From Ferrimonas futtsuensis DSM 18154 (lineage in GTDB: Bacteria; Pseudomonadota; Gammaproteobacteria; Enterobacterales; Shewanellaceae): DNA of 42,814 nt. Every line of letters begins with the position of its first letter. Positions within the stretch are counted from its first letter, which is position 1. Under the pieces are notes generated by a model. That model was not told the DNA's origin, ran no database searches, and saw only the letters and a list, made by a program, of their open reading frames with translations. The position numbers and the translations under genes were made by a program. Below are positions 1 through 42,814 of the stretch, in pieces. Location: positions 1 to 42,814 of the forward strand of contig NZ_AUGL01000030.1 in the NCBI RefSeq assembly GCF_000422645.1, given 5' to 3'.

Positions 1-5
1 GAAGT

Positions 6-82
<77 letters not shown>

Positions 83-136
83 TCCGATTTTTCATTTTCA
101 GTAACCGGTGTTTGCCGTTCCCTGAAAGCGGGGCGC

Positions 137-165
137 ATAATAAAACCCACCGAGGCGGGAGTCAA
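137..165 (-). promoter_or_regulatory. Sigma70 promoter of tRNA-fMet with GC-rich discriminator
   Basis: On the minus strand a TTGACT -35 box (160-165) and a TATTAT -10 box (137-142) are separated by exactly 17 bases. The bases after the -10 box are GCGCCCC, a GC-rich discriminator typical of stable-RNA promoters under stringent (ppGpp/DksA) control. The start point should lie near 130, leaving a leader of about 48 nt before the tRNA. Stringent control is inferred from the discriminator only. Confidence 0.75.
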
Positions 166-351
166 CCAAAGTGCACCAAAATTTTCGGTTTCAGCAATTG
201 TTTGAGCAGCAAGTAGCCAAGCGGGATTTTTTTAGAAACAGAATTTAAGAATCATAGAGTTAAAACTAATCAGCCCACACAGCTCCAAGATAGCGGACGC
301 CTTTCGACGCCCGGCCAAGTCGTTCAATGGTGCCTCGTTGGCATTATCCGG

Positions 352-1134
352 TCAGGCTTCATAAATGGTGAAGGAGCCGTAGCCCACCACTCGCTCTCTG
401 TCACCAGCAGTATCACCTGAGTTCAGATACTCGACCCTGCGAATCTGCATTCCTCTCTCTTTGGCGAGAAGCACCAACCCATTAATGGCGCGACAGCCGC
501 AAGCCTGGTCCCCATTAAGCCCGCCGTGCAGGGTTTCAATCTGACGACATGTAAGACCATCCTTGTCCTTCGCCTGATCGTAATCGAGGAAGTGACTGAG
601 GTCTGAACTGACAACGATCAGAGTTTCATCCCCGCCCCAAACCCGCTTCAACACCTTGGCCACCAAGGACGCAGACGCATCACCAACCACCAGAGGCACC
701 AGTTTGGCCTTCTTAAAACAGTGTTGAATAAAGGGCAGCTGCAGCTCCAGGGAATGCTCGCGTGCGTGGGCGTCTTGCCTAATCTCCACTCCCTCCATCT
801 CAGCCAAGTGCTGGCAACAAGCAGCGTCCAGTTCAAGGTCGCCGAGAGGGGTGGCAAAGGCATCGGATTCCGGCAATGCCAAACCATCGAAGGCAACTCG
901 ATGGCTGGGGCCCAGTAAGATAACCCTGGTGATCCTGGACGCCACGGCTTCCATGGAGCCGTACAAATGGCCGGCCACGGCACCTGAATACTGAAGACCC
1001 GCATGGGGGGCGATGATCGCCTTGGGAACACCAAGTGCAAAAGTCGGCTGAATCAGGTCATTTAACTGCTGATCCAGCACCAGTGCGTCGGCAGGATAGA
1101 AACTGCCAGACACGGCAGCAGGACGTACATTCAT
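352..1134 (-). CDS. amrB: AmmeMemoRadiSam system protein B (MEMO1 family)
   Basis: This is a 260-residue MEMO1/YjjM-like protein of the LigB-type dioxygenase fold. Visible family marks are APHAGLQYSG (His44), GPSH, EHSLELQLPF, SSDLSHF and a C-terminal GYGSF. The His residues correspond to the metal-site-like cluster of the LigB fold; human MEMO1 has been described as a copper or iron binding redox protein. In bacteria this family is encoded with a radical SAM enzyme and an AMMECR1 protein, and both are adjacent here, so the assignment to AmmeMemoRadiSam component B is firm. The start is supported by a GAGGAGGGAG ribosome site. It is divergent from amrS with 65 bp between the starts, so the two probably share a regulatory region. 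The substrate of the system is unknown. Confidence 0.93.
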   Translation of the reverse strand: MNVRPAAVSGSFYPADALVLDQQLNDLIQPTFALGVPKAIIAPHAGLQYSGAVAGHLYGSMEAVASRITRVILLGPSHRVAFDGLALPESDAFATPLGDLELDAACCQHLAEMEGVEIRQDAHAREHSLELQLPFIQHCFKKAKLVPLVVGDASASLVAKVLKRVWGGDETLIVVSSDLSHFLDYDQAKDKDGLTCRQIETLHGGLNGDQACGCRAINGLVLLAKERGMQIRRVEYLNSGDTAGDRERVVGYGSFTIYEA

Positions 1135-1199
1135 GACTCCCTCCTCACAGCCTTAGAGGTATACTTTTTAAGAGTACGTCAAAACGGCGAAGTTTCCTT

Positions 1200-2288
1200 A
1201 TGGATAAGACCAACTCCTCCCTGACAGGAGCACACCCTACCCTCTATTGGCATCGCCTCGAAGATGGCCGGGTTCAGTGTGATCTTTGCCCGCGTCACTG
1301 CCAACTGCGCGAAGGTAAACGTGGCGCCTGTTATGTCAGGGCTAACCGAGGTGGAGCCATAGTTCTTACCAGCTATGGACGCTCCAGTGGATTTTGCATC
1401 GATCCTATCGAGAAGAAACCGCTCAACCACTTTCTCCCGGGCACTTCGGTACTCTCCTTCGGCACGGCGGGGTGCAACTTAAGCTGTGAATTCTGCCAAA
1501 ACTGGCACATCAGCAAGTCCCGCCAGTGGGATACCCTGGCTGATGAAGCCACCCCCTCTCGACTCGCTCATACGGCCAAATCTCACCAATGCGCCAGCGT
1601 GGCCTTTACCTACAATGACCCGGTGATTTTTATGGAGTACGCCGTGGACACAGCCATTGCCTGTCACGAACAGGGGGTCAAGGCGGTCGCAGTGACCGCA
1701 GGGTATATCGATGAACGCCCCAGAGAAGCGTTTTTCAAACATATGGATGCCGCAAACGTGGACCTTAAGGGTTTTACAGAGCGCTTCTATCGAAAGTTGT
1801 GTCACGGCCAACTTCAACCTGTTCTGGATACCCTGATCTATCTAAAGCAGGAGACACAAGTTTGGCTGGAGCTGACGAATCTGCTCATTCCCGACGAAAA
1901 TGACTCTCCGAAGGAGATTGAAGCCATGTGTCTTTGGATAGCAGACAATCTCGGGCCGGATGTGCCCATCCATTTTTCCGCCTTCCATCCTGACTTCCAC
2001 ATGTTGGAGAAACCTGCTACCCCGAAAGCCACTTTGATTCAGGCCAGGCGGATCGCTCAGGAGGTGGGCCTGAACTATGTCTATACGGGTAATGTCCACG
2101 ACCAAGCCGGAGACACCACCTGGTGTCCCCACTGTGGCAAGCTTCTTATTGGACGTAATTGGTATCTGCTGGAACAGTGGAACCTTCATCGAGGAGCCTG
2201 TCCAGATTGTCATCAGAAAATCCCCGGTGTCTTTCAGGATGAACCGGGTCACTTTGGCCGCCAGCGCATTCCCGTCAGAATGGCTTAA
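1200..2288 (+). CDS. amrS: AmmeMemoRadiSam system radical SAM enzyme
   Basis: This 362-residue protein has a radical SAM CxxxCxxC cluster at Cys92, Cys96 and Cys99 (GCNLSCEFCQNW), which binds the [4Fe-4S] that cleaves S-adenosylmethionine. Upstream are four more cysteines (27, 30, 34, 44) in the CDLCPRHC region typical of this branch, close to the pyruvate-formate-lyase-activating-enzyme family. The C-terminus carries two CxxC pairs (CPHC and CPDC) that look like a zinc ribbon. It lies between amrB (divergent) and amrA (convergent, 3 bp between the stop codons), which identifies the system. No strong Shine-Dalgarno is seen before the ATG at 1200. The chemistry performed is unknown; earlier annotations as a pyruvate formate-lyase activator are probably wrong because no glycyl-radical partner is present. 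Confidence 0.94.
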   Translation: MDKTNSSLTGAHPTLYWHRLEDGRVQCDLCPRHCQLREGKRGACYVRANRGGAIVLTSYGRSSGFCIDPIEKKPLNHFLPGTSVLSFGTAGCNLSCEFCQNWHISKSRQWDTLADEATPSRLAHTAKSHQCASVAFTYNDPVIFMEYAVDTAIACHEQGVKAVAVTAGYIDERPREAFFKHMDAANVDLKGFTERFYRKLCHGQLQPVLDTLIYLKQETQVWLELTNLLIPDENDSPKEIEAMCLWIADNLGPDVPIHFSAFHPDFHMLEKPATPKATLIQARRIAQEVGLNYVYTGNVHDQAGDTTWCPHCGKLLIGRNWYLLEQWNLHRGACPDCHQKIPGVFQDEPGHFGRQRIPVRMA

Positions 2289-2291
2289 AAG

Positions 2292-2864
2292 CTAGACGGA
2301 GCCGGACTCGGCTTCACTGAAGTTAATGGCGTGGTATCTGAACCAGTGAATCTTGTCACTCCAAAACTCGGGATCCAGCCCCGCTTTGCGCTTAAGGTGT
2401 AAAACAAAATCCGCAGGCTTCGGCAGGCTCTCCCAGACCGCAGGCAGGAAGGTTGCGTGATTCTGCCCGAAATCCAGGGTAAGCCCGTCCTCTCCGGGTG
2501 TCAGCCTCTGCAGTAACTCTGTCTCTCCGGACACCAACAGGGGCTCAGATGGGGTCAGAAGAGAGATACTCACTTTAACTTGTGGCCACTCATCGGCAGT
2601 CAGTGGGGCAAAACGGCTGTCCTCAAACGCGGCCGCGACGGCCATGCGCTGCACTCCTTGCCAAAGAGGGTGACGGGGTTCCAAGGTGCCAACACAGCCC
2701 CTGAGTTCACCTTTGATCTTTAGGGTCACGAAACATGCCATGGCCTGATTCAATAACTGGCGCTCACTTTGCACCTCGCGACCGGGGAGCCCCAGACGCC
2801 GTCCTATGGCATTGCGAGCCAGAGTTAACAGGGTTTGTTTCTGTTGTAGGGTAAGCGTTTCCAT
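2292..2864 (-). CDS. amrA: AmmeMemoRadiSam system protein A (AMMECR1 domain)
   Basis: The 190-residue product is a single AMMECR1 domain. The family hallmark LRGCVGT is present, followed by the AAFEDSRFAPL region and a FWSDKIHWFRY end. Human AMMECR1 is linked to Alport syndrome with elliptocytosis, but its biochemical role is unknown. The open frame extends 40 codons further upstream, but that part is Cys- and Pro-rich and unlike the family. The ATG at 2864 has an excellent AAGGAGG ribosome site five bases before it, so I place the start there. It converges tail to tail with amrS and is the third member of the set. A catalytic role is not established; the conserved Cys in LRGCVGT makes an enzyme or a radical acceptor plausible (inference). 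Confidence 0.93.
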   Translation of the reverse strand: METLTLQQKQTLLTLARNAIGRRLGLPGREVQSERQLLNQAMACFVTLKIKGELRGCVGTLEPRHPLWQGVQRMAVAAAFEDSRFAPLTADEWPQVKVSISLLTPSEPLLVSGETELLQRLTPGEDGLTLDFGQNHATFLPAVWESLPKPADFVLHLKRKAGLDPEFWSDKIHWFRYHAINFSEAESGSV

Positions 2865-3141
2865 TCTCTCCTCCTTAACTGCCAGTATGACGCCACTCCC
2901 CTCTCCTGGCCAAAACGGTGCTGCGCAGCACGCCTTACACTGCAATCCTACAGGCGAAGGGCTCCGCCCACAGCTGCAACCCAAGCCTTAAGCTTCCCCC
3001 CATAATCTGCCTGCTACCACAGATGTTTTTTACTCAGGCTTTAGGGCGGCCATAACCAAATCTGCCTCTACCGATTATGTTGCCTTATTGTTACACTGGG
3101 TCGAAATCGTATTCGAAAATGCCTAAGGCAGACCACGAACC

Positions 3142-6090
3142 ATGGTAGAGACGAGCAGTCACCCCCTGGCCGAGCTGTTGAGTATTGGGTCATTCGGAGT
3201 ATCCCTTTATATTGCCTGGCAGATCCTCACTCTAAAATCCCGGGGGCTGGTCTGGCGGGAACGGCTGGCCTTTGGTGTCGTGACCCTTTGCATTGCGGCT
3301 CAGCAGCTTTGCTACGCCTACATTATGCCCAGCTCAGATCTGGCGCTTCACAGTACCGTGATGAAATGTCAGACGGCGCTTCTTCCCTTTCTCTTTATCA
3401 GCCTTTTTCTGTTCATCGCCTATTTCAGCCGCCAGAAACGGATTCAGCCATGGGCCATTGGCCTGAGCATTGCCTGCATCGGATTGTTTCTGGCCAACAT
3501 GCAGGGCCCTATGCCGCTGCGCATCGCCTCTCAGGTCTCCTACGAACCGGCCTTGCTGCCCTGGGGCCAAACTGTCTATATGCTGAGAGGCAGTCCGGGC
3601 AGTTCGGGGCTGTTGGCGCTGATTCTGGGGTTGTGCCTAGTGGGCTGGGGGTGGAGCCGTTGCTTTGTAATGCACCTTAATGGACGACCTCAGGCGGCGA
3701 TTCTGCTGGCCCTTGCCCTGGCATTGCCACCTCTGACTCTCGCGGGAGAGTGGATACTGGGCTCCCCTCTCCTGTACTGGCTGGACGCCTCTGGCCTGAG
3801 CTTGTTCGGGATGGCGCTGCTGATGTTACAGGCAATAATCACAGAGCAAGTTCAACCCACAGACAGCGCCGGAGCCCCCCGCCCCTCCTCATTATTGGAG
3901 TCGCAGCCTGACAGCCCTATGTGGGAGATTGTGCTGGACCAGACTCCCGCCTGCATCCAGGTATTGAACCTGGATGGACGAGTCATCAAAACCAACCAGG
4001 CAAGCCGTCGATTCTGGAAACGAGACCTGTGCGATGATGATCAGGACTTTCTCCTTAATCTGCTGGAGCTTAGCGATCTGGACCTGGAGATCTACTTTGC
4101 TGATCTGCCAGATGGGGAACATCGGGAGTTCGCCACGATGCGCCTGGACCAGGGACAGGAGTATGGCGGGCTAATACCCAACAGGACGCGATGGCTGAAG
4201 TTCAGGGCCTATCCGCTTCGCTCTGACAGTGGCGTTACCATGGGAGTGGTGATCTACCACATCGACGTCACCAGTGAATACCATGCCGAAACCGCCATCA
4301 AAGAGATTGCGCGTGGTCTGGCCGACAGGTACAGCAATCAGTTTTTCGACAACCTGGTACTGACTCTGGCCAAACTGTTCAACGCAAAGATGGCCTTCAT
4401 CGGGCTGCAGACCAATAAAGACAACTGGAATCAGATCACCACCTATTCCATCTGTTCTGATGGCCAGATCATGGAGAATTTCACCTATGATCTGGCGGCC
4501 ACCCCCTGTGAAAATGTCGCAGGAAGGCAGACCTGTGTCTATCAACACAAGGTTCAGGAGCAGTTTCCGGATGACCTGATTCTTCAAGAGCTCGGCATCG
4601 AATCCTACATCGGCACACCCATCTATGATCCCGACAATCACCCCATTGGCATCATGGTCGTGCTGGACAGCAAACCGCTGACCCAGGTGAAACAGGTGCA
4701 GGAGATCCTGGAGATCTTTGCCGCAAAAGCAGGTGCCGAGTTGCAGAGACAAAGCGCCGAAAACAAGATGAGACAGATGGCCTATCAAGACTACCTGACT
4801 CGACTGCCCAACAGGGCGCTGCTCCACGAGCATCTGAGGCACAACCTGGAGGAGTGTCGAACCCAGGCCAAAGGCGCCGCCATGTACCTTCTCGACCTGG
4901 ATCACTTCAAAACCATCAACGACACCCTGGGTCATGATGTCGGTGACGAAGTGATACGGGGCGTGGGACGCAGGCTCAGGGAACACCTGGATGACTCTGT
5001 CTTTGTTGCCCGTATGGGGGGCGATGAATTTGTGGTGGTTCAGAGTTGTGAGCCGGATCAGGAGGAGGCCCAGGCCAGGAGGATGGCAGACGGGCTGATT
5101 GCCCTGATGACCAAACCACTTCAAGTAGGCGACCGGCTGCTCAATGCCGGATGCAGTATAGGAGTGGTGCTCTATCCTGATGGCCTGCCGACCCACAAGC
5201 CCACGGAGCTGGACCTGCTGAGGTTCGCCGACATTGCCCTGTACCAGGCCAAAAACAATGGTCGTCACCAGTACGTCGTATTCCGCTCTGAACTCCAGGA
5301 CAAGATCAACGACCGAATCCAGATAGAGAGGGGGCTGCGAGACGCTCTGGAAAACGATGGTTTCGAGCTGCACTTTCAGCCTCAGATTCGCAGCAATGGC
5401 GACCTGGTGGGTGTCGAAGCCCTGCTTCGCTGGAACAGAGCGGACGGCCGCCCCATCTCGCCCGCCAGCTTTATCCCCGTTGCGGAGGAGACTGGACTGA
5501 TTCTAAAGCTGGGTGCCTGGGTATTCTCCGCTGCGTTTAAGCAAGCATCGCATTGGCAGACTCTGGGGTGCTGCCCCAAGAGGATCTCCATCAACGTCTC
5601 CGCTTGGCAGTTTGCCCAAAGTGACTTTGTAGAGCAGCTAATGAGTCAACTTCATCAGACCACCATCGATCCCAGTCGCTTTGTTCTGGAGCTGACGGAA
5701 TCCGCCCTGCTTCAGGACGTATCTGAAACCATCAGCAAACTTCAGTTGATTCGTCAGGCGGGGTTCCAGGTGTCTCTGGATGACTTTGGGACTGGCTACT
5801 CCTCACTCGCCTATCTCAAAGATCTGCCTCTGGACGAGCTTAAGATCGATAAGTCCTTTGTGGATGAACTGAACCAGGGCACCAGCCAGCCGTTGCTGGA
5901 ATCGATGATCGCCATTGGCCAGCACATGCACCTGGGGGTTATCGCTGAGGGGATTGAAACCAACCAACAACGCATACAGCTGGAGCAGATGGGCTGCCAT
6001 ATCTTTCAAGGCTTCCTGTACGGCCGCCCCATGCCCGCAGAGAAACTGCAGCAGTGGATGGCTGACACCCCTTCCAGGATTCACGCATAG
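3142..6090 (+). CDS. Membrane PAS-GAF-GGDEF-EAL cyclic-di-GMP protein
   Basis: This is a 982-residue multidomain signalling protein. Residues 1 to about 230 hold roughly seven hydrophobic helices, a 7TM-type membrane sensor. A PAS domain follows from about 260 to 380, a GAF domain from about 395 to 540, then a diguanylate cyclase domain with intact GGDEF at 626-630 and an EAL phosphodiesterase domain with EAL at 759-761, ELTES, and DDFGTGYSS starting at 880. Both active sites look complete, so the protein could make and break c-di-GMP. The RxxD inhibitory site expected five residues before GGDEF is not there (DDSV instead). A strong terminator follows. The gene is transcribed alone. The sensed signal cannot be read from the sequence. 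Confidence 0.93.
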   Translation: MVETSSHPLAELLSIGSFGVSLYIAWQILTLKSRGLVWRERLAFGVVTLCIAAQQLCYAYIMPSSDLALHSTVMKCQTALLPFLFISLFLFIAYFSRQKRIQPWAIGLSIACIGLFLANMQGPMPLRIASQVSYEPALLPWGQTVYMLRGSPGSSGLLALILGLCLVGWGWSRCFVMHLNGRPQAAILLALALALPPLTLAGEWILGSPLLYWLDASGLSLFGMALLMLQAIITEQVQPTDSAGAPRPSSLLESQPDSPMWEIVLDQTPACIQVLNLDGRVIKTNQASRRFWKRDLCDDDQDFLLNLLELSDLDLEIYFADLPDGEHREFATMRLDQGQEYGGLIPNRTRWLKFRAYPLRSDSGVTMGVVIYHIDVTSEYHAETAIKEIARGLADRYSNQFFDNLVLTLAKLFNAKMAFIGLQTNKDNWNQITTYSICSDGQIMENFTYDLAATPCENVAGRQTCVYQHKVQEQFPDDLILQELGIESYIGTPIYDPDNHPIGIMVVLDSKPLTQVKQVQEILEIFAAKAGAELQRQSAENKMRQMAYQDYLTRLPNRALLHEHLRHNLEECRTQAKGAAMYLLDLDHFKTINDTLGHDVGDEVIRGVGRRLREHLDDSVFVARMGGDEFVVVQSCEPDQEEAQARRMADGLIALMTKPLQVGDRLLNAGCSIGVVLYPDGLPTHKPTELDLLRFADIALYQAKNNGRHQYVVFRSELQDKINDRIQIERGLRDALENDGFELHFQPQIRSNGDLVGVEALLRWNRADGRPISPASFIPVAEETGLILKLGAWVFSAAFKQASHWQTLGCCPKRISINVSAWQFAQSDFVEQLMSQLHQTTIDPSRFVLELTESALLQDVSETISKLQLIRQAGFQVSLDDFGTGYSSLAYLKDLPLDELKIDKSFVDELNQGTSQPLLESMIAIGQHMHLGVIAEGIETNQQRIQLEQMGCHIFQGFLYGRPMPAEKLQQWMADTPSRIHA

Positions 6091-6118
6091 AAAAGGGAAG
6101 CCACTGGCTTCCCTTTTT
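6091..6118. terminator. Bidirectional rho-independent terminator
   Basis: A perfect 8-bp stem (GGGAAGCC at 6095-6102 and GGCTTCCC at 6106-6113) with a 3-nt loop is flanked by AAAA on the left and TTTTT on the right. It can end both the GGDEF-EAL gene from the left and the transporter gene from the right. Confidence 0.9.
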
Positions 6119-6130
6119 CAACACATCACA

Positions 6131-7030
6131 CTACCCAGGCTGCTCGGCAGTCCGCGTTGAACTCTTGCGGCTGCGCATCTGGCTGACCCCGACGCCTACC
6201 ATCACCAGCCCACAAGCCCCCAATTGCATCATGGTCATGCGTTCATCGAGGATGAGGTAGGCCAACACCAGGGTGAACACCGGAATCAAGTTGACGAAAC
6301 TGGCCGCCCGAGTCACCGGCATATGAGCGATGGCATAGTTGTAGAGCAGATAGGCTCCCAATGTCACAAAGGCGCCAAGGAAAACGATGGCAGCAATACC
6401 CTGATCATCCCAATGCCAGGGGTTACCCAGAGTCATCGCCAGCGGCGTAAAGAAAATCAAACCGGAGAAGGACATCAGCGCCGTCAGAGTCAGGGCAGAG
6501 TAGCGGCTGCTCAAGTGCTTAAGGCAGACGCTGCAGATAGCAGCACACAGCATGGCACCAAACTCAAGGGCATTCCCCAGCATGGGGTTGGGCGCCGCCT
6601 CTGAGCCATGTCCGTCGGTACCCAGCATCAGGACGCCGCCAATGGCGATGCTCAGACCAAAGACCGCGATGCGACTCAGGCGCTCCTTCAGGAAGATAAA
6701 AGCCACCACCGCAGTAAGCAGCGGCGCCAGAGAGGTCACCATGCCCGCCTGACCGGCACTGGTGTACTGAAGCGCCATGGCTTCAAGAATGAAGTAGAGG
6801 CAGGGTTCAGCCAGTACCAACAACAGCAGCACCTTCCAGTCACCGCGGCGATATTCAAAGCGCATAACCCGCTTCCACATCAACAGGAAACAAAGGGTTG
6901 CCACCCACATGCGGCCAGCAATCACTGTCCAGGGGTCATAACTCACAAACGCCAGCTTCAGGGCAATAAAGCTGCTGGCCCACAGCACCATGGCAAACAC
7001 CAGTGCACTTTCGGCGACTCTTCCTTTCAC
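6131..7030 (-). CDS. EamA/DMT-family transporter
   Basis: The 299-residue product has ten hydrophobic helices arranged as two EamA repeats. It begins with the typical ALVFAMVLWASSFIALK helix and contains the repeat-end pattern LAPLLTAVVAFIFLKERLS and, in the second half, LIPVFTLVLAYLILDERM. Members export amino acids, nucleotides or other metabolites across the inner membrane; substrate cannot be predicted. The frame is open back to an ATG at 7081, but that adds a charged Cys-rich stretch. The GTG at 7030 with GGAGAGGAT before it gives the usual start just ahead of helix 1, so I prefer it. Downstream it shares the bidirectional terminator at 6091-6118 with the convergent GGDEF-EAL gene. Confidence 0.9.
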   Translation of the reverse strand: MKGRVAESALVFAMVLWASSFIALKLAFVSYDPWTVIAGRMWVATLCFLLMWKRVMRFEYRRGDWKVLLLLVLAEPCLYFILEAMALQYTSAGQAGMVTSLAPLLTAVVAFIFLKERLSRIAVFGLSIAIGGVLMLGTDGHGSEAAPNPMLGNALEFGAMLCAAICSVCLKHLSSRYSALTLTALMSFSGLIFFTPLAMTLGNPWHWDDQGIAAIVFLGAFVTLGAYLLYNYAIAHMPVTRAASFVNLIPVFTLVLAYLILDERMTMMQLGACGLVMVGVGVSQMRSRKSSTRTAEQPG

Positions 7031-7081
7031 ATCCTCTCCACATTCACAACAAGGTTTGAACCTGGGTCCAAATTCGCGCAC

Positions 7082-7564
7082 ATCTTAGAGATTCCCGATG
7101 ACATTTGCACGTCAGAGGACGGTCAGTGACTGTCGTAAGATGTTAGCCATTCGGCCTGGACGCATAACTAGGAGAAAGCAAACGCGGAAAATCCTAAGAG
7201 AGCGCTGTTTCGACGACAATTCACTCATAAACATCATTTTTCTGCTAAAACTCAAATACGTGACCCGCTTAACAGTTCCCCTCACCCTGGCTCACGCCCC
7301 AACAATAAAACGTTTCCCTGTTGGCCCCATCCCGGCTCTGCGCCGTCATTCGAGGGAAGGGCGCCAGCCTGGGTGACGCCTTTTTGCCCGGAGCGCCGAG
7401 AAAAAGTGCAGTGCAAGCTACTGAAAACGAAGCGAAGCTGTTCAATAATTCCACCGAAGTCGCTATTGGACGTTCTTCTGTGAATAACCCCATTGCTCCT
7501 CAGTTGTTTATGACCAATCAATTACCGATAATAGGGGGCTAAATGTAATCCGAGCCTCATTTCC
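7082..7564. other. Intergenic region upstream of rnfA
   Basis: About 480 bases separate the divergent transporter and rnf genes. Short open frames exist in it but none has a ribosome site or a protein-like composition. A weak GGCG/CGCC hairpin followed by TTTTT lies near 7359-7386 and may be a terminator or attenuator. The segment nearest rnfA holds the promoter candidate described separately. I see no RNA gene or mobile element remnant here. Confidence 0.5.
7504..7532 (+). promoter_or_regulatory. Candidate sigma70 promoter of the rnf operon
   Basis: TTGTTT (7504-7509) and GATAAT (7527-7532) are separated by 17 bases and lie 33 bases before the rnfA start. The match is 4 of 6 and 5 of 6 to the consensus boxes. 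It is the best promoter-like pair in the gap; no experimental or comparative support is available. Confidence 0.45.
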
Positions 7565-8143
7565 ATGTCAGAGTATCTGCTGCTACTGGTTGGCACCATA
7601 TTGGTGAACAACTTCGTTCTGGTGAAATTCCTGGGTCTGTGCCCCTTTATGGGGGTGTCGGGCAAAGTGGAGTCCGCCATCGGCATGTCCATGGCCACCA
7701 CCTTCGTTCTGACCCTTGCTTCATTGTGCAGCTATCTGATCAACCAGTATCTGCTGATCCCCTTCGACTTGGTGTACCTGCGTACTCTGGCATTTATTCT
7801 GGTGATCGCCGTAGTGGTTCAGTTCACCGAGATGGTGGTGCGCAAAACCAGTGCCTCACTCTACCGGGTCCTGGGTATCTACCTGCCGCTTATCACCACC
7901 AACTGTGCAGTACTCGGCGTTGCCCTGCTGAACGTTCAGGAGCAACACGACCTGTTTGGCTCATTGATCTATGGCTTCGGCGCTGCCGTAGGCTTTTCTG
8001 TGGTGTTGGTGTTGTTCTCTGCCATGAGAGAGCGACTGGCCGCCGCCGATGTCCCCGCGCCCTTCAAGGGCGCTTCCATTGCAATGATTACAGCCGGCCT
8101 GATGTCCCTGGCCTTTATGGGCTTCACCGGGCTGGTGAAATAG
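7565..8143 (+). CDS. rnfA: Electron transport complex subunit RnfA/RsxA
   Basis: The 192-residue inner-membrane protein has six hydrophobic helices. It starts [20 protein letters not shown] and contains [17 protein letters not shown] and [15 protein letters not shown], both diagnostic of RnfA. RnfA and RnfE are inverted homologues that form the membrane core of the complex and hold an iron-sulfur cluster with their conserved Cys residues. The complex moves electrons between NADH and ferredoxin coupled to Na+ or H+ flow, and in E. coli also keeps SoxR reduced (there named rsx). It is the first gene of rnfABCDGE-nth and stops 3 bp before rnfB, so translation is probably coupled. Confidence 0.97.
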
Positions 8144-8146
8144 ACG

Positions 8147-8698
8147 ATGAGCAGTATTTTAATCGCCATTTTTGTACTCGCCGGGCTTGCCCTGGTGTTT
8201 GGTGTGGCCCTCGGGTATGCCGCCATCCGCTTTAAGGTGGAGTCGGATCCCGTGGTCGAGCAGATTGACAACACTCTGCCGCAAACTCAGTGCGGTCAGT
8301 GTGGCTACCCTGGCTGTCGCCCCTATGCGGAAGCGATAGCCTCTGGCCAGGCTCCCATCAACCTTTGCCCTCCGGGTGGCGATGCCGTCATTCAGAAGCT
8401 GGCAGACCTGATGGGCGTAGATCCCGAACCTCTGGAAGGCGGAGAACAGGTCGAGCGCGTGGCCTTTATCCGAGAAGAGGAGTGCATTGGCTGCACCAAG
8501 TGCATTCAGGCCTGCCCGGTGGATGCCATCGTTGGCACCGGCAAGCAGATGCACACAGTCATTGCCAAAGATTGTACCGGCTGCGACCTGTGCGTAGCCC
8601 CCTGCCCCGTCGACTGCATCGACATGATTCCAGTGAAGACCACCAAGCAGAACTGGAACTGGGATCTGAACCGCATCGCGGTCACCGAGGTGGAGTGA
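8147..8698 (+). CDS. rnfB: Electron transport complex subunit RnfB/RsxB
   Basis: This 183-residue ferredoxin-like subunit has one N-terminal membrane helix (residues about 5-25), then a CGQCGYPGC cluster region, and two [4Fe-4S] ferredoxin motifs, [12 protein letters not shown] and [12 protein letters not shown]. It is the subunit that exchanges electrons with soluble ferredoxin and passes them to the membrane core. The length is usual for gammaproteobacteria, shorter than the clostridial forms that carry additional clusters. The start ATG at 8147 follows the rnfA stop by 3 bp. All eight ferredoxin cysteines are present, so the protein should be functional. Confidence 0.97.
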
Positions 8699-8705
8699 AT
8701 AAAGA

Positions 8706-11243
8706 ATGATTCAGACCCTGATTGAAGAGATCGACAGCGGCAAACTCTGGAATTTCCCGGGCGGTATCCACCCACCGGAGAACAAAGAGCAGTCCAACCA
8801 GACGCCCATCGACCTGCTGCCCCTGCCGGAACTGTTCCACATTCCGGTCAGCCAGCACATTGGCCAACCGGGCAACCTGCTGGTGAAAGTGGGGGATACG
8901 GTTAAGCGTGGCCAACCCCTGACTCAGGCCGAAGGCGCCATGAGTCTGCCCGTACACGCCCCCACGTCCGGCACCATCGAAGCCATTGGCGACTGGGATG
9001 CGGCTCACCCCTCGGGCCTGAAGGAACTGACCATTACCGTACGTGCCGATGGTCAGGATGAATGGTTTGAGCGCCACCCAATCAAGTCCCTGGATGAACT
9101 GAGTCAGGAAGCGATTCTGGAAAAGATCCGCCTGGCCGGTATTGCAGGATTGGGCGGCGCCACCTTCCCCAGCCACATCAAACTGGCCCCTCGCAACCCG
9201 ATCGAGGTGCTGCTGATCAACGCCGCAGAGTGCGAACCCTACATTACGGCCGATGACACCCTGATGCGCGAGTTTGCCGCAGAGATTGTTCAAGGATTAC
9301 GGGTCCTGGACAAGCTGCTGGGCCCCAAGCGTATCCTGTTTGGTATCGAAGACAACAAACCTCAGGCCATTGCCGCCATCGAACAGGCGATTAAGAACAG
9401 TCAGTTCGATCCGGAAAGGCTGCGGGTACGAGTGATCCCCACCAAGTATCCCTCGGGCAGCGAAAAACAACTGATTCAGGTGCTTACCGGTCGTGAAGTG
9501 CCCAGCGGCACTCTCCCTGCCGAGATGGGTATGGTGATGCAGAACGTCGGGTCGGTATTCGCCATCAAGCGCGCCATCTTCAATGGCGAGCCCCTGATAG
9601 AGCGGGTGGTGACCGTCACAGGAGATCGCAGCAAGCAACCTGGCAACTACTGGGTGCGCCTGGGTACCCCCATCGACTGGCTGTTGGAGCAAACCAGATT
9701 TAAGCCTCAACTGTATGGCCAAAAGGCGATCATGGGTGGCCCGATGATGGGCTTTACCCTGCCAAGCCTCAAGGCACCGGTGATCAAATCCACTAACTGC
9801 ATTCTCGTCCCAAGCCGAAAAGAGCTGCCGGGCAATGCCAGAGAGCTGGCTTGCATCCGTTGCGGCGAGTGCGCCAAAGCCTGCCCGGCGCAGCTTCAGC
9901 CACAACAACTGTACTGGCACGCCCGCGCCAATGAGTTGGATAAGGCCCAGGCGCTGAACCTGCGTGACTGCATCGAGTGCGGTGCCTGCGCCTATGTCTG
10001 CCCGTCGGACATACCGCTGGTGCAATACTATCGAGTGGCCAAAGCCGCCATCCGTCACGAAGAGCAGAAACAGCAGAAAGCGGAAACCGCCAAGATCCGT
10101 TTCGAGGCCCGACAAGCCCGTCTTGAGGCTGAGAAGCAAGAGCGTGAAAATCGCCACAAGGCCGCCTCCGCCCGTCGCCGAGGTTCAACGCCGGCTCCAG
10201 AAAGCGATGCGGTCCAGGCCGCACTGGCACGCATCAAACAAGCCAAGCCTGGCGCAACCGATGAACAGAATAACGGCGAGCAGGATATGGCCGCGCTGCG
10301 TGCCCAACGAAAAGCCCAGGCTCGAGCCGCCAAAGCTCAGAAGGCAGAAACTGGCGATGCCACGATGGCACCCGGTTCACAACAGGATGCCGTAGCCGCC
10401 GCAGTGGCAAGGGCTAAAGCCAAGCGCGACGCCCAGCCACCTAAGGCCGAAGACCCGAAAAAAACCGCTGTCGCCGCCGCCGTTGCCAGGGCCAAAGCCA
10501 AGCAGGCCGAGGGTTCAAGCGACATCACTCCCGCCGGGGACCAGCGCAAGGCCGCCGTGGCCGCCGCCATTGCCAAGGCCAAGGCCAAACAGGCCGCGGC
10601 CCAGGGTGAGCACGCCGAGCCCGCCCCTGCCGAGGACAAGCGCAAGGCCGCCGTGGCCGCCGCCATCGCCAAGGCCAAAGCCAAACAGGCCGCGGCCCAG
10701 GGCGAGCAGACCGATCCCGCCCAGGCGGAGGACAAGCGCAAGGCCGCCGTGGCCGCCGCCATCGCCAAGGCCAAAGCCAAACAGGCCGCGGCCCAGGGCG
10801 AGCAGACCGATCCCGCCCAGGCGGAGGACAAGCGCAAGGCCGCCGTGGCCGCCGCCATCGCCAAGGCCAAAGCCAAACAGGCCGCGGCCCAAGGTGAACA
10901 AGCCGAGCCCGCCCCGGCGGAGGACAAGCGCAAGGCCGCCGTGGCCGCCGCCATCGCCAAGGCCAAAGCCAAGCAGGCCGCGGCCCAGGGTGAGCAAGCC
11001 GAGCCCGCCCCGGCCGAGGACAAACGCAAGGCCGCCGTGGCCGCCGCCATCGCCAAGGCCAAAGCCCAGAAGGCTGCCGAACAGCAAGAGCAGGCTGACA
11101 CCCCGCCTCAAGACAAGGTAGCCAGCGCCGAAGAAGCCAGAAAGGCGGCCGTCGCGCGGGCTATTGCCAAAGCGAAGGCCAAACAGGCCGCAGCCAAAGA
11201 ACATGCGCAGCAAGATGCTGCCCCTAGAACGGACGAGCAGTAA
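8706..11243 (+). CDS. rnfC: Electron transport complex subunit RnfC/RsxC with long repeat tail
   Basis: This 845-residue peripheral subunit binds NADH/FMN and takes electrons into the complex. The N-terminal two thirds contain the GIAGLGGATFPSHIK nucleotide-binding region, the INAAECEPYI motif, and two [4Fe-4S] sites, CIRCGECAKACP (first Cys at 383) and CIECGACAYVCP. From about residue 445 the sequence becomes Ala-, Lys- and Gln-rich, and from about 612 it is a tandem array of six 32-residue units. E. coli RsxC (about 740 residues) also has a repetitive tail; this one is longer. The tail is probably a flexible or helical charged extension and is not needed for the cofactor sites. The gene lies 7 bp after rnfB and 3 bp before rnfD. 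Confidence 0.96.
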   Translation: MIQTLIEEIDSGKLWNFPGGIHPPENKEQSNQTPIDLLPLPELFHIPVSQHIGQPGNLLVKVGDTVKRGQPLTQAEGAMSLPVHAPTSGTIEAIGDWDAAHPSGLKELTITVRADGQDEWFERHPIKSLDELSQEAILEKIRLAGIAGLGGATFPSHIKLAPRNPIEVLLINAAECEPYITADDTLMREFAAEIVQGLRVLDKLLGPKRILFGIEDNKPQAIAAIEQAIKNSQFDPERLRVRVIPTKYPSGSEKQLIQVLTGREVPSGTLPAEMGMVMQNVGSVFAIKRAIFNGEPLIERVVTVTGDRSKQPGNYWVRLGTPIDWLLEQTRFKPQLYGQKAIMGGPMMGFTLPSLKAPVIKSTNCILVPSRKELPGNARELACIRCGECAKACPAQLQPQQLYWHARANELDKAQALNLRDCIECGACAYVCPSDIPLVQYYRVAKAAIRHEEQKQQKAETAKIRFEARQARLEAEKQERENRHKAASARRRGSTPAPESDAVQAALARIKQAKPGATDEQNNGEQDMAALRAQRKAQARAAKAQKAETGDATMAPGSQQDAVAAAVARAKAKRDAQPPKAEDPKKTAVAAAVARAKAKQAEGSSDITPAGDQRKAAVAAAIAKAKAKQAAAQGEHAEPAPAEDKRKAAVAAAIAKAKAKQAAAQGEQTDPAQAEDKRKAAVAAAIAKAKAKQAAAQGEQTDPAQAEDKRKAAVAAAIAKAKAKQAAAQGEQAEPAPAEDKRKAAVAAAIAKAKAKQAAAQGEQAEPAPAEDKRKAAVAAAIAKAKAQKAAEQQEQADTPPQDKVASAEEARKAAVARAIAKAKAKQAAAKEHAQQDAAPRTDEQ
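10539..11114 (+). repeat. Six tandem 96-bp in-frame repeats in rnfC
   Basis: Units begin at 10539, 10635, 10731, 10827, 10923 and 11019, each exactly 96 bp (32 codons). The peptide unit starts DKRKAAVAAAIAKAKAKQ and ends with an acidic, Pro-containing linker. The units at 10635 and 10731 are identical over all 96 bases, a sign of recent duplication or gene conversion. The first and last units are diverged. The array keeps the reading frame, so it is protein-level repeat expansion and not a non-coding satellite. Confidence 0.97.
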
Positions 11244-11246
11244 ACG

Positions 11247-12302
11247 ATGGCTTTTAAAATCGCCTCCTCACCCCATGCCACCGTGCATACCAAGACTCAT
11301 CAGGTGATGCAGAGGGTGGCACTGTGCACCCTGCCCGGCATCGTGGCCCAGTGGTACTTTTTCGGCTGGGGCAACCTCATTCAAATTGCTTTGGCCATTA
11401 CCGTTGCGGTACTGGTAGAAGCGCTGTTCATGGTGGCTCGCGGCCGCCCGGTGATGAGTGCCATTGGCGACTACAGCGCAGTACTGACCGGTCTGCTGCT
11501 GGGGATCTGTATGCCCTCCCTGGCCCCCTGGTGGATTGTGGTTCTGGGCAGCCTGTTTGCCATTGCCGTGGCCAAACAGCTCTACGGCGGACTCGGACAG
11601 AATCTGTTCAACCCCGCCATGGTGGCCTATGTCGCCCTGCTGATCTCCTTCCCTGTACAGATGACCGCCTGGATGCCCCCCCAGGCCCTGGCAGCCAATG
11701 TCCTGAACTTCGGTGACACTCTGCAGATGATTTTCCTCGGCAGTAACAGCCTGGAGCTGACCATCAGCCAACTGTCTATGGGTGTGGATGGGATCACCAT
11801 GGCCACACCACTGGACACCCTCAAGACCGACCTGACCCTGGGTCTGACCGCCGGAGAGAGTTTCTCCAAGCCGATCTTCGTCGATAACCTCGGCGTGGGT
11901 TGGGTCTGGGTGAACGCGGGCTTCCTCCTGGGTGGCCTGGTTATGCTCCAGCAGAAGCTGATTCGCTGGCAGATCCCGGTGTCCGTGCTGCTGGCCCTGG
12001 GCATCAGTGCCATTCTCGGCACCATGTTGCACCCCGACGGCACCGGCGGACTGATGTTCCACTGGTTCTCCGGCGCGGCCATGTTTGGCGCTTTCTTCAT
12101 CGCCACCGACCCGGTTACCGCCGCCACCAGCCCCAGGGGCAGACTGATCTTCGGTGCCATCGTCGGCGTGCTGGTGTTCGTTATCCGCAGCTTTGGTGGT
12201 TACCCCGATGCCTTTGCCTTTGCCGTGCTGGTGGCCAATATGTGTGCGCCGATGATTGACCACTACACCCGCCCACGCACCTACGGACACGGGAGCCTCT
12301 GA
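11247..12302 (+). CDS. rnfD: Electron transport complex subunit RnfD/RsxD
   Basis: The 351-residue inner-membrane protein belongs to the NqrB/RnfD family, with about nine to ten hydrophobic helices. It carries the conserved GLGQNLFNPAMVAYV segment and MATPLDTLKT, the region where a threonine is joined to FMN through a phosphoester bond in studied RnfD proteins. Downstream is the FFIATDPVTAATSPRGRL segment typical of the family. It forms the ion-conducting part of the complex with RnfG. The start lies 3 bp after the rnfC stop, and the stop codon overlaps the rnfG start. Confidence 0.97.
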   Translation: MAFKIASSPHATVHTKTHQVMQRVALCTLPGIVAQWYFFGWGNLIQIALAITVAVLVEALFMVARGRPVMSAIGDYSAVLTGLLLGICMPSLAPWWIVVLGSLFAIAVAKQLYGGLGQNLFNPAMVAYVALLISFPVQMTAWMPPQALAANVLNFGDTLQMIFLGSNSLELTISQLSMGVDGITMATPLDTLKTDLTLGLTAGESFSKPIFVDNLGVGWVWVNAGFLLGGLVMLQQKLIRWQIPVSVLLALGISAILGTMLHPDGTGGLMFHWFSGAAMFGAFFIATDPVTAATSPRGRLIFGAIVGVLVFVIRSFGGYPDAFAFAVLVANMCAPMIDHYTRPRTYGHGSL

Positions 12303-12934
12303 TGTTGAACTCCATGAAACGTAATGGCCTGGTGCTGGCGCTGTTTGGCATGGCGGCCACCGCGCTGGTGGCGGTGACCCATCAGCTCACCGAAGAGCGG
12401 ATCTACGAACAGCAGCAAAAGCAATTGCTGAAAACCCTGCACCAGATTCTGCCGGCAGAAGAGTACGACATCCCTCTGCATCAAAGCTGCCACTTGATCA
12501 CCAGCCACCAGTACCTGGGCAGCGAGGAACCTCAGCGCGCCTTTTTGGCTCTCAAAGAGGGTCGCCCGGTGGGCCTGGCCCTGGAGACCACGGCTCCCGA
12601 CGGTTACAACGGTGATATCCACCTGATTGTGGGCATCGACTGGAATGAGAACCTGCTGGGGGTTCGCACCCTGAGCCACAAGGAAACCCCCGGGCTGGGC
12701 GATGGCATTGAGCTGCGCAAGTCCGACTGGGTGCTGAGCTTTGTCGGATATCGGCTGAAGGATGAGAAGGACAAGCGCATCAGCGTGAAGAAGGATGGCG
12801 GTGAGTTCGATCAGTTTACCGGTGCCACCATCACCCCACGCGCCTACACCAAGGCGGTACGCAACACCCTGAACTATGTGCGCCGCTTCAAAGAAGAGAT
12901 CCCCTCTGCCCCTCAGTGTGGAGAGAAACGATGA
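12302..12934 (+). CDS. rnfG: Electron transport complex subunit RnfG/RsxG
   Basis: The 210-residue protein has one N-terminal membrane helix (about 8-27) and a periplasmic FMN-binding domain. The TGATIT motif at 173-178 is the flavinylation site; its last Thr is the residue expected to carry covalent FMN, attached by an ApbE-type flavin transferase that is not in this window. GLGDGIEL upstream is also typical. The ATG overlaps the last base of the rnfD stop codon, and the TGA overlaps the rnfE start, so the three genes are translationally coupled. Confidence 0.96.
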
Positions 12935-13623
12935 GCCAATTGAAAGAGATCGCCTGGCAAGGCTTGTGGAAAAACAACCCCGGCCTGGTTCAGCTGTTGG
13001 GGCTCTGCCCCCTGTTGGCGGTGAGCAACACCCTGACCAACGCCCTGGGCCTGGGGTTGGCCACCATGGTCGTGCTGATCGCCTCAAACATGCTGGTGGC
13101 CGGCCTGCGCAAAGGGATTCCTGATGAGGTTCGCATCCCCATCTACGTGATGATCATCGCCGCCCTGGTGACCTGTGTACAGTTGCTGGTGAACGCCTAT
13201 GCCTACGGGCTCTACCTGTCTTTGGGGATTTTCCTGCCTCTGATCGTGACCAACTGCGTCATCATCGGCCGTGCAGAAGCCTTCGCCTCGAAAAACTCCG
13301 TGGCCCACGCCGCCTTCGATGGCCTGATGATGTCTCTGGGTTTCCTGCTGGTGCTGTGCCTGTTGGGCGGGGTCCGCGAACTCCTGGGTCAGGGCACCCT
13401 GTTTGATGGCGCTGAACTGTTGCTGGGAGACTGGGCCACCGCCCTGCGCATTGAATTGTGGCAGGTGCAAAGCCCGTTCCTGCTGGCGCTGCTGCCACCC
13501 GGCGCCTTTATCGCCATGGGTCTGCTCATCGCAGCTAAAAATGCCTTGAATGACAAGGTCGAGTCGGCCTTTGCCCAGAAAAAAGAAGCCGTTAAGATTG
13601 AGCGTGCCCGGGTCACCAACTGA
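12931..13623 (+). CDS. rnfE: Electron transport complex subunit RnfE/RsxE
   Basis: This 230-residue membrane protein with six helices is the partner and inverted homologue of RnfA. Motifs include [20 protein letters not shown] and [18 protein letters not shown], with the conserved Cys residues that bind the intramembrane Fe-S cluster. An upstream ATG at 12916 is in frame, but the ATG at 12931 overlaps the rnfG stop (ATGA) and has GGAGAG before it, so it is the likely start. It ends the rnf genes; nth follows after 45 bp. Confidence 0.96.
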
Positions 13624-13668
13624 TCCGGTTTCGCAAAACAGGCTGTGAACAGGGAACGCAAACAGAGA

Positions 13669-14310
13669 ATGAATAAAGAGAAACGGCTGGAGATCCTGAC
13701 CCGGCTCAGGGACAACAACCCTCACCCCACCACGGAACTGGAGTTCTCGACCCCTTATGAGTTGCTGGTGGCAGTAGCCCTGTCCGCCCAGGCCACCGAT
13801 GTGAGCGTCAACAAGGCGACACGCAACCTTTTCCCCGCCGCCAACACCCCGCAGGCGATGCTGGACCTTGGGGCCGAGGGAGTGAAGGAGTACATCAAGA
13901 CCATAGGCCTGTATAACACCAAGGCGGAAAACGTCATCAAGGCGGCGCAAATTCTGGTGGAGAAGCACGGCGGCGAGGTCCCCGAAGACAGAATGGCACT
14001 GGAGGCCCTGCCCGGCGTAGGCCGAAAGACCGCCAACGTAGTGCTGAACACCGCCTTTGGCTGGCCCACCATCGCCGTGGACACCCACATCTACCGGGTG
14101 TCCAACCGGACTAAGTTTGCCATGGGCAAAAATGTGGATCAGGTGGAGCAGAAGCTACTCAAAGTGGTGCCCGCCGAGTTCAAAGTGGATGTGCATCACT
14201 GGCTCATTCTACACGGACGCTATACCTGCCTGGCGCGTAAACCCCGATGCGGCAGCTGCATCATCGAAGACCTGTGCGAATTTAAAGAGAAGGTCTACCC
14301 AGACGAGTAA
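13669..14310 (+). CDS. nth: Endonuclease III (DNA glycosylase/AP lyase)
   Basis: The 213-residue protein removes oxidised pyrimidines from DNA and cuts the abasic site. The helix-hairpin-helix LPGVGRKTANVVL contains catalytic Lys120, and IAVDTH contains Asp138. The [4Fe-4S] cysteines are at 187, 194, 197 and 203; all these positions match E. coli Nth. I chose the ATG at 13669 because MNKEKRLEILTRL is the known family N-terminus; the open frame extends to 13645. Placement directly after rnfE is conserved in enteric and marine gammaproteobacteria. A strong terminator follows and closes the operon. Confidence 0.97.
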   Translation: MNKEKRLEILTRLRDNNPHPTTELEFSTPYELLVAVALSAQATDVSVNKATRNLFPAANTPQAMLDLGAEGVKEYIKTIGLYNTKAENVIKAAQILVEKHGGEVPEDRMALEALPGVGRKTANVVLNTAFGWPTIAVDTHIYRVSNRTKFAMGKNVDQVEQKLLKVVPAEFKVDVHHWLILHGRYTCLARKPRCGSCIIEDLCEFKEKVYPDE

Positions 14311-14311
14311 C

Positions 14312-14341
14312 AAAAAAAGCCGGGCAGAACCCGGCTTTTTT
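14312..14341. terminator. Rho-independent terminator after nth
   Basis: A GCCGGG/CCCGGC stem (14319-14324 and 14330-14335) with a 5-nt loop is flanked by A7 on the left and T6 on the right. It can serve both the rnf-nth operon and the convergent VOC gene. Confidence 0.9.
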
Positions 14342-14349
14342 ATGCCCGG

Positions 14350-14730
14350 TCAGCCAAAGGGTTGCCCCAGGTTGCTGACCAGATGAATCAGTCCCCCAGG
14401 TGCGCTGATCCAGAACCCTTTGTCGCCATCGGGCAAAGGCGCAATCTCATCCCGGCGGACCACGCCATGTTGAGCCAGATAAAAAGCGGCATCGGACTCG
14501 TCTGCGGTCGCCAGGTGCAGCCAAATCTCCGTACGGCTGATGCAATCCACTTCACACAGGACCAACCGCATCGCGCCAAAACAGAATGCATAGGCGCCCA
14601 GTGAAGGTTTACTGAAACTGACGTCCTCCTCGAGTTGGAGAATGTCGCGGTAGAAGCTCAGGGTCTGAGTGAACTCGTGGGGCGGGATGCGCACCAAAAG
14701 AGTGCTGCCCCCTTCAAATCTGGGTTTCAT
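14350..14730 (-). CDS. VOC-family (glyoxalase/bleomycin-resistance fold) protein
   Basis: The 126-residue protein has the two-module VOC fold. The first half contains TLLVRIPPHEFTQTLSFYRD, the typical opening strand and helix, and the second has EIWLHLATADESDAAFYL and a closing FWISAPGGLIHLVSN. VOC proteins are metal-dependent isomerases, dioxygenases or drug-binding proteins; this small single-domain type cannot be given a substrate. The open frame reaches 14760, but the ATG at 14730 has AAGGATG before it and fits the family. It converges on nth and shares its terminator. Confidence 0.8.
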   Translation of the reverse strand: MKPRFEGGSTLLVRIPPHEFTQTLSFYRDILQLEEDVSFSKPSLGAYAFCFGAMRLVLCEVDCISRTEIWLHLATADESDAAFYLAQHGVVRRDEIAPLPDGDKGFWISAPGGLIHLVSNLGQPFG

Positions 14731-14872
14731 AATGCATCCTTGCCTAACAGGTCGAACCAATCATAGTCCGTCGTCATCCCTTCTTCATATTCCATTCACT
14801 TATATTCTTACTGTTGAAAAACCTTAGTGGCGCCCCCACTCCTTATCCTAGGGCCAGCAGAGAGAGAGACCA

Positions 14873-15352
14873 TTGAACTACCCAATCCACGCATACGACC
14901 AGCACGGCAGCCTAAAGGCGCCGGTGTGGCTCTACCTTTTGCTGGCGTTTTTCGCGCGAACCTGGCTGCTTTTGGCCATTGCCGCTGCCAGCCGAACCAC
15001 GGGTTCCGATATCCTGGCGCTGTTTTATCCTGATACTCACCACTTTTACCTTGGTCTGGCCTCGGGATTACCAGTGATCGTCCTGATGATCTGCGGTCGA
15101 CTCAAAAGCGACGAGCGCCCCGCTCTCACCATACTGTGGCGTCATGGCCGTTGGTTACTGCTGGCCAATTGGGTGGCGGATCTGGGCCTGCAACTTTCCG
15201 GGGTGCTGCACCTGCGCGGGGAGATTGGCCTTTACCAGAGCCTTCCCCTGTTAGCCAGTTTCTGGTTTGGCTGGTACCTTTTGAGGAGCCGCAGAATCGG
15301 GGATTATTTTGATGGTGCTCATGTCCTGAGCCATGGGGTTACCCGGGGTTAG
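14873..15352 (+). CDS. DUF2919 (YfeZ-like) inner-membrane protein, TTG start
   Basis: The 159-residue protein has four hydrophobic helices and starts NYPIHAYDQHGSLKAPVWLY, the pattern of the DUF2919/YfeZ family. DARG-type loops are absent; GSDILALFYPD and a short basic C-terminus follow. The function of the family is unknown. The start codon is TTG, preceded by an AGAGAGAGAGA purine run; no in-frame ATG fits better. It is followed after 54 bp by the DUF350 gene and could be cotranscribed with it, but the gap leaves room for a separate promoter. Confidence 0.78.
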   Translation: MNYPIHAYDQHGSLKAPVWLYLLLAFFARTWLLLAIAAASRTTGSDILALFYPDTHHFYLGLASGLPVIVLMICGRLKSDERPALTILWRHGRWLLLANWVADLGLQLSGVLHLRGEIGLYQSLPLLASFWFGWYLLRSRRIGDYFDGAHVLSHGVTRG

Positions 15353-15406
15353 CACCCACCCCAACCTTTTGTTTACAATAATCGTTTCGACCAACTGGAT
15401 ACACAT

Positions 15407-15823
15407 ATGGATATGCTGACTGACTCTCTGGCCGGAATTGGCCCTTTCTTTACCTACCTGGTGATCGGACTGGCCCTGATCGCCCTGTTCAAGGTGATCT
15501 ACTCTGCACTGACTCCCTATGATGAATGGGGCCTGGTAAAACAGGAACAAAATCAAGCAGCCGGCATCGGCATCGGTGGTGCCCTGATAGGCTTTACCCT
15601 GGCCCTGGCAGCGGCGGCAGCCAACTCTGTCTCTCTGATGGATTACGTGCTCTGGGCTGGCGTCGCACTGGTGGCCCAGCTGCTGGCTTTCACCGTAGTA
15701 CGACTGGTGATCCTGCCCGGCCTGGTGGAAAAGATTGAGCAAAACAACATCGCCGCCGCCATCGTGCTGGCCGCCATTAACATTTGTGTAGGCTTGCTCA
15801 ACGCCGCCTGCATGAGCTATTAG
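15407..15823 (+). CDS. DUF350 (YjfL-like) membrane protein
   Basis: The 138-residue protein has four transmembrane helices and the DUF350 patterns GIGIGGALIGFTLALA and NNIAAAIVLAAINICVGLLNA. The family is of unknown function and is repeatedly found next to YgiB/YgiC-type genes, as it is here: ygiB starts 9 bp after its stop. E. coli has a similar set in its yjfJKLMC locus. I infer that the three products work in one envelope pathway involving the ATP-grasp ligase YgiC. Confidence 0.88.
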   Translation: MDMLTDSLAGIGPFFTYLVIGLALIALFKVIYSALTPYDEWGLVKQEQNQAAGIGIGGALIGFTLALAAAAANSVSLMDYVLWAGVALVAQLLAFTVVRLVILPGLVEKIEQNNIAAAIVLAAINICVGLLNAACMSY

Positions 15824-15832
15824 GAGCAGATT

Positions 15833-16498
15833 GTGAAACGAAGTCGTTCTGTCCTCTCCCCGAGATTTAAGAAACAGGCCACGGCACCGACGGCAGCCGC
15901 CGTCAGCGTCTCCCTGATGCTGTCTGGCTGCAGCCCTGCCCCCAAGCAGGAAACGGCCCAGGTATACAAAACTGCGGAGGAGTGCATCCTGGTTAATCCA
16001 GATCAGGAGCAGCTGTGCCGGGATGTCTTCGGTGAAGCCATGGCACTGGCCGAGGAGACCGCCCCTCGCTTTAACTCTCTGACCGACTGCGAGCTGGAGT
16101 TCGGCGCCGATCAGTGCATGGGCGGCGGCGAGTTTGCCGGCTCCCTGGCCGACGGCGATCAGTACGCCGAAAGCAGTGGCGGCGGTGGCTGGTTTATGCC
16201 GATGATGTATGGCTACATGATAGGCAACATGCTGAGCGGCTCCTCGCGCAAATACCGCGCCGCGCCGCTCTACAGTTCCAAAAACGCCCGCTCGCCCATG
16301 TATGGCAAGCTGGTCACCGGTACCGGCGACACCGTCGGCCGCGCCAATGACCGGGTGGTCCGCACCTCCCCCAACAACTTCACCCCCAAGAAGGCCACTA
16401 CGGTGACCCAGCGGGGCGGCTTCGGCAAGATTGCCCGGGTGAAATCCACCCAGGCCCGCAGCAGCACTAAGAGCAGTTCCAGGAGCTGGGGCGGCTGA
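15833..16498 (+). CDS. ygiB: DUF1190 lipoprotein (YgiB family), GTG start
   Basis: The 221-residue protein begins with a basic stretch and a long hydrophobic segment ending LMLSGC, a lipobox with Cys33, so it is probably a lipoprotein. The mature part has paired cysteines, a [15 protein letters not shown] glycine-rich segment, [16 protein letters not shown] and a Ser-rich C-terminus, all as in E. coli YgiB. The start is GTG, with AGGAGCA before it. Its stop codon overlaps the ygiC ATG by one base (TGATG). The function is unknown; the steady pairing with YgiC suggests a substrate or partner role. Confidence 0.9.
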
Positions 16499-17664
16499 TG
16501 CGGCGCGAACTGATCACCCCAAGGGCCCACTGGCAGAGCCAGGCCGAAAGCTATGGTTTTAATTTCCATACTCTTTATGGGGAGCCCTACTGGGACGAGA
16601 GCCGCTACTACGCCTTCACCCTGGAGCAGATAGAGCGGGACTTGGAAGACCCGACCACAGAGCTCAACCAGATGTGTCTGGAGGTGGTGGATAAGGTGAT
16701 GGCCAGCGAGGAACTGCTAACTCGATTTGCCATCCCGCGGGAGCATTGGGAGATGATCGCCCGCTCCTGGCGACTGAAGGATCCCTCACTCTATGCCCGT
16801 ATGGATCTGGCCTACGATGGCGCCGGTCCGGCCAAGATGCTGGAGAACAACGCCGACACCCCCACCAGCCTGTATGAGTCCGCCTTTTTCCAGTGGCTGT
16901 GGCTGGAGGACCGTCTCAAGGACGGTACCCTGGCCCAGGGCAGTGACCAGTACAACAGCATTCAGGACAAGCTGATTGAACGCTTCGCCCAGCTCAAGCG
17001 GAGCTGGCCACCTGTGCCACTGCATTTCGCCTGCTGCCAGGACACAGACGAGGACAGAGGCACGGTACAGTACCTTCAGGACTGCGCCGAAGAGGCGGGC
17101 TTCGAGGCCATCTTCACCTTTATCGAGGAGATCGGGCTGACGCCCCAAGGCGGCTTTGTGGATGGCCAGGATCGTCCCATGCATGCGGCGTTCAAACTCT
17201 ACCCCTGGGAGTTCATGCTGCGGGAGGAGTTTGGCCAGCATCTGGACAAGAGCCAGACCCGTTGGCTGGAACCCAGTTGGAAGTCTGTGCTCTCCAACAA
17301 GGCGCTGCTGCCGATGTTATGGAAGCTGTTCCCCAACCACCCCAACCTGCTGCCCGCCTATTTCGCCGATGAACTGCATCTGGCCTCGGAGAGTAAGCTG
17401 GTGGAAAAACCCATCTACTCGCGGGAGGGCGCCAATGTGCGCATTCTCGAAGGGGGGCACGCGGTGGCGGACAGCGAAGGCCCCTATGGAGAGGAGGGCG
17501 TCATCTATCAGGCGTTCCAGCCCCTCGCCCGCTTCGGCGACGACTACGCCCTGATTGGCTCCTGGCTGGTGGGCGATGAAGCCGCCGGCATCTCGGTGAG
17601 AGAGGACTCAAGCCTGATCACCCAGGATCTCTCCCGCTTCGTGCCCCACATCATCCTGCCCTGA
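16498..17664 (+). CDS. ygiC: Glutathionylspermidine synthase-like ATP-grasp ligase (YgiC family)
   Basis: This 388-residue protein matches E. coli YgiC (386 residues) in length and pattern. It corresponds to the synthetase half of glutathionylspermidine synthetase/amidase, an ATP-grasp C-N ligase. Family marks include [14 protein letters not shown] near the N-terminal third, [35 protein letters not shown], and a [17 protein letters not shown] end. The amidase half is missing, as usual for YgiC, and purified YgiC-type enzymes have not shown clear glutathionylspermidine activity, so the real amine and acid partners are open. The gene is coupled to ygiB by a one-base overlap. An 11-bp hairpin follows. 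Confidence 0.9.
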
Positions 17665-17670
17665 ACAGCA

Positions 17671-17704
17671 GCCCCTGAGAGTCACTCTCAGGGGCTTTCA
17701 TTTC
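17671..17704 (+). terminator. Hairpin terminator after ygiC
   Basis: A perfect 11-bp stem, GCCCCTGAGAG (17671-17681) and CTCTCAGGGGC (17685-17695), with a 3-nt loop is followed by TTTCATTTC. The T tract is interrupted but the stem is strong. Confidence 0.75.
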
Positions 17705-17831
17705 GCCTTCTCATCCCTTTCCATCGGCATTGACGCCTACCGGTGGGTCCGCTGATCATACAGACTTTGTTGAATTAGGGGCTTTGTACCATGCTTACTG
17801 GCCAGAGACTATGGGCCACAGGGAGGTGAGC

Positions 17832-18374
17832 ATGAAGTGGGCATTCATCGATTATGAGAACATTGGCAACCTGGACAAAGTGGACCTCAGTGCCTACGAC
17901 AAGGTGGTGCTGCTTCTAGGTGCCAAGCAGCCCAAAGTGGATCTGGGTTCTCAACGCTACCCCTCCCCCATAGAGCTAACACTTGTCCAGGTACAGGAGA
18001 TTCAATCCAACAATCTGGATTTTCACCTGAGCTATTATCTGGGCAAGTTCGATGCACTGGAGTCACCGGACATCGCCTTTGATGTCATCAGTAATGACAA
18101 CGGCTTTACCCCTCTGGTCACCCACATCCGCAGCAATGGCCGAAAATGCCAGCAGGTTCGTATGAACACAGCCCCACCGGATCCAGACAAGATGCTGCAA
18201 CTGCTGATCTCAACCCCAAAGAACAAACGACCGAAAACCATCGCCACCCTGAAGAACCATATTGCCAGCCATATGAAAATTCAGGGAAACGACGTGGCCA
18301 TTCAGAACCAGTTTCAGCAGTTGATCGCCGACAAGATCATTCGCATCTCCGGCGACAACATTCAATACAACTGA
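17832..18374 (+). CDS. PIN-like domain protein (PIN_7 type)
   Basis: The 180-residue protein starts MKWAFIDYENIGNL, with the acidic residue placement of NYN/PIN-like nucleases, and continues with VVLLLGAKQPKVDLG and the SYYLGKFDALESPDIAFDVISND segment with further acidic residues. The C-terminal 60 residues are Lys- and Asn-rich and may bind nucleic acid. PIN-like proteins are usually metal-dependent RNases; no toxin-antitoxin partner is beside it. The open frame extends 34 codons upstream, but the ATG at 17832 has a strong GGGAGGTGAG ribosome site and starts the domain. Activity on RNA is inferred from the family. Confidence 0.78.
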   Translation: MKWAFIDYENIGNLDKVDLSAYDKVVLLLGAKQPKVDLGSQRYPSPIELTLVQVQEIQSNNLDFHLSYYLGKFDALESPDIAFDVISNDNGFTPLVTHIRSNGRKCQQVRMNTAPPDPDKMLQLLISTPKNKRPKTIATLKNHIASHMKIQGNDVAIQNQFQQLIADKIIRISGDNIQYN

Positions 18375-18382
18375 GTCCAACG

Positions 18383-18427
18383 CCAGACACAACAAAGCCG
18401 CCCAACAGGCGGCTTTGTTGTGTCTGG
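18383..18427. terminator. 20-bp perfect inverted repeat between convergent genes
   Basis: Two perfectly complementary 20-base arms (18383-18402 and 18408-18427) flank a 5-base loop, midway between the stop codons of the PIN gene and the small ynhF-like gene. There is no clean T tract on either side, but the GC-rich core followed by TTTGTTGTG could end transcription in both directions. The stem is longer than in a normal terminator. Confidence 0.7.
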
Positions 18428-18433
18428 TCTTCC

Positions 18434-18517
18434 TTAGAAAATAAAGGAAGCCAGTACCACGATCATGCCCAGAGAGCCCACAACGGCGCCCAGCGCGAAT
18501 TTCAGGTTAGTGTCCAT
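18434..18517 (-). CDS. ynhF: YnhF-like membrane microprotein (27 residues)
   Basis: On the minus strand an ATG at 18517, with AAGGAG eight bases before it, opens a 27-codon frame ending TAA. The product starts MDTNLKFALGAVV and the remaining residues are almost all hydrophobic, giving one membrane helix. E. coli YnhF (29 residues, starts MSTDLKFSL as I remember it) has the same plan: a short polar start with Thr and LKF, then one helix. A second ATG six bases upstream is too close to the ribosome site to be preferred. The function of YnhF is unknown. A CRP-like site lies upstream at 18598-18613. It is too short to be found by usual gene callers. Confidence 0.75.
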   Translation of the reverse strand: MDTNLKFALGAVVGSLGMIVVLASFIF

Positions 18518-18597
18518 CAACATCACTCCTTAGCTCAACAACGGTTGACACCAGCTTACGCCCTGTGATGGGTGACTCAAGCGGGCACAGCCACATC

Positions 18598-18613
18598 TGT
18601 TATCTGGATCACA
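18598..18613 (-). promoter_or_regulatory. Candidate CRP-type site upstream of ynhF
   Basis: On the minus strand the site reads TGTGA, six bases, TAACA: nine of ten core positions of the CRP consensus (TGTGA-N6-TCACA). It lies 80 bases before the ynhF start and 35 bases beyond the end of the lysE-type gene. The position fits activation of ynhF. No matching promoter boxes are obvious, so this is a candidate only. Confidence 0.4.
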
Positions 18614-18647
18614 CTGATAATCTTGTTCACTTTAATCGAAAAAATCA

Positions 18648-19259
18648 TCAGGTTCGCAGCACTACAGCCGTGGCCAGGGCGATAAAGATCAGCGCACTGG
18701 TCCTGTCCACCCACAGGGCGTTGGACTTAAGCCAACCCAGCAGCCCGGTGCGACCGATCCCCAAGGCCACGGCGGCATACCACAGGGCGTCGATGCCACC
18801 GGCGGTGGCCATCATCACCAGTTGATCACCCAGGGTGAGGTCTTCACGAACAAACTGACTGAACAACGCCAGGAAAAATATCGCCAGCTTGGGGTTGAGG
18901 AAGGCCACCATAAAGCCACCGCCAAAGCCGACAAACCGGCTTTTATGGGGCTTGGGCTCTTCGGTGTCAGCAGCAGACTTGGCCCTCAGAATGTTAAACG
19001 CCATATAGAGCAGGAAGGCGGCGCCAGCATACTGCAGCCCCTGAAACAACCAGGGCGTCTGGCTGATCATCAGTCCCAGTCCCATGGCGGTGATCAGCGC
19101 ATACAGGGCCACACCCAGGCCATGACCAATGGCGGTATTCAGACCGGTGGCCGTGCCCCTTTGCACCGTATTGTTGATCACCAGGGCCAGGCTTGGCCCG
19201 GGGCTGATGGCGCCCAGCACGCAGATGGTGGCCAGGGGCAGCCAGGTGGTAAAACTCAT
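18648..19259 (-). CDS. LysE/RhtB-family amino-acid exporter
   Basis: The 203-residue inner-membrane protein has six helices and the family signatures LGAISPGPSLALVINNTV, GLNTAIGHGLGVALY and FMVAFLNPKLAIFFLALFSQF. Proteins of this type export basic or neutral amino acids such as Lys, Thr or homoserine. The start at 19259 has AGGAAAG before it. The LysR gene just upstream (start at 20274, stop at 19327) is on the same strand with 67 bp between them, so cotranscription or regulation by it is possible. The exact amino acid is not predictable. Confidence 0.9.
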   Translation of the reverse strand: MSFTTWLPLATICVLGAISPGPSLALVINNTVQRGTATGLNTAIGHGLGVALYALITAMGLGLMISQTPWLFQGLQYAGAAFLLYMAFNILRAKSAADTEEPKPHKSRFVGFGGGFMVAFLNPKLAIFFLALFSQFVREDLTLGDQLVMMATAGGIDALWYAAVALGIGRTGLLGWLKSNALWVDRTSALIFIALATAVVLRT

Positions 19260-19326
19260 TGCTCTTTCCTATTCGAACCTCAATGACTTCAGCATAATCC
19301 CCTGACAAGATGCCACAAAGAGATAT

Positions 19327-20274
19327 CTAGTCATCACGGCCATTCCAGATGCTCATGCCTTTAACGACGTAGCTGCGCAGATGCCCTTCGAGCAGCGGCT
19401 GGGCAAGCTCGCGAAACCAGCGGTGTGCCGGGTCGTGATCGAGTCTCTGGTGCCACAACATGCGATACCCCTGCTTAGGCAAGGCGAAAGGCAGACGGCG
19501 AACGGTCAGGGGGGCGTTTTCGGCAAGCTGAACCCCAATGTGCAGCGGGGTGGTCAACAGGGCATCAGAGTGACACAGAATGCCCACCGCCGCCTGGAAG
19601 AAAGGCACTTCGGCCCAGATCTGCCGCCTATGGCCCAAGGTCGCCAGATAACGGTCCACCGGGGTGTCTTTATCCCCTCCCCCACTGACCAGCAGGTGGC
19701 GGCTGCCCAGATAGCTCTGAAGCCTGAATTCTCCCTTCGCCAGGGGGTGGCCCCGGTGCAATACCACCGCCAGCCCATCTTCCCCACCGGGCCAATGGCA
19801 CAGGTTGGCAGGCACCTCCTCCTCTTCCAGGATGGTGGAGACCAGGTCGACGGGTAGGTCCGCCAGCTGGTGCACCTGTTCTCGCTGCCACAAACGGTAC
19901 CTCAAGGTCACCCCGGGGGCCTGACGCGCCACCTCGGCAGCTATCAAGGGGTAGATAAACTGAGCCACATAATCGGAGGAAGCGAAGACGAAGGTGCGTC
20001 GGCACTGTGCCGGATCGAACGCCGGTGGCCGATAGAGCGCTTCAAGTTGCCTCATCATTTCAGGAAGGGCCTGCTTCAACTCCTCTGCCCGTGGGGTCAG
20101 CAGATAGCGTTGGCCATCACGAATCAGCAGCGGATCCTGAAAGTCGTCGCGCAACTGAGCCAGTGTCTTGCTGACCGCAGACTGAGTCATATGCAGCGCC
20201 TCGCCAACCCGGGTCAGGTTGGGGGTATGGAGTAAGGCACTGAGCACTCTGAGTTGATTGAGGTTGGGGCGCAT
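19327..20274 (-). CDS. LysR-family transcriptional regulator
   Basis: The 315-residue protein has an N-terminal winged helix-turn-helix (residues about 1-65, NLNQLRVLSALLHTPNLTRVGEAL followed by HMTQSAVSKTLAQLR split over the recognition helix) and a periplasmic-binding-like sensor domain that begins with RRTFVFASSDYVAQF. The NLxQLRVL start and the FVFASSDY strand place it near the NahR/LeuO-like branch rather than the classical amino-acid regulators. It lies upstream of the LysE-type exporter on the same strand. LysR genes are usually divergent from their targets, so the link to the exporter is uncertain. Confidence 0.9.
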   Translation of the reverse strand: MRPNLNQLRVLSALLHTPNLTRVGEALHMTQSAVSKTLAQLRDDFQDPLLIRDGQRYLLTPRAEELKQALPEMMRQLEALYRPPAFDPAQCRRTFVFASSDYVAQFIYPLIAAEVARQAPGVTLRYRLWQREQVHQLADLPVDLVSTILEEEEVPANLCHWPGGEDGLAVVLHRGHPLAKGEFRLQSYLGSRHLLVSGGGDKDTPVDRYLATLGHRRQIWAEVPFFQAAVGILCHSDALLTTPLHIGVQLAENAPLTVRRLPFALPKQGYRMLWHQRLDHDPAHRWFRELAQPLLEGHLRSYVVKGMSIWNGRDD

Positions 20275-20354
20275 GAAAGGGTCCGATGCCGAGATTCGAA
20301 CCCCTTATACTACCCCAAAAAATCGAGCAACAAACCTCCGGGCATCCGGCGAAG

Positions 20355-20729
20355 TCAGTCCAGCTTTTTCAATTGCATCAGGCTCAACAAAGCCAGCAGG
20401 GTGAAGAAAGCGGGATCGCTCCAGCCAAAGCCGGAAAACACCCCGGAGACGCAAGCATACAGGGTAATGATGACCCCAAACACATTGGTGACGAGCAAAC
20501 CGACAAGCACACGCCTAAGGATGTCTGGCTGGGTCAGATCGCGTAACAACCAGGTCAACGCGGCGATGCCACCGAGAAAGATGCTGTTGTGCTGCGACAA
20601 AAACAGGGCATCGCCGTCGGCGATCTCCAGCCCATAGAGTGGCCAAAGCTGCACGGGGACCAACAGCAGTGCCAGGGCAAAAAAGCCGTAGACCACACTG
20701 TGAAAGGTGAGAAATTGTTTACTGCTCAT
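20355..20729 (-). CDS. Small four-helix membrane protein, function unknown
   Basis: The 124-residue product has four hydrophobic helices with a short conserved-looking DALFLSQHNSIFLGGIAAL loop and ends in basic residues. I do not recognise a characterised family; it resembles small DUF4345-like or DoxX-like integral membrane proteins in layout only. The start at 20729 has GGAG six bases before it; the open frame continues to 20858 but the added part is polar, covers the upstream terminator side and lacks a ribosome site. It stands between a LysR gene and a putative envelope protein, all on the same strand. Confidence 0.7.
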   Translation of the reverse strand: MSSKQFLTFHSVVYGFFALALLLVPVQLWPLYGLEIADGDALFLSQHNSIFLGGIAALTWLLRDLTQPDILRRVLVGLLVTNVFGVIITLYACVSGVFSGFGWSDPAFFTLLALLSLMQLKKLD

Positions 20730-20829
20730 TAGAAGCTCCACTTTGTCTGTAAGATGGGACCACCGTTGAGTGTGGCCATAACTCTGCCCCGATCTTACCT
20801 GTGAATTTTCGACAGAAAAGTAGATAGTT

Positions 20830-20868
20830 TTGCGACCTGATGTCGATTTTGTAGACATCAGGCCGCAA
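20830..20868 (-). terminator. Terminator of the 567-residue envelope protein gene
   Basis: On the minus strand a 15-bp stem (one G-U pair) with a 9-base loop follows the stop codon at 20885 by 16 bases. Downstream is a moderately T-rich stretch. Arms are at 20830-20844 and 20854-20868. Confidence 0.65.
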
Positions 20869-20884
20869 GAGCCTTGTTCGGCGG

Positions 20885-22588
20885 TTAACGTTGGGTCGGT
20901 TGCTGATCGTAGGTCAATACCAGTCCCCGGCTGTCCACATCCATCTCCATGCTCAGTCGTGCGTCCATTTCACTGTAAGTCGCCAACTCAGCGGCCGCTT
21001 CAGGCTCAATGGCACTGAGAAGCTGCATCATGGGCTCCATGGCACGGCGGTAATCCAGTACCATGGAGAACAGGCCATTAGGATTCGCTGGTTGCATACC
21101 CAAAGTCTGGGCTGCCGCCTCCGACTTAAGCCCTGAGTAGATCAGCAGGTGCTCCCCTGCCTGCTCGACGGTCATGGTCTGAGGCAGTGACTGGCCCATG
21201 ACCTGATCCACCTGCTTCTTCTCACCCGGGGCAACCTTGACTTCAGCCAAGGGAGGGAAGGCAGCCGCACCGGTGGCGACGATCTTGCCGGGGTCCTTGG
21301 CGGAGAAGCTCATCAGCATATCCACACGCTCGATCATCTCGCTGCTCACTCCCTGTTGATCCAGCGCATAGTCGAAGATGCTCAGGCTGATGCCCTGCAC
21401 CCCGTCGGTGAATCCGGCAAACAATCCCAGAGTCTCAGGGGGCATCATCTTCAGCTCATCCTGGATCTCACCCAGCGCCTGGCACTGATACTCCTGCTCC
21501 AGCCACTGGTCGCGGATGGTGGTCAGGCTCCCCTGCAGCTTGTCCGCATTGAGCCCCAGAGCGGCGCTGAGCAGCGGACCTGCGGCTCCTTTGCCGAGAT
21601 CGGGCAGGAAGCCACGCATCTGCATCAGAGCGTCAAGGATCACACCGTTGTAGGATTCGACCACCATCTGCCCTTCCATAGCCAGTTTGCCGGCCTCAAG
21701 ACGATAGTCGTTTTCAAATGAGGTACGGGGCCAGTTATCGGCAATGGCCGACCACTCGCTCAGACATTCTGGATTGCGGAACGACACCACTTCGGAGGGG
21801 TTATCGATGAGTTTGGTCATCTGACGAGCAAACTCATTGCCATCCTGGCTGAACAGCCCGATCACCAACTGCTTGTGGTTTATGAAACCCAGGTTGTCAC
21901 TGGAGAAGCCGTTGCGCGTCTTGATTTGAGCCACCTCACCACTGTCCGCCAGGGAGCGGGCTGGCTGAGACGCGCCCAGAGTCTGGGTGATCTGCGCTTC
22001 AGTGAGAAAGGGAGCCCCCAGGGTCAAGGTCAGCTCGCCCTGATGATGAGCGACCCACAACTCGATCACCTCACCGGTGTCATCCAGATCCAGGGGGTAG
22101 ACCCGAGCCTGTCTATCACCCAGAGTGCGCATCTCGTGGGTCTGGCCACTCTGCTGTTCGAAACGATCCAGGGTGGCAAACAGCTTGTCAGGATGGGCCA
22201 GACTGGATTTGAGCACCGGGGTCATGCCCAGAGCATAGGTGTAACCTGTCACCTCATCCGCCAGGCCATAATCTTCAATGAATTTGTCCGGGCTGGTCAA
22301 CGCCTCAGCATAATGGATAAACCAATGCATCAGAAAACGGGCTGAAGGTTGAGTCATATCCTCCAGCTCCTGCTCCATCATGACCCGCTCTTGTTCACTC
22401 AACAATGGGGCCGAATATTGCTCCAGCTGGGCCCGCAGCGGAAAAGGCGTCACTTGAGCGGCGAAAAATACCGTGTCAGCAGGAACCTGCTCCAGCATGC
22501 CTGCGCCACCGGTTTGGGTCTGATTGATGTAGACCCCTCCGGCGATCACCGCGGCGGCGATAACGGACAAACCCAATTTCTTCATCAT
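20885..22588 (-). CDS. Putative exported protein of unknown function
   Basis: The 567-residue product starts with two Met, two Lys and one hydrophobic helix (residues about 5-21), so it is either a signal-anchored or secreted envelope protein. The rest is soluble and acidic, with no domain that I recognise. It has the plan of the DUF3352-type proteins seen in marine bacteria: an opening VPADTVFFAAQVTPFPLR strand and later repeats of paired strand-helix units (for example near VEQAGEHLLIYSGL). Only one Cys pair is visible (about residues 282 and 369). The start has AAGGATAGAG before it. Neighbours do not suggest a role. Confidence 0.75.
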   Translation of the reverse strand: MMKKLGLSVIAAAVIAGGVYINQTQTGGAGMLEQVPADTVFFAAQVTPFPLRAQLEQYSAPLLSEQERVMMEQELEDMTQPSARFLMHWFIHYAEALTSPDKFIEDYGLADEVTGYTYALGMTPVLKSSLAHPDKLFATLDRFEQQSGQTHEMRTLGDRQARVYPLDLDDTGEVIELWVAHHQGELTLTLGAPFLTEAQITQTLGASQPARSLADSGEVAQIKTRNGFSSDNLGFINHKQLVIGLFSQDGNEFARQMTKLIDNPSEVVSFRNPECLSEWSAIADNWPRTSFENDYRLEAGKLAMEGQMVVESYNGVILDALMQMRGFLPDLGKGAAGPLLSAALGLNADKLQGSLTTIRDQWLEQEYQCQALGEIQDELKMMPPETLGLFAGFTDGVQGISLSIFDYALDQQGVSSEMIERVDMLMSFSAKDPGKIVATGAAAFPPLAEVKVAPGEKKQVDQVMGQSLPQTMTVEQAGEHLLIYSGLKSEAAAQTLGMQPANPNGLFSMVLDYRRAMEPMMQLLSAIEPEAAAELATYSEMDARLSMEMDVDSRGLVLTYDQQPTQR

Positions 22589-22808
22589 TCTCTATCCTTG
22601 CTGTTCTGATTGACGCCATCACTCCGGCGGATTGCAGTCAATTACAACAATACCTTAGCCGGATGTCACCGCCTAAATGCAACCTTGGCGATTTCGCTCC
22701 TCCTGCGCATCAGGTTGCCGTAAACATCACACCGTCCTCTTCGGCGAAGGCGTTGTAGACTGGCGCCCTAGAACACGCAGCTGAGCATCGTGCGTCAGTC
22801 CCCCCTTG

Positions 22809-24461
22809 TCAGCCGGAGTGAGGCCGGGCCCGCTCAATGATTGCCCGGCAATCGATGCCGCTGGGCAGGTTGCCAAAGCAGTAACCAAGGCGCTCCTGCA
22901 GACGGCTGCGGCAGAAGGCGTCCACAACGTTCTCATTGCCGGCACGGATCAGCTGGGCTCCCTGGAATCCCAGAGCCAGACGCTCCATCACCGCCCGGCC
23001 GCGATACTCCATGTCACCGAGATCCGTTACCAGAGTCCCCAGCCTATCCAGATAGGCGTCGTAAAGGCGGTGCCCTCCTCGGGCCTGCCCCAACTCCTCC
23101 ATGAACACCTCGGCCACCGCCGGCGTCCTTGAAATGGCCCGCAACAGATCCAGACACTGTACGTTGCCACTGCCCTCCCAGATGGAGTTGACCGGCGCTT
23201 CGCGGTAGAGCCGGGGAAGAATGCTCTCCTCCACATAACCTGCGCCGCCCAGGCATTCCTGAGCCTCCCCTATCTGGCTGGTGGCTCTCTTACAGATCCA
23301 GTATTTGCCCACGGCAGTGGTAATGCGCACCAGCAGGCGTTCGGCCTCGCTGGCCTGGTTGTCCAGGGCCCGGGCCACCCGGCAGGTCATCGCCAGCGCC
23401 CCCTCCACCTCCAGACAGAGATCGGCGGCCACATTTTGCATCAGGGGTTGGTCTATGAGGCGTTTGCCGAGCACACTGCGATGGGCAATGTGGTGAGTCA
23501 CCTGGGCCACAGCCTGGCGCATCAGGGCCGTGGAACCAATCATGCAGTCGTATCGGGTCAGTGCCACCATCTCAATGATGGTGGCCACACCTCGTCCCTC
23601 CTCTCCCAGACGCCAGGCCAGGGCATCACGGAACTCTATCTCGGAGGATGCATTGGAACGATTGCCCATCTTCTCTTTCAGACGCTGGATCTGCAGCGCA
23701 TTTTTGCTGCCATCGGGACTCCATCTGGGCATCAGAAAACAGGTGAGCCCCCCTTGCGCCTGAGCCAACACCAGGAAGGCATCGCACATGGGGGCAGAGC
23801 AGAACCATTTGTGACCGGTGAGACGATAGAGCTCTCCCTCAACCTCATCGGCACGGCTGGTGTTGGCCCGCACATCCGTGCCCCCCTGTTTTTCGGTCAT
23901 CGCCATCCCTATGGTGATCCCCTGCTTTTGCGCTATGGGGGCGTTGGTCGGGTCATAGCAACCATGAAGCAGCTTCTGCAGCCACTGGCCAGCTTGGGGA
24001 CTGAGCTTTCTCAAAGGGGGAACCGCGGCGAAGGTCATGGTCAGGGGGCAACCCGATCCTGCCTCCACCTGGCTGTAGAGGTAACTCAGTGCCATCCGCA
24101 CCACGTGGGCGCCAGGCTGAGGATGGGTCCAGGGCAGGGTCGGCAGTCCCGAGTCCACCGCCAAAGACAGCAATTCATGATAAGCGGGGTGATACTCCAC
24201 CTGATCGATACGGTGACCGAAGCGATCGTGGCTGTGGAACTTGGGGGCCTGCTCGTTTGCCTGAAATCCGCGGGCGATCCAATCTCTCTGTCCCAGGGTG
24301 GCCCCCAGGTGGCGAACCCGCTCCTCACCCCAACGGCCCCCTTCCCTGGCAAGCAGTTCCCTGAGTGGGACATCGGTGTCAAACAGGTTGTGATTCTCCA
24401 GCGCCGGTGGCTGGTTAAACACCTCGTGGGTTGCCCCATCCGGGCCTGTAAGGTGGTTCAT
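22809..24461 (-). CDS. aidB: AidB-like acyl-CoA dehydrogenase family protein
   Basis: The 550-residue flavoprotein aligns by eye along its whole length with E. coli AidB (541 residues): an opening THEVFNQPPALENHNLF, MTFAAVPPLRKLSP, GMAMTEKQGGTDVRANT, GHKWFCSAP, MGNRSNASSEIEF, CLGGAGYVEES and PVNSIWEGSGNVQCLD. The last motif holds the glutamate region that in ordinary acyl-CoA dehydrogenases is the base. AidB binds DNA and FAD and is induced by alkylation in E. coli; low isovaleryl-CoA dehydrogenase activity has been reported. Here the frame opens at TTG 24464, but the ATG at 24461 has GGGAG before it. A PsrA-like palindrome 33 bases upstream suggests fatty-acid control in place of Ada. Confidence 0.9.
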   Translation of the reverse strand: MNHLTGPDGATHEVFNQPPALENHNLFDTDVPLRELLAREGGRWGEERVRHLGATLGQRDWIARGFQANEQAPKFHSHDRFGHRIDQVEYHPAYHELLSLAVDSGLPTLPWTHPQPGAHVVRMALSYLYSQVEAGSGCPLTMTFAAVPPLRKLSPQAGQWLQKLLHGCYDPTNAPIAQKQGITIGMAMTEKQGGTDVRANTSRADEVEGELYRLTGHKWFCSAPMCDAFLVLAQAQGGLTCFLMPRWSPDGSKNALQIQRLKEKMGNRSNASSEIEFRDALAWRLGEEGRGVATIIEMVALTRYDCMIGSTALMRQAVAQVTHHIAHRSVLGKRLIDQPLMQNVAADLCLEVEGALAMTCRVARALDNQASEAERLLVRITTAVGKYWICKRATSQIGEAQECLGGAGYVEESILPRLYREAPVNSIWEGSGNVQCLDLLRAISRTPAVAEVFMEELGQARGGHRLYDAYLDRLGTLVTDLGDMEYRGRAVMERLALGFQGAQLIRAGNENVVDAFCRSRLQERLGYCFGNLPSGIDCRAIIERARPHSG

Positions 24462-24493
24462 CAACGGCTCTCCCTGCTCAATTGCTGAACATT

Positions 24494-24507
24494 TAAACTA
24501 GCGTTTA
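24494..24507. promoter_or_regulatory. Candidate PsrA-type operator upstream of aidB
   Basis: The palindrome TAAAC-TAGC-GTTTA fits the AAAC-N4-GTTT core known for PsrA, the TetR-family regulator of fatty-acid degradation in many gammaproteobacteria. It lies 33 bases before the aidB start, where a repressor would act, and just downstream of the LuxR-like gene stop. No PsrA gene is in the window. Confidence 0.45.
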
Positions 24508-24528
24508 GAGCCCAGGGGGTAAAGCCAA

Positions 24529-25275
24529 TCAGATCAATTGACACTGCCCCGCCCGATACACAAGCTGAGCAATGTTTCTGGCTTCCAGCAGCTCTTTGAG
24601 CACGCTGACGTGGTAGTCCACCCCCCGCAGAGTCAGCCTGAGCTGGGCAGAAACCTGCTCTCTGTCCTGCCCCTGAGCCAACAAACCCAGTATGTAGGCC
24701 GACAACGGATTGACGATGTTGTAATCCACCAGAGGATTGATGGACTTGCCAAACTCCAGGGCAATTTTGACTTGCAGCTGCTGCAGTTGCCGCAGAACCA
24801 TCTCGATTGTGGCGCTGACCTGAGCCACAGATTGGCTGTCCGGGATCAACAGGGTGAAGCGTCCTCGAAACTCCGGGGACAGAGGACAACGGACGCTAAA
24901 GGTCACCAGCGCCTCTATCCCGGCCTTGGTCAAGCGGCGGCTCATCACTACCGGCAGCTCCCGCATGGGCCAGAAGTAGACCTGCTGATTCCACACTCCC
25001 TCAAGAACATGGCCCAATCCCGGGTAATGACTCATCTGCTGCTGCCACAGCTGTGCGGCGGTGCCGCTGCTGGCAAAGAGCCGGCGGCGGCGAACAAAGC
25101 TGCGTATCATCTGCTCGCTGCTTTTTACCCTCCTGCACCACTTCGCTGGATGAGCGATGTCGTAGCAGTACCATATGCCCCCCAGGCCCAACTGTTCATT
25201 CAGGTCGGCCAGCATCTGCTGCAACCCATGATGATCGCCGCCCGGATCCTGCAGCTGTTTAGCGGCGGCACTCAT
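24529..25275 (-). CDS. LuxR-like regulator, last gene of the rdh operon
   Basis: The 248-residue protein ends in a helix-turn-helix of LuxR/GerE type: PLSAYILGLLAQGQDREQVS, then QLRLTLRGVDYHVSVLKELL and EARNIAQLVYRAG. The usual LSxREhEvL and SxRTVxxH positions are altered, so it is a divergent member. Residues 1-185 form an unknown sensor region, with an alpha/beta pattern reminiscent of autoinducer-type domains, but I cannot place it. The ATG at 25275 has GGGGAGG before it and overlaps the preceding gene by 17 bases, so it belongs to the rdhABC transcript. I infer that it controls the dehalogenase genes or the divergent channel gene, perhaps sensing the organohalide. Known rdh regulators are CprK (CRP family), MarR types and two-component systems, so a LuxR-like one would be unusual. 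Confidence 0.72.
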   Translation of the reverse strand: MSAAAKQLQDPGGDHHGLQQMLADLNEQLGLGGIWYCYDIAHPAKWCRRVKSSEQMIRSFVRRRRLFASSGTAAQLWQQQMSHYPGLGHVLEGVWNQQVYFWPMRELPVVMSRRLTKAGIEALVTFSVRCPLSPEFRGRFTLLIPDSQSVAQVSATIEMVLRQLQQLQVKIALEFGKSINPLVDYNIVNPLSAYILGLLAQGQDREQVSAQLRLTLRGVDYHVSVLKELLEARNIAQLVYRAGQCQLI

Positions 25276-25882
25276 GGCCAGCCTCCCCATTGGCTCTGAC
25301 GCTAAACACCCTGGGATCCCGGGCCTGAATCCGCTGCTCTACCTGAGTCAGCAAGGCCGCTGGCAACTCACCTTCGACCCTGACAAGGAGCCCCAACGCC
25401 TGATTAAACATCCCCAGCTGCCTGGACACCTCAACCGCCGTCATCACCTCTGTGGCCGTAGAGAGATCCAGCAAACCCAGAATCCTCTCCAGGTTGCGTC
25501 TCTCGCGGTCGCTCCAGACCACCTGAGATTCGCCGCGGCGATGACGGTGGTTGGCCAGCTGCCAGAGTTTGAGCCTCAGGTGCAACTGATGCTCCGACAG
25601 CTCCTCCCCATAGCTCCGGGTCAGCGCCCACAACTCCTCCTCGGTAAGGGCACGATAATCCACTCCATCAGAGCCTGTGGCGTCAGCCAACTCCGGCAAC
25701 CACACGCTACCCTGACAGTGGCCACAGGCCACCACCAAAGGCTGTTCGGGCACCGAGGGGCTGTCGACATAACCGTCGCTCCACAACTGGGCCAGTCGGG
25801 CATCCACCTGAAGAAGCGCACGAAATCTCAAGGCACCGCCACAGTGGCTGCAGGCGAGCCAGCGCTCAGGACCGTATCTCAT
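25259..25882 (-). CDS. Double-CxxC cysteine protein of the rdh operon, function unknown
   Basis: The 207-residue product has CSHC near residue 11 and CGHC near residue 53, spaced as in a zinc ribbon, at the N-terminus. The rest is helical, with ALTEEELWALTRSYGEELSEHQL and a Leu-rich C-terminal half and no signal peptide, so it is cytoplasmic. I do not recognise the family. Its ATG overlaps the stop codon of the 57-residue membrane peptide (ATGA), and its own end overlaps the LuxR-like start by 17 bases. The position suggests a metal, Fe-S or corrinoid handling role, or a chaperone for Tat export of RdhA, all inferred from position alone. Confidence 0.75.
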   Translation of the reverse strand: MRYGPERWLACSHCGGALRFRALLQVDARLAQLWSDGYVDSPSVPEQPLVVACGHCQGSVWLPELADATGSDGVDYRALTEEELWALTRSYGEELSEHQLHLRLKLWQLANHRHRRGESQVVWSDRERRNLERILGLLDLSTATEVMTAVEVSRQLGMFNQALGLLVRVEGELPAALLTQVEQRIQARDPRVFSVRANGEAGHECRR

Positions 25883-26052
25883 TGTGCCCCCCCTTCAGCC
25901 CAACCGAGCTGCTGAACAAAACGGTGCAGTACGCCGTCAGTGATGATGGATTCGGCCGCTCCCACAAAAAACAGCAGCACCAGCAACACGGTGACCACGC
26001 TCAGTAACTGGGAAATGGGGTGAGCCTCACCCCGGGATTTTACTCTGGACAT
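25879..26052 (-). CDS. 57-residue single-helix membrane peptide of the rdh operon
   Basis: The ATG at 26052 has AAGGAG five bases before it, inside the end of rdhC, and lies two bases after the rdhC stop. The product has a basic start (SRVKSRGEAHP), one hydrophobic helix (about residues 16-34, SQLLSVVTVLLVLLFFVGA) and a short polar tail. The open frame extends to 26121, within rdhC, but the extra codons are not protein-like. Its TGA overlaps the next start (ATGA). I know no family. Small membrane peptides often join or stabilise membrane oxidoreductases, so a role in the RdhABC complex is plausible, but unproven. Confidence 0.75.
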   Translation of the reverse strand: MSRVKSRGEAHPISQLLSVVTVLLVLLFFVGAAESIITDGVLHRFVQQLGWAEGGAQ

Positions 26053-26054
26053 GG

Positions 26055-27278
26055 TTACTCCTTGGTTTGCACAGCGATGGTGTGGCCGGCGCGTCGACGT
26101 TGGCTCAATCGATTGACCCACTTGCGCCGCAGTTTTACCGACTCATTGATGGTCAGGCCCACTGGGCAGAAGTAACGACACCAGAAATCCGGCACGAAAC
26201 AGGCACCAAACAGGGAGAGAGGCAGGATGTACCACTGCAGCCCAGTCCCCTCCAGGGCAAACATCATGGAGAAGGGCTCATAGGCGCCCATGGACGGATG
26301 GCGCGACAGGAAGATCAGCATCAGTGACGCCCAGATCATGCCCAGTACCAGTGAGCGGCCATGCTTGTTCAGCCACCTGGGCGCCTTCATATTGATGCCG
26401 GTGATCTTATGCAGCAACGATTGCACCGCCGCATAGGGGCACAACTTGTTGCAATAGAGGTTTCGCCCCAACACCACCACCCCCAGGACTATGGTCCCCA
26501 TCAGAATCCACCAGATGGGGTGCTGCTTGATGCTGGGCAGGTAGCCAAGCAGTATGCTCCCCAGGCTGCCGATGCTGATGGAGGCGTTGGTGTAGAACCC
26601 CACAAACAGCAGGGAAACCAGGGGAAGCGCCGTTTTCAGCCAGCTCATCGGCTTGCTTCGCCCACCGACGCTGACCGCCACGGCCCCCAGAGCCAGCAGC
26701 AGCATGCCCGCTTCCTCCCATCCGAAGACCCAGGGATCCGGTGTCCAGCTGGGTTCCAGCCCCAGATGCTTTACCGCGCCCAGGTGCAGGGATCCTCGCA
26801 GCGCCTGACTCACGCCCCGGGCAGTGACTGTGGCGCCGGAAAAGGAATCGATATCCGTGTCGAGCAGAAAGTCATCGGTGACGCTGGCACCGGCGAACTG
26901 GCGGAAAAACTGCATCTTCACCAGGCGCGCCACATAGGGTGGGGTTTCGCGATGCCCGATCAGGTGGACACCATGAACCCGGGCGCCCCCCTCGATGCGA
27001 CTGGCGGTGACCGCCACCTGCAATGGTCCGCCATAGCCCTGCCCCTCTCCGAGGATCACCACCTGGGGTTGATCAGGTTGACGGTTGACCCATTCGAGAA
27101 CCACCGGACCACCCTGGGTGTCCGCCTGCTCGACCAACTGGGCGCCGGGAAAGCTCTTAGCCAGCCGTGCGGGATAGTCAGGCTGGTTGCCAAGCTGGCC
27201 CGCGACAAACGCCAGGACCAGGCTCAGCCAGGCCACAAGGCTTAGCAGGGAGGAGGGATTCTGTAGTTTCTTACTCAT
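26055..27278 (-). CDS. rdhC: RdhC/NosR-like FMN and Fe-S membrane protein
   Basis: The 407-residue protein has an N-terminal membrane helix (9-27), a periplasmic FMN-binding domain with SGATVT at 147-152 (Thr152 is the expected covalent FMN site), then about five more helices and two short cysteine motifs, CNKLCP (Cys276, Cys280) and CRYFCP (Cys367, Cys371). This is the NosR/RdhC/PceC architecture. Such proteins are thought to move electrons from the quinol pool or inner membrane to periplasmic reductases. It is shorter than NosR because the C-terminal ferredoxin domain is absent, as in PceC. It starts 64 bp after rdhB and is followed at once by a small membrane gene. RdhC is often missing from other rdh loci, so its presence supports respiratory use here. 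Confidence 0.88.
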   Translation of the reverse strand: MSKKLQNPSSLLSLVAWLSLVLAFVAGQLGNQPDYPARLAKSFPGAQLVEQADTQGGPVVLEWVNRQPDQPQVVILGEGQGYGGPLQVAVTASRIEGGARVHGVHLIGHRETPPYVARLVKMQFFRQFAGASVTDDFLLDTDIDSFSGATVTARGVSQALRGSLHLGAVKHLGLEPSWTPDPWVFGWEEAGMLLLALGAVAVSVGGRSKPMSWLKTALPLVSLLFVGFYTNASISIGSLGSILLGYLPSIKQHPIWWILMGTIVLGVVVLGRNLYCNKLCPYAAVQSLLHKITGINMKAPRWLNKHGRSLVLGMIWASLMLIFLSRHPSMGAYEPFSMMFALEGTGLQWYILPLSLFGACFVPDFWCRYFCPVGLTINESVKLRRKWVNRLSQRRRAGHTIAVQTKE

Positions 27279-27342
27279 AATACGCTCTGAGAAATGGGGC
27301 CGTGCCGGAGGATGATCGGCACGGCCGTAGGCTGGCTGACGC

Positions 27343-27621
27343 TTACAGGCGGGCGCCCTTGGGGGCGTATTTGCGCCAGATGAAGGCCATCAGCAACAGT
27401 CCAGGCATGCAGAAGGCCGCCAGTCCCAGGGCGCCGGACTGAGGCACGTTCTCGATAAAGGAGCTCCCAGCCCAACCAATGCCGAACAGAAACATCAGGC
27501 CACCTGTGATCATCCCAACCCAGGCGGTCACCGGAAGCTGCGCCTTAACCGACAGATACGCCATTCCCTGCACACCCAGGGTGAACAGGATCCCCATGAT
27601 GAAAAATTCAATTAGTTCCAT
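27343..27621 (-). CDS. rdhB: Reductive dehalogenase membrane anchor RdhB
   Basis: The 92-residue protein has three hydrophobic helices, at about 5-25, 33-52 and 65-83, and the FGIGWAGSSFIENVPQSGALG segment that matches the W-x-GSS-x-E-x-P-Q/x-A pattern of PceB-type anchors. RdhB is thought to fix the extracytoplasmic RdhA to the inner membrane. The ATG at 27621 has a perfect AAGGAGG ribosome site five bases before it and lies 10 bases after the rdhA stop; the longer frame to 27645 overlaps rdhA and is less likely. Together with rdhA and rdhC it forms a complete core set. Confidence 0.9.
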   Translation of the reverse strand: MELIEFFIMGILFTLGVQGMAYLSVKAQLPVTAWVGMITGGLMFLFGIGWAGSSFIENVPQSGALGLAAFCMPGLLLMAFIWRKYAPKGARL

Positions 27622-27631
27622 GTTGTCCTCC

Positions 27632-29209
27632 TTATGAACGGCCAACGGCGCCGAACACGTTACGGTTGGTGGGGTTCACTCGCATCCCTTCACCTGTGTT
27701 CCAGAATTTCGCCACTTTGGTGGGATCCTGGGTGGCGCCATAGCCAAAGGCAGGGTGCATCTCAGACATCACTCCGTGCAGGGTCGCTGGCACGAAGGGG
27801 TTGGCGGCCACGATCATCCAGTGGTGCCAGAAGTCCGGCTCGTTGAAGGTACAGGCAGCATTACAGGCGGCGCAGTCGCCGTCGCTCTCCATCCAGTAGT
27901 CGAAACAACGCTTGGAATCGACATGGAACTTCTTGATCCCTTCATGGTTGTTCCAGTTGTAGCCGGGTTGCTCCGAGTGCTCGCCCACAAAGGTAAAGGT
28001 GGTGTCCTCATCCATGGGCAGAGCCTTGGAGGGACAGGCCTCGGCGCACTTCTTACAGGTTTTGCAGAAGTCTTCGATGCCCCAGGTACGTGGCTGATCG
28101 TGCTCGACAAACTCAAAATCGGTGTACACCTTGCACAGGCGAATTCGCGGGCCGTAGCCAGGTACAATCAGCTGACCGTTCCGGGCGCCCTCCCCCATGC
28201 CGGCGGCAATGCCATAAGCCACGGAGTTACCCAGATCGTTGCCCGAGGCTACGGCGTGGTAACCCAGGCCGCGGATAAACTTGGCCATCTGCGACGCCAG
28301 GGTCGCCATCTTGGTGTAACCGTCTCCCACGGTGCCTCCGGACGTAAAGGTGGGTGCGGTCGCCAGATTGTCATAATCCATGGGCACTGCCATGACGATC
28401 ACCGTCTTGGGAGTGAACGGGAAGTCTTTCTCCCAGGAAAGCTGCTTCTCAACCGGCTTAAACTCCTCCAGGGCGGCCATCATTGCCTTGCCCATCTCTT
28501 GTGGGTCGGTGATCTTGCTGACACCGCGACGGTCCATCTCTTCAAACATCTCCACCGTGGGGCCGGCGTGATAGATGGGATCGTAATCCCAGCGCTTATC
28601 CCGCTTGGCAATACCACAGCGGGCAGCGCCGAACAGCCGTGCGGCACTGCGGATGGCATTTGCCGCCTGCTGCTTGGAGGCAAACTGATACTGCTCATGC
28701 TCCATGTCAGACTGATCCCAGGAGAACCATATGGTGTCCGGTACCCCCATGGCCCCCAGGCGCAAATCCCACTTGTGAGGAGGGCACCAGGCCGCATGGG
28801 AGAGAGAGCGGTCAAGCTGGGTAAAACCCGGACGAGCGTTATCGTGCCCCTTCTGTTCGAAGCGCGGCACTTGCAGCTGGAAGTTGTAGTTGGGGTTGCC
28901 TTTCACCAACCGGCCAAACTGCTCGTTGCGCTCGGGGTGGCGCATCATCAGGAAGGGGCTGCCGGCGTAGGACCACATGTGGCTTTCGCCCGGGAAGGGC
29001 TGGAAGTCATCAGCCAGAATGGGCCACTGCTCATTGATCTTGCCTTCGATGGACGCACGCCCGGCTCCATAAGCACCTAAGCCCGCGGCCAGCACTGCAC
29101 CACCACCAATGGCTGCACGCTTAAACAGCTTGCGTCGTTCGGGGTTTTCCAATAAACCCTCATGATCCGTAGCGGACCGGGTATTTCCCTGGTTTCTATT
29201 TTCAGTCAT
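27632..29209 (-). CDS. rdhA: Corrinoid reductive dehalogenase catalytic subunit RdhA
   Basis: The 525-residue protein has a Tat signal (RRKLFK at 25-30, then a hydrophobic stretch) and two [4Fe-4S] motifs at Cys382, 385, 388, 392 and at Cys435, 446, 449, 453. Tyr298, Asn324 and Arg357 are spaced 26 and 33 residues apart, exactly as the catalytic Tyr246, Asn272 and Arg305 of Sulfurospirillum PceA. It should cleave carbon-halogen bonds with a cobamide cofactor outside the inner membrane, receiving electrons from RdhC or quinol. The substrate is unknown; PceA (chlorinated ethenes) is the closest reference that I can use. The frame opens at 29251, but the ATG at 29209 places the Tat signal as expected, although its ribosome site is weak. 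Similar genes are known in marine Shewanella and Ferrimonas-type bacteria. Confidence 0.94.
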   Translation of the reverse strand: MTENRNQGNTRSATDHEGLLENPERRKLFKRAAIGGGAVLAAGLGAYGAGRASIEGKINEQWPILADDFQPFPGESHMWSYAGSPFLMMRHPERNEQFGRLVKGNPNYNFQLQVPRFEQKGHDNARPGFTQLDRSLSHAAWCPPHKWDLRLGAMGVPDTIWFSWDQSDMEHEQYQFASKQQAANAIRSAARLFGAARCGIAKRDKRWDYDPIYHAGPTVEMFEEMDRRGVSKITDPQEMGKAMMAALEEFKPVEKQLSWEKDFPFTPKTVIVMAVPMDYDNLATAPTFTSGGTVGDGYTKMATLASQMAKFIRGLGYHAVASGNDLGNSVAYGIAAGMGEGARNGQLIVPGYGPRIRLCKVYTDFEFVEHDQPRTWGIEDFCKTCKKCAEACPSKALPMDEDTTFTFVGEHSEQPGYNWNNHEGIKKFHVDSKRCFDYWMESDGDCAACNAACTFNEPDFWHHWMIVAANPFVPATLHGVMSEMHPAFGYGATQDPTKVAKFWNTGEGMRVNPTNRNVFGAVGRS

Positions 29210-29773
29210 GGTTTTTCTCATATTCCAGGCCAAAATAAATTCGTCCAACACAAATTTGAAGGAATTATTTCGGACGTATCAGCTTCGATTCAATAATAGT
29301 AAAGCCAGCCAGAATCAAATAGACCAAACCAAACAACTCAGTATTTCACTATTGATAATTATATTGATCTTTATATGTAAAAACCTTTCTAATAAAAGGG
29401 GTTAGTTTCTTCTTATGGCCTTTCTTACCCGGCCAATGAGTTGTCAATTCTGGGATGCGCCTAACACTTTGCCATAAAACCCAATATCAACAGCAGTTTG
29501 CCGAGAAGCTTAGAGGTGTGTCACCGGCAGGCATCGCACCCGCACTCGGAGTGTCCCGGCCATGCAGGCGCACATAAAATCAGGTCAAATTAACAAAAGT
29601 GGAATAGAGTTTTTCCTGACGGAAAATAGTGAGATCAATAAAATGAAATTAATTTGTTCACTCTCACGAAATTGCTGCAAAGTCATACCGCCATTAATTT
29701 CGGCAGATATATAGTCCGCTGCAAACAATTACTCCAACAAAAACACCAAACCTTAAATATATAAGGGGGATAT
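29210..29773. other. AT-rich divergent regulatory region between rdhA and the FadL-like gene
   Basis: This 564-base gap is clearly more AT-rich than the genes around it and separates two divergent genes, so it must hold both promoters. I looked for FNR, CRP and LysR operator forms: GTGAGATCAA near 29629 and TTGTTCAC near 29654 form only a poor inverted pair, and no FNR box was found. A Shine-Dalgarno (AAGGGGGA) precedes the FadL-type ATG at 29774. I see no coding frame of note or RNA gene in it. A long AT-rich region between divergent respiratory and transport genes is typical of a regulated switch. Confidence 0.6.
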
Positions 29774-31024
29774 ATGAATTATCGACTCAGCACTATGGCG
29801 ATAATGGTAATGACAACCACTTCACTGTCTGTAGAAGCCAGTGGCATCCTGCGTGACGACACCGCGTCGGCCTATCTTGGCAGTGCCGGTGCCGGAAGAA
29901 CCACCGACACCAGCGCCGGTGCCGCCTTCAACAACCCTGCGGGGCTGGCCTATCTGGAGCAGAGGGAGGTCCAGGGCAGCTTGCTGCTGATTGAGGACAG
30001 TTTTAGCTTCCACGATCAGGGCTCAACCGGCACCAATCCAGACTATGAACGAAGACGCAAAAGCACCGACTATGGCATTGGCCTCAGCGGCGGCGGCTCC
30101 CTGTTCTATGGTCAACCGCTGAGCGAAGACTGGGGAATCGGATTGGCCCTGGCTTCCCCCGCCGGCGGAGCCACCGACTTTGGCGACAACTGGGCCGGAT
30201 CCAACTTCATTGAATCGGTGGAGGTAATGATCGGCGTCGCTCAAGCTTCCGTGGGCTACCGCATCAATGACCGATGGTCGGTGGGTGCCAGCCTGGGCAT
30301 CAGCTACATGAGTTGGGAGCTGACCCTGGATCCCTTCCCCGGTGCCGAAGAAACTCTCAAGCTGGACGATACCGAACTGGCCTGGGCCCTTGGGCTGCTC
30401 TACCGCCCCTGGCAGCACACCAGCCTGGGACTGCGCTATGTGGCCGGGGTAGAACATCAGCTTCGGGGAGAAACCAGCATGTCCACCCCTATGGGAGCCG
30501 TTCACGACCAGGCCAGCCAGCAGTTTAATCTGGCGGATCTGGTGACCTTCAGTGTGGAGCACAAGCTCACACCGGCTCTCAGCCTGATGGCAGACATCGA
30601 GTGGGCCCAGTGGTCTGATATGGACCGCAGCCTGATTGAACACGACAATGGTCCCACCATCTTAGTGCCCCGTAACTGGCAGGACGCCTGGAGCGGCGCC
30701 CTGGGTATCCATTACCAAGTCTCCTCTACGCTGACGCTGAAAACCGGCATCGCTTACGACGAGTCCGCCGTGTCCAAGGCCAATCACAAGCTGGATCCGC
30801 CAGTGGACCGTCAAATTGCTTACGCCGCCGGCCTGAGCTGGGCCCTGACCCCCAACACTCAGCTGGACCTCAGCTATCAGTACCTTGATCTGGGAGATAT
30901 CGAGGTCAACCAGGCCATCGAGGGGTTTGACCCAGTCGCCGGTCAGCCCTTCAGTCAGACGGTGTCCGGCCACTCCGAAGCCCATGTACACATCCTGAGC
31001 CTGGGACTGGCACACAGGTTCTGA
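29774..31024 (+). CDS. FadL/TodX-family outer-membrane channel
   Basis: The 416-residue protein has a signal peptide (first 24 residues, likely cut after VEASG or just before) and a plug region SAYLGSAGAGRTTDTSAGAAFNNPAG, split here into the typical FNNPAGLA motif, which is the FadL hallmark. The rest is a 14-stranded beta-barrel, with alternating aromatic residues and a C-terminal HILSLGLAHRF, ending in Phe as outer-membrane barrels do. Family members take up long-chain fatty acids or aromatic hydrocarbons. It is divergent from rdhA and next to a LysR gene, so I infer that it admits the hydrophobic organohalide, in parallel with TodX or XylN in aromatic degradation. General fatty-acid uptake is the alternative. 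Confidence 0.9.
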   Translation: MNYRLSTMAIMVMTTTSLSVEASGILRDDTASAYLGSAGAGRTTDTSAGAAFNNPAGLAYLEQREVQGSLLLIEDSFSFHDQGSTGTNPDYERRRKSTDYGIGLSGGGSLFYGQPLSEDWGIGLALASPAGGATDFGDNWAGSNFIESVEVMIGVAQASVGYRINDRWSVGASLGISYMSWELTLDPFPGAEETLKLDDTELAWALGLLYRPWQHTSLGLRYVAGVEHQLRGETSMSTPMGAVHDQASQQFNLADLVTFSVEHKLTPALSLMADIEWAQWSDMDRSLIEHDNGPTILVPRNWQDAWSGALGIHYQVSSTLTLKTGIAYDESAVSKANHKLDPPVDRQIAYAAGLSWALTPNTQLDLSYQYLDLGDIEVNQAIEGFDPVAGQPFSQTVSGHSEAHVHILSLGLAHRF

Positions 31025-31034
31025 TACCAGGTGG

Positions 31035-31069
31035 GTTTCCCCCAACGCCAGAAAGACGCTGGGGGAAAC
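31035..31069 (+). terminator. Hairpin after the FadL-type gene
   Basis: A 10-bp perfect stem (GTTTCCCCCA at 31035-31044 and TGGGGGAAAC at 31060-31069), with two more pairs inside, lies just after the stop codon. No T tract follows, so it may be a rho-assisted end or an mRNA 3' stabiliser. Confidence 0.5.
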
Positions 31070-31168
31070 TGCAACAAAGGCAGGTGAATTCCATCGCGCC
31101 ACTTGGGCGGCGATAAAACCACTGATACCCTTTGTGTCATTAGCCAACTACTTCTGGGTTGTCCCTCT

Positions 31169-32086
31169 ATGCATCAAGTCACTCTCGATGACATTCGCCT
31201 GGTTAACCAGATAGCCCGCCTGGGCAGCTTTGCCCGGGCCGCCGACTCCCTCTCTCTGCCCAGGCCCAGCGTCACCCGCAGAGTCAAACAGCTGGAGGCC
31301 CACCTGGGCGTCACCCTGTTTCAGCGCTCCACCCGCCAGTTGTCCCTGACCCAGGAGGGGGAGGCCTTCCTGGAGCACAGCCTCAACATAGAGCAGCACT
31401 GGCAAACCGCCACCGAACAGATGAAGAGTGCCAGCGGTGAGCCCGTGGGCCGCCTCAGAGTCAGTGCCCTGGGCCTGTTCAACCGGGTCATTGCCGGCCC
31501 GGTACTGTCCCGCTTCGTCAAAACCTACCCGGGCATCGATCTGGAGCTCAAGTCCACCTGGTCCCCGCCGGATGCCACCAAATTCGATGTGGACCTGATG
31601 TTCAATACCAAACCCCTGGAGGACAAGAGCTTCGTCAACGAGCCCCTGTCTCTGACTCAGAGGGACTTCTACGCCAGCCGCGACTACCTGGAGCGCAGAG
31701 GCAGCCCGGGCAGCATCACCGAGTTGGCAGACCACGACCTGGTGGTACTCAACTACACCGACTTCAAGGATGGAGACTGGCTGTGGCAAGACGGAGAGCA
31801 GCAGAGGACCCTGCAGGTAAAAAGCAATCTGATGCTGGATGAAGCCGAAGCGGCCCTGCAGATGACCCTGCTGGGCCACGGCATCTGCTGGCTGCCGGAT
31901 TTCTGCTGTGACAAGTACCTGGAGAGCGGCGAGATGGTGCGCCTGTTTGAGGGCCGCCATGCGACCCCAGGCCCCTTGTGGGCCATCTACCCCAGGACCC
32001 CATTTGAAAATCAGCGTCTGAGGCTGTTTATCGAGATGGCCAGAGACAGTCAACTGCTGGGCAAGCCTGCCCCGGCCCAGAACTGA
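31169..32086 (+). CDS. LysR-family regulator beside the organohalide genes
   Basis: The 305-residue protein has a standard LysR N-terminus (residues about 5-65, DDIRLVNQIARLGSFARAAD, PRPSVTRRVKQLEAHLG and LFQRSTRQLSLTQEG) and a sensor domain from about 90 to 300. Its layout is that of the CrgA/YafC-like branch. The frame opens at a TTG at 31103, but the ATG at 31169 gives the normal length. It follows the FadL-type gene by 144 bp and its stop codon touches the stop codon of the deiodinase-like gene (32086/32087), so it sits inside the putative organohalide cluster. I infer local control of the channel or of that gene; the ligand is unknown. Confidence 0.88.
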   Translation: MHQVTLDDIRLVNQIARLGSFARAADSLSLPRPSVTRRVKQLEAHLGVTLFQRSTRQLSLTQEGEAFLEHSLNIEQHWQTATEQMKSASGEPVGRLRVSALGLFNRVIAGPVLSRFVKTYPGIDLELKSTWSPPDATKFDVDLMFNTKPLEDKSFVNEPLSLTQRDFYASRDYLERRGSPGSITELADHDLVVLNYTDFKDGDWLWQDGEQQRTLQVKSNLMLDEAEAALQMTLLGHGICWLPDFCCDKYLESGEMVRLFEGRHATPGPLWAIYPRTPFENQRLRLFIEMARDSQLLGKPAPAQN

Positions 32087-32764
32087 TCACAGGAAGCTTG
32101 AGATCTCCTCAAGGGACTTCTTGTGGGTCGCATGAAGCGGTATGGTGGCACCCTTTGCCGGATAACCCGCCACAATCAGCATATAGGGGCGCTCGTTATC
32201 GCCACGGCCACACACCTTGGAGAGGAAACTCATCGGCTTAGGGGTGTGGGTCAGGGTCGCCAGGCCGCTGGTGTGCAACGCATTAAGCAAAAAACCGGTG
32301 GCAATGCCTACGGATTCATGCACGTAGTAGTTGGTGGTTTCCCCATCGTCGTGCATCCCACCCCGCTTCTTGCTGAACACCGCAATCAACCAGGGGGCGA
32401 TCTCCAGGTAGGGCTTATTGGCATCGGTGCCTAAAGGCTTCAGGGCTTTGAGCCACTCTTCACCCGCGCGCTTCTCGTCATAGAACCCCCGCTCCTGCAA
32501 CTCGGCGTGTTCTCGGATCTGTTTCTTCACCTCATCAGAGCGGATGGCCACAAAGTGCCAGGGCTGGTGATTGGCACCACTGGGGGCACTGCCCGCGGCC
32601 AGCAGACAGTTCTCAATCACCTCCTGGGGAACAGGGCGATCCGAGAAACTGCGAACGGAGTGACGCCGGCGCAGATGTGCCAGGTGCTCAGACGATCGCT
32701 GAACCATCTGCTCGGCGTCATATTCGACAAAATCATCGAGGGGGATACGGTCGTGGGGCTGCAT
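32087..32764 (-). CDS. Nitroreductase-family flavoprotein, iodotyrosine deiodinase-like
   Basis: The 225-residue FMN protein follows the nitroreductase plan with RRRHSVRSFS (32-41), AGSAPSGANHQPW (57-69) and GLATLTHTP. It is closer to iodotyrosine deiodinase (IYD) than to NfsA/NfsB: MVQRS near the N-terminus, RPVPQEVIE, YLEIAPWLIAVF, NYYVHESVGIATG and GYPAKGATIP all match IYD by eye. The three residues that bind halotyrosine in human IYD (Glu157, Tyr161, Lys182) correspond to Glu91, Tyr95 and Lys117, with one extra residue before the Lys. Such enzymes remove iodide or bromide from halotyrosines using NAD(P)H-derived electrons; bacterial homologues are known. I chose the ATG at 32764 for its AAGGAG at nine bases; a GTG at 32770 is possible. 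Confidence 0.85.
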   Translation of the reverse strand: MQPHDRIPLDDFVEYDAEQMVQRSSEHLAHLRRRHSVRSFSDRPVPQEVIENCLLAAGSAPSGANHQPWHFVAIRSDEVKKQIREHAELQERGFYDEKRAGEEWLKALKPLGTDANKPYLEIAPWLIAVFSKKRGGMHDDGETTNYYVHESVGIATGFLLNALHTSGLATLTHTPKPMSFLSKVCGRGDNERPYMLIVAGYPAKGATIPLHATHKKSLEEISSFL

Positions 32765-32860
32765 GCACACTCACTCCTTGTGAAAGCTTATAGAGTAATG
32801 CTAACACCAAGAGCGCATTGAACAAGTTTTCCCCGGGAAGATTGCGCATTTAGAAAAACA

Positions 32861-32887
32861 AAAGCCCCGGCACTGGGCCGGGGCTTT
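32861..32887 (-). terminator. Terminator of the EF-G gene
   Basis: An 11-bp perfect stem (AAAGCCCCGGC and GCCGGGGCTTT) with a 5-base loop lies 18 bases after the EF-G stop. On the minus strand it is followed by TTTTGTTTTTC, a good T tract. Confidence 0.92.
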
Positions 32888-32904
32888 AGGGAAGAACTCA
32901 AGAA

Positions 32905-34992
32905 TTACTTGGCGTTCTTAGCCTTGGTCTCTGCAATTACCTCTTCGGCAACGTTAGCAGGACAAGGTGCGTAGTGGCTGAACTCCATGGAGAACTGGCC
33001 ACGACCGGAAGTCATGGTACGCAGGTGACCGATGTAACCGAACATCTCGGACAGAGGTACGTCTGCCTTGATGCGTACGCCGGTAGCACCAGCTTCCTGG
33101 TCCTTGATCATGCCGCGACGACGGTTCAGGTCACCGATAACATCACCAACGTGATCTTCAGGAGTGAACACGTCCACCTTCATGATGGGTTCCAGCAGCT
33201 GAGGACCGGACTTAGGCATAGACTGACGGAAAGCACCCTTAGCGGCGATTTCGAAGGCCACAGCAGAGGAGTCAACCGCGTGGAAGCCACCGTCGAACAG
33301 CTCAACTTCAACGTCCAGAACAGGGAAGCCAGCCAGAGGACCGGTATCCATCATGTCACGGAAGCCCTTCTCAATGGCAGGCCAGAATTCCTTAGGCACG
33401 TTACCGCCCACAACAGTGGAGGCAAAGGTGAAGCCGGAACCCTGCTCGCCAGGCTTGATGCGGTAGTCGATCTTACCGAACTGACCGGAACCACCAGACT
33501 GCTTCTTGTGAGTGTAGCTGTCTTCAATAGCGGAGGTGATGGTCTCACGGTAAGCAACCTGAGGCTGACCAACTTCCAGCTCAACGCCGTAGGTACGCTT
33601 CAGGATGTCTACTTTGATGTCCAGGTGCAGTTCACCCATGCCTTTCAGGATGGTCTGACCGGACTCTTCGTCGGTCTCAACCTGGAAGGAAGGATCTTCT
33701 GCAACCATCTTACCGATGGCGATACCCATCTTCTCAACAGAACCCTTGTCCTTCGGCTCAACAGCGATGGAGATTACAGGCTCAGGGAAGATCATGGGCT
33801 CCAGGGTGCACTCGTTCTTAGGATCACACAGGGTGTGACCGGTCTGAACGTTCTTCATGCCAACTACGGCGATGATGTCACCAGCCTGGGCGCGAGTGAT
33901 CTCGGTACGCTCGTCGGCGTGCATCTCTACCATGCGACCGATACGCTCGGTTTTGCCGGTAGCGGAGTTCAGGATGGTCATGCCCTTTTCCAGAACACCG
34001 GAGTAGATGCGGATAAAGGTCAGGGCGCCGAAACGGTCGTCCATGATCTTAAACGCCAGGGCACGCAGAGGCTCGTCAGCGGAAACGGTCGCTACTTCAC
34101 CGGTAGGCTCACCAGTCTCTGGATCGGTCAGAGGCTGAGCGTCTACTTCGGTAGGAGCAGGCAGGTAATCAACTACCGCGTCCAGTACCAGCTGGATACC
34201 TTTGTTCTTAAAGGCGGAACCACAGAAGGTGGGGAAGAATGCCAGGTCACGGGTACCCTTACGGATGCAGGCTTTGATCTGCTCCATGGAAGGCTCAGTG
34301 CCTTCTTCCAGGTACTCCATCAGCAGGTCTTCGTCCATCTCCAGAGCGGTTTCCATCAGCTCTTCGCGGTACTCGGCGGCCTTCTCCTGCAACTCGGCAG
34401 GGATATCAACTACTTCGTAGTTCTCAGGCAGACCGGAGTCGTCCCAGATGTAAGCCTTCTGACTCAGGATGTCTACAACGCCCTTGAAGTCGTCTTCGAT
34501 ACCGATAGGCAGGGTCATCACCAGCGGACGAGCGCCCAGTACGTTCTTCACCTGGTCTACTACGCGGTAGAAGTCTGCACCCATACGGTCCAGCTTGTTC
34601 ACGAAGATCAGACGGGCTACTTCGGATTCGTTAGCGTAACGCCAGTTGGTCTCAGACTGGGGCTCAACACCACCGGAACCACAGAATACACCAACACCAC
34701 CATCGAGAACCTTCAGGGAACGGTAAACTTCAACGGTGAAGTCAACGTGTCCGGGGGTGTCGATGATGTTCAGGCGGTGATCGTTCCAGAAACAGGTAGT
34801 AGCAGCAGACTGAATGGTAATACCACGCTCAGCTTCCTGCTCCATGAAGTCAGTGGTGGCGGCACCGTCATGCACTTCACCGGTCTTGTGGATCTTACCG
34901 GTCAGCTTCAGGATACGCTCGGTACTGGTGGTCTTACCGGCATCAACGTGCGCGAAGATACCGATATTTCTGTATTTTGATAAATCAGTCAT
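32905..34992 (-). CDS. fusA: Elongation factor G, stand-alone copy
   Basis: The 695-residue translational GTPase moves the ribosome along mRNA. GTPase motifs are AHVDAGKTT (G1), RGITIQSA with the switch I Thr, DTPGHVD (G3) and NKLDRMGAD (G4). The later domains II to V are complete, with HSLPxxR-like segment and the usual C-terminal [10 protein letters not shown]. It is a single gene without rpsL, rpsG or tuf, so it is probably the second EF-G common in Shewanella and Vibrio, separate from the str operon copy. The frame extends to 35013, but [11 protein letters not shown] at 34992 is the family start. The coding sequence uses more biased codons than its neighbours, which suggests high expression. 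Confidence 0.94.
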
Positions 34993-35389
34993 TGCTTTAC
35001 TCTGAAAAAACAATCGTTGTCACTTTTCGGCGGGGGAGTATACCACTTTTGCAACCAAAAGATACGCACTTAGCGAAATGATTTCGCCAGTTATCGCCTA
35101 TCACAAGCTGTTGGTAGGAATACTCACGTCCGACGTCGTTTGGGAAGCCTGACATAGCCGACCGAATTATAGCCCACTTCATCAATGCCAACGGGGATTC
35201 GGGACCGGAATCTTTAGCCTCTTCACCAGGGTATGCAACACCAAGTTAGCTATCCCTGGCACCAAAGGGAGCCGAGCTCCGCTTTTGCTGCCGTTGACTG
35301 AGTCTCGCACACCCTTGTGACAATCCTAGGCCGCCAGGTCGCTGCTGCGACCTCAGACCGTGACTCTCTCGCAGAGTGCGAGTTGTACG
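34993..35389. other. Gap between EF-G start and the tRNA-Ser terminator
   Basis: About 400 bases lie between the EF-G start and the tRNA-Ser terminator. No convincing coding frame, hairpin or repeat was seen here, and the promoter of the EF-G gene must be at the left end. The rest appears to be plain spacer. Confidence 0.5.
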
Positions 35390-35415
35390 AAAAAACCCGC
35401 CTCAAAGGCGGGTTG
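35390..35415 (-). terminator. Terminator of the tRNA-Ser transcript
   Basis: On the minus strand the stem CCCGCC TTTGA GGCGGG (35396-35412) is followed by TTTTTT. It lies after the tRNA-Ser and its partial 3' copy, so it should be the end of that transcript. Confidence 0.85.
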
Positions 35416-35419
35416 AACG

Positions 35420-35450
35420 AATATGGCGGAGAGATAGGGATTGATTCCCT
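35420..35450 (-). repeat. Partial second copy of the tRNA-Ser 3' end
   Basis: 23 bases (35420-35442) are identical to 35573-35595, which covers the last 19 bases of tRNA-Ser including CCA, plus 4 bases beyond. A few more bases of the T arm follow with mismatches. This partial tRNA end lies in the same transcript, 130 bases after the true tRNA and before the terminator. It recalls the rtT repeats of the E. coli tyrT operon, which also begin with a piece of the tRNA 3' end. The sequence cannot fold into a full tRNA. Confidence 0.75.
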
Positions 35451-35576
35451 CGCGGAGCTCGGCCGCCTTCGGCGTTACTCGCTGTGCTCGTTGCGAACCC
35501 GGCTAGGGTTCTGCACCCTATCTCACCTACTCCGAATCCAGAGTGTTAAGGCTTCAGAACTCGAGGTATTGAAATA

Positions 35577-35667
35577 TGGCGGAGAGATAGGGATTTGAAC
35601 CCTAGAAGGGCTATTAACCCTTGCCGGTTTTCAAGACCGGTGCTTTCAACCACTCAGCCATCTCTCC
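35577..35667 (-). tRNA. tRNA-Ser (anticodon TGA)
   Basis: The minus strand holds a 91-nt tRNA with encoded CCA, a 7-bp GGAGAGA/TCTCTCC acceptor stem, the anticodon loop CTTGAAA with anticodon TGA, and a long variable arm (AAGGGTTAATAGCCCTT), which is the class II feature of serine tRNAs. It reads UCA and other UCN codons. Promoter boxes lie at 35678-35706. The transcript continues over a partial copy of its own 3' end to the terminator at 35390-35415. Confidence 0.97.
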
Positions 35668-35677
35668 AGTGGCGGCA

Positions 35678-35706
35678 ATAATAGTGAAAGGATCGTCCGG
35701 TGTAAA
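35678..35706 (-). promoter_or_regulatory. Sigma70 promoter of tRNA-Ser
   Basis: On the minus strand TTTACA (35701-35706) and TATTAT (35678-35683) are 17 bases apart, followed by TGCCGCC, a GC-rich discriminator as for tRNA-fMet. The start point would be near 35671, only a few bases before the mature 5' end. Confidence 0.72.
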
Positions 35707-35760
35707 CCCCTGAATCCAGCGGGATTGACAAAAGATCCGCCCTTCAGATGGTTTGACTTC

Positions 35761-36231
35761 CTAGAGGCGCTTTTCCATACGCCAATTCTGCAATTTTTCA
35801 CCTTGGCGAACGGTTTGGTTCTCCCGCACCACCGCAAACCCTTTTGCCTCGAAAAAGGGGCGCGCAAAGCGAGAAGCATCCACGGTCAATCGACCCATTC
35901 TCTGTTGACGAGCCTCCTGCTCCAGATGTCGGTACAAACGGGACGCGATCCCCTGGCGCTGAAGATCAGCATGGGTATAGGTCCACTCGATATGCCCTGA
36001 CGGTGTCAGGGTAATGAAGCCCACCACCCTGCCATCGAATTCAGCCACTATAGGCGGCCACTGGGCCAGCCTTTGCTGCCAGCGCTCGTACTCTTTGGGC
36101 TGTGGCGCCCAGGCATTCACCTGGGCCTGAGTGTAATGGACGAGACCAATCCGGTGGACGGTGTCGTAGAAGATGTCCGTCAGAGCCCGGGCATCTTCTG
36201 TCCGGTAAGGGCGAACAACCAGCTTTGTCAT
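35761..36231 (-). CDS. GNAT-family N-acetyltransferase
   Basis: The 156-residue protein has the GNAT fold: VRPYRTEDARALTDIFYDTVH in the first part, VAEFDGRVVGFITLT in the core, and LQRQGIASRLYRHLEQEA as the acetyl-CoA pyrophosphate loop (Q/RxxGxA/G). The C-terminal PFFEAKGFAVV is also typical. It transfers an acetyl group from acetyl-CoA to an amine; the target is not predictable. The start follows the DUF4440 gene stop by 4 bp on the same strand, so the two genes form an operon. Confidence 0.88.
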   Translation of the reverse strand: MTKLVVRPYRTEDARALTDIFYDTVHRIGLVHYTQAQVNAWAPQPKEYERWQQRLAQWPPIVAEFDGRVVGFITLTPSGHIEWTYTHADLQRQGIASRLYRHLEQEARQQRMGRLTVDASRFARPFFEAKGFAVVRENQTVRQGEKLQNWRMEKRL

Positions 36232-36235
36232 GAAA

Positions 36236-36616
36236 CTAAAACGGTTGGCAGGGGGTGCCCTGGTGATGAATCATCTGCCAACGATGATCCTCCAGAGCCC
36301 AAAGGGAGCTTCGACGGGAGTGGCTGACCACCGTGCCCCGGGTCAGTTTGGCGTTATAGAGCACCTGACACAGGTTGGGAGCCAACTGCCTTACCCTGAA
36401 ATCCTGGGCTTCCACACCCAGAGAGTCCTCTTCCGGCAAGCGCTTGAGCACCTCCTCCAGACCAAACTCGCGACCGGACGCCCCCACTTCGATAAATTCC
36501 TTGTGAATCAAAAAGGCAAGCAGTTCGCGGCTGCGCCGGGTGGAGGGAACAAACAGCCTTTTTTCCAGGGCGATCAGGTGGGGCTCAAGCTCCAGGGCAA
36601 TGCTTAGAGTATCCAT
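36236..36616 (-). CDS. DUF4440 (NTF2-like fold) protein
   Basis: The 126-residue protein follows the DUF4440 pattern: a first helix EPHLIALEKRLFVP, EFIEVGASGREFG in the middle, RRSSLWALEDHRWQMIHHQGT at the end, with the SSLW segment and the closing HQGT that mark this family. NTF2-like proteins bind small ligands or act as simple isomerases; the function of this member is unknown. I chose the ATG at 36616; the open frame reaches 36658 but the extra stretch is not protein-like. No strong ribosome site is visible. It is directly followed by a GNAT gene. Confidence 0.8.
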   Translation of the reverse strand: MDTLSIALELEPHLIALEKRLFVPSTRRSRELLAFLIHKEFIEVGASGREFGLEEVLKRLPEEDSLGVEAQDFRVRQLAPNLCQVLYNAKLTRGTVVSHSRRSSLWALEDHRWQMIHHQGTPCQPF

Positions 36617-36658
36617 AGTGAGTGAGTTAATCCTTAACCTGTAAAATACCAAGCTCAA

Positions 36659-37025
36659 AAAATTTCAGTTGAATGACCAAATACGTCATGGACTTGGCAA
36701 AAAACCGTACAAATCAGGTGATGGGGCACCTTGTCGGCCTCTGGCGGGCCTGTTTGCCTCGCGGGCACCTTCAACTGGGGAAGGTTAACCCGCTTAAGGT
36801 AGAAGTTTTGTCATAAATCGTCAACGAAGCCGAATGGGTCGGGTAAGCCATGGTCGCGCCAAGGTTTTTCCGAAACTGCCCGGTAGACACCGGCCACAGC
36901 AGTGGTTTTGTTACTAAATTGGTTGAAAAACCGTTGCTCCGTTCCCACATCAGCTTGTAGAGTTAAACTTTTCAGGAATCGGTGGCTCTAACCTGTCAGA
37001 AACGGGCCACAAAAAAGGAGTCCAC
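36659..37025. other. Gap upstream of yccA
   Basis: The 367 bases between the divergent DUF4440 and yccA genes should carry both promoters. No coding frame is convincing. A 7-bp hairpin (GTGGCTC at 36982 and GGGCCAC at 37004) lies in the probable yccA leader, just before an AAAAAAGGAG ribosome site. I cannot say whether it is regulatory. Confidence 0.45.
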
Positions 37026-37682
37026 ATGCAGACCCAACGTTTTGAAACCGTCGCCAGCTCTGCCGGCGTCGAGGTCAACAAAGTTCTACGCAACACCTAT
37101 ATGCTGCTGGCCATGACCCTGGCGTTTTCAGCTGCCGTCGCCGGTGTCACCATGGCACTGCAGCTGCCACATCCGGGCATCATCATCACTCTGGTGGGCT
37201 TCTACGGTCTGCTGTTCCTGGTCAGCCGCACCGCCAACAGCGCCATGGGTCTGGTGTCCGTGTTCGCCCTGACCGGCTTTATGGGATACACCCTTGGCCC
37301 CATCCTAGGCATGTATCTGGGCGCGGGCATGGGTGACATCGTCATGATGGCCCTGGGCGGCACCGCCTTCACCTTCTTCGGCCTCTCCGCCTATGTGCTG
37401 GTGACCGGTAAGGACATGTCCTTCCTCGGCGGCATGATGATGGCTGGCTTCTGGGTGATCATCGCCGCCTTCATCGCCAACATCTTCCTGGCGATTCCCG
37501 CGCTGAGCATGGCCCTGAGCTGCCTGTTCATCCTGTTCTCTTCCGGTGCCATCCTGATGCAGACCAGCGCCATCATCCACGGCGGCGAGCGCAACTACAT
37601 CAACGCCACCGTGACTCTGTTTGTCTCGCTGTACAACATCTTTGTCAGCCTGCTGAGCCTGCTGGGGATGAGCGACGACTAA
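37026..37682 (+). CDS. yccA: BAX inhibitor-1/YccA-family membrane protein
   Basis: The 218-residue protein has seven hydrophobic helices and agrees with E. coli YccA along the chain: KVLRNTYMLLAMTLAFSAAV, GFMGYTLGPILG, GKDMSFLGGMMMAG, SSGAILMQTSAIIHGGERNY and SLYNIFVSLLSLLG at the end. YccA binds and modulates the membrane protease FtsH and belongs to the TMBIM family, whose members leak Ca2+ or H+ in other organisms. The start has AAAAAAGGAG before it. A terminator follows before the tus genes. Confidence 0.95.
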   Translation: MQTQRFETVASSAGVEVNKVLRNTYMLLAMTLAFSAAVAGVTMALQLPHPGIIITLVGFYGLLFLVSRTANSAMGLVSVFALTGFMGYTLGPILGMYLGAGMGDIVMMALGGTAFTFFGLSAYVLVTGKDMSFLGGMMMAGFWVIIAAFIANIFLAIPALSMALSCLFILFSSGAILMQTSAIIHGGERNYINATVTLFVSLYNIFVSLLSLLGMSDD

Positions 37683-37702
37683 GCGCCCAGTTTGAGATAC
37701 AC

Positions 37703-37731
37703 TAAGGCCCCAAGTCGGGGCCTTTTTCTTT
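37703..37731 (+). terminator. Terminator after yccA
   Basis: An AAGGCCCC stem (37704-37711) and GGGGCCTT (37717-37724) enclose a 5-base loop, followed by TTTCTTT. The yccA stop lies 22 bases upstream. Confidence 0.85.
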
Positions 37732-37746
37732 GGTTACGAATCCGAA

Positions 37747-38136
37747 ATGAGTTCTTTTCTAGTCGTCGTGAACGGCGAACCCTACGGCAGCCAGTCCGCC
37801 TGGTCTGCCCTGAAGTTCTGTGAAACCTTGCTGGCTCAGGGGCACACCCTGGAACAGGTGTTCTTCTACCAGCACGGCGTCCTCAACGCCAGCCGTATGC
37901 TGATGCCCGCCAGTGATGAGCTGGACCTCTCACCACGTTGGCATGCCCTTCACCAGCAGCACAAGGTGCCTCTGGTCAGTTGCGTCTCAGCCGGACTGCG
38001 ACGGGGCATCATCGATGCGGAAGCCGCCGAAGATGGTGGCCTGGACAGTGCCAACCTGGCCTCACCCTTCATCCTGGGGGGCCTGGGCGAGCTGGTGACC
38101 ACCATGCAGCAGGTAGACAGGACGGTGCAATTCTGA
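37747..38136 (+). CDS. tusD: Sulfurtransferase complex subunit TusD
   Basis: The 129-residue DsrE-fold protein is the catalytic relay of the TusBCD complex, which passes persulfide sulfur from TusA to TusE for 2-thiolation of U34 in tRNAs for Lys, Glu and Gln. The active Cys is Cys79 in PLVSCVSAGLRRGI, as in E. coli TusD (Cys78). VFFYQHGVLNAS is also typical. The gene is the first of tusDCB-tusE. Its TGA overlaps the tusC ATG by one base (TGATG). TusA and MnmA are not in the window. Confidence 0.95.
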   Translation: MSSFLVVVNGEPYGSQSAWSALKFCETLLAQGHTLEQVFFYQHGVLNASRMLMPASDELDLSPRWHALHQQHKVPLVSCVSAGLRRGIIDAEAAEDGGLDSANLASPFILGGLGELVTTMQQVDRTVQF

Positions 38137-38492
38137 TGAAGCAGTTAGGAATCCTATTTACCCGCGCGCCACACGGCACCCCCCGCGGTCGGGAGGCACT
38201 GGACCTGGCACTGCTCGGGGCCAGCTACGACATCCCCACCCGGCTGTTCTTCTGTGGTGACGGGGTCTATCAGTTGCTTAAAGGGCAGCGACCCGGCAGC
38301 ATTGAGGGGCGAGATTACATCGCCACCTTCAAGGCCCTCCCCCTCTACGATGTGGAGGAGATCTGGGTCTGCGCCACCTCCCTGGCCGAGCGTGGATTGA
38401 CCGGCGATGATCTGCTGATGGCGGTTGACGTGGCTGATAAGGCGCACTTCGCCCAGGAGTTAAACCAGACAGAACAGGTACTGACATTTTGA
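38136..38492 (+). CDS. tusC: Sulfurtransferase complex subunit TusC
   Basis: The 118-residue DsrF-type protein starts MKQLGILFTRAPHGTPRGRE, with the conserved family PHGT(x)GRE pattern, and has FFCGDGVYQLL in the middle. TusC is a structural partner in the TusBCD hexamer; it has no proven active Cys of its own. The ATG overlaps the tusD stop codon and the stop overlaps the tusB start, so tusD, C and B are translated as one coupled unit. Confidence 0.95.
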   Translation: MKQLGILFTRAPHGTPRGREALDLALLGASYDIPTRLFFCGDGVYQLLKGQRPGSIEGRDYIATFKALPLYDVEEIWVCATSLAERGLTGDDLLMAVDVADKAHFAQELNQTEQVLTF

Positions 38493-38776
38493 ACGTACTC
38501 CATACCCAATCTCGCTCGCCGTCCGACTCTGACGGGCTCACCCTGATGCTGCGCGCCCTGATCCCCGGAGACGGCATTCTGCTGATGCAGGATGCCGTCA
38601 TCGCCGCTACCCTGCCGCAGTGGCTGCAGCCATTGTCTGACTGCCCCTGTTATGTTCTCAAGGAAGATCTTGAGGCCCGAGGCTTGATCTCCCGAGTGAA
38701 CGCCCCCATTGAGGTGGTCGACTACGATAGATTTGTCCAGCTGACGCTGGAGTTTGAAAAAGTACAGGCGTGGTAA
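38489..38776 (+). CDS. tusB: Sulfurtransferase complex subunit TusB, TTG start
   Basis: The 95-residue DsrH-type protein is the third subunit of TusBCD. It starts at a TTG that overlaps the tusC stop codon (TTGA), and no ATG fits. It shows [14 protein letters not shown] near the N-terminal half and [15 protein letters not shown] and [14 protein letters not shown] after it, as in family members. Its stop TAA overlaps the ATG of tusE. The residue corresponding to the DsrH conserved Cys is not clear. Confidence 0.92.
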
Positions 38777-39108
38777 TGATGTTGAATTTTAATGGCCAGG
38801 AGATCGCCACCGACAAGCAGGGTTACCTGCTCGATTCCAGTCAGTGGCAGCCGGAAATGGCGCCCATTTTGGCAGAGCAGGAGGGGATCGAACTTTCCGA
38901 CGCTCATTGGGAGGTGGTTACCTTTGTTCGCGACTTCTACGAGGAGTTCAATACCAGCCCCGCCATCCGGGTGCTGGTCAAAGCGATTGGACAGAAACTG
39001 GGCGAGGATAAGGGCAACTCCAAGTATCTCTACAAGCTGTTCCCCAAAGGCCCGGCCAAACAGGCCACCAAAATAGCCGGCTTGCCAAAACCGGCTCGCT
39101 GCATCTGA
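38776..39108 (+). CDS. tusE: Sulfur relay protein TusE/DsrC
   Basis: The 110-residue DsrC-fold protein takes sulfur from TusD and delivers it to MnmA with tRNA. The conserved swinging-arm Cys is the penultimate residue (ARCI end), and [19 protein letters not shown] before it is typical. [20 protein letters not shown] and the start [16 protein letters not shown] also agree. I place the start at the ATG overlapping the tusB stop (TAATG); a GTG at 38770 is in frame. The gene is often elsewhere in E. coli-type genomes but here completes the tus set. A strong terminator follows. Confidence 0.93.
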
Positions 39109-39143
39109 TCCCCTGAAGCTATCGGCCCCCATACCTTCGGGCA

Positions 39144-39174
39144 CAAAAAAACCGGCGCATGCGCCGGTTTTTTT
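39144..39174. terminator. Bidirectional terminator between tusE and gap
   Basis: A 7-bp ACCGGCG.../...CGCCGGT stem with a GCATGC centre is flanked by A7 and T7, so it can end both the tus operon and the convergent GAPDH gene. Confidence 0.92.
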
Positions 39175-39188
39175 ATCTCGGTTATCCC

Positions 39189-40616
39189 TTAGGCAGGGAT
39201 AACGTGAGTGGTCAGGTTCAGCATCTTCTTCATGACGCGAATTACCTGACGGCTGTAACCGAACTCGTTGTCGTACCATACGTACAGTACCGCACGGTCA
39301 CCGTCGACGATGGTGGCCTGGGAGTCCACCACACCGGCGTAGCGAGAACCTACCAGGTCGGTAGACACAATCTCAGTAGACTCGGTGAAGTCCACCTGGC
39401 TTTGCAGGTTGGAGTGCAGGGCCACTTCACGCAGGTACTCGTTCAGCGTGTCACGGTCAGTTTCCTTGGCCAGGTTCAGGTTCATGATGGCCATGGACAC
39501 GTTTGGAGTAGGCACGCGGATGGCGTTACCAGTCAGCTTGCCCTTGAGCTCAGGCAGAGCCTTGGCCACCGCCTTGGCGGCACCCGTGGTGGTCAGTACC
39601 ATGTTCAGCGGCGCACTGCGGCCACGACGGTCACCCTTGTGGAAGTTGTCGATCAGGTTCTGGTCGTTGGTGTAGGAGTGAACCGTTTCAACGTGACCGT
39701 TGCGGATGCCATACTCATCGTTAATCGCCTTCAACACAGGGGTGATGGCGTTGGTGGTACAGGAGGCAGCGGACACAATCAGGTCCTCATCCAGGATGTC
39801 TGCCTGGTTTACGCCGTAGACCACGTTCTTGATGTCACCTTTGGCAGGTGCAGTCAGCAGCACCTTAGCGGTTCCCTTGGACTTCAGGTGCAGGCCCAGG
39901 CCCTCTTCATCCTTCCAGATACCGGTGTTGTCCACCACCAGGGCGTTATCGATGCCGTACTCGGTGTAATCCACCTGATCAGGGCTGTTGGCGTAGATCA
40001 CCTGGATGTAGGTACCGTTGGCGATAATGGCGTTGTTCTCGGCATCCACCTCGATAGAGCCATTGAAAGGACCGTGGATGGAATCACGGCGCAGCAGGCT
40101 GGCACGCTTCTCCAGGTCACCACCACGACCACCACGGACGACGATGGCGCGCAGACGCATGTTGTTGGCCACGCCGGTACGCTCGATCATCAGGCGGGCC
40201 AGCAGACGACCGATACGGCCAAAGCCGTACAGCACAACATCGCGCTGCTCAACTTCCTGATTGGAGGCAGGCGCCATCTCTTTGGCAACATAGGCTTCAA
40301 TCTCGCTGCCGTCGCTGTGGTTGCGCCAGTAGTTGATGGCCAGTTTGCCCAGGTCGACACGAGCATACTTAACGTCCAGCTTGCTCAGGGCTTCCAGGAA
40401 GGGGAAGCTCTCACGCAGGCGCAGCTTGTCGCCCTCGTGCTTGCGAACAAGACGGTGCATCTTGATGATGTCGATGGTGGAGGCGTTGAGCAGGCTCTTG
40501 CCATACACCAGCACTTCGATGCCCTGGTTGCGGTACAGCTTGCCGATCAGAGGCTGCATCGCTTCCGCCATTTCAAAACGTTCTTGCCAGCTTTTCAGAT
40601 GCTTGTCAGCGGTCAT
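39189..40616 (-). CDS. gap: Long-form glyceraldehyde-3-phosphate dehydrogenase
   Basis: This 475-residue protein is a GAPDH with an extra N-terminal region of about 125 residues (ADKHLKSWQERFEMAEAMQP, then LIGKLYRNQGIEV). The NAD-binding start is LYGFGRIGRLLARLM, the catalytic Cys is in SAASCTTNAITP and the His in ETVHSYTNDQNLID. NYWRNH and the GVVDSQATIV region are typical of the long form found in Vibrio, Shewanella and related marine bacteria. It converts glyceraldehyde-3-phosphate to 1,3-bisphosphoglycerate, possibly with a gluconeogenic bias; the role of the extra domain is unknown. The ATG at 40616 fits family starts; the frame extends to 40640. It is divergent from the DUF2989 gene. 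Confidence 0.9.
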   Translation of the reverse strand: MTADKHLKSWQERFEMAEAMQPLIGKLYRNQGIEVLVYGKSLLNASTIDIIKMHRLVRKHEGDKLRLRESFPFLEALSKLDVKYARVDLGKLAINYWRNHSDGSEIEAYVAKEMAPASNQEVEQRDVVLYGFGRIGRLLARLMIERTGVANNMRLRAIVVRGGRGGDLEKRASLLRRDSIHGPFNGSIEVDAENNAIIANGTYIQVIYANSPDQVDYTEYGIDNALVVDNTGIWKDEEGLGLHLKSKGTAKVLLTAPAKGDIKNVVYGVNQADILDEDLIVSAASCTTNAITPVLKAINDEYGIRNGHVETVHSYTNDQNLIDNFHKGDRRGRSAPLNMVLTTTGAAKAVAKALPELKGKLTGNAIRVPTPNVSMAIMNLNLAKETDRDTLNEYLREVALHSNLQSQVDFTESTEIVSTDLVGSRYAGVVDSQATIVDGDRAVLYVWYDNEFGYSRQVIRVMKKMLNLTTHVIPA

Positions 40617-40838
40617 TTGGGACAAATCCTTTCTAGGCATGATCTGCAGCTTAGGACCTATAATGTCGACTAAGTCAAAAGACCATGAAATGGGTACAGA
40701 TTACGTGGCTACGTTGGCCAGCTGGCGGTATTCTACAGAAGATCGTCCGGTTGATTCCAGCCAGCTAAACCCGTAATTTAATTAGGCAAATTGGCGGTTT
40801 ACCGCTGTAATAGAGAAAATTTTTGGTAAGTTTACACA

Positions 40839-41627
40839 ATGCGAGTAATTGCTTTAGCGGCACTGCTGCTCCCCCTCACCGCCTGTGACACACGACTCAC
40901 CCTGCAGGAGGTGTGCGAGAGCAACCCCAAAATGTGCGCCGACGTCGCCCTGACCGGGTGGTGTGTCAAAGAGCGTTCACAGGTGATTTGGACCCGCTAC
41001 GAGCATAAGGACTCCGACAGACACACCCTGTATAACGAGCTCATTGCACTGGAGAATTACGTTAAGTGCATGGAGAAGGCCACCATGATCGAAAACCGTC
41101 TGGTCGCCAAAGAGAGGGAAACCGCCCGTATCGAAAGCTACATGTCATCGCAGAAGTCGCTGAAAAAACTGCAAAATAGCACCAGCGAAGACACCTCCCC
41201 TTACATCACTTTCTATCGCTGGACCCGCCTGAATGACACCAAAGCGCTGGGCCAGTTCCTGCAGTCCGAGCGCAATGGAGAGCTCAACACCGTCGAACTT
41301 AAGCAATTTGCCGCCTCCTACTACTCCAGGGCTAACCCTCAGAAAGCCGTAGATTATCTTCTCGATACCCTGAATGAACTGCCCTACCCCTCGGTCGATA
41401 CCTATCTTGAACTGTCCCAGGAATACATGAACCTCGATCAGCCGGTTCAGGCCTATCTGTTTGCCAAGCTAATCGCACGGCACCAACCCGAGCTGGTGAA
41501 CGAACAAAGACTGAGTCTGCTGGCCGCTTCTGCAGGCGTAAAAAGGACTAAGCTGGACGAGAAAGCGGAGCAGATCGACGAACTGCTGGAAGAGGGAAAA
41601 TTTAAGCCCGAGAGCCTAAAACTGTAA
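40839..41627 (+). CDS. DUF2989 lipoprotein
   Basis: The 262-residue protein has a signal with LPLTAC, giving a lipobox Cys16, so it is anchored in an envelope membrane. The mature part begins with a Cys-rich segment (VCESNPKMCADVALTGWCVKERS split over several motifs) and continues with helical repeats like TPR units (LDTLNELPYPSVDTYLELSQ and YMNLDQPVQAYLFAK). The family is known by number only and is common in Shewanella and Vibrio. It sits between two GAPDH genes, divergent from the long one and co-directional with gapA, with 235 bp before gapA. Confidence 0.85.
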   Translation: MRVIALAALLLPLTACDTRLTLQEVCESNPKMCADVALTGWCVKERSQVIWTRYEHKDSDRHTLYNELIALENYVKCMEKATMIENRLVAKERETARIESYMSSQKSLKKLQNSTSEDTSPYITFYRWTRLNDTKALGQFLQSERNGELNTVELKQFAASYYSRANPQKAVDYLLDTLNELPYPSVDTYLELSQEYMNLDQPVQAYLFAKLIARHQPELVNEQRLSLLAASAGVKRTKLDEKAEQIDELLEEGKFKPESLKL

Positions 41628-41862
41628 TTAAATTTCTTTTGCTCTTTCAGGTCGAATGATGATTTCTTGCTCACAAAGGCACGAGGGTTAACGTGATCTT
41701 CACCACGGTTTAGCCCTTTGTGTACTAGGCTTTAAGCTGTCAAAACTTGATGTGTCGTAACATTTACTCAAATACAGCAGATTATTGCGTCGTCACCCTT
41801 GACCACCGGCATTATTGTTGTAAATTAACCACAGTTATTAAAGTTATGAGACAGGTATCGCT

Positions 41863-42814
41863 ATGATCAAAGTTGCCATCAATGGATATGGCCGTATCGG
41901 CCGCAACGTCGTCCGTGCACTATATGAAAGCGAAAAAGACTACCCCATCCAAATCGTTGCCATTAACGACCTGGGTGACGCATCCATCAACGCTCACCTG
42001 ACCAAGTACGACTCCGTACACGGTCGCTTCAATGCCAAAGTTGAGCACAGCGACGATGCCATCACCATCAACGGTGACAAAATTCTGACTTTCTCCGAGC
42101 GCGATCCCTCCAAGCTGCCTTGGGCAGACCTGGGTGTGGACGTAGTGTTCGAGTGTACCGGTATCTTCACTACCAAGGCGACCGCGTCTAAGCACATCGA
42201 AGCTGGCGCCAAGAAAGTCATCATCTCCGCTCCAGGTAAAGAAGTAGACGCCACTGTTGTTTACGGTGTTAACCACGACGTCATCACTTCCGATATGACC
42301 GTTATCTCCAACGCGTCCTGCACCACCAACTGCCTGGCGCCTTTCGCCAAGCCGTTGAACGACGCTCTGGGTATCGAGTCCGGTCTGATGACCACAGTAC
42401 ACGCCTACACCAACGACCAGCGTCTGTCTGACGTATACCACTCTGACCTGCGTCGCGCCCGTGCTGCAGCCGTCAACATGATCCCCACCAAGACCGGCGC
42501 TGCTGCCGCTGTGGGCCTGGTTGTACCTGAGCTGGCTGGTAAGTTCGACGGCGGTGCGGTTCGTGTACCTACCGTAAACGTATCCCTGGTTGACCTGTCT
42601 TTCGTGGCCAGCCGTGACACCACTATTGAAGAAGTGAACGCCATCATCGAGAAAGCGTGCGCATCTGGTGCCATGAGCGAAGTTCTGGCTGTAAACCATG
42701 AGCCTCTGGTGTCCATCGACTTCAACCACAGCCCTTACTCCTCCACCTTCGACGCCACTCAGACCCGAGTGAATGGTCGCCTGGTGAAAGTAATGGCCTG
42801 GTATGACAACGAGT
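41863..42814 (+). CDS. gapA: Type I glyceraldehyde-3-phosphate dehydrogenase, cut by window end
   Basis: About 317 residues are visible; the window ends inside the conserved WYDNE segment, so roughly 15 residues are missing. The start is [21 protein letters not shown], the NAD fold; the catalytic Cys is in [12 protein letters not shown] and the His in [10 protein letters not shown]. Phosphate-binding [20 protein letters not shown] is complete. It is the standard-length GAPDH, paired with the long form on the other side of the DUF2989 gene. Erythrose-4-phosphate dehydrogenase (Epd) is a possible alternative because the two families are close, but the AINDLGD and TKTG segments favour GAPDH. The 235-base leader upstream is AT-rich and should hold the promoter. 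Confidence 0.9.

Follow-up and report, generated by a model that had tools for sequence, protein, structure and literature searches.

How does a hydrophobic organohalide reach its dehalogenase in a Gram-negative cell? To our knowledge, the passage of such compounds across the LPS-covered outer membrane of Gram-negative organohalide reducers to a periplasmic dehalogenase has not been worked out. The question is raised by a locus of Ferrimonas futtsuensis DSM 18154, within a window of 42,814 nucleotides (the whole stretch of DNA that was analysed), where the gene for a FadL/TodX-family outer membrane channel stands beside that for a reductive dehalogenase (rdhA), and where the channel may be the route of oily organohalides to the enzyme. 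An initial annotation had named a FadL/TodX-like channel, rdhA, an IYD-like gene and two regulators, one of LysR type, all of which were found where it had placed them. It had also considered the combination of a FadL-type importer and a reductive dehalogenase undescribed, and no published pairing of the two was found in the open-licence papers searched.

Genes at the locus

The rdhA gene (27632..29251, minus strand, probable start ATG at 29209) encodes a corrinoid/4Fe-4S-type reductive dehalogenase which is predicted to be exported by Tat. The protein scores 196.2 bits against the TIGR02486 profile (cut-off 160.35), and its structural relatives are PceA entries (8q4h, E 5.8e-61; 4uqu, E 2.5e-43). 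Y312, N338 and R371 are invariant in 11 aligned RdhAs, as are C396/399/402/406 and C449/460/463/467; counted on the alignment, the first three stand opposite Y246, N272 and R305 of 4uqu, whose catalytic roles they presumably share. Read by eye, the N-terminus carries RRKLFK followed by a hydrophobic stretch, with R39, R40 and K44 invariant in the same 11 proteins, and RdhA thus keeps a predicted Tat motif together with the predicted catalytic residues. A PF13486 profile search of the organism's own genome gave no match, which is uninformative because the controls gave none either.

Downstream on the same strand, a 100-residue small membrane protein occupies the rdhB position (27343..27645); it has no Pfam or NCBIfam match, and is assigned by its place and its conservation beside rdhA in relatives. 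It is followed by a gene for an rdhC-like membrane flavoprotein of FMN_bind and Fer4_5 type (26055..27278, minus; PF04205 41.2 bits, PF12801 28.0 bits), in which SGAT and two CxxxCP motifs can be seen by eye. Next is a conserved gene with two CxxC pairs (25259..25882, minus), which takes the ZnR place in the gene order and is counted as a unit member by synteny; it has no Pfam or NCBIfam match, is present in 8 of 79 rdhA loci (L074–L081), and was absent from the gene list of the initial annotation. The last gene on this side encodes a LuxR-type (GerE HTH) regulator (24529..25290, minus), whose sole domain match is GerE (PF00196, 24.5 bits, just above the cut-off of 23.5).

On the other side, the channel gene (29774..31024, plus) matches PF03349 at 203.4 bits (cut-off 29.7). 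Its structural model is of modest confidence (mean pLDDT 63.9), with the best Foldseek match among FadL/TodX structures being 3dwo (E 2.7e-24, TM 0.73); residues 1–59, the plug region, are modelled at pLDDT below 50, and the NPA motif is invariant in six aligned orthologs. A strong hairpin without a T run (31034..31070, plus; −20.6 kcal/mol, z −2.03, with 7 of 200 shuffles as good) separates the channel gene from the outer gene of the unit, a LysR-type regulator (31169..32086, plus; ATG at 31169; PF00126, PF03466), which adjoins FadL in all seven FadL-bearing loci. The layout given in the initial annotation, with FadL divergent from rdhA and followed by LysR and the IYD-like gene, is therefore confirmed.

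Conservation of the channel and dehalogenase genes

FadL orthologs (62% identity or more) and rdhA orthologs were surveyed in 143 genomes, comprising 14 Ferrimonas and 129 Shewanella. The gene order LysR-FadL-rdhAB(C)-ZnR-LuxR is kept in 4 of the 14 Ferrimonas and, with rdhC absent, in 3 of the 129 Shewanella. The FadL ortholog occurs in exactly those four Ferrimonas that have an rdhA ortholog and in the three Shewanella, each time adjoining rdhA; none was found apart from rdhA among the 143 genomes, and the order LysR-FadL-rdhA is identical in 7/7 FadL-bearing loci. FadL and rdhA stay linked although their surroundings differ between Ferrimonas and Shewanella. Since the two genes adjoin in seven of the eight genomes with a close rdhA ortholog, across two genera, their pairing is above chance. 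The exception, Shewanella 4-1428 (L079/G119), has a close rdhA ortholog (76–77%) and FadL relatives of at most 30%, so the channel is not essential.

A fifth Ferrimonas (G021) has lost rdhABC and FadL, with only broken ends of LysR (residues about 87–306) and LuxR (residues about 116–253) left; the truncated LysR directly abuts the truncated LuxR, which indicates that the whole interior of the unit was lost as a block. In composition the unit genes (57–62% GC) are like the window (57%), with no sign of recent import in this check. The FadL-type channel and rdhA are thus a real, conserved pair, with FadL specifically tied to this rdhA.

The divergent control region

Between the two genes lies a control region (29252..29773) of 38.7% GC, against 57.1% for the window, with a conserved block at about 29315–29363 in seven aligned loci. 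It holds two copies of an 18-bp putative site, the consensus of which was picked after the alignment had been inspected. Site 1, AATTATCAATAGTGAAAT, precedes the rdhA ATG by 134 bp (29343..29360, minus strand; one mismatch). Site 2, AATTAACAAAAGTGGAAT, precedes the FadL ATG by 169 bp (29588..29605, plus strand; two mismatches, equalled in none of 300 dinucleotide shuffles) and is inverted relative to site 1. These are the sole places in the window with three or fewer mismatches. In six of the seven loci such an inverted pair is clear, with a site ahead of each gene and the same relative orientation throughout. In the 149,479 bases of the seven loci, all 11 sites with at most three mismatches fall inside the FadL-rdhA gap, as do all seven exact matches in ten genomes, with a single one in G000. 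One-mismatch matches elsewhere in the ten genomes numbered 13, against 11 in a backward control, and so show no excess. F. kyonanensis (L074) lacks a convincing second site and F. sediminum (L075) only four-mismatch sites, with an exact match in neither. An inverted site common to both upstream regions suggests that FadL and rdhA are co-regulated.

The site was also considered as the mark of a general rdh regulon, and this was rejected, as the best match in 12 regions upstream of rdhA at other loci had no fewer than four mismatches.

The IYD-like gene

Beyond LysR, and convergent to it, lies a gene for an IYD-like nitroreductase (32087..32770, minus strand). Its best solved relative is a bacterial iodotyrosine deiodinase (5ko7, E 6.3e-62), followed by iodotyrosine deiodinase 1 chains (E about 1e-39), and in the alignment its E93, Y97 and K119 line up with lid residues of IYD, which we take to be those that close over the substrate. 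The initial annotation had read the locus as a single island with two regulators, in which FadL would supply both RdhA and the IYD-like enzyme. In favour of it, the gene is close to characterised deiodinases, adjoins LysR in the window and in G025, and is less than 5 kb from rdhA in L074 and L075 as well. We nevertheless regard such an island as highly improbable. In two of the six genomes with the IYD-like gene, rdhA is missing: in G007 the order is EF-G-IYD-AidB, with 20 kb free of island genes, and G021 retains the gene after loss of the island. The 18-bp site was not found upstream of it, nor was the gene itself found in the flanking sequence retrieved for the three Shewanella units. An IYD would, moreover, be a cytoplasmic enzyme that uses NAD(P)H, unlike RdhA. 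The gene belongs to an EF-G-IYD-AidB flank and was rejected as a unit member, so that the unit proper extends from LuxR (24529) to LysR (32086). A double insertion near AidB was considered; no match was seen between the flanks past LuxR in G023 and G031 and those past AidB in G007 or G000.

The synteny comparison across Ferrimonas and Shewanella proposed in the initial annotation therefore bore out LysR-FadL-rdhA, conserved in seven loci, and untied the IYD-like gene from it. That annotation would have given up its island if channel, LysR and IYD-like genes occurred together without rdhABC; a LysR fragment does occur together with IYD in G021, where it is the truncated leftover of the deletion, while the channel was never seen without rdhA in the genomes surveyed.

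Channels at other rdh loci

A COG4313/PF13557 channel (fold match 4rl8), which is of a hydrophobic type and unrelated to FadL, is found at 12 of the 79 rdhA loci, in eight of them divergent and between LysR and rdhA, the same slot that FadL fills here. Among 18 other Ferrimonas and Shewanella rdh loci, it stands in the LysR-rdhA slot in eight and beside rdhA in two, with neither channel in the remaining eight. Of the 28 strong PF13557 genes in 13 genomes, 15 have an rdhA match no more than 2.5 kb away. FadL or COG4313 within 2.5 kb is absent at 52 of 54 rdhA loci without LysR within 4 kb, compared to 11 of 25 with it. At L143, OprD genes lie upstream of both rdhA. By sequence, a second channel family has evidently been recruited independently into the slot of rdh clusters. 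No copy of the 18-bp site turned up in the COG4313 clusters scanned; these have a conserved TTTTTGCAAA-like stretch.

Proposed mechanism and alternatives

We consider it likely that LysR-FadL-rdhABC-ZnR-LuxR (24529–32086) is a self-contained organohalide reduction unit, in which the FadL barrel is the dedicated outer membrane entry for a hydrophobic organohalide and is switched together with the enzyme. The substrate would pass the barrel, perhaps by the lateral diffusion past the LPS leaflet that is general to FadL channels, and would meet RdhA at the periplasmic face after Tat export of the enzyme; because RdhA would be exported there, an inner membrane importer would not be needed. RdhC and RdhB would feed and anchor RdhA. 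One regulator, most likely the LysR or LuxR protein of the unit, would bind the 18-bp site upstream of both divergent genes, and so turn channel and enzyme on together. We infer transport, substrate class, periplasmic location, the identity of the binding regulator and respiration with RdhA from sequence.

The channel could instead import a signal, such as a hydrophobic inducer or a quorum signal, which the LuxR- or LysR-type protein would read. FadL channels have been suggested as relevant to quorum sensing (PMC7728783), and 12 of the 79 loci have a relative of the LuxR-type gene no more than 6 kb from rdhA; in 10 of the 12 a FadL or COG4313 channel is present as well. We think this quite unlikely, as no signal-binding domain was found in the LuxR-type protein, LuxR and channel also occur separately, and the slot is filled by two unrelated families that are both known for pollutant uptake. 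Only slightly less improbable is a channel for another lipid or hydrocarbon, or for stress tolerance, whose gene accompanies rdhA because the two are inherited together in one block. The seven FadL-bearing RdhAs form one clade (tree of the 8-row set, SH-aLRT 100), so their linkage to FadL may reflect one event, and RdhA presumably works without FadL in L079. Against this stand the linkage kept in the differing surroundings of the two genera, the paired sites shared by FadL and rdhA, and the different channel in the same place in sister clusters.

Relation to known systems and significance

TodX and CymD have been reported to move hydrophobic pollutants (PMC7728783), and TcpY, encoded in a trichlorophenol operon, has been proposed as an importer of trichlorophenol (PMC4493636). 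The TodX/CymD/TbuX channels of aerobic aromatic-degradation operons share the family and fold of the window's channel (PF03349; 3bs0, 6z34 and 3bry among the matches), with identity to solved channels of only 15–19% in the fold alignment, and likewise have their gene next to that of the enzyme acting on the substrate. Here, in contrast, the partner is a reductive dehalogenase, predicted to be Tat-exported and divergently transcribed. TcpY and other COG4313 channels (Pput2725, SphA) are PF13557 relatives of those in the same slot of sister rdh clusters, whereas the window's own channel is a FadL; TcpY reportedly partners an oxidative pathway. The filling of the same slot by an unrelated channel elsewhere argues for a new form of these pollutant-uptake systems, a dedicated outer membrane gateway to a putatively Tat-exported dehalogenase. 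With the respiratory rdhABC of Sulfurospirillum, Desulfitobacterium and Dehalobacter (PceA), the unit has in common the RdhA family, the catalytic residues, the FeS motifs and an RdhC-like protein. The clusters described so far are under CRP/FNR, two-component or MarR control (PMC12090745), with no outer membrane channel described for them in the literature consulted, whereas here regulators of LysR and LuxR type stand at the ends of the unit.

To a field describing those three kinds of control, the unit adds LysR- and LuxR-type regulators and a defined 18-bp candidate site. A co-regulated channel beside rdhA would make the outer membrane step testable by one gene deletion. With two channel types and two RdhA clades, the type of channel may also be a clue to the substrates of many uncharacterised marine RdhAs. 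Tentatively, Gram-negative marine organohalide reducers might share a general, modular outer membrane step, each rdh cluster having its own channel, matched to the substrate and taken from one of several unrelated barrel families (FadL, COG4313 and perhaps OprD), which would sit between LysR and rdhA and be co-induced with rdhA, so that channel type would predict organohalide class.

Gene organisation of the dehalogenase unit

Minus-strand genes of the region 24529–32770 encode a LuxR-type regulator, a protein that we call ZnR, an RdhC-like flavoprotein, a short membrane protein occupying the RdhB position, and RdhA. Genes for a barrel of the FadL/TodX family and for a LysR regulator (start at 31169) follow on the plus strand. 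Past LysR, on the minus strand, lie an IYD-like nitroreductase gene (32087–32770) and then EF-G, and the layout reported in the initial annotation, with a FadL barrel divergent from rdhA followed by LysR and the IYD-like gene, is thus observed as stated. RdhA passes the TIGR02486 model (196.2 bits) and aligns with the solved PceA enzymes; its iron–sulphur cysteines, Tyr/Asn/Arg residues and twin arginines are invariant among 11 aligned RdhAs, and its start is probably the ATG at 29209. ZnR (25259–25882, 207 amino acids, overlapping the LuxR gene) is a label coined here for a conserved protein with no family match, and refers to its two CxxC pairs. It is restricted to eight of 79 rdhA loci, all those nearest to the window's RdhA, and is possibly a maturation factor or co-regulator. 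A hairpin 3′ of FadL (31034–31070, z −2.03) may keep transcription of FadL separate from that of LysR. Another strong, terminator-like hairpin (32861–32887) lies between the IYD-like gene and EF-G.

Synteny within Ferrimonas

The genus holding the window, which we infer to be Ferrimonas, was covered by 14 genomes, and the family search by 116. An rdhA ortholog (86–97% identity) is present in four of the 14, namely the window's own genome (G000), G025, G023 and G031, and a FadL ortholog (63–93%) in exactly the same four, the next FadL relatives in the genus search having at most 30% identity. The order LysR-FadL-rdhA-rdhB-rdhC-ZnR-LuxR is kept in all four; IYD and AidB flank the unit in the window and in G025, and it lies beyond AidB in G023 and G031.

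In a further Ferrimonas genome, G021 (16420–17531 of locus L044), a C-terminal piece of LysR (residues 87–306) abuts a C-terminal piece of LuxR (116–253), flanked by IYD and AidB, with no match to FadL, rdhABC or ZnR; this is the scar of a deletion of the unit. EF-G, IYD and AidB lie in a row in G007, with the unit genes absent from the 20 kb around them, and IYD and AidB are both absent within ~8 kb or more either side of EF-G in the other eight genomes. From the G021 scar, the G007 arrangement and the synteny in the genus, we take the unit to run from LysR to LuxR, with IYD as a flank. The proposed island of two dehalogenases, RdhA and the IYD-like protein, is not supported, since IYD occurs in G007 without the unit genes and in G021 after their deletion, and has no exact copy of the candidate regulatory site 5′ of it. 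The EF-G match of G033 (8842–10944 of L055) contains one in-frame TGA.

The unit outside Ferrimonas

A scan for rdhA (one genome per species, two peptide patterns) gave the 79 rdhA loci from the best 80 of 98 relatives, and FadL was sought in them by phmmer and a profile from ten sequences. It was found in five, two from Ferrimonas and three from Shewanella (S. canadensis, S. atlantica and an uncultured isolate), the latter with the gene order of Ferrimonas but without rdhC. Across 129 Shewanella genomes, a close rdhA (77–80%) occurs in four and a FadL ortholog (64–66%) in three of those, adjoining rdhA in each. The pairing of a FadL importer with RdhA suggested initially is well supported as a genetic unit, with the same order in 4/14 Ferrimonas and 3/129 Shewanella genomes.

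In the fourth Shewanella (4-1428, genome G119, locus L079), the rdhABC-ZnR-LuxR genes are kept, LysR stands on their opposite side, and a search of the genome gave no ortholog of FadL. A LuxR-type gene remnant (1060–1341) lies 5′ of this rdhA, at the place expected for FadL, and perhaps points to a rearranged unit. Repeated tRNA-Met-like stretches (1–1000), also 5′ of this rdhA, among which ARAGORN calls one intact tRNA-Met (273–349), mark a possible integration site. The seven FadL-linked RdhAs and that of L079 form one set in a 95-row tree (SH-aLRT 100). Judged from these sequences, the FadL–rdhA linkage is confined to one clade; it could have arisen once, and is counted here as one event.

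A second channel family beside rdhA

Other Ferrimonas and Shewanella rdh clusters carry, between LysR and rdhA and divergent from rdhA, a protein of ~315 residues belonging to Phenol_MetA_deg (PF13557; 139–161 bits in five, 154–204 bits in five more). Its predicted model (mean pLDDT 69.6) has as best match 4rl8, an outer-membrane channel of the COG4313 family (E 2.6e-10), and the COG4313/PF13557 profile matches in 12/79 rdhA loci. Outside the FadL clade, the 18 Ferrimonas and Shewanella loci have COG4313 in this slot in eight cases, 3′ of rdhB on the rdhA strand in two, and neither FadL nor COG4313 in eight. A COG4313 channel also stands directly 5′ of rdhA in a Bacteroidota locus (L146), a Desulfobacterales locus (L097) and genome G002 (L073), whose RdhAs fall outside the main clade. 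Thirteen genomes, chosen since most carry rdh genes, gave 28 PF13557 matches reaching E 1e-20, of which 15 have an rdhA match within 2.5 kb; the two PF13557 genes of G000 are both away from rdhA. FadL or COG4313 lies within 2.5 kb in 14/25 loci with LysR <4 kb from rdhA vs 2/54 without (Fisher p 3e-7, a value that is too small, as the loci are related rather than independent).

Other neighbours of rdhA were also seen. In Parendozoicomonas haliclonae (L143), OprD-family porin genes (PF03573; 5461–6930 and 10199–11605) lie 5′ of both rdhA genes, and are a third channel family beside rdhA. A divergent 277-residue protein next to rdhA in L116 (6168–6998) has by eye the look of a small barrel, with no Pfam match. 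Nine loci (L088–L090, L094–L096, L098, L099, L101) have a protein of 217–258 amino acids directly 5′ of rdhA; the one scanned, from L096, is an FKBP-type prolyl isomerase, perhaps a maturation chaperone. A gene for 357–394 amino acids adjoins rdhA in 15 Bacteroidota loci (L126–L144), the one scanned (L127) encoding an AraC-type regulator.

A candidate site in the FadL–rdhA gap

The seven FadL–rdhA gaps have in common a block around CAAATAGA...AACAACTCA...ATTTCACTTTTGATAATT, the core of which is repeated in inverted form on the FadL side, giving rdhA and FadL each a 5′ copy of like orientation. The two copies of this putative 18-bp site in the window (gap 29252–29773) lie 134 bp 5′ of the rdhA ATG (29343–29360) and 169 bp 5′ of the FadL ATG (29588–29605). 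With the first site removed, the number of 300 dinucleotide shuffles scoring as good as the second site was 0 in the window, L039 and L078, 1 in L076, 3 in L077, 11 in F. sediminum (L075) and 217 in F. kyonanensis (L074); the second site is good in five loci, marginal in L075 and absent in L074.

All 11 places with ≤3 mismatches in the 149,479 bases of the seven loci fall within the gap. Across ten genomes the exact pattern occurs seven times, always in the gap (once each in G000, G025 and G117, twice each in G116 and G118), with no exact match in G023 or G031. Finding these sites again is expected, as the pattern was built from them; the genome search adds that there is no exact copy elsewhere in the ten, 5′ of IYD included. 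One-mismatch places number 14, one of them in the gap (backward control, 11). Another of the 14 lies ~1.1 kb beyond an rdhA match in genome G205 and is given no weight here. A TTTTTGCAAA-like stretch, maybe the site of another regulator, is kept 5′ of rdhA in COG4313–rdhA gaps (L104, L106, L110, L112–L114, L118, L125).

Proposed role and novelty

TodX and CymD are described as passing hydrophobic compounds by lateral diffusion (PMC7728783), and COG4313 channels are thought to import hydrophobic molecules, with TcpY proposed for trichlorophenol (PMC4493636). The FadL barrel would likewise bring hydrophobic compounds past the LPS layer. Since the N terminus of RdhA is of Tat type, an outer-membrane channel would be enough by itself for substrate to reach the enzyme. 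The best reason to think that the dehalogenase is served by the channel is that two unrelated hydrophobic channels share the slot beside one enzyme family.

The open-licence literature searched gave no pairing of RdhA with FadL, the sole co-mention being a cholesterol paper with a dehalogenase only in a reference; the porins in the reductive-dehalogenase paper PMC12503164 concern electron uptake. No open-licence paper was found joining reductive dehalogenase, LysR, LuxR and rdhA. RdhC sequences were counted in Ferrimonas, Vibrio and Photobacterium in PMC5928378, and rdh genes in Ferrimonas are therefore already known. Novelty of the FadL–rdhA pairing is provisional, with the open-licence literature covered. 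The locus is a fresh form of the known uptake-plus-enzyme loci, and the second channel family in the slot adds interest to the FadL–rdhA unit.
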